Of a DNA stretch of 24,159 bases, positions 1 through 24,159 are shown piece by piece. This DNA is from a virus. The stretch lies in IMG/VR virus record IMGVR_UViG_3300043449_000890, positions 1-24,159 of that record; one strand, 5' to 3'. The stretch's first letter is position 1. The number at the start of each line of letters is the position of its first letter. Made by a program: the position numbers and the translations under genes. The notes under the pieces were generated by a model. The model was given only the letters and a program-made list of their open reading frames with translations, was not told the DNA's origin and did no database searches.

Positions 1-426
1 GATGACGTTGGTTCCTGCGGAGAGGACCTGTCCAACTACGTTGTCGATGCTGTCTGCTGCGTTGTAGGCGATGATGTCAGCAAGTGCTGCGTCTACATCG
101 TTGAAAGAAGTGAGGTTCAACTTCTTAGTTGTGGTTACTGCTGAACCGTACTCATTAAGAGTTACAGTTACTTGAGATGGGTTGCCTAGGGCAATGGAGG
201 AGACATCTGTAGACTCGCTCAAAGTTGAAGTGGCTTGTGCCAAATCTGAGTAAATTGAGAAGACTACCGATGAACCTGGCATTGCTTGCTGTACTGGCTT
301 CACATCTGCAAGAGCACGCATTACAGGAATGGAGCGGAGCGCCATTCTCACATACTGGTCGTATGCGGTCTGTACTAACGCGCTAATTGAAGAGGTCGAG
401 GTAATCGACCCGCCTGGAATTGCCAT
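1..426 (-). CDS. Major capsid protein, N4-gp56 family (N-terminal 142 residues, runs off left edge)
   Basis: This is the amino-terminal part of the shell-forming capsid protein. Reading the minus strand from ATG at 426 gives an open frame to base 1 with no stop. It begins MAIPGGSITSTSSISALV, followed by QTAYDQYVRMALRSIPVMRA, then QQAMPGSSVVFSIYSDLA, LGNPSQVTVTLNEYGSAV, and near the cut end AYNAADSIDNVV. This order of motifs is what I know from N4-gp56-type capsid proteins of actinophages. The start follows GAAAGG about 10 bases upstream, and the gene lies 27 bases after the scaffold stop, the usual scaffold-capsid order. The carboxy-terminal part is outside the window. Family call is from memory of the motif pattern, not a search. 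Confidence 0.9.
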   Translation of the reverse strand, partial: MAIPGGSITSTSSISALVQTAYDQYVRMALRSIPVMRALADVKPVQQAMPGSSVVFSIYSDLAQATSTLSESTDVSSIALGNPSQVTVTLNEYGSAVTTTKKLNLTSFNDVDAALADIIAYNAADSIDNVVGQVLSAGTNVI

Positions 427-453
427 TAGCGTTATGCCTTTCGTTTAGTCGGT

Positions 454-921
454 TTAGAGTCCGGACTCACGAATGATGGCGTCCAACTCTTCTTTGCTAT
501 TAGCGTTCATCAAACGACGCATAATGTCATCGCCAGCCTCTGGTGAGAGACCTTGTTCGACAGTCTGTGTCATCTTCTGATATTGCTTAGCAGTGTTGGG
601 GTCAACATTTGGAGTCGCTTGTTTTGGCTGTTCTACACCGAACACATCGGCATAGTCATCCAGCCATCGTGATACTGCGTCTTCTGACGCTTCAATATCA
701 CCTGGGATAAAGGCAGCAATTTTGCTGTTAATCCCACGGGACGATAGAACATCTTTGATTGCACGCTCACGTTGTGCCTTATTCAGAGATTCAAAGTTAG
801 CCTTTAGTTCGGCTAGTTCTTTTTCCTTCTGCTTGTTGGCTTTGCGTAATTGTTTAACGAGGTCGTTATTGACATCCGGCGTGAAATCGTCATCGTCGTC
901 GTCATCCCATTGATTGGACAT
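454..921 (-). CDS. Probable capsid scaffolding protein
   Basis: 155 residues. It would guide capsid assembly and be absent from mature heads. The start is set at ATG 921 because GAGAGGA lies 7-8 bases upstream; a longer reading from 966 has no comparable site. Residues 6-12 are seven aspartates in a row. Residues about 20-60 form a charged Lys/Glu-rich helix likely to be a coiled coil. The tail holds a second helical block (SPEAGDDIMRRLMNANSKEE). Small size, acidic character, coiled coil and position directly before the capsid gene all fit a scaffold. No protease motif is visible. The assignment rests on context and composition, so it is an inference. Confidence 0.7.
   Translation of the reverse strand: MSNQWDDDDDDDFTPDVNNDLVKQLRKANKQKEKELAELKANFESLNKAQRERAIKDVLSSRGINSKIAAFIPGDIEASEDAVSRWLDDYADVFGVEQPKQATPNVDPNTAKQYQKMTQTVEQGLSPEAGDDIMRRLMNANSKEELDAIIRESGL
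457..468. repeat. 12-bp perfect palindrome at scaffold stop
   Basis: GAGTCCGGACTC is self-complementary over 12 bases. It encodes the last four residues of the scaffold protein (ESGL) and ends directly before its stop, about 30 bases upstream of the capsid start. In the minus-strand RNA it could form a small hairpin or dimer site between a low-need and a high-need gene, but it has no U-tract and may simply reflect codon choice. Confidence 0.4.
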
Positions 922-1014
922 AGTTAGTCCTCTCCCATTTTCTCTAGTTGGATTCGATAGCCTCATAGTCGCTCGGGGAAACGGTATGGCTCTATCTACC
1001 GGTCTTCTTACACT

Positions 1015-1037
1015 CTTCGGGGCCGGTCGGTCCGAAG
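1015..1037 (-). other. Possible hairpin in the 125-base gap upstream of scaffold
   Basis: The gap 922-1046 is the longest break in the leftward gene string. It holds CTTCGG at 1015-1020 and CCGAAG at 1032-1037, a 6-bp inverted repeat with an 11-base GC-rich loop. No U-run follows on either strand, so it is not a convincing terminator. I looked for a promoter on the minus strand between it and the scaffold start and found none that I would call. The gap is a natural place for a transcript end or extra promoter for scaffold and capsid. Confidence 0.3.
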
Positions 1038-1046
1038 CAGGTCTAG

Positions 1047-2189
1047 TTAAAAGGCGCCTGAACGATTACGTTCTAGCGCACCACTGGATAGTCCAGTCTG
1101 TTGTGAGAACTGTCCTTGCTCTAAGTCGGAAATTCTTTTTCTTTTACGACGAGCAGAGGCAGCGCCAGCAAGCCCAAAGATTTCTTCCTCTACTACGGTT
1201 TGGTCGTATTGGTCGCTACCACCATAGATATTGGCAAGTTTACCGGCCTGTGGTAAAACTTCAGCAATAGTCTGATAACCTTGTTGTGCTTGCTGTTGGG
1301 TAATACCACGTGCAGCAAGTTCTTCAGCCCGAATTGCTCCTAGACCAAGACCTGCTACTTGAGCAGCAGCGCCAATCTCAGCGGCTTGAATCTTGCGCTG
1401 AATCTCTGGAAGAGCACGCTGTGGGTCAAGAACATAGGCGACAAGATTAGATTCGCTAATTCCTTGTGGCCCACCGTAGTAAGTAGTGAGAGCCTTAATA
1501 ACTTCTGGAGCAGCGTTCTGTACTCGGTTGACTGCTAATTGAACTCGGTCTTCAAGTTCTGCAGGAGACACATCTCCAGAAATAAACTGTTCCAATGCTG
1601 GCTGGCGTCCAGTAGTTCCAGTTGAATAGAAGGATTGTGGTAAACCATATTGACGCATCACGCGTTGATATTGGTCTTCAAGACTAACATACTCAGCCTC
1701 AGATAGGGCAGATAGTCCAGCATTGATTCTTGCTTCATTGGCCTTGAATCGCTCTTTATATGGCTTAGTTTGTCTAAGACGAAGAGAGAACTCAGATGGG
1801 CTAATTCCTTCTGAGGTAAGAGCCTCTATATCTCCTACTAAATCTCCTAAGCCATAACGATTAAACTCTTCTTTTAGGAGAGCAAAGGCTGACTTTCTTT
1901 CTCCCGCTGCAGCGGCAGTATCAAACTTCTCTTGATTAAGAGATGCTTGGTACATAGCAAAAGCGCCTTGGTCAGTAAATTGAGTTCCATCTGTAGCGGT
2001 ATATATTTTTTCTTCGCCTGCTAATCTACTTGCTATGGCGTTTTCTTTAGCAACAGTCTTGCCAGACTTTCCGCGTGCCAAAGGACGGTCATTGCCAGTT
2101 ATGATTCTAGGCTCAGTATCTCCAGGTTGATACATTTCTTGTTGACCTTCATAGGTTAATCCTGGAACACCCATATAATCTTCAGCCAT
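1047..2189 (-). CDS. Hypothetical virion-associated protein
   Basis: 380 residues, unknown function. It starts at ATG 2189, two bases after the stop of the preceding gene (TAATAATG), so translation is coupled. The middle holds SPSEFSLRLRQTKPYKERF followed by a helix-rich stretch and YQRVMRQYGLPQSFY. A related pattern (TP/TL-x2-F/Y-x3-L-R/Q-x-T/D-x2-W/Y) occurs twice in the 545-residue neighbour. The segment around residues 270-330 is Ala/Gly/Gln-rich helix (VAGLGLGAIRAEELAARG) and the tail is basic (SARRKRKRISD). No enzyme motif was recognised. Its place between the giant protein and the scaffold suggests a minor or internal virion protein; this is inference. Confidence 0.6.
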   Translation of the reverse strand: MAEDYMGVPGLTYEGQQEMYQPGDTEPRIITGNDRPLARGKSGKTVAKENAIASRLAGEEKIYTATDGTQFTDQGAFAMYQASLNQEKFDTAAAAGERKSAFALLKEEFNRYGLGDLVGDIEALTSEGISPSEFSLRLRQTKPYKERFKANEARINAGLSALSEAEYVSLEDQYQRVMRQYGLPQSFYSTGTTGRQPALEQFISGDVSPAELEDRVQLAVNRVQNAAPEVIKALTTYYGGPQGISESNLVAYVLDPQRALPEIQRKIQAAEIGAAAQVAGLGLGAIRAEELAARGITQQQAQQGYQTIAEVLPQAGKLANIYGGSDQYDQTVVEEEIFGLAGAASARRKRKRISDLEQGQFSQQTGLSSGALERNRSGAF

Positions 2190-2191
2190 TA

Positions 2192-3829
2192 TTACCCCTG
2201 AAATCCAAAGTCACGAAGAACTTGTTGAGCGATAGAGGAAACCTCTTGACGAGCGTTGTTTGTATATTGCCAACGTGGGTCTTTACGAAGATTGCGCTGA
2301 TAATCAAAAAGCGTCATCTCCTTATCCGGACCAATCGCTGCTCGTAATGTTGGGTCATCTAACTTGATAGTTTCTGGATTGATTTCTAATACCGCTGCCA
2401 TAGTCTGACGGTATGGGTCATAGATTGTTTCTAGGTCAACACCTTTATCCAGTAATGAGCCAACCTTTTCTGGTAGACCTATCTTGGCACGCTCTCGAAT
2501 AATCTGCTTGTATGTTTCTACAGATTCTCCTTGAGCCATATTCTGTAACCAGTATTGGATGCTATTACCAAACTGCTTCTGTAGGTCCATTCCATTCGCT
2601 GCAGCAGTTTTCTCTAAATCTCGGAGAAGTTCTCCAGCCTGTCCTCCTACTACTGCTCCGGGAGAATACTTAATCTTACCTCGGATAGCAGCAGAGACCA
2701 TAGCGCCTTTGTCTTCATATCCCAGGTCATAGATGTCTCTGGCAAGGATGTCTAACTCATCAGTAGATATTGTTGCACCAAGTTGCTTAGCGGCATCAGA
2801 GATACGTTGCTTGGTGTAAGCAAGACCTCTGCCATATTCGCTGGTTTGGTCTAAACGTGCAGCAGTATCTGGGTCTGCAGTCTTGCGTAGTTGTTCGTAT
2901 TGGTTTTTGTAGAACTGACGCTGACGTAATTCTCCAGCATTTTTCTGCCACCAAGTAGTTTGCTGCAACTCATTGAGAAATCGCTGTGGCGTGTAATCAT
3001 CTTTACTTCCAGGTACAGCATCTTTGCCGATTGCTTTGAAAAGTAGGTCACGAAGTTCTGGGTCGGTCTTGAAGGTAATATCAATAGGACCGTAAGCGCT
3101 TTGTACCATTCCATAGATTTCATCTATGCCGTACTTAGGTGCATTTTTGGCACCTGCCTTAGCGGCTTCCTTCTTACCTGTGCCGCCAGTACCACCAGTT
3201 CCACCTTTTCCAGTGGTGCCTGCTTTGGTGGTTGTGGTGCCACCTCCTGCAACTGTAACTCCAGTGCCAACCATTGGCTCTCTGGATTCTTCTCCAGTTG
3301 GAGTAGCACCCATAGCACTTAGTTCTCGCTGTAATTCTTTTGCCTTAGCAGTATCGCCACGACGCTCAGCATCTTTACGCTCAGCCTCTATTGTTCTGGC
3401 GTCTCGCTCTTTTCTTTGAGATTCTCTTGCGGCTTTTTTCTCGCCACGATATTTAGAAAGAGCCTTTTCAATAGTGTCAACTCGCTCTTGTGCTCTTTCA
3501 TAGGCGTCCATAGTTTCCTGATAAGCAGGAGTTCCTTCTTCGCCTTTAATTTCCATATCAGCAAGTTTCTTGCTTAGCGTGTCTCTTTCAGACCTTGCTG
3601 CTTTCTCGTCGTTGATAGTAGGTACATTGTCAACAACACGTGGCTTTTTGGCTGCAGACTTCTTAGCCTTTGGTTTTGTTCCTAATTCATAAAACTCGCC
3701 ATCACGCATATAACCAACGGCCTCACCGTTTCTGCTATATACAACGTCGACAACACCAGCAGGAATATTCTTCTGGATTCCAGGATTGATGACCTGGCTG
3801 ACGTATGTACCTTTAGGACGTTGAGCCAT
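2192..3829 (-). CDS. Hypothetical virion-associated protein with coiled coil and Gly/Thr linker
   Basis: 545 residues. ATG 3829 overlaps the upstream stop by one base (TAATG). Order of parts: a small N-terminal segment (KGTYVSQVINPGIQKNIPAG, then SRNGEAVGYMRDGEFYELG); a long Lys/Glu/Arg coiled coil at about 70-170; a low-complexity Gly/Thr/Lys linker at about 180-225 (GGGTTTTKAGTTGKGGTGG); and a helical C-terminal region. The C-terminal region holds two copies of a short motif: TPQRFLNELQQTTWWQKNA and TLFDYQRNLRKDPRWQYTNN. A coiled coil joined by a flexible linker to a repeated helical domain suits a structural or ejected protein. No catalytic residues were recognised. Confidence 0.6.
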   Translation of the reverse strand: MAQRPKGTYVSQVINPGIQKNIPAGVVDVVYSRNGEAVGYMRDGEFYELGTKPKAKKSAAKKPRVVDNVPTINDEKAARSERDTLSKKLADMEIKGEEGTPAYQETMDAYERAQERVDTIEKALSKYRGEKKAARESQRKERDARTIEAERKDAERRGDTAKAKELQRELSAMGATPTGEESREPMVGTGVTVAGGGTTTTKAGTTGKGGTGGTGGTGKKEAAKAGAKNAPKYGIDEIYGMVQSAYGPIDITFKTDPELRDLLFKAIGKDAVPGSKDDYTPQRFLNELQQTTWWQKNAGELRQRQFYKNQYEQLRKTADPDTAARLDQTSEYGRGLAYTKQRISDAAKQLGATISTDELDILARDIYDLGYEDKGAMVSAAIRGKIKYSPGAVVGGQAGELLRDLEKTAAANGMDLQKQFGNSIQYWLQNMAQGESVETYKQIIRERAKIGLPEKVGSLLDKGVDLETIYDPYRQTMAAVLEINPETIKLDDPTLRAAIGPDKEMTLFDYQRNLRKDPRWQYTNNARQEVSSIAQQVLRDFGFQG

Positions 3830-4491
3830 TACGAAGCACCAATCGCTTTCTTAAATACATCGTAGAAGGAAAAGACTTTTTGTGCCTTTGCTTCATCTGT
3901 TCCTGATATTTGTTCAATGAGAAATGATTGCTCGTCTAGTCCAGGAGTAGTCATCGAGGTAACAGTATCTCCGGAGGTAGAATAAGTTGTTACTTGCGGC
4001 CTAGCCTTTTGGGCTGCTATTAACTCTGATGTATATTTTTTCAGTTCATCGTTAGTTGGGCCACGGCCAACAAGGTCTTGCATTATCTTTTCAATAAGTG
4101 TTGCCGCAGTCTCTGGTGTAGATACAGTTACATCTCTACGAACCCGTGGTTGACCATCTCCGCCACCTTCTGCACTAACATCAATGGTGGTTAGATAATC
4201 CTCAAACTTTAGTCCTGGCTGTCCAGATGCTGTGCGGTAGTTTTCAAAATCTGCCTGAGCCTGAAGGTATGCTTGGATAAGGCGTGGGGTCGGAGCACCA
4301 GTTACTTTACCAACAGAATAGTCAGCGTTTTTTAATGCTTGAGAATAAAACTTTCTCAATCCAGGAGGTAGTTTTAAGAAGTCCTGGAGAATTTTATCCG
4401 GGTTAAGGTTGTTTGTCTGTGACATTGTGGAAGGCTGTGTGCTTGCTCCACCCTGCCACTGTTGATTAGCAGGAATCTGCGGCTGTGCCAT
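3829..4491 (-). CDS. Hypothetical virion-associated protein
   Basis: 220 residues. ATG 4491 is preceded by AGGAG, and that site lies at the end of the giant gene just upstream. The N-terminus is Gln/Asn/Pro-rich (MAQPQIPANQQWQGGAS) and probably disordered. The body is mostly helical, with FLKLPPGLRKFYSQALKNAD, FENYRTASGQPGLKFEDYL and a C-terminal FYDVFKKAIGAS. Stop TAA shares a base with the start of the next gene. Nothing catalytic was recognised. Position inside the head operon points to a virion role. Confidence 0.55.
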   Translation of the reverse strand: MAQPQIPANQQWQGGASTQPSTMSQTNNLNPDKILQDFLKLPPGLRKFYSQALKNADYSVGKVTGAPTPRLIQAYLQAQADFENYRTASGQPGLKFEDYLTTIDVSAEGGGDGQPRVRRDVTVSTPETAATLIEKIMQDLVGRGPTNDELKKYTSELIAAQKARPQVTTYSTSGDTVTSMTTPGLDEQSFLIEQISGTDEAKAQKVFSFYDVFKKAIGAS

Positions 4492-4499
4492 CTATACTC

Positions 4500-7400
4500 C
4501 TAATCCAATAACCTTGAGAATAATACGTTGTATGCCGCATCAGCATTAGAGTTTGTTGCTGCAATTTCTTTCATTTGCGTAATAGTTGCTGCCAGTAATG
4601 AATCAGATAAGCGTGAGCCTACTGCACCAAATGTGGCATAACGTGTCTTTGCATTAACGTAATCGTTGTATATATTAACCATCTTTGTTAGTGCTGCCCT
4701 AGTCTTTGGCTGTACCGTGACTGTTGGGTCATTGAGCATATTGGTTAAATCAAGCAATGAGTTTCTGCGCTCAATCTCTCGCTGACCGCCTTGGGCCAAT
4801 TCTTCCTGGATGAGAGGATGTGTATTCTTCCAGTCATCTGACCACGCCTTCCATCGCTCACGATATTGTCTGCGCTGGAAGTCGGAGAGTGAGTTTTCTA
4901 AAGCAGTCTCGTAGTTTTCTTTGTTGCTGTAGTAGACCTGCAAGTCGTTTGCTGTCTGGACTTCACGCAAGAAGTCATCCATACGCTTGCTATAACGAAG
5001 ACCCTCGCGTCGCATAGTCTGGTATGCGTCCCAGGAAAAGTCACCTTCGTATGGAATAAGGAAGGCTGCACCTTGTGGGTACTTGTTAAAGAGTTCATCG
5101 TTTTCTTCTACGAAACGTCCGGAAGCATCTGCATAGCGAACAAGCGCTACTGTCGAACGCTCTGATTCAGTAATGGTAAATGGCAGGTCCTTTGGATTAT
5201 ACTTAATCCAGGTTTCCATAGCCTTGTCAATATCGCCGTTGCTCTTAGCCAGAACAGCGTTCCAACCTTGCTTCCAGTTAGCAGTACCGTTGTCTCGTAC
5301 CCAGTCTGCCATATCTGACTTGAGCATTATCTGCGGAGATGCTGGTGCAAATAGACCGTAAAGAACGCGAGCAGAAAGAATAGCCATAGTTGCTGAACGC
5401 AACTTCTCTCGATAGTCTTCTAACTCTCCAGCCGATGCTGGAATAAGGCTGCCATCTGCAGCGTAGCGTGGTTTTACTCCGTGTCCGGTAGCCTCAAGAT
5501 AAGTTACAGCCTTGCGGAAAGCAGAGGCATACTGAGAGTTACGCTCGTCTTTGTTAAGCAGGCCATAGACCTTGTTAACGTGTGCAGGAAGCAGTGCAGA
5601 GATTGTGGGTTGGTCTTCAGCATATTTACCAAGAGTGGTACGTACTAAAGTGTCTGCCCAGGCTGGCTTGTCAAATACTGTGTTAAGAAGATTCTCGGCA
5701 ATCTTAATAGGAAACGCTGCTGCCGGACCAGCAAAGGTAGGAATCAGAGATTCTGGGTTTGCTGATGGCGTAATCATATTAAGTTTGCCGCCGAACTCAA
5801 CCGGAGTCGGAATCCTAAATGACGCTGGTACACCAAATGCGGTAAGTACTGTTGTCATAGCCTTATAGACTGGGGTAAGACCAGGATAGATAAAGTAAAG
5901 TTCACCTTGGTCATCTTTCTGTACCCAACCGCTGTGTGCAATACCTTCATAGGTGATAGCAATACGAGAGATTGCCTCTGGGTTGTATCGAACAACACGT
6001 CCCACACGACGATAGAAGTCTTCAGTAGCGCGGTAGAAACGAGCAAAGTTACGTGAGTTAAACGCTAACTGGCTTTGCAATAATGGATTATCCACATAGG
6101 CAAGGGTCCGTGCTCGCGCACGCTCTTCAATAATTTCTGACACCTTAGCCTTGGCTTTTTCTGTAGCCTTTGTTAAATCCTTTGGGTCAGTAATTCCCTT
6201 GGTATGAGCAGCGATAAAGGCGTTGTAAAATCCAGTTTCGTCCATCTCTCTACGGACTTTAATCATTTCTTGGAGAACCATTGGTTCTCTGGAGAACCGT
6301 GCGTTCTGCTCTCCAAACCAATCCCATCCACGCTCCATAATGGAGGCGGTGTAGTTATCGGTATCTGCTACAGGAACTAACGTTGGTCCGTTGATATAGA
6401 GAGGAGCATCTGCGGCATTAGTTGGTAGGTCATCTAATCCTAATTCGCCAGCAACCTTATACTCACCAGTAACATCGTCTATTTTACGAACTTTGTCTAA
6501 TAGTTCTATATTCAAGTCTTTACCATTTTGCTTGACAAAGAGTTGTTTAGCAGCGTCATAAATGCGTTGAGCGTGGTCGTCTATAGTTCCATTAACTCCA
6601 GGTGCATAGAGTCGGAATCTGTCGGTAAGACCAGGTATGCTATTCAAAGCCTCTTTAATCTTTATTATTGCCAATGCCTCATTATCAAGGTTAGCAATAG
6701 CAAGAGCGCCGATTCTGTCATTAGCCCAGAAGTTAATGCCAAGCATCCAGGATATTTGACTACCGGTATTAGCAAGTGGCGCTACGTTAGCAAAGCCTGT
6801 TCCTCTTTTATACTTGGTTCTGGCCGGAATGTTTATCTTTAATGCAGACATTCTGCCAAAACGTCGCTCATCTAGTAATGCTCTGCTCGCAAAGTCCGAA
6901 CCAGTAAATAGATTCTTTCCACCCTCTACAACATCTGCTAGAGCATTGTCAATGTTTCCACTAAGAATAATATCTTTAAGGTACTCTGCCTCATCATCGG
7001 CAAGAACTATACCCATACGTCCAAGTTTAGATTCAGATACTGCGGTAGCAAGGACTCCACGCATTTTCTGGATATCTCCACCAGCATCTTTCATTAACTG
7101 CTGGTACTTCGCTCGGTCTTTCGCACGTACAAGACGGTTGACAACACCCAGTGGGTCTGCTGCTATACGTGAGATTCTTCCGCCTTCTGCGCTGTATTTG
7201 GCTGCAGTTCTCAAGCGGGTCGAAAGTACTTTTGCCTTGGCTAATCCCCAAGGAGAGTTACCAATAGCAAGGTGAACCATTAGGTCTTCAGTAGCATTAC
7301 GAAGGGCGTAACGTGGTCCCGCCAGAGTAAGGAATGACCAGTAAGATGTCATCTTCTCTACCCAGGCTTTGCTGCCAAAAGAGAAAGCATTACCCAAGCC

Positions 7401-9239
7401 ACTACGTGCAGCGAACCTGTCAATGTCTTTAATGCTTGGTGCGCTCACAAAAGAACTTAACTGGGACGGAATAAGTGCCATCGATTCATCAGCACCATTT
7501 TGTGTTCTAAATACTGATGGATTATATTGGCTAGTGGTTCCATCTGGAAGCAGTCTATCTGCTGTGGCAGCGTAGGACGCTGCATACTTTCCAGATAGTA
7601 AACGTGTCAGTTCACGACCGCCTTCGGTCATATTCATACCACGGAAGTCGGCTATGGTTTGCCATAGACCATAGAAAATCTCTTTACGCTCACCTTCAGT
7701 TCCAGCGACAAAAGCCTCACGAATACTCTTAGAGTAATACTGAGGAAGTGCTAGTCGAGATAAGCGATAAATTTGCTCTGAAGCATCCTTACCCATAACA
7801 TCGAAGGAGCCATTATCAAACATTGGGATAGGAGAAAACTTTGCCTTAAACCTATCAATACGATATTGAACGGCAGCGGAAGAGTAGAATATCTCTCGTC
7901 TCTTACCCTTTAACTTCTTTAATCCTGCTACAACTTCTTTACGTTGAGCCTCATCAACTAATTTCTCTACAATGCCGTCGTTAGTGGCAGGGGCACCAAA
8001 ATACAAATCGTTGACAAATCGATTTCCAGATTTATCTATATCAACCAACTTGTTTGCTGTGGTGTAAAAAGCAATGCGTGTTCGTCGTCGTGCATCTAAG
8101 CGTGGCATCAAGACGCGAGTACGGCCAGGTTGTCCTTTGAGTATTTCCAAAACCTGTGTTGAGTTCTTGAAGTATGCCTTAGCAGAGTCTGCATCTTTAA
8201 TAGGAGCAGGCAATGAGATAAACTCGTCAATAACAGAAGGACCAAACTCTGGTGCAATTCTGGCAAGATTATTTCTTGCTGCTACCTGAGCGGTATTATC
8301 TCCTGCTTCTTTTGCCAACTTGTAAGCGTTAAGTTCTACTCCGTAGGCATCCCAAAAGTTACGAACTGGAGTACGCTCAAATACTTCGTCAATCGACTGC
8401 GGGTTAAATGGTCCTACTTGCCACCACTTTGTTTTGCCTTGGTTGCCCATAAGCACATCAAGTGAATAGCGAGATACATCTATCGCTTTCTTTGCCTTAC
8501 CCAAGAGAAGGAACGGGTCAGCAAAGATTCGATATGCTGCATCTACTGCGCCAGATACTGCACGATAATAGAATCCAGAACCTTCGAGTTGTTCTGGAGT
8601 AACAAGGTTTGCTACCTGACGGCCTGGAGAATACTTAGCAGCCTGGACGGAATCTAAAGTATCTTGAAAGAGTTTTGCCTCTTTGTCATTATTCTTAATC
8701 CGTGATGCTATAGTTTTTTGTGCTGTAGGTGCATTAGGGTCAGTAATGATGCTGTCATAAGATGAGCCACTGGCTATCTTCATTGCTACTTCAATTTCAT
8801 CATTACCAAATCTAGACCGTGCCTTTTCGATACGCTCTGGATTAAATAGTTTCTCTCCATCTTTGCCGGATGTTTCCCAGGCTTGGGCAAGATTTAATGG
8901 TTGAGTAGAGGCAAGCACACCTGTTCGGTATATTCTTGTCATCAAGTTTGAGGCAGCACCGGCAATTTGGAATGGAACTACCACTGGACGTGAAGCATAA
9001 TATCCTGCAGTTCCTAGCCATCCGCGCTTCTTAGGCACTACTTCGTCTTCGCCAAATGTTTGACGCAGGGCGTTCTGTTGTTCTTGTGTATACGAATTAA
9101 ACTTTTGCTGAGCCACCTCTTGTGGAAGATTTGAGAGAGTTCTGTGGGCAGAGATGGTCTTGTTGAGACCTTCAACCTGACGACGTTCTTCTTCTGACAA
9201 TCCAGCCAGTAGCGCTGCAGTATTAAGATTAGTTGACAC
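4500..9239 (-). CDS. Giant (1579-residue) putative internal/ejection virion protein
   Basis: The largest gene of the window. It starts at GTG 9239, one base into the upstream stop (TAGTG), with AAAGG about 7 bases before. Residues 73-103 contain a Gly/Ala-rich apolar segment (GWLGTAGYYASRPVVVPFQI). Further apolar stretches are WSFLTLAGPRYAL and KAMTTVLTAFGVPASF. A well-formed aromatic/basic block reads QLAFNSRNFARFYRATEDFY, then VRYNPEAISRIAITYEG. The tail is strongly helical and charged. I looked for T7-like RNA polymerase, lysozyme, transglycosylase, ADP-ribosyltransferase and protease motifs and saw none I would defend. Size, position between portal and capsid and apolar patches resemble large internal proteins that short-tailed phages eject with their DNA. 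Function is inferred from context only. Confidence 0.65.
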   Translation of the reverse strand: MSTNLNTAALLAGLSEEERRQVEGLNKTISAHRTLSNLPQEVAQQKFNSYTQEQQNALRQTFGEDEVVPKKRGWLGTAGYYASRPVVVPFQIAGAASNLMTRIYRTGVLASTQPLNLAQAWETSGKDGEKLFNPERIEKARSRFGNDEIEVAMKIASGSSYDSIITDPNAPTAQKTIASRIKNNDKEAKLFQDTLDSVQAAKYSPGRQVANLVTPEQLEGSGFYYRAVSGAVDAAYRIFADPFLLLGKAKKAIDVSRYSLDVLMGNQGKTKWWQVGPFNPQSIDEVFERTPVRNFWDAYGVELNAYKLAKEAGDNTAQVAARNNLARIAPEFGPSVIDEFISLPAPIKDADSAKAYFKNSTQVLEILKGQPGRTRVLMPRLDARRRTRIAFYTTANKLVDIDKSGNRFVNDLYFGAPATNDGIVEKLVDEAQRKEVVAGLKKLKGKRREIFYSSAAVQYRIDRFKAKFSPIPMFDNGSFDVMGKDASEQIYRLSRLALPQYYSKSIREAFVAGTEGERKEIFYGLWQTIADFRGMNMTEGGRELTRLLSGKYAASYAATADRLLPDGTTSQYNPSVFRTQNGADESMALIPSQLSSFVSAPSIKDIDRFAARSGLGNAFSFGSKAWVEKMTSYWSFLTLAGPRYALRNATEDLMVHLAIGNSPWGLAKAKVLSTRLRTAAKYSAEGGRISRIAADPLGVVNRLVRAKDRAKYQQLMKDAGGDIQKMRGVLATAVSESKLGRMGIVLADDEAEYLKDIILSGNIDNALADVVEGGKNLFTGSDFASRALLDERRFGRMSALKINIPARTKYKRGTGFANVAPLANTGSQISWMLGINFWANDRIGALAIANLDNEALAIIKIKEALNSIPGLTDRFRLYAPGVNGTIDDHAQRIYDAAKQLFVKQNGKDLNIELLDKVRKIDDVTGEYKVAGELGLDDLPTNAADAPLYINGPTLVPVADTDNYTASIMERGWDWFGEQNARFSREPMVLQEMIKVRREMDETGFYNAFIAAHTKGITDPKDLTKATEKAKAKVSEIIEERARARTLAYVDNPLLQSQLAFNSRNFARFYRATEDFYRRVGRVVRYNPEAISRIAITYEGIAHSGWVQKDDQGELYFIYPGLTPVYKAMTTVLTAFGVPASFRIPTPVEFGGKLNMITPSANPESLIPTFAGPAAAFPIKIAENLLNTVFDKPAWADTLVRTTLGKYAEDQPTISALLPAHVNKVYGLLNKDERNSQYASAFRKAVTYLEATGHGVKPRYAADGSLIPASAGELEDYREKLRSATMAILSARVLYGLFAPASPQIMLKSDMADWVRDNGTANWKQGWNAVLAKSNGDIDKAMETWIKYNPKDLPFTITESERSTVALVRYADASGRFVEENDELFNKYPQGAAFLIPYEGDFSWDAYQTMRREGLRYSKRMDDFLREVQTANDLQVYYSNKENYETALENSLSDFQRRQYRERWKAWSDDWKNTHPLIQEELAQGGQREIERRNSLLDLTNMLNDPTVTVQPKTRAALTKMVNIYNDYVNAKTRYATFGAVGSRLSDSLLAATITQMKEIAATNSNADAAYNVLFSRLLD

Positions 9240-9634
9240 TACATACCTTTTGCTAGAAATTGTTGATAAAGGATTGCGGCTTCGCCTGTAGAATCATAAG
9301 GAATCATTTTTGCCAAGGTGTCAGAAATCTTTACTGTTGGCATTGGCATACCTAGCGCCTCGGAACCTGCTCCTGCACCCATATCAATTCCAGTGGTAAT
9401 AGGTTCTTCAGGACGTTGTGATGGTGCTGATAGTGGAACAACTGGAGTTGCAGGATTGGCAGGACGTCCACCAACGTTATCTGCAATACCGCGAGTTTTT
9501 GCTTTAGCAGCACCGCTATTGATAGCAGCGGTCTCTACACCCTCACCATAGTATGCAGAAGGAAGTGTATCTGTTCTCTTTGAGAACTTTCCTGGACCTG
9601 CGACTCCAGCGCGTGGATTCATAGGCTGGCTCAT
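9239..9634 (-). CDS. Hypothetical proline-rich protein
   Basis: 131 residues, unknown. It starts at ATG 9634, sharing ATGA with the stop of the membrane peptide upstream, and its own stop overlaps the GTG of the giant gene. The first two thirds are Gly/Ala/Pro-rich and likely disordered (MNPRAGVAGPGKFSKRTDT; PANPATPVVPLSAPSQRPEE). A short C-terminal helix (VKISDTLAKMIPYDSTGEAA) could be a docking peptide. It is wedged between portal and giant protein, so a small virion or assembly factor is plausible. No domain recognised. Confidence 0.5.
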   Translation of the reverse strand: MSQPMNPRAGVAGPGKFSKRTDTLPSAYYGEGVETAAINSGAAKAKTRGIADNVGGRPANPATPVVPLSAPSQRPEEPITTGIDMGAGAGSEALGMPMPTVKISDTLAKMIPYDSTGEAAILYQQFLAKGM

Positions 9635-9828
9635 AAGTCCTCCTCTAATAATTTCTCTAAATCTTCGTGTAGTTCATCTATACGGGAATGTAAATCAAAT
9701 TCATAATTAGCGTGGTTAGTCAGCAGGTATGCAATCTCTTTGAAGAATACCGCGACAGACATAATTAAGTTATATAAAAAAATAACAAACGTTAGTGCTA
9801 CGTGAATAGGGCGTACAGGTTGACTCAT
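9631..9828 (-). CDS. Small membrane protein in head operon
   Basis: 65 residues. One clear hydrophobic segment at about residues 9-37 (HVALTFVIFLYNLIMSVAVF) is followed by an acidic helical tail (RIDELHEDLEKLLEEDL). One membrane span, perhaps two short ones, with the charged tail in the cytosol is the simplest reading. Start ATG 9828 follows AGGAAG about 8 bases upstream; the stop overlaps the next start by four bases. A holin or a membrane-bound assembly factor is possible, but a holin within the head genes and far from the lysin would be unusual. Function unknown. Confidence 0.55.
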   Translation of the reverse strand: MSQPVRPIHVALTFVIFLYNLIMSVAVFFKEIAYLLTNHANYEFDLHSRIDELHEDLEKLLEEDL

Positions 9829-9863
9829 TTGTGCCTTCCTGTACGCTCTAGTCGGATAATCAT

Positions 9864-9995
9864 TTAAGCCTTCTTGCCTTTACGGCCTGCTGGTGCGTAA
9901 CCAAATTCGACCTTTCCGCCTTGTGGCATCGGGGCGTTCTTTGGCCCTTCTACAGGCTTGGATACCATCGCTGCTGCGCGTCCACCTTTGTTCAT
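9864..9995 (-). CDS. Small basic protein next to portal
   Basis: 43 residues. It starts MNKGGRAAAMVSKPVEG and ends AGRKGKKA. The start at ATG 9995 is preceded by a strong GGAGG seven bases upstream, a site that lies across the portal stop codon, so the gene is coupled to portal. The ends are basic, the middle is Pro/Gly-rich. Too short for a domain call. It matches the habit of this operon of coding very basic short proteins around the portal (see 11765-12645). Function unknown; a head-filling or DNA-contacting role would be a guess. Confidence 0.6.
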   Translation of the reverse strand: MNKGGRAAAMVSKPVEGPKNAPMPQGGKVEFGYAPAGRKGKKA

Positions 9996-10006
9996 CTTTA
10001 CACCTC

Positions 10007-11743
10007 CTACGCTGCTCCGCCAATGGCGGCTAGTAACTGTGCTATATCGGGACGTTGTTCAGCAGCAGGGGCCGCACCTTCTTGTGGAGTTGGAGGAACC
10101 TGCGAGGCAGTCGCGGGGGCCGCGCCTGCTGCTGAAACTTCGGGAGCCATTGGCTGTGCTGGTTGAGGTGCAGGCGCAAACGCCTTCTCAACGATTGTCT
10201 CTAATTGTTGACCCTTCTGGCGGCCTTGAATCACGGTTGCAATACGATTGATAACCTCAGATGGGTCTTGACCATTTGCCGCCAGTGAAGGGATTGCTTG
10301 GGCATATTGTGCCACTGCGACTCTAAGCGAGTCACGCATTTCCTCGATGTCAATTCGTTGCTCCTCTTGGGTAACGTTGATGTCGATAGGAAGTTCCCGA
10401 CGAGCATAGTCGCGGGAAACTAATTTATCGCTACGCATTTGTAGCAAGGCAATCACTGCGCGATTTGGGTCCATTCCGGACATAATGCCATAACGTACAT
10501 CAATGGCATAATCGTTCTTAATGTCGCGTGATGGGACATACTTCAAGATATAGGGCGTACCATCATCAATGCCGCGAATACTCTTTTGCATATCGCCAAA
10601 GATTTTCTCGTCTGCTTCAAAGCATAGGCCAAGAAGTTCTGTGAAGAGACGGGCAAACTGTGCTTGTGCAGATTTAATCTGCGTATCAAATCCTGCTTGT
10701 AGCGCTTGTACGCCACGTCCGGTTACGACAGATGCGTCGATATTACCGCTACGTACTTCTGGGTAGCGAGCACCCATACGAAGTTCACGTTCGAGAACAC
10801 CAGACTCTGCAAAGACATTGTTTGGTAATTCTAGCGGTACACGACGAATCGCTTGGGGATTAGCAGAACGCAAGATAGCGTCTGGACCGAGCGCTAACTC
10901 TTGCACATCCTGTGGAATGGCAATAGGAGCCTGGATGCTTTTTTCTGCGGCTTGGATTTGGAGGATAGCGAAACGAGCGCGAGCAAGTTGTACCGCTAGA
11001 ACATCATCAAATTGACCACGTGCCTCACCGTCAATAGAGTAACGGGTGGCAACACGTGCCATACATTTACCTACTGGGTTAGGTGTACGAGAAAGAACGA
11101 GGTTGCCACGATTAGGCAGGAAGAGAACGTCCTGATATTTGTCGTGGTAACGAACCATATCGATATATGGTGAGCCAGAGGTGTACTGATTCTTGCCGAC
11201 AATTTGGTCGTAGAACTCAGGATACTGAGATGCTAATGATTCTGCATCAGTAGTAATGACTTGAGTTAAGGAGATGCAACGACCGAAGCGGTCAATCTCT
11301 GGATAAGTACCAAAAGGATTAAGGAGACGAATCTTTGGCGTGTTAGTTTCGTAATCAATCTCTACAATACCTGGCAACATACCGTAGGTATTAAACCAGT
11401 CTGCTCCCGCATACATCTGAATTTGTAACTCAGATGCGGTGGAGTAGTAGTTGGCAATACGGGTACGGGTATCAGCCTGCTTACGTGCTGAGTCAGATAC
11501 CATATTGGTAGCCGAGCAGTTAAACGATGGCAGTGGTGCCATAGCCTCAGCGAGGTCACGTGCGGCAACGTCAATAAAGTTAGCGACAAGAGGCTTTGGA
11601 TAATCCTCACTGAACATCGTAGGATAAACCTTGCCAATATCACCTTGACGGACGGATAGGACATCGCGCATCCGTTGGTCGCGGGCAGCATAGCGCGTCT
11701 GTAGACGCGATACCTTAGCCGCTAACTCTTTGACTGTTAACAA
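10007..11743 (-). CDS. Portal protein
   Basis: 578 residues. The portal forms the ring at one head vertex through which DNA is packed and ejected. The sequence has the feel of podovirus/actinophage portals: an N-terminal helix, a loop with PTMFSEDYPKPLVANFIDVA, RTRIANYYSTASELQIQMYA, a beta-rich wing (GIVEIDYETNTPKIRLLNPF), a long stem helix near RGVQALQAGFDTQIKSAQAQ and a Pro/Ala-rich tail after residue 520. Length is normal for the family. The start is TTG 11743 (preceded by AAGGA six bases upstream). It lies downstream of the terminase and upstream of the other head genes. The call combines motif impression and gene order. Confidence 0.85.
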   Translation of the reverse strand: MLTVKELAAKVSRLQTRYAARDQRMRDVLSVRQGDIGKVYPTMFSEDYPKPLVANFIDVAARDLAEAMAPLPSFNCSATNMVSDSARKQADTRTRIANYYSTASELQIQMYAGADWFNTYGMLPGIVEIDYETNTPKIRLLNPFGTYPEIDRFGRCISLTQVITTDAESLASQYPEFYDQIVGKNQYTSGSPYIDMVRYHDKYQDVLFLPNRGNLVLSRTPNPVGKCMARVATRYSIDGEARGQFDDVLAVQLARARFAILQIQAAEKSIQAPIAIPQDVQELALGPDAILRSANPQAIRRVPLELPNNVFAESGVLERELRMGARYPEVRSGNIDASVVTGRGVQALQAGFDTQIKSAQAQFARLFTELLGLCFEADEKIFGDMQKSIRGIDDGTPYILKYVPSRDIKNDYAIDVRYGIMSGMDPNRAVIALLQMRSDKLVSRDYARRELPIDINVTQEEQRIDIEEMRDSLRVAVAQYAQAIPSLAANGQDPSEVINRIATVIQGRQKGQQLETIVEKAFAPAPQPAQPMAPEVSAAGAAPATASQVPPTPQEGAAPAAEQRPDIAQLLAAIGGAA

Positions 11744-11764
11744 TGAAGTTCCTTACTTAGACTT

Positions 11765-12076
11765 TTATTTGGACTTCTTTTTAGCACGTGACTTTGCCGC
11801 AACGTCTTGTTTGACAGGTTTAGTACGTGCTCTTGTTGCTGCCTCTTGTTTGACAGAAGTTAGACCAACATTCATACCAGTATAGTATGCTTTTCGTTGT
11901 CTATTAGTTGCTTTTGTTCCCATTTCTCCACTTGTTCGCAAACGGCTCTTATATATATCATCGCCTGATGCTTTTGTACGAGAGAGGGATACTCCCTCTT
12001 TTACACCTTTTGTTGCATAATCAGAACGACGTGCTCCTGCTGCTGCTTTCTTGCTTGGTTTCTTTGGTGTTGGCAT
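11765..12076 (-). CDS. Highly basic small protein A (Lys-rich)
   Basis: 103 residues, more than a quarter Lys or Arg. Start ATG 12076 follows AAGGA. It begins PTPKKPSKKAAAGARRSDY and ends DVAAKSRAKKKSK. The C-terminus matches that of the basic protein at 12250-12645, and a YxxG-(x)n-K-x-x-A-A segment (AYYTGMNVGL) also recurs there. The two look like diverged duplicates. Such a composition suggests nucleic-acid or capsid-surface contact. No folded domain recognised. Confidence 0.6.
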   Translation of the reverse strand: MPTPKKPSKKAAAGARRSDYATKGVKEGVSLSRTKASGDDIYKSRLRTSGEMGTKATNRQRKAYYTGMNVGLTSVKQEAATRARTKPVKQDVAAKSRAKKKSK

Positions 12077-12085
12077 ATTAGTTCC

Positions 12086-12250
12086 TTACTTATTCTTAAT
12101 CTTTGTTGGTAATGGGTTTTTCTTTGTGGTCTTCTTGTATCCCATACTCTTATCGACTACATCGTAGTCTGCTGGAGCCTTCTTACCTTTAGTAGGCGGT
12201 CGCTTTCCTGCCTTAAGAAAATCATCAAGAGTCTTTTTCTTACCGGGCAT
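12086..12250 (-). CDS. Highly basic small protein B
   Basis: 54 residues, starting MPGKKKTLDDFLKAGKRPP and ending NPLPTKIKNK, with about 16 lysines. ATG 12250 shares one base with the stop of the preceding basic gene (TAATG). The 12076 start of the next basic gene lies just past its stop. Short, positively charged and Pro-containing, it is probably disordered. It belongs to a set of basic proteins between terminase and portal. Function unknown. Confidence 0.6.
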   Translation of the reverse strand: MPGKKKTLDDFLKAGKRPPTKGKKAPADYDVVDKSMGYKKTTKKNPLPTKIKNK

Positions 12251-12645
12251 TACTTCGACTTCTTCTTAGCGCGATTTGCTGTTGCTGCATCTCTTTTGTA
12301 TTCACGTTGTCCCTTATCGTATGCACGACCAATAGGTCCAGGACGTTCTACAATACGTTCTTTTTTGGCAGCAGCATCACGGGCGCCCATTCCGGTAAAT
12401 TTAGCATTTACACTTTTACTTGCTTCTGTTGTTGCCTTTTTCTTTGCTGCGGCACGCTTAAACTTTGCCATATCTTGTTTGCCAGAGATGTAACCTTGGT
12501 TAAATTCTTTAGCAAGTTGTCCTGAATTACGAGCAGCCTTGCTCATAGTCATTGGGTCTTTTGCCGCTTTGGCTCCGGACTTAATGGCTTTTACTTCTGC
12601 TTTTTTCAAAGCCTTAAATGTTCTTTGATTCTTTTTTGCTGCCAT
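12250..12645 (-). CDS. Highly basic small protein C
   Basis: 131 residues. The start is placed at ATG 12645 (MAAKKNQRTFKALKKAEV) because AAGGAG stands about 7 bases upstream; a longer reading from 12696 lies inside the terminase gene and lacks such a site. Lys/Ala-rich helices dominate. Two internal segments repeat a theme: GYISGKQDMAKFKRAAAKKK and RAYDKGQREYKRDAATANRA. The last residues RAKKKSK are identical to the end of the protein at 11765-12076. Likely an internal duplication followed by gene duplication. A head protein that binds DNA, or a histone-like filler, is a guess. Confidence 0.6.
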   Translation of the reverse strand: MAAKKNQRTFKALKKAEVKAIKSGAKAAKDPMTMSKAARNSGQLAKEFNQGYISGKQDMAKFKRAAAKKKATTEASKSVNAKFTGMGARDAAAKKERIVERPGPIGRAYDKGQREYKRDAATANRAKKKSK

Positions 12646-12655
12646 TTCTTTCTCC

Positions 12656-14512
12656 TTAGATGAATGTACGCTGCTGTTCCTCAAGCAGTTGGTCAATGTT
12701 TACCACCAATCTCTTGCCACGTTCGGCGCGAGAGAGGAAGGGGTTTTTCAGATGGTGTGCTTGATATTGACCACGGTTAAGAATTTCGCGTGCTCTAATC
12801 TCGCAGAACCAGAGCGCCATCACCATATCGGTCTTACCCTTAGTGGTTGGAGACCAGGTCACCAGTTGCTCAATGAGCGACTTGACGTTCTCTGTCTGGT
12901 CAGATGGCAGATGTATTAAGTTATCCCGATGGTGTTTGCCATCGGCTTGTTTTGTACCGAATAGGGTGGACATAGAAGCCACACCGAATCCGGAGTCCCA
13001 TTTGTTAGCGCCCGTATGGTGCTCACGTAAGATGACGCCACGATTTGCTAGGTGATGTCTAATACCTTCATCCTGCGTAAGGAAGGATTGAAAGGCGTTC
13101 TTCTCTACTACCCACTCACTGGGTTGGTAGAGGCTAGTCCAGTCAAATATCAACTGGCGAATCATCGCCGGGGTCGGACGAGTGACCTTATAGGCGTCGA
13201 CAATGTACCGCTTATGTGAGGTAGGGTCTATTGCATAACAGACCACCGCAGTATCACCGACCATAGCCGGGTCTAGACCGCAGACGGTAATAAAACCATT
13301 GAGGTTTACTGGATGTTGTGGAGAACCGGGGGTTAATCTGCCGGACTTACGCATTCCATCAACCGAGCCACGGACACATACCGGGTCGAAGATGGCATCA
13401 TCAGAAACATCTTGCTGTTGATAGACCAAAGCCCAGGTCGAGGTATCCATCTGCTGGCGTTCGTTGTATAAGTACTTACCAGACCAGCGGGGGTATAACC
13501 CTTCTTCGTTCTTTTCTTCTTCCGGCTGTCCATCGAAAGCCTGGTCGGACCACGGCCAGAGCGTTACCCAGTTCTCGGGCTTATCTGCTGTGTCCAAAAG
13601 CGCTGGCATTGCCAGATAGGTCCACGGAACAATACCACCTGGGTATCTATCCGGGTTGCGGAGTTCGCGATAGAGGTCTACCGGGGCTACGCGGGTACCA
13701 ATGATAATCAACTTGCCGGTTGGATTAAGACGGGAGCGGACATCCTGGTTGAGCCACTTAATTTGCCGCTCGAAGTCGTTGGCATTAGCCAAAGTCACCG
13801 CGTCATCAATAATAATCATATCGGCACGCTTACCGTAAATCTGGCCACCGATACCGACCGCCTCAATGTTGGGGTCTTTCTCGGAAGAGTCGCGCAGTTC
13901 GTCACCAAAGGTGACGCGGGTAGCCTGCCAAGAGGCGCTCTTGCTATTAAAACCAACCCCTGCCGCATAAGCGCTCTGTAAGTCTTCGTAATTTGGGTGA
14001 GTCAGACGTTGCTTAATTGCGTAGAGGAAGTCACCAGCCAGACGTTGAGTCTGGGAGACAATCAGTACCCGGAAGTTGGGGTTCTGACAGAGCATATAGG
14101 TTACATAATCCACGGTTATCGTCATCGACTTAGCGTGGTTGGGGGGAATGTTCAGAAGAATCCGGTTGGGTTGGCCCGGTTCGTATTTCATATTGGGATG
14201 GAGCCAGGATGGCTCGCGTCCTTCGATGACATCGACCAAGTTCTGTTGGTGGGGGAAGGTCTTACTATGTAAGAAGCGTTCCCGGAACTGGACGAAATCG
14301 ATGTCGGAGACATCATTGGAGGTAAAGTTCTTTTTCTGGAGTCCAAGTCTGGTGCGGTCCATCTTGTCCGCGAATACCTTATCGGTCCGACGGTAGTACT
14401 CGTAGGACTTAATGGACTTCCCGGCAGACTTACAGGCTGCCTCAATAGTCATCCCCTCTGCTACACAGGTGAGGATGACACGTTTTGCTATATCGGCTGT
14501 ATTCTCAGCCAT
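12656..14512 (-). CDS. Terminase large subunit with N-terminal HTH-like segment
   Basis: 618 residues. This is the ATP-driven DNA packaging motor and headful/site nuclease. Walker A lies at about 121-130 (NIPPNHAKSM), Walker B with its catalytic acid at 231-237 (DMIIIDD), and the coupling motif at about 268-275 (LIIIGTRV). The nuclease half carries CGLDPAMVGDTAVV, WVVEKNAFQSFL and a late acidic cluster (KTDMVMALWF). Residues 8-57 look like the helix-turn-helix of small terminase proteins (MTIEAACKSAGKSIKSYEYY), and no separate small subunit is seen nearby. ATG 14512 follows TTGGAG. It is the first gene of the leftward operon. Confidence 0.92.
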   Translation of the reverse strand: MAENTADIAKRVILTCVAEGMTIEAACKSAGKSIKSYEYYRRTDKVFADKMDRTRLGLQKKNFTSNDVSDIDFVQFRERFLHSKTFPHQQNLVDVIEGREPSWLHPNMKYEPGQPNRILLNIPPNHAKSMTITVDYVTYMLCQNPNFRVLIVSQTQRLAGDFLYAIKQRLTHPNYEDLQSAYAAGVGFNSKSASWQATRVTFGDELRDSSEKDPNIEAVGIGGQIYGKRADMIIIDDAVTLANANDFERQIKWLNQDVRSRLNPTGKLIIIGTRVAPVDLYRELRNPDRYPGGIVPWTYLAMPALLDTADKPENWVTLWPWSDQAFDGQPEEEKNEEGLYPRWSGKYLYNERQQMDTSTWALVYQQQDVSDDAIFDPVCVRGSVDGMRKSGRLTPGSPQHPVNLNGFITVCGLDPAMVGDTAVVCYAIDPTSHKRYIVDAYKVTRPTPAMIRQLIFDWTSLYQPSEWVVEKNAFQSFLTQDEGIRHHLANRGVILREHHTGANKWDSGFGVASMSTLFGTKQADGKHHRDNLIHLPSDQTENVKSLIEQLVTWSPTTKGKTDMVMALWFCEIRAREILNRGQYQAHHLKNPFLSRAERGKRLVVNIDQLLEEQQRTFI

Positions 14513-14578
14513 TAGTCTCCAATGTAAAAATAGATTTATCGATAAAGGCGCGGATAGGATATTTCATCCGGAGTGGAA

Positions 14579-14607
14579 AATTTATCCGGAGAGAGGGTCT
14601 TTTGCAA
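14579..14607 (-). promoter_or_regulatory. Candidate leftward promoter before terminase
   Basis: On the minus strand TTGCAA (14607-14602) and TAAATT (14584-14579) are separated by exactly 17 bases. Each matches four of six consensus positions for a sigma70-type promoter. The start site would fall about 60 bases before the terminase ATG. ATCCGGAG occurs as a direct repeat at 14566-14573 and 14584-14591, flanking the -10, and the -35 lies in the palindrome TTTTGCAAAA (14600-14609), so regulation is possible. Weak by itself; supported mainly by position. Confidence 0.35.
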
Positions 14608-14679
14608 AAAGACAGAATACACCGTCATCGAAGCGGCCAACGGTTCCGCTTAGGGGGCGTTAGCCTCCTCCGCCTAGGT

Positions 14680-14756
14680 GGCTCCGGAGGCTTCGCCGTA
14701 GGAGCCTTACGACCCCCAATCCCCTCCGCACAGAGTGCTCCGGGGATTTTATCCCC
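14680..14756. repeat. Cluster of inverted repeats in the divergent region
   Basis: GGCTCC at 14680-14685 pairs with GGAGCC at 14701-14706. AATCCCC at 14718-14724 pairs with GGGGATT at 14742-14748, and GGGGAT at 14742-14747 alternatively pairs with ATCCCC at 14751-14756 across a TTT turn, so two hairpins exclude each other. This GC-rich block is followed by an AT-rich stretch (14757-14880). No U-run clearly follows any stem on either strand. These may be protein or helicase-loading elements of the origin, or RNA structure upstream of the terminase message. Confidence 0.4.
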
Positions 14757-14900
14757 CTACTATATATAAGGCGGGAAAAATACCGTATTTTCTGTTTTGC
14801 GGAAAAATAGTTTGTTAATGTGGTGTAACTCACAGAATATACTAGGACAAATACGGACATACTATACCTTCACTTTAGTCGAGATATTTAATGTGGGAGT
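14757..14900. other. AT-rich stretch, possible DNA-unwinding element
   Basis: An AT-rich tract with TATATATAA at about 14761 and several TATACT/TACTATA runs lies between GC-rich blocks. It holds no credible reading frame. It is about 100-240 bases from the DnaA-box cluster, a layout seen in bacterial origins where DnaA opens an AT-rich element. Some of its TATA-like hexamers could also be -10 elements, but I found no well-spaced -35 partner. Confidence 0.35.
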
Positions 14901-14996
14901 AACGGGCCCCCGCACCCCCGTATTACAATCCCCGGGTCGGTTTCCCGCGTTTTGACCCCCGGCGGGAGGGGGCACGGCGAGCGCGGGGGCGTGGCC

Positions 14997-15047
14997 TGTG
15001 GATAACGTTGCGTACTTATCCCCAGTTTTTCCACAACCTGTGGATAA
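14997..15047. other. DnaA-box cluster, putative replication origin
   Basis: Four 9-mers related to the DnaA box TTATCCACA lie within 51 bases. Two are perfect in reverse orientation (TGTGGATAA at 14997-15005 and 15039-15047). Two are one-base variants in forward orientation (TTATCCCCA at 15016-15024; TTTTCCACA at 15027-15035). The last two face each other as an inverted repeat. Box sequence and role are established for bacterial oriC; here they sit in a non-coding, divergently transcribed gap of a phage that also carries primase and helicase genes. I infer a phage origin that uses host DnaA. Confidence 0.65.
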
Positions 15048-15081
15048 CTTTTGTTATTGGGGATGGAGGGGCGGGCTGTCC

Positions 15082-15101
15082 CCCCGGCACTCCCCGGCAC
15101 T
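15082..15101. repeat. Tandem 10-bp repeat
   Basis: CCCCGGCACT occurs twice head to tail, followed by a pyrimidine-rich tract on this strand (TCCCTTTCCCTCCC). Two copies only. It lies between the DnaA boxes and the TAAGTTAC repeats, so it may be part of the origin, or a simple slippage product. Confidence 0.45.
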
Positions 15102-15114
15102 CCCTTTCCCTCCC

Positions 15115-15161
15115 TAAGTTACCCGCGAGTAAGTTACTCGCCTCGCCTCTTCGGTAACTTA
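15115..15161. repeat. Three TAAGTTAC iteron-like repeats with nested inverted repeats
   Basis: TAAGTTAC occurs at 15115-15122 and 15130-15137 in forward orientation, 15 bases apart, and at 15154-15161 in reverse. The next bases are also similar (CCG, TCG, CGA). The outer copies form 9-bp arms (TAAGTTACC/GGTAACTTA), and around the middle copy GCGAGTAA (15125-15132) and TTACTCGC (15134-15141) form a perfect 8-bp palindrome with a one-base centre. Such an array looks like binding sites for an initiator or repressor dimer. It lies between the DnaA boxes and the rightward promoter. Confidence 0.55.
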
Positions 15162-15183
15162 ACAACCGATAGCGCCTCCTAAA

Positions 15184-15199
15184 TGTCGATAAATCGACA
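15184..15199. promoter_or_regulatory. Palindromic operator candidate upstream of early promoter
   Basis: TGTCGAT (15184-15190) and ATCGACA (15193-15199) form perfect 7-bp arms around AA. It ends 35 bases before the -35 hexamer of the rightward promoter, a place typical for an activator or repressor dimer. No regulator gene is assigned to it. Host or phage protein unknown. Confidence 0.45.
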
Positions 15200-15234
15200 C
15201 TAAAATCTATGACCAAAATGACCGATAATTAGGT

Positions 15235-15263
15235 TTGACACTATGCCCTATAGGCCGTAGTAT
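15235..15263 (+). promoter_or_regulatory. Rightward (early) sigma70-type promoter
   Basis: A perfect -35 TTGACA (15235-15240) and a -10 TAGTAT (15258-15263, four of six matches) are separated by exactly 17 bases. The spacer contains the 8-bp palindrome CCTATAGG (15247-15254), which could be an operator overlapping the polymerase site. Transcription would start near 15270 and give a leader of about 35 bases before the first small gene. The strong host-like -35 suits an early promoter read by host polymerase. Confidence 0.7.
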
Positions 15264-15304
15264 TCTCCTATAACTTAATAATCCACTAATGAAAGGGAAA
15301 CGAA

Positions 15305-15358
15305 ATGACCAAGAAATTCACACTTACACCATCAGACTACGAAAGGGTAAGAATATGA
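15305..15358 (+). CDS. 17-residue leader peptide
   Basis: ATG 15305 opens a frame MTKKFTLTPSDYERVRI that stops by overlapping the next ATG (ATGA, 15355-15358). GAAAGGG at 15291-15297 stands 7 bases before the start, the same motif and spacing as at many genes of this operon. Its final codons contain the ribosome-binding site of the next gene, so translation of the leader would open or deliver ribosomes to it. It could instead be a remnant or chance frame, but the well-spaced site favours real translation. Confidence 0.5.
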   Translation: MTKKFTLTPSDYERVRI

Positions 15359-15525
15359 CACGTAAAGATTATGAACTCATCGCCGGAGTTCTCGCTAACC
15401 TAAATGAGATGGTGGATGATTACGTGCTGGAGGCTATTGCGGAGGTTTTCGCCGATTCTCTCGCCGGTACCAATGCCAATTTCAACCGCGACCGATTCAT
15501 CACCGCTTGCGGTGTAACTAACTAA
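15355..15525 (+). CDS. Small conserved phage protein (MTRKDYELIA... type)
   Basis: 56 residues. It begins MTRKDYELIAGVLANLNEM and ends FNRDRFITACGV. This pattern, with a MTRKDY start and RFxxACG close, is a small protein type I have seen in many phages and bacteria; its function is not known. The start is ATG 15355, with GAAAGGG at 15341-15347; an upstream in-frame ATG at 15289 would cross the leader and lacks a site. The site and start (15341-15357) can pair with an RNA loop at 19281-19297 (see findings). Confidence 0.75.
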   Translation: MTRKDYELIAGVLANLNEMVDDYVLEAIAEVFADSLAGTNANFNRDRFITACGVTN

Positions 15526-15532
15526 GGCCGAA

Positions 15533-15585
15533 ACGCCCCGCAGGGGGCGTCCGACCCGTAAGGCGGGCGCTGACGAGGCCGTCAG
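15533..15585 (+). other. Row of GC-rich stem-loops before the next gene
   Basis: Three hairpins follow each other in the 77-base gap. Stem 1 is ACGCCCC (15533-15539) with GGGGCGT (15544-15550) and a GCAG loop. Stem 2 is CCCG with CGGG across TAAGG near 15554-15566. Stem 3 is CTGACG (15570-15575) with CGTCAG (15580-15585) and an AGGC loop. No U-tract follows, so a terminator is unlikely. They end 5 bases before the GAAAGGG site of the next gene. RNA processing, stability or ribosome-access control are possible. Confidence 0.5.
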
Positions 15586-15602
15586 ATAGAGAAAGGGTAA
15601 AG

Positions 15603-15767
15603 ATGAACACGTTCAAGGAGTTACTACTCCAGGAGATTGAGAACCTGGAGGCGGATAAAGAAGACTACCGCGCAAAATATCCAAACGCTGGAGCAGATGG
15701 CTACATTATGTCCCTCGTAGGTCAAATTGACGGGTTGAAAACGGCGATTCGCTTACTAGGCGCCTAG
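15603..15767 (+). CDS. Hypothetical small helical protein
   Basis: 54 residues, starting MNTFKELLLQEIENLEADKE and ending KTAIRLLGA. The first half is an amphipathic Glu/Leu-rich helix. GAAAGGG at 15591-15597 lies 5 bases before ATG 15603. The stop is inside a perfect 12-bp palindrome, CTAGGCGCCTAG (15756-15767). No family recognised. The gap on either side carries hairpins, unlike the overlapped genes further on. Confidence 0.6.
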   Translation: MNTFKELLLQEIENLEADKEDYRAKYPNAGADGYIMSLVGQIDGLKTAIRLLGA

Positions 15768-15769
15768 CG

Positions 15770-15816
15770 GTTGCCTATCCTTGCCAGGAGAACACCTGGC
15801 AGGGGTAGGGGGCAAC
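15770..15816 (+). other. Long stem-loop between small genes
   Basis: A 47-base region folds on itself: inner stem TGCCAGG (15782-15788) with CCTGGCA (15795-15801) around AGAACA, outer stem GTTGCC (15770-15775) with GGCAAC (15811-15816), and a partly paired middle (CTATCC with GGGTAG). It starts 3 bases after a stop codon and ends 14 bases before the GAAAGGG site of the next gene. No U-run follows. It is the most stable-looking of the intergenic hairpins. Confidence 0.55.
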
Positions 15817-15842
15817 TAGTCCCACTAGAGAAAGGGTACGAG

Positions 15843-16013
15843 ATGACGATAGAAGAGGCAAAGAGGTTGGTCGGTAATCAGGATACGGTAAGCCTACGTA
15901 ATATGAAGAAGGCGCTGGAGTTGCCTATCTCCCGATTTATGAACACGGCGGAAGATTGGCAACGCCTGGAGGCTGTAAAAGTAATTCTGAAGAGTAGAAA
16001 GGGTAAGAAATGA
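15843..16013 (+). CDS. Hypothetical small protein
   Basis: 56 residues: MTIEEAKRLVGNQDTVSLRN, then helices and a basic end KSRKGKK. The start is ATG 15843, with GAAAGGG at 15830-15836 six bases upstream. An earlier TTG at 15771 would be read through the preceding hairpin and is not favoured. Stop overlaps the next ATG (ATGA). No family recognised. Confidence 0.6.
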   Translation: MTIEEAKRLVGNQDTVSLRNMKKALELPISRFMNTAEDWQRLEAVKVILKSRKGKK

Positions 16014-16246
16014 AATGGAAGGATGACGTGAGATGTAACTATCAAAAGAGTTACCCTGGAAAGGCTCACTACTATTACTACGTATGGAAACAGAGAAAGG
16101 GTGTCTGGAAGGCGGGGCGGTTCTGGTTGGCTAGAGAGGTAGATTTCTGGGCAGAATCATTTACTACCGCAAAAGAGGCGCGGGCGTATTGTGAGCAATA
16201 CGATAAGGAGAAGGCGCTCACGATTATAGAAGAGGTGAAGGCGTGA
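16010..16246 (+). CDS. Hypothetical aromatic-rich protein
   Basis: 78 residues, rich in Trp and Tyr (KAHYYYYVWKQRKGVWKAG). The C-terminal half reads FTTAKEARAYCEQYDKEK, a helix common in small phage proteins. GAAAGGG at 15997-16003 is six bases before ATG 16010; the sequence 15997-16007 is identical to the site of the gene at 15355. Stop overlaps the next GTG (GTGA). Function unknown. Confidence 0.6.
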   Translation: MKWKDDVRCNYQKSYPGKAHYYYYVWKQRKGVWKAGRFWLAREVDFWAESFTTAKEARAYCEQYDKEKALTIIEEVKA

Positions 16247-16416
16247 AGAAATACACAGTACACGGGGCGTACGAGAACCCCAAGCGGGCGAGGAGTTACG
16301 CGAGATTCTCCTCGCGCTTGGATTACGATACGCGAGAAGAGGCGGAGAAGTTGCTCGAAGAGTGGAAGAGCGAGAGAGATTATCCCTATATGTGGATAGA
16401 GGAGGCGGGCGCGTGA
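16243..16416 (+). CDS. Hypothetical small protein, GTG start
   Basis: 57 residues: MKKYTVHGAYENPKRARSYA, then LDYDTREEAEKLLEEWKSER and a WIEEAGA end. It starts at GTG 16243 within the previous stop (GTGA) and ends the same way into the next gene. The TREEAEKLLEEW helix resembles the EA(E/R)xxL pattern of the 78-residue neighbour, so both may share a simple beta-hairpin plus helix fold. No function known. Confidence 0.55.
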   Translation: MKKYTVHGAYENPKRARSYARFSSRLDYDTREEAEKLLEEWKSERDYPYMWIEEAGA

Positions 16417-16601
16417 AGGTATCAGACCTAGCGGTACGAATCGGACAAGTCGGATATTTACGAAGTGAGGCTTTCCGTGTACCCGTGCGGGTACTAGATG
16501 GGAAGATGTCCTACGGGGAGCCTCGCTACCTCGTAACCCCAGAAGGGGGAGAGGGTCAGGCGTGGGTCAATGCGACACGGCTAAAGTTTCCTAGCGCGTA
16601 G
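16413..16601 (+). CDS. Hypothetical small protein
   Basis: 62 residues. The start is GTG 16413 (MKVSDLAVRIGQVGYLRSEA), overlapping the prior stop and preceded by GAGG. Beta-rich with alternating polar and apolar residues, e.g. FRVPVRVLDGKMSYGEPRYL, it resembles a small SH3-like barrel, but that is only an impression. It ends at 16601 before the third hairpin gap of the operon. Confidence 0.5.
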   Translation: MKVSDLAVRIGQVGYLRSEAFRVPVRVLDGKMSYGEPRYLVTPEGGEGQAWVNATRLKFPSA

Positions 16602-16614
16602 TGCTTGACTATCG

Positions 16615-16661
16615 GAGAGGGGCAAGGGTACCCTCTCTGGTAGCCGGATACTAGGCGACCG
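16615..16661 (+). other. Hairpins in the gap before the 116-residue gene
   Basis: GAGAGGG (16615-16621) pairs with CCCTCTC (16631-16637); inside the loop is the palindrome AGGGTACCCT, an alternative pairing. A second, weaker stem joins CTAGG near 16651 with CCTAG near 16663. A TTGACT hexamer lies at 16605-16610, but no -10 stands at the proper distance, so I do not call a promoter. The next gene's GAAAGGG follows at 16673. This repeats the hairpin-then-site layout of the two gaps upstream. Confidence 0.45.
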
Positions 16662-16685
16662 ACCTAGAACGGGAAAGGGTAAATG

Positions 16686-17036
16686 ATGGCAACACTTACG
16701 AAGAAAGAGAAAGAGCAGGAGAAAGAGTACGCGAAGGAGAGACTACTCTCCTATTATCTGAAGGAGGGGCAGACTGTTTACGTGCTACAACGTAGCGTGT
16801 CCTCCTCCGGTATGTCGCGTAACCTTAACCTCTTCACCGTCAATAATGGCAAGATAGAGGAGATTACCTACTACACGGCGCACGCTCTAGGCTGGCGCCT
16901 GGTGGAGAAAGACGGCCACCGCTCGCTACGGGTGGAGGGCGTGGGTATGGATATGGGTTTCCATACTGTCGAGAGCCTTTCCTTTGCTCTCTTTGGACTA
17001 GAGGGGCGTAACGCTCTCCGATATGAGAGGCTCTAA
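16686..17036 (+). CDS. Conserved hypothetical protein (SSSGMSR...GMDMGFH type)
   Basis: 116 residues. Two ATGs stand in a row (16683, 16686); the second is chosen since GAAAGGG at 16673-16679 is then six bases away, like its sister genes. Motifs: TVYVLQRSVSSSGMSRNLNL, a Tyr-rich centre, then LRVEGVGMDMGFHTVESL. I know this combination (an SGMSR segment and a late G-x-GMDMGF segment) from small proteins of many phages, plasmids and bacteria; no function has been assigned to my knowledge. The conserved Gly/Met/Asp/His residues look like a binding or active site. Confidence 0.75.
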   Translation: MATLTKKEKEQEKEYAKERLLSYYLKEGQTVYVLQRSVSSSGMSRNLNLFTVNNGKIEEITYYTAHALGWRLVEKDGHRSLRVEGVGMDMGFHTVESLSFALFGLEGRNALRYERL

Positions 17037-17037
17037 T

Positions 17038-17166
17038 ATGGACTGGATACTGGCGATATGGGGAGCGATTACGTTACTCTCAATACTGGGGGCGCTATCG
17101 CTCCTGGATATGGCGGAAGAGTTTCATAAAAGAGGGCTAGAGCGAGTACGAAAGGGGAACAAGTAA
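17038..17166 (+). CDS. Small single-span membrane protein
   Basis: 42 residues: MDWILAIWGAITLLSILGAL, then a polar helix FHKRGLERVRKGNK. One transmembrane segment at about 2-24 with a basic tail, so the tail is probably cytosolic. GAGAGG precedes ATG 17038, one base after the previous stop, and its own stop overlaps the next ATG (TAATG). Function unknown. Confidence 0.55.
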   Translation: MDWILAIWGAITLLSILGALSLLDMAEEFHKRGLERVRKGNK

Positions 17167-17309
17167 TGAAGATAGACACAAATGGAGATGTCGTAATATC
17201 GTGGGAAGAGTTGGCTCAACTCACGCACGCGAGGCAGGTAGAACTCTTCCACTTTTGCGGGTGTGAGTGGGGAGAGGTTTGGTATTCTGATTGTGAGGTG
17301 AGCGCGTAA
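17166..17309 (+). CDS. Hypothetical small Cys-containing protein
   Basis: 47 residues: MKIDTNGDVVISWEELAQLT, then FHFCGCEWGEVWYSDCEV. Three cysteines cluster near the end but without a full zinc-ribbon spacing. A GAAAGGGG site (17150-17157) lies about 9 bases before ATG 17166, which shares a base with the previous stop. Function unknown. Confidence 0.5.
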   Translation: MKIDTNGDVVISWEELAQLTHARQVELFHFCGCEWGEVWYSDCEVSA

Positions 17310-17419
17310 TGAGTAAGTGTATGAAATGCGGGTGCGCTGTGGACTACACCTCTAGCGCTGACGGCGAGCGCTGGAGTTGCCAGCGCTGTGGACAACCAAC
17401 ATCAGAAAGGGTGGAGTAA
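17309..17419 (+). CDS. Tiny zinc-ribbon-like protein
   Basis: 36 residues: MSKCMKCGCAVDYTSSADGE, then WSCQRCGQP. Two CxxC pairs (C4/C7 and C25/C28) separated by about 17 residues form a rubredoxin-like or zinc-ribbon knuckle. TAATG overlaps on both sides. Its 3' end contains GAAAGGG, the site for the next gene. Such a small ribbon could bind a protein or nucleic acid; role unknown. Confidence 0.55.
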   Translation: MSKCMKCGCAVDYTSSADGERWSCQRCGQPTSERVE

Positions 17420-17697
17420 TGAAAGTAACACTACTGGAAAAAGAAATTAGCCAATACTCATTAGACATTCTTGTAGAGAGAGACGGCGAAGAGTATCGAG
17501 TGAGCATCTCGTATAACGAGTATGACGGCTATGACGTAACTTTTCTCGATAAGGAAGGGAAAAGACTAGGGTATCCAGAGTGGGCAAAAGACTACGTGGA
17601 GGATAACCCAACTGGAGATAGCCTCGGTTACTGGTTAGAGAGTGAGATAGGTGGCTGGTTCCAATGGGAGCCAAGCAAAGAGGAGGCGAACGCATAA
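17419..17697 (+). CDS. Hypothetical acidic protein
   Basis: 92 residues: MKVTLLEKEISQYSLDILVE, then RVSISYNEYDGYDVTFLDKE and an acidic, Trp-rich tail. The start is ATG 17419, with GAAAGGG at 17405-17411; a longer reading from 17377 overlaps the zinc-ribbon gene. Alternating strands suggest a beta-sandwich. The net negative charge and small size recall DNA-mimic proteins, but nothing specific identifies it as one. Confidence 0.6.
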   Translation: MKVTLLEKEISQYSLDILVERDGEEYRVSISYNEYDGYDVTFLDKEGKRLGYPEWAKDYVEDNPTGDSLGYWLESEIGGWFQWEPSKEEANA

Positions 17698-17891
17698 TGA
17701 GTGAACACGTGTTAGTAATGTCGCTCAAAGGCGATGAGTTTGGCTGGCTGGTAGATTTCTATGACCTGACAGACCCCGACCCGAACCGGCTACCAGTAGC
17801 GGAAGGATACGCCAGAGACTGGCGCAAGGCAGTCGAGAAGGCGATAAAAAAGATTGACCTACCAGAAGGAGGGAACGAGGGTGAAGTGTAA
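17697..17891 (+). CDS. Hypothetical small protein
   Basis: 64 residues: MSEHVLVMSLKGDEFGWLVD, then YARDWRKAVEKAIKKIDLPE. The start is ATG 17697, overlapping the previous stop, with GGAGG upstream. A short beta part is followed by an amphipathic helix, a layout repeated in several neighbours. No function known. Confidence 0.55.
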   Translation: MSEHVLVMSLKGDEFGWLVDFYDLTDPDPNRLPVAEGYARDWRKAVEKAIKKIDLPEGGNEGEV

Positions 17892-18108
17892 CCAATGCGG
17901 GAAGGAGATTATCTCCGACCATTGGCGCAACGGGAGGAACCCGGCGCCTCTCTGCTCTTACCTCTGCCTACTTATCCAGGGGGAAGTGGACGAGATGGAG
18001 GAATACTATCGGGCGCTAGGTTCTACCGCGCCCGATGAGGAAATTGAGTACGCCAAACAACTAGGCAAAGAGAAGTACCAACGAGAGAGTGAGAGGGCGA
18101 GGATATGA
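17881..18108 (+). CDS. Small zinc-finger-like protein, GTG start
   Basis: 75 residues. GTG 17881 (MKCNQCGKEIISDHWRNGR) follows GGAGG; an earlier ATG at 17854 lies well inside the previous gene. It has CNQC near the start and CSYLC at about 24-28, a plausible four-cysteine zinc site, then an acidic helix (EVDEMEEYYRALGS). Overlaps the previous gene by 11 bases and the next by 4. Role unknown. Confidence 0.55.
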   Translation: MKCNQCGKEIISDHWRNGRNPAPLCSYLCLLIQGEVDEMEEYYRALGSTAPDEEIEYAKQLGKEKYQRESERARI

Positions 18109-18260
18109 AGATGCTTGAATTAGTTACTTGTCATATATGTCTAGAGGATATAGACCTAGATGAAAGTGTATGGGGAGATTCAGAGGGCAACGTAGATAAA
18201 CCTATCTACGCCTATTGCGTAGGGTGTCTACCAGCACAGAAAGAAGTAGGAAATGAGTGA
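18105..18260 (+). CDS. Small zinc-ribbon-like protein
   Basis: 51 residues: MKMLELVTCHICLEDIDLDE, then IYAYCVGCLPAQKE. Two CxxC pairs (C9/C12 and C38/C41) frame an acidic loop, the classic spacing of a small zinc ribbon. ATG 18105 shares ATGA with the previous stop; it runs 8 bases into the next gene. Third zinc-ribbon-like product of the operon. Function unknown. Confidence 0.55.
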   Translation: MKMLELVTCHICLEDIDLDESVWGDSEGNVDKPIYAYCVGCLPAQKEVGNE

Positions 18261-18531
18261 CCCAACAGCAACCTATCTGTATGAACGCAGTATGTTACAC
18301 AAGCGCAACGCAGAGAAACTCCTGGCTTCCCCTGCCCTCAATGGGCAGGAGGTAGTGAACGAGTTGATGTCTATGGTTCACTATCTGGAACTGGGAATGG
18401 CTAAGCAGAGAAGGGAGAGCGATACTCCCTGCTCTGAGTGTGGTTTCTATGAGTGGGATTCTGATAGCGCTCCACTAGAAAATTGTCAGACGTGTGGAAG
18501 GGAGAGAAATGACTTTCTCCACACAGTATGA
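18253..18531 (+). CDS. Hypothetical protein with C-terminal zinc ribbon
   Basis: 92 residues. The N-terminal half is helical (TYLYERSMLHKRNAEKLLAS). The C-terminal half holds CSECGFYEWDSD and CQTCGRERNDF, two CxxCG knuckles typical of zinc ribbons. ATG 18253 has an AGG-type site in the previous gene's end. It might be a small nucleic-acid-binding adaptor; no family recognised. Confidence 0.6.
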   Translation: MSDPTATYLYERSMLHKRNAEKLLASPALNGQEVVNELMSMVHYLELGMAKQRRESDTPCSECGFYEWDSDSAPLENCQTCGRERNDFLHTV

Positions 18532-18727
18532 GATAGTAACGCCGAACAAGTCTAAAGTCTTTACCAATGTGGAAGAGAGCGCGATAAAAAGATTCCTCGC
18601 TGAGCCTGGTTCCAGGCTATTCATTCGCGGTTGGTATGAGAACGACGACAAGACCCCACCAACGGAGCGATTAGATATTACAGAGATTATTCGGAAGGCG
18701 ATAGCACAGGGAAGGGGGAGAGGATGA
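18509..18727 (+). CDS. Hypothetical small protein
   Basis: 72 residues. The start is placed at ATG 18509 (MTFSTQYEIVTPNKSKVFTN), with GGAAGGGAGAG just upstream; an earlier ATG at 18494 is deeper inside the previous gene. It overlaps that gene by 23 bases. Mixed beta and helix: RLFIRGWYENDDKTPPTERL, then ITEIIRKAIAQGRGRG. Unknown function. Confidence 0.5.
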   Translation: MTFSTQYEIVTPNKSKVFTNVEESAIKRFLAEPGSRLFIRGWYENDDKTPPTERLDITEIIRKAIAQGRGRG

Positions 18728-18807
18728 GAGAGGTAGTTATCTGTGCGCTCGTTGCGATAGCAATAGCGTGGTTAATAATGGTGATAGAGGAGAAGATTAA
18801 CAGGTGA
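18724..18807 (+). CDS. 27-residue membrane peptide upstream of lysin
   Basis: MREVVICALVAIAIAWLIMV followed by IEEKINR. Nearly the whole peptide is one hydrophobic helix with a charged end. ATG 18724 overlaps the previous stop (ATGA) and GTG of the lysin gene overlaps its own stop (GTGA). Placed directly before a cell-wall enzyme, it may be a minimal holin or pinholin-like peptide or its regulator. That role is a guess from position and size. Confidence 0.45.
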   Translation: MREVVICALVAIAIAWLIMVIEEKINR

Positions 18808-19250
18808 ACCATAAGCGTAGGCTAGTGCTGGCTACCTTACTGGTACCGGTACTAGCCTTATTCATTCTTCCCCACGCGCAAGAGTGGGAGAGGGCGAAGT
18901 TCGTCCCTCCTAAAGAGATACCTGTAATACAAGCAAAGCACGACACAATGAAGGAGAAGAGGGCTAATGCGAAGATGGCTAAGGCGTACGCTCAGGCTGG
19001 CTTTGGATGGCAAGGGAGCGAGTGGAAATGTTTGCGAACTTTATGGACCTTTGAGAGCAGGTTTGATAGTAAGGCGAACAACCCTCGTAGTAGTGCCTTT
19101 GGTATCGCACAACTACTCAAAGAGACAAGCACCGACCCCGCTATCCAAATCCTTAAAGGATTGCGATACATCAAACATCGTTATTCAAGTCCCTGCCGAG
19201 CGTTGGCAAAGTGGAAGAGGGAGAAGGCAAGAGGTAATCCCTGGTACTAG
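18804..19250 (+). CDS. Membrane-anchored lytic transglycosylase-like lysin
   Basis: 148 residues. Residues 7-23 (LVLATLLVPVLALFILP) form a signal anchor. From about 68 the sequence reads GFGWQGSEWKCLRTLWTFES, then NPRSSAFGIAQ and RYIKHRYSSPCRAL. This W-x-C-L...E-S...NP-x-S-x-AxGI-x-Q...RY-x-SPC layout is that of small goose-lysozyme/SLT-fold enzymes of Actinobacteria, which cleave the peptidoglycan glycan backbone. Glu84 is the likely catalytic acid. GTG 18804 overlaps the previous stop. The anchor makes it a candidate signal-anchor-release endolysin or a virion/host wall-remodelling enzyme. It is the last gene of the rightward operon. Confidence 0.75.
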   Translation: MNHKRRLVLATLLVPVLALFILPHAQEWERAKFVPPKEIPVIQAKHDTMKEKRANAKMAKAYAQAGFGWQGSEWKCLRTLWTFESRFDSKANNPRSSAFGIAQLLKETSTDPAIQILKGLRYIKHRYSSPCRALAKWKREKARGNPWY

Positions 19251-19268
19251 GTTGTGATACACTAAGTG

Positions 19269-19309
19269 TGTAGCGTTGAGCGTATTCTTACCCTTTCCGC
19301 TCCGCTACA
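19269..19309 (+). ncRNA. 3'-UTR stem-loop whose loop is antisense to the early ribosome-binding motif
   Basis: After the lysin stop, TGTAGCG (19269-19275) pairs with CGCTACA (19303-19309), and GAGCG (19278-19282) with CGCTC (19298-19302), leaving a 15-base loop at 19283-19297. The loop reads TATTCTTACCCTTTC. Its complement GAAAGGGTAAGAATA is the ribosome-binding segment of the gene at 15355, and pairing can extend to 17 bases with one G:U (15341-15357). It lies directly before a terminator. It is a candidate 3'-UTR RNA acting on early messages; whether it exists as a stable RNA is not known. Confidence 0.45.
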
Positions 19310-19312
19310 TCT

Positions 19313-19345
19313 AAGCCCCGTCTACCCTTTCGGACGGGGCTTTCT
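19313..19345 (+). terminator. Terminator between convergent operons
   Basis: AAGCCCCGTC (19313-19322) pairs perfectly over 10 bp with GACGGGGCTT (19333-19342), followed by TTTCT-type Ts. The 10-base loop (19323-19332) is TACCCTTTCG, complementary to CGAAAGGGTA at 15340-15349. On the minus strand the stem also follows the FmdB-like stop (19344-19346) at once, so it could end both converging transcripts, although its T-run is poor on that side. Confidence 0.8.
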
Positions 19346-19520
19346 AATTGTCGGTAGAATAAAAGCCAGTACCCTTGAACTGGACTGAGGGCGCCGACCA
19401 CACGCGGGTCATCTGTACACCGCAGAAGTTACACGCAGGGTTCGGTCTATCTTCATCCACTCCGCGCTCTATCTCTAGGTAGTTAGCGCAGAACTCACAT
19501 CTATAAGGATAGAGGGGCAT
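19344..19520 (-). CDS. FmdB-type zinc ribbon protein
   Basis: 58 residues: MPLYPYRCEFCANYLEIERG, then CNFCGVQMTRVWSAPSVQFK, ending GTGFYSTDN. Two CxxC pairs (C8/C11, C30/C33) and the end pattern F-K-G-x-GFY-x-TD are hallmarks of the FmdB/CxxC_CxxC_SSSS putative regulator family. Such proteins occur in many actinophages, and their exact role is unsettled. ATG 19520 lies 20 bases inside the end of the previous gene. Its stop touches the terminator stem. Confidence 0.8.
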   Translation of the reverse strand: MPLYPYRCEFCANYLEIERGVDEDRPNPACNFCGVQMTRVWSAPSVQFKGTGFYSTDN

Positions 19521-19917
19521 AGAGTACCTTGCCTAACGAGGTGGGCAAAAAGCCCACAATTTTCCCTATTTTTGAGCGGTTTCCAAACTCGGTAGTAGCA
19601 GGCATAAGTCGCTCACTCCACTCTGGTTCGAACTCTTGTTGTAAATGGAAAGCGTATATTCCATCTGGTGTTGAGTTGATGTACCACGCATCGAGGTCTT
19701 GACTGTGAGCGTGGAGGACCAGGTTGTCCCATTTACTTTTCTCAATGAGCAAATCCGGATAGTGCGTTCGACGACACTTGAGTTCGGCATAGACTCCTGC
19801 TTTCTGTGACACACAATCAAAGGTGTCGTAGGTGTTACCCGATTTTATCAGGTCGTTGTAGTGGTAGGTCTTGAGGTACTCGAATAACTGAGCCTCTTGT
19901 AGTGTGCCTAACTCCAA
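19501..19917 (-). CDS. Putative PD-(D/E)XK-type nuclease-like protein
   Basis: 138 residues. The centre reads NTYDTFDCVSQKAGVYAELK then CRRTHYPDLLIEKSKW. An acidic residue (D31 or D34), a strand, and E45-x-K47 form the usual D...ExK metal-binding pattern of the restriction-endonuclease/resolvase fold. The start is TTG 19917, since GGAGGAG stands just upstream; it overlaps the sigma-like gene by 10 bases. The C-terminal half has no known domain. DNA ends, branched DNA or host DNA are possible substrates. The fold assignment is by motif only. Confidence 0.55.
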   Translation of the reverse strand: MELGTLQEAQLFEYLKTYHYNDLIKSGNTYDTFDCVSQKAGVYAELKCRRTHYPDLLIEKSKWDNLVLHAHSQDLDAWYINSTPDGIYAFHLQQEFEPEWSERLMPATTEFGNRSKIGKIVGFLPTSLGKVLYAPLSL

Positions 19918-20564
19918 GGATTATCTCCTCCGATGACTCGCTGTAACGCCTTGAGGGCGTTCTCGCACCGCCTATCGGCAGTAGATACTGAGCAACCAAA
20001 CATCTCTGCCATCTGCTGTAACTTCAACTCGTCATAGTAACGAGCCTTGATGTAGTCGCAGTGGTTGGTTTCATCTTTTCTATCTTGGTGTTCTAAGATT
20101 TCATAGCCACGTTTAATATCTATCAACATCGCCAGGAGATTACGTCCCTCGGATGGAGCAGAGGAGCGACGTGGCATACCATCATCCACTAACTGTTGCG
20201 CCTGCTCTAATAAGATTCCGTCAAAGATATTGCGGAGGATGTGCGGCATCATCTGTGCGATGGTGCTGGTCTCATAGAAGTATTCATCTCCGGTCAGATA
20301 ACCGGAGCGATGTGCCTTTTCTTTGCGAGCATAACGCTCGCACGCACGAAGTATCTGCCAACCTACACGCTTGAGATTATATTTACGGGCTTCAGCATCT
20401 GGCTCATCAAATGCCTGACTGATATAGTCCACTCTGGTCACACACCAGAGCATCCCTTCTTGAACTAGGTCTTCCCTCTCTACCCAACGGCCGTACCTTC
20501 TGTGTACTACCGCTGCTCTCTCTTTCACCAACTCGTCGACGCCATCTGGAAGGATTCTAGTCAC
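19908..20564 (-). CDS. Sigma-70-like transcription factor
   Basis: 218 residues, GTG start at 20564 overlapping the previous gene by 8 bases. Residues about 22-48 (RRYGRWVEREDLVQEGMLW) resemble sigma region 2. Residues about 172-209 (KLQQMAEMFGCSVSTADRRC, then ENALKALQRV) form a region-4-type helix-turn-helix. The linker between them is longer than in ECF sigma factors and carries extra helices. Sigma-like proteins of this kind occur in actinophages and probably direct RNA polymerase to late promoters or modify host sigma use. Its neighbour in the same operon is WhiB, whose family contacts sigma region 4 in Actinobacteria. The target promoters are not known. Confidence 0.75.
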   Translation of the reverse strand: MTRILPDGVDELVKERAAVVHRRYGRWVEREDLVQEGMLWCVTRVDYISQAFDEPDAEARKYNLKRVGWQILRACERYARKEKAHRSGYLTGDEYFYETSTIAQMMPHILRNIFDGILLEQAQQLVDDGMPRRSSAPSEGRNLLAMLIDIKRGYEILEHQDRKDETNHCDYIKARYYDELKLQQMAEMFGCSVSTADRRCENALKALQRVIGGDNPWS

Positions 20565-20979
20565 AATCTATAATCGACTCCTTGATAGTAGGAGATAGGC
20601 TCAGTACCCTGATAGCAAGAAAGTCCAGGTAATTGCTGGCATCTGCCAACTCTTCAACCAACTCTCGGATGGTGTCATCCAAAGAGTATTGCTCAAACCT
20701 CTGACCAGTTGCGTGTGCGTACTGTGTCGCACCCACACCACGCACACGGCTGGCTCGGAGGGAGGCAAAAGATTCTATGAAGGACACAAGGTCCTCGGTG
20801 CTTACGCCTTTGCGGTAAGCCATTACAGCAGGGTGGTCTGCTAGTGGCGTACGGGTGGTATCTCTATCCACAGTCTCCCACGCTCCATATCTATCTCCAC
20901 TACACGAAACCCTAACCCATTCAAAATATAAATCACGCTGTCCATCGTTTCTCTTTCCATTAGAGGGCCAATCGTTCAC
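20557..20979 (-). CDS. Hypothetical protein with MazG-like C-terminal helices
   Basis: 140 residues. GTG 20979 follows GGAG and lies 20 bases inside the TOPRIM gene's end. The C-terminal part reads FEQYSLDDTIRELVEELADA then SNYLDFLAIRVLSL. The E-L-x-x-E-L-x-D-A-x-N-Y-L pattern is like those in MazG-type or dATP/dGTP pyrophosphohydrolase-like phage proteins, where acidic helices bind magnesium. The N-terminal half (VSCSGDRYGAWETVDRDTTR) is not recognised. A nucleotide-pool role in the replication operon is possible but unproven. Confidence 0.5.
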   Translation of the reverse strand: MNDWPSNGKRNDGQRDLYFEWVRVSCSGDRYGAWETVDRDTTRTPLADHPAVMAYRKGVSTEDLVSFIESFASLRASRVRGVGATQYAHATGQRFEQYSLDDTIRELVEELADASNYLDFLAIRVLSLSPTIKESIIDCD

Positions 20980-21607
20980 GTAGTTTCTCCGGTCCCTCCG
21001 CTAGGTAACAGTCCGTTATGTCCATACCAGATGGTAATTGTACTATTTGTGCGTTAGGTACCTCCTGTGCGACACGCCGAGCGAAGTCTTGTCCAGGATT
21101 GGAGCCGTCTATCTTGTCGTCATTATCTCCGACAATCAACACACGCTCTCTGCCTTGCACTAAACGAGGGAAGTGTTCTTTCCAACTGGCTACACCAGGG
21201 CAACCTACCGCAGGTATCTGTAACATCTGAGAGATGATGAGAGTATCGAACTCTCCCTCACAGATTACTAATACATCTGACTCAACATCTAAATCTCTCA
21301 CGTTATACAGGTGCGACTTCTGCCCTGCAGGCGAGCCGTACTTTGGATTGCCTTCGTGCAATCTCCGAAACTTCCAGCCCACTACCCCGCCTGATAGCAC
21401 AATGTATGGAATAGAAATCCATCCAGCGTAGGATTCGTGCGGTCCATACTCAGTGGTAATGACGCCTATCTGTGCGTACTCAACCGCTTCCTTAGATAGT
21501 CCACGTCCTACGAGATACGCTATTGCCTCGGGATTTTCCTGTAGCGCCGCGTGGTAACGTGAGGCCAGCCCTTTCAATAATTCCTGTTGCGATTTTGTAG
21601 GCATCAC
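20960..21607 (-). CDS. DNA primase, TOPRIM domain protein
   Basis: 215 residues. Residues 1-50 are the DnaG-type linker (AIAYLVGRGLSKEAVEYAQI). The TOPRIM centre holds LVICEGEFDTL (Glu117-Asp121) and LIVGDNDD (Asp161, Asp163), the metal-binding acids for primer synthesis. SPAGQKSHLYNV matches the primase basic region. It lacks the zinc finger, which is coded by the preceding gene. GTG 21607 (or ATG 21604) lies inside that gene, with GGGAG upstream. The overlap of 116 bases is unusually long. The two products may work together as one primase. Confidence 0.85.
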   Translation of the reverse strand: MMPTKSQQELLKGLASRYHAALQENPEAIAYLVGRGLSKEAVEYAQIGVITTEYGPHESYAGWISIPYIVLSGGVVGWKFRRLHEGNPKYGSPAGQKSHLYNVRDLDVESDVLVICEGEFDTLIISQMLQIPAVGCPGVASWKEHFPRLVQGRERVLIVGDNDDKIDGSNPGQDFARRVAQEVPNAQIVQLPSGMDITDCYLAEGPEKLRERLAL

Positions 21608-21860
21608 GCTTATCTACTCCCTCTTTAATCATCACGATGTTAATAGCATTGCCACCCTGAGCGCAGGTGTGGCAGTAAAAGACCTGGTTGATAGTATCTA
21701 TGACAGCGCTTCGTCTCTTGTCCGGATGAAGGAAGCAACGCACGCTCACGTTCCTTCCCTCTCGTACCTCTCCGCCATAGTGGTCGACGATAGGGATTAT
21801 CTGTAGCGACCCGGCATCGGACTTACCCTTACCTCTGGCCCTACGAAATCCCTCACTCAT
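21492..21860 (-). CDS. DNA primase zinc-finger (CHC2-type) protein
   Basis: 122 residues. NVSVRCFLHPDKRRSAVIDT and VFYCHTCAQGGNAINIV give C42, H45, C63 and C66, the CHC2 zinc-binding set with the typical CxxCxxGG and helix that follow. This domain helps DnaG-like primases read template. ATG 21860 (or GTG 21863) overlaps the previous stop by a base. After IIERAGLTLPRG, which is still primase-like, the tail becomes basic and low-complexity (GATGKSRGNSVSRRTWTI). This tail is read in the same DNA as the beginning of the TOPRIM gene but in another frame. Confidence 0.8.
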   Translation of the reverse strand: MSEGFRRARGKGKSDAGSLQIIPIVDHYGGEVREGRNVSVRCFLHPDKRRSAVIDTINQVFYCHTCAQGGNAINIVMIKEGVDKRDAYKIATGIIERAGLTLPRGATGKSRGNSVSRRTWTI

Positions 21861-22045
21861 CACGCCTCTTCTTCTGTTGGGTCCACTTCAATCTCTATCC
21901 CAGATACGTACATATCATAGGAGTTATGGTCGCCTCGTTTGAGGATACCCAAGAACTTTTGCTTAGCCTCCTCTGGTGAGTTAGCCATCAGCATTGTCTT
22001 GTACACCACTCTCTCCTTGCCCATCACTCGGTAGTGACTTATCAT
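21860..22045 (-). CDS. Hypothetical small protein
   Basis: 61 residues: MISHYRVMGKERVVYKTMLM, then SPEEAKQKFLGILKRGD and an acidic end. Beta-strand then helix then strand, like other small phage proteins. ATG 22045 has AGGAGG about 9 bases upstream. Its 5' part overlaps the preceding 46-residue frame. Function unknown. Confidence 0.6.
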   Translation of the reverse strand: MISHYRVMGKERVVYKTMLMANSPEEAKQKFLGILKRGDHNSYDMYVSGIEIEVDPTEEEA

Positions 22046-22121
22046 CTTTCTTCGCCTCCTGCTCTGGCACTAACCCGCTCATAGTTTCTGTTGTTGTTAT
22101 CTCACCTTGTGGTACTGGCAT
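21981..22121 (-). CDS. Hypothetical 46-residue protein, overlapping frame
   Basis: MPVPQGEITTTETMSGLVPE, then a polar acidic tail (SLPSDGQGESGVQDNADG). A strong AAAGGAG stands about 7 bases before ATG 22121. It would overlap the following 61-residue gene by 65 bases in another frame. The composition is disordered and Ser/Gly/Asp-rich. It may be a real short protein or a frame that only feeds ribosomes to the next gene. Confidence 0.4.
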   Translation of the reverse strand: MPVPQGEITTTETMSGLVPEQEAKKDDKSLPSDGQGESGVQDNADG

Positions 22122-22122
22122 A

Positions 22123-22296
22123 TCATTCTCCTTTAATTACTTGTATTATTTCTTTTAACACTGTGTAGTTATGCCAAGGCAACCCACCTTCTCGATTGCC
22201 GTATTCTTCAACCTCTTTCGCTATCTGCTCACGATACTTCTGAGGTATGCAATCGCAGTAGTCCACAGTTTCATTGCACTTATTACAGATACCCAT
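22123..22296 (-). CDS. Small zinc-knuckle-like protein
   Basis: 57 residues: MGICNKCNETVDYCDCIPQK, then a polar helix and WHNYTVLKEIIQVIKGE. CxxC and CDC near the start could bind one metal. The start is ATG 22296, which shares a base with the resolvase stop and follows AGGAGAGG; an upstream ATG at 22341 is inside that gene and lacks such a site. Function unknown. Confidence 0.6.
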   Translation of the reverse strand: MGICNKCNETVDYCDCIPQKYREQIAKEVEEYGNREGGLPWHNYTVLKEIIQVIKGE

Positions 22297-22646
22297 TACT
22301 GCCTCTCCTGTAACCACGATTCTAAATCTTGAATGACCCACGACTTATCTATCCCGTGGTTGCGTCTCTTCACTACAACGAAGGCAGGAGGGACTTCCCC
22401 TAGTCCTCTTGCCTTCGCATAGTTCTTCGCCTCCGTGATGGCTTCATCCCAGAACGCAGGCAAATCTATTTTCTTCCGGTTCTTTAACTCCAGAATATAG
22501 GTCTGACCTGCGACGATACAGTACAAGTCTCCTTCATCCTTAGCCCCGGCTTTGGTCAGACGCTCAGCGATAACACCTTTATCACGTAACCATTTCATTA
22601 CGCCAGTCTCAAAGAGACTGCCCTTACGTCCGTTCTTGTTCGTCAT
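22296..22646 (-). CDS. PD-(D/E)XK nuclease, Holliday-junction-resolvase-like
   Basis: 116 residues. GSLFETGVMKWLRDKGVIAE gives the N-terminal Glu helix; TKAGAKDEGDLYCIV gives the catalytic Asp40; ILELKNRKKIDL gives E53-x-K55. This E...GD...ExK order is typical of small archaeal-Hjc/VRR-NUC-like resolvases, which cut branched DNA during replication or before packaging. The length suits a single-domain enzyme. ATG 22646 overlaps the previous stop and follows GAGG. It stands among replication genes. Which of the two nuclease-like proteins of this arm resolves junctions cannot be told here. Confidence 0.75.
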   Translation of the reverse strand: MTNKNGRKGSLFETGVMKWLRDKGVIAERLTKAGAKDEGDLYCIVAGQTYILELKNRKKIDLPAFWDEAITEAKNYAKARGLGEVPPAFVVVKRRNHGIDKSWVIQDLESWLQERQ

Positions 22647-22795
22647 TAGTCCTCGTTGTTGATTCGGTCAAGGATATTCTCAATAGAACCGTAGTCCTTC
22701 TTGAGTTGCCAATAACTAAAAGCATTGACCGCCCACTTGATTCCTTCATAGACTGCTAGGACAGCAATGCCTGTCCAAAAGATTTCCCAATTCAT
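22646..22795 (-). CDS. Small membrane protein in replication operon
   Basis: 49 residues: MNWEIFWTGIAVLAVYEGIK, then WAVNAFSYWQLKKDYGSIEN. One hydrophobic span at about 5-27 with a charged C-terminal tail. GGGAG precedes ATG 22795; TAATG overlaps on both sides. It could anchor replication factors to the membrane or act in exclusion; nothing in the sequence decides. Confidence 0.55.
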   Translation of the reverse strand: MNWEIFWTGIAVLAVYEGIKWAVNAFSYWQLKKDYGSIENILDRINNED

Positions 22796-23628
22796 TATAC
22801 GACTCCCGCTATGGCGCTGTTTCTATACGCCCTGCCTTGTGCGTCAGCGTCTCCTATTTGGCAGGTTGAATAATTAACGAACAGTTCTGAGTACATCGTG
22901 CCATCGGCAGAGTGTGGTCCAAACCTGTTCTTCACTGCAGCAACCTTCAAGATAGATTCAGTAGGATTAAATCCCAACGTGAGTATCATCGAAGGTAACT
23001 GACTTATCTTGCCGTGGATAGCCCGACGGGGTGGAGGTGCATCCGCCTTCCCGAACTCGCTTTGCTCCGACGTATGGTGGAGCACAAGTACGCACGCCTC
23101 AGTGGTACGAGCAAGGTGGTGAAATTCAGTCATAATCGCACGTAGACCAGACCATTCATTTTCTTGCTCAGCAACGACATTCGATAGGTTATCCACAACA
23201 ATAAGTTCTGGAGGATAGCCAAAGAGTTCGACGTAAGCCTTTACCTCTAACTCAATATCATCCAGTGTAGGTGATGGGTCAAAGACCCAACGGATATGAT
23301 TCATTTGCAATAACTGGTAGCGATAGAACTCCGGAGTCAACTCTAGATTCTCTTCGACCATTATCTGTGTGTGCTGTGTCTTGTGCGCTGCAGAGCGCAG
23401 AGCCACAGTCGTAGCGTCAGTATCAGCAGAGAAGAACAACGTAGGTACATTGGCCTTTGCTGCGTAGACCAGAGCAAACATTGACTTACCAGCATTTGGT
23501 TGCGCTGCAACCATACAGACTTGTCCTCTACGGAACTTCATCTGATTACCGGCGAGCGCTTTCCAGACATCAGGTAAGGGAACGGCCTTAGCCTGAGTGC
23601 CTTGCCACGCTCTTTGTAAATCAATCAA
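22795..23628 (-). CDS. DnaB/RecA-like replicative helicase ATPase
   Basis: 277 residues. Walker A is AAQPNAGKSM (41-50), Walker B ELIVVDN (141-147), and VLVLHHTSE (about 180-188) is the sensor strand. IHGKISQLPSMIL and KNRFG (233-237) match the DnaB-type C-terminal ATPase, where the Lys/Arg finger acts on the neighbour subunit. An N-terminal primase-binding domain is missing, so it is the ATPase core alone. TTG 23628 follows GGAG seven bases upstream and overlaps WhiB by 8 bases. Together with the split primase it would form the phage replication fork. A KaiC/RecA-like recombinase is the main alternative. Confidence 0.8.
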   Translation of the reverse strand: MIDLQRAWQGTQAKAVPLPDVWKALAGNQMKFRRGQVCMVAAQPNAGKSMFALVYAAKANVPTLFFSADTDATTVALRSAAHKTQHTQIMVEENLELTPEFYRYQLLQMNHIRWVFDPSPTLDDIELEVKAYVELFGYPPELIVVDNLSNVVAEQENEWSGLRAIMTEFHHLARTTEACVLVLHHTSEQSEFGKADAPPPRRAIHGKISQLPSMILTLGFNPTESILKVAAVKNRFGPHSADGTMYSELFVNYSTCQIGDADAQGRAYRNSAIAGVV

Positions 23629-23896
23629 GGTTGTACTCCGGAAGTCTTAGTGTAATCTTTGCGTGCTTGCGTAGTTCTCTACGTTGCCGCTCAGTAGTAC
23701 CTGCCCAGATACCAAATCCTTCGTGGTGCATTGACCACTCCAGACATTCAGACCTATGAGCACAGCCACCACAGATGTTGCGTATAGTTCTTAACGCATA
23801 CTCTGAGTACTGGAAAGCCTCATACAGGTCAGGATAAAAAATCTCTGTGTCGAGACCCCTACACGCGGGGTCCTCGAACTGTGATGGCTCTCGCAC
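23621..23896 (-). CDS. WhiB-family iron-sulfur transcription factor
   Basis: 91 residues. The four cluster ligands are Cys12, Cys42, Cys45 and Cys51 (NICGGCAHRSECLEW), spaced as in the family, followed by the signature turn GFGIWAG (60-66) and a basic tail TTERQRRELRKH. WhiB proteins occur only in Actinobacteria and their phages; they carry a 4Fe-4S cluster and bind sigma factor region 4. Phage versions such as that of mycobacteriophage TM4 block host WhiB function. GTG 23896 lies just two bases after the previous stop, and no well-placed ribosome site is seen, so the start is less sure. Confidence 0.92.
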   Translation of the reverse strand: MREPSQFEDPACRGLDTEIFYPDLYEAFQYSEYALRTIRNICGGCAHRSECLEWSMHHEGFGIWAGTTERQRRELRKHAKITLRLPEYNLD

Positions 23897-23898
23897 CT

Positions 23899-24153
23899 TT
23901 ATACGTTCTTAACACCGACAGCCTTACACTTTCTCCCTGTATAGTCTTTTGGTGCAGCACAGAGGAATCCACCCTTACGTGTGCCTGGATTATCTCGGTC
24001 ATCCCACTCACGCCAGTTCATATTTCCGTGAGCACAAGCAGGTGCTACTCCAGTAGCAGTAGGTGTTACTGGCTTGATAGGAGTAACAGTTGCTGTTGCT
24101 TCGGTTGGTACTGGAACGCTTGGACGATTGACTTGCGCTACTCCACGTAGCAT
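23899..24153 (-). CDS. Protein with C-terminal CxHG...C...C zinc-ribbon-like domain (edge of window)
   Basis: 84 residues from ATG 24153, but the frame stays open to the window edge, so the true start may lie outside. The first 37 residues are Pro/Thr/Val-rich linker (VPVPTEATATVTPIKPVTPT). The end, PACAHGNMNWREWDDRDNPG, then GGFLCAAPKDYTGRKCKAV, has the CxHG...FxC...C pattern that I know from C-termini of phage DNA-metabolism proteins. A linker plus ribbon is what one expects at the end of a longer protein, perhaps a single-strand DNA-binding one. Confidence 0.55.
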   Translation of the reverse strand: MLRGVAQVNRPSVPVPTEATATVTPIKPVTPTATGVAPACAHGNMNWREWDDRDNPGTRKGGFLCAAPKDYTGRKCKAVGVKNV

Positions 24154-24159
24154 CTGTGA

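Follow-up and report, generated by a model that had tools for sequence, protein, structure and literature searches.

What is the role of two RNA hairpins that lie directly behind the last gene of a phage operon and carry loops complementary to the ribosome-binding site (RBS) motif of that same operon? The locus belongs to the IMG/VR virus record IMGVR_UViG_3300043449_000890, of which positions 1 to 24,159 were analyzed as one stretch of 24,159 nucleotides (the window). The initial annotation, made from the sequence alone, proposed an RNA feedback switch in which the RNA end of the operon silences its own early genes, acts as a free small RNA or mimics the 16S anti-Shine-Dalgarno tail.

The window phage and its plus operon

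The window phage is of an actinobacterial type, encoding a WhiB-like gene, a Toprim-domain protein, a DnaB-like ATPase and a sigma-region-4-like protein, and its terminase is nearest to those of ct2KA10 and Streptomyces phages (43-46%). The plus operon of small genes extends from approximately 15289 to an SLT transglycosylase-like gene at 18804-19250 (plus strand), the last gene of the operon (Pfam SLT, 3.8e-4, below the cut-off; PHROG transglycosylase, 1.3e-14). A promoter of the form TTGACA-17-TAGTAT is predicted at 15235-15263 on the plus strand by a consensus scan (10/12 matches; a consensus match only). Apart from the SLT gene, the plus-operon products tested are without assigned function in PHROGs. 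A tblastn search of bacterial genomes with the SLT protein returned no relative, and a nucleotide search of the phage collection gave no match. In the Streptomyces phages Joe and Endor2, the SLT gene likewise lies close to where a series of small genes ends; we suspect this series to be an early operon.

The first genes of the window operon are separated by strong stem-loops at 15546-15571, 15774-15809 and 16609-16643 (8, 15 and 13 pairs, respectively), each immediately 5' of a GAAAGGGTA site, and similar stem-loops are present in L003-L006; these are possibly processing or stability elements.

Predicted pairing between the terminal hairpins and the RBS motif

Hairpin 1 (19268-19310, plus strand) is predicted by folding and exposes the antisense loop TATTCTTACCCTTTC at 19283-19297, which is kept in relatives. 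Hairpin 2 (19313-19342, plus strand) is a presumed intrinsic terminator whose loop, ACCCTTTC at 19324-19331, is antisense in the window lineage. For the terminal hairpin region, the predicted folding energy is -37.1 kcal/mol (z = -5.25). Hairpin 2 lies between two convergent gene sets; its U-tract (TTTCTAATT) is short, the terminator scan made no call there, and its termination efficiency is uncertain.

Both pairings that drew attention to the locus are reproduced. Positions 19281-19297 (CGTATTCTTACCCTTTC) pair with 15341-15357 over 17 nt including one G:U, and 19323-19332 (TACCCTTTCG) is the exact complement of 15340-15349 (10/10). Among 500 shuffled loops, none equals the observed best duplex energy or the average over the six strongest RBS duplexes, and the opposite-strand genes of the window are poor pairing partners of loop 1. 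A pattern scan of IMG/VR with TATTCTTACCCTTTC was discarded, as it returned mostly unrelated contigs in a number estimated to be near chance.

The plus strand of the window contains exactly five copies of the 9-mer GAAAGGGTA, each just 5' of a start, and two copies of its antisense, both within the terminal hairpin loops. When one mismatch is allowed, 20 matches are found compared with 5.2 +/- 2.1 in shuffled sequences, and none of 100 shuffles reaches 20. The plus-operon copies, comprising the five exact and several near ones, are located 1-7 nt ahead of the start codon. The best predicted target is the site at 15341-15349, ahead of the gene at 15355 (-25.2 kcal/mol with loop 1), followed along the operon by the sites at 15591-15599 (gene at 15603; -15.9 kcal/mol), 15830-15838 (gene at 15843; -18.2 kcal/mol), 15997-16005 (gene at 16010; -19.8 kcal/mol) and 16673-16681 (gene at 16683/16686; -14.3 kcal/mol), all on the plus strand. 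Pairings of 9-11 bases had been claimed for the sites at 15591, 15830, 15997 and 16673; all four sites are confirmed, and the match at 15997 is longer, with 13 nt to loop 1 (GAAAGGGTAAGAA). Three variant sites on the plus strand also belong to the RBS motif set of the window, namely GAAAGGGAA at 15291-15299 ahead of ATG 15305, GAAAGGGGA at 17150-17158 ahead of ATG 17166 and GAAAGGGTG at 17405-17413 ahead of ATG 17419 (-16.5 with loop 1 and -18.2 with loop 2).

Conservation of the loop in close relatives

Relatives were located with the SLT gene (18804-19250) as the anchor. The loop of hairpin 1 is unchanged in L002-L006, L020, L116 and L120. Both hairpins are kept in L002-L006 and L020, as are the GAAAGGGTA sites where the operon is present. 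In L116 and L120, the SLT proteins of which are 68-72% identical, the loop of hairpin 1 is identical and at least six GAAAGGGTA sites are present; the terminator loop differs, and the antisense second loop is lost. The second loop is therefore dispensable. In some other phages, the terminator loop is the only matching one. The argument that two separate loops complementary to one target are hard to explain by chance is weaker than initially assumed. In L003-L005, an ORF follows the SLT gene, and the hairpins remain 3' of it.

The loop and the RBS motif change together across phages

In related IMG/VR phages, a hairpin persists at the same operon end with a different loop, and the RBS motif of the operon differs alike. 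The window represents the class GAAAGGGTA/TACCCTTTC (RBS/loop). L119 combines the RBS GAAAGGACAAG, with GAAAGGACAA(G) at four starts, with the terminal hairpin loop CTTGTCCTTTC, which is the exact complement of its own RBS over 10-12 nt. L025, L282 and L283 carry AAGGGGTA at 5-6 starts and TACCCCTT within the terminator loop. Further classes, found by a scan with the SLT protein alignment, are GAAAGGATAAG/CTTATCCTTTC (11-13 nt; L310, L331, L338, L346 and many others), GAAAGAGAG/CTCTCTTTC (L290, L327, L389 and L408), GAAAGGTAG/CTACCTTTC (L332, L341 and L410, with the full 9-mer at one start each), TGAAGGGA/TCCCTTCA (L292) and CGAAAGGGA/TCCCTTTCG (L301). The loci added by a second scan are almost all of the GAAAGGATA class.

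Not every phage conforms to this pattern. L297, L343 and L352 have the loop ATACCCTTTCG; the RBSs of L297 and L352 are mostly GAAAGGGAAA, and the loop match there is limited to the GAAAGGG core. The terminal pyrimidine loops of L317, L329, L330, L340, L319 and L117 show no good match to their own RBSs. These exceptions may reflect decay, recent recombination or target genes located beyond the fetched stretch. No such hairpin is found behind the SLT gene of ct2KA10, and in Joe and Endor2 the terminator follows ThyX and has an unrelated loop. L007 was discounted, the pairing of its loop CTCTCT with GAGAGAG being too simple. Separately, a near-constant terminator loop ending in CAAGAGTGCTAA is present behind the SLT gene of L292, L294, L295, L301, L327, L329, L412, L415 and L418. 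It is not antisense to the RBSs, and its constancy suggests another function or a recent spread.

The covariation was assessed in a swap test, for which the loops were picked by position and fold and not by complementarity. With loci that are related by descent and start windows that represent candidate starts, matches of 7 nt to the own operon exceed those to foreign operons in 10 of 11 loop clusters (p = 0.003), and the corresponding values are p = 0.06 at 8 nt and p = 0.008 at 9 nt. At 9 nt, the observed value is 0.032, compared with at most 0.0085 for shuffled loops. A 9x9 table of loop class against RBS class over all usable loci, whose classes were named with the loops already in view, is near-diagonal, with the row maximum on the diagonal in seven rows; its diagonal sum is reached by a single one of 362,880 column permutations, the identity. 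Additionally, loop matches are found in 87 of 1768 own-operon candidate start windows (4.9%) and in 4 of 1757 opposite-strand windows (0.23%), a difference of approximately 20-fold. The loops and RBSs thus change together, the opposite of the freely varying loops that would have spoken against the feedback switch.

These data bear directly on mimicry of the 16S tail. The tail (CCUUUCU) contains a CTTTC- or CCTT-like core. All loop classes share such a core, as would be expected if the loop acted on mRNAs generally and its complementarity to the phage RBSs were a mere consequence. However, a fixed tail predicts one loop, whereas the loops vary by phage, following bases that do not pair with 16S, and they avoid the opposite-strand genes of the same phages. 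What the loops follow is the extension of the RBS (GTAAG, ATAAG, ACAAG or GAG), which is unneeded for 16S pairing. Since the loop bases outside the GAAAGG core are specific to each phage and change with its RBSs, pure 16S mimicry is disfavored, and we regard it as very unlikely; the pattern fits an antisense RNA whose RBS code spans a regulon.

Possible origin of the RNA: a separate promoter or the operon 3' end

A predicted extended -10 element of the small RNA (TGATACACT, a TGnTAnnnT match) is located at 19255-19263 on the plus strand. The TGnTAnnnT motif stands 5' of the hairpin in 21 of 34 loci, compared with 1.4% of random upstream windows, and TAnnnT is present 9-18 nt 5' of the hairpin in 33 of the 34 (null mean 12%), with close relatives included among these loci. 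L003 and L119 carry an additional gene behind the SLT gene, and in both the promoter motif and the hairpin are found together 3' of this insert; in L118 and L119, the extended -10 motif lies within the end of the inserted gene and adjoins the hairpin. As a side observation, the gene inserted after the SLT gene in L118, L119, L018, L285, L286 and others bears an SLFAGVGGFD motif and resembles DNA cytosine methyltransferases; where this was checked (L118 and L119), the terminal hairpin and the promoter-like motif are located behind it.

In the second locus set, the -10-like motif is present in only 10 of 17 loci, often overlapping the stop codon. In L387/L402, the SLT stop codon adjoins the hairpin and leaves no space for a promoter, and therefore a processed 3' end is likelier there. 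A separate small-RNA promoter is likely in the window lineage and, as judged from sequence, is not universal.

The hairpins could instead act in cis as the 3' UTR of the operon, the mRNA end pairing with RBSs on its own transcript or on a sister transcript to set translation or stability in the absence of a separate small RNA. Their position at the operon end, abutting the SLT stop in L387/L402, agrees with this, and the icaR mRNA provides a proven precedent (PMC3868564). Against it, TGnTAnnnT occurs beside the hairpin far above chance and moves with the hairpin upon gene insertion (L003 and L119), and up to eight RBSs over approximately 2 kb are too many for one 3' end in cis. We consider a purely cis-acting 3' UTR improbable, and among the three options first put forward, the extended -10 element favors the free small RNA over the other two in the window lineage.

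Stem compensation and the possibility of a DNA site

In 17 related hairpins, two-sided compensatory changes are observed at five of six stem pairs, as counted on hand-aligned arms because the MAFFT alignment shifted the left arms out of register. Since the arms were selected for pairing, this compensation is supportive and not independent proof.

A stable hairpin with compensatory stem changes and the motif within its loop is difficult to reconcile with a DNA site devoid of an RNA role, whether stoperator-like or the inverted RBS relic of a lost opposite-strand gene. Asymmetric sites that recur close to starts are known from actinophages (start-associated sequences of Cluster K, PMC3203893), and loop 1 in reverse reads GAAAGGGTAAGAATACG, which is near to an RBS and start. 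However, the spacing of approximately 1-7 nt to the starts is RBS-like, and upon reading of the sequences, no opposite-strand start codon follows the motif in the window, L119 or L025. A DNA site is thus scarcely credible as the explanation of the motif. The apparent antisense loops of L011, L012 and L017 were set aside, as the motif in reverse reads like the RBS and start of opposite-strand genes; L122 and L136 were set aside for suspected opposite-strand RBSs.

Comparison with known regulatory RNAs

The mechanism itself resembles known antisense RNAs. The statement that no phage system of this design had been described proves too strong: the c4 RNA of phages P1 and P7 is a structured antisense RNA whose complementary segments are thought to be loop-borne (PMC12197685), and like the predicted RNA of the window, it is phage-encoded, with a loop complementary to a phage RBS. 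c4 blocks translation at the RBS of its one target, the ant mRNA, and has a role in immunity (PMC12197685), whereas several genes of one operon are addressed in the window. Unlike c4, the window RNA lies at an operon 3' end, its loop and RBS diverge together, and it has no Rfam match. A search of the terminal region against Rfam gave no match at the gathering score; at E<=10, only weak chance-level matches appeared (asX2, 0.7; anti-hemB, 0.87), and c4 was not among them.

The 6C/B11 RNAs of mycobacteria are similar in being of the actinobacterial type, with two unpaired loops directed to the RBSs of several mRNAs (PMC10470900), the pairing in the window being predicted. In M. abscessus, either loop of B11 alone suffices (PMC10470900). 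However, 6C/B11 are host-encoded, with fixed poly-C loops and G-rich targets (PMC10470900), whereas the window loops are phage-encoded and phage-specific; TATTCTTACCCTTTC and ACCCTTTC contain at most three consecutive C, short of the poly-C loops of this family, and Rfam gives no match to it.

Through its 3' UTR, the icaR mRNA of Staphylococcus aureus covers its own Shine-Dalgarno sequence by base pairing, which prevents initiation and creates an RNase III substrate (PMC3868564). The 3' end in the window is likewise complementary to the Shine-Dalgarno sequence of its own operon; icaR is a single gene with a long 3' UTR, whereas here a short hairpin has several RBS targets and, in many phages, likely its own promoter. 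RsaA and other S. aureus RNAs also pair through a C-rich sequence with mRNA Shine-Dalgarno sequences (PMC3961350), but they serve a bacterial regulon and have no co-evolving phage RBS. The start-associated sequences of Cluster K are similar in being short repeats at the starts of many small actinophage genes, but no antisense RNA is described for them (PMC3203893). In L009-L012 and L015-L017, ACTTAAGACAGGAG is repeated 5' of many starts and resembles these start-associated sequences; no antisense hairpin was found in this group.

Phage antisense RNAs are known mostly from a few model phages and usually target single genes. As far as the literature searched extends, a phage RNA that targets the common RBS of a whole operon, and a record of loop/RBS covariation across phages, are new.

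A proposed model of the regulon and its implications

We conclude that the region of approximately 19268-19345 is probably a phage small RNA gene (approximately 75 nt) whose antisense product represses a regulon with a common RBS. The gene would consist of the predicted extended -10 promoter, the antisense hairpin and the terminator hairpin, and the RNA may arise from its own promoter, from the operon 3' end or from both. By pairing with the RBS common to the leading genes of the operon that precedes it, the RNA loop would keep ribosomes from loading, possibly aided by RNase III cleavage, such that several small gene products are lowered together. The RBS itself may be bipartite: one part, a GAAAGG-like core, would serve the 16S tail, and the other, an extension particular to each phage (GTAAG, ATAAG, ACAAG and others), would address the RNA. 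We infer the production of the RNA, its pairing in the cell, the repression and its timing; the block of ribosome loading is proposed by analogy with icaR (PMC3868564), B11/6C (PMC10470900) and c4 RNA (PMC12197685). Of the feedback switch proposed at the outset, an operon-end RNA antisense to its own RBSs is upheld by the covariation, and silencing stays a prediction.

More speculatively, and with some doubt on our part, the regulon may constitute a phage-specific RBS barcode with one silencing cognate RNA, the two drifting together across a broad set of actinophages. Such an RNA might in addition shut down the same operon in a sister phage that enters the cell and shares the code, which would amount to superinfection exclusion by RBS barcode, and leave unrelated phages unaffected. 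If this is true, each phage holds a private RNA code.

In uncultured actinophages, a family of RNAs seems to control, by way of one common RBS, an entire set of small genes, most of them unknown, and natural compensatory changes are preserved in metagenomes. This would give a reason for the repeated RBS-like motifs in actinophages and would allow unknown genes to be assigned to a common regulon, with matched and mismatched RNA/RBS pairs at hand for probing specificity.
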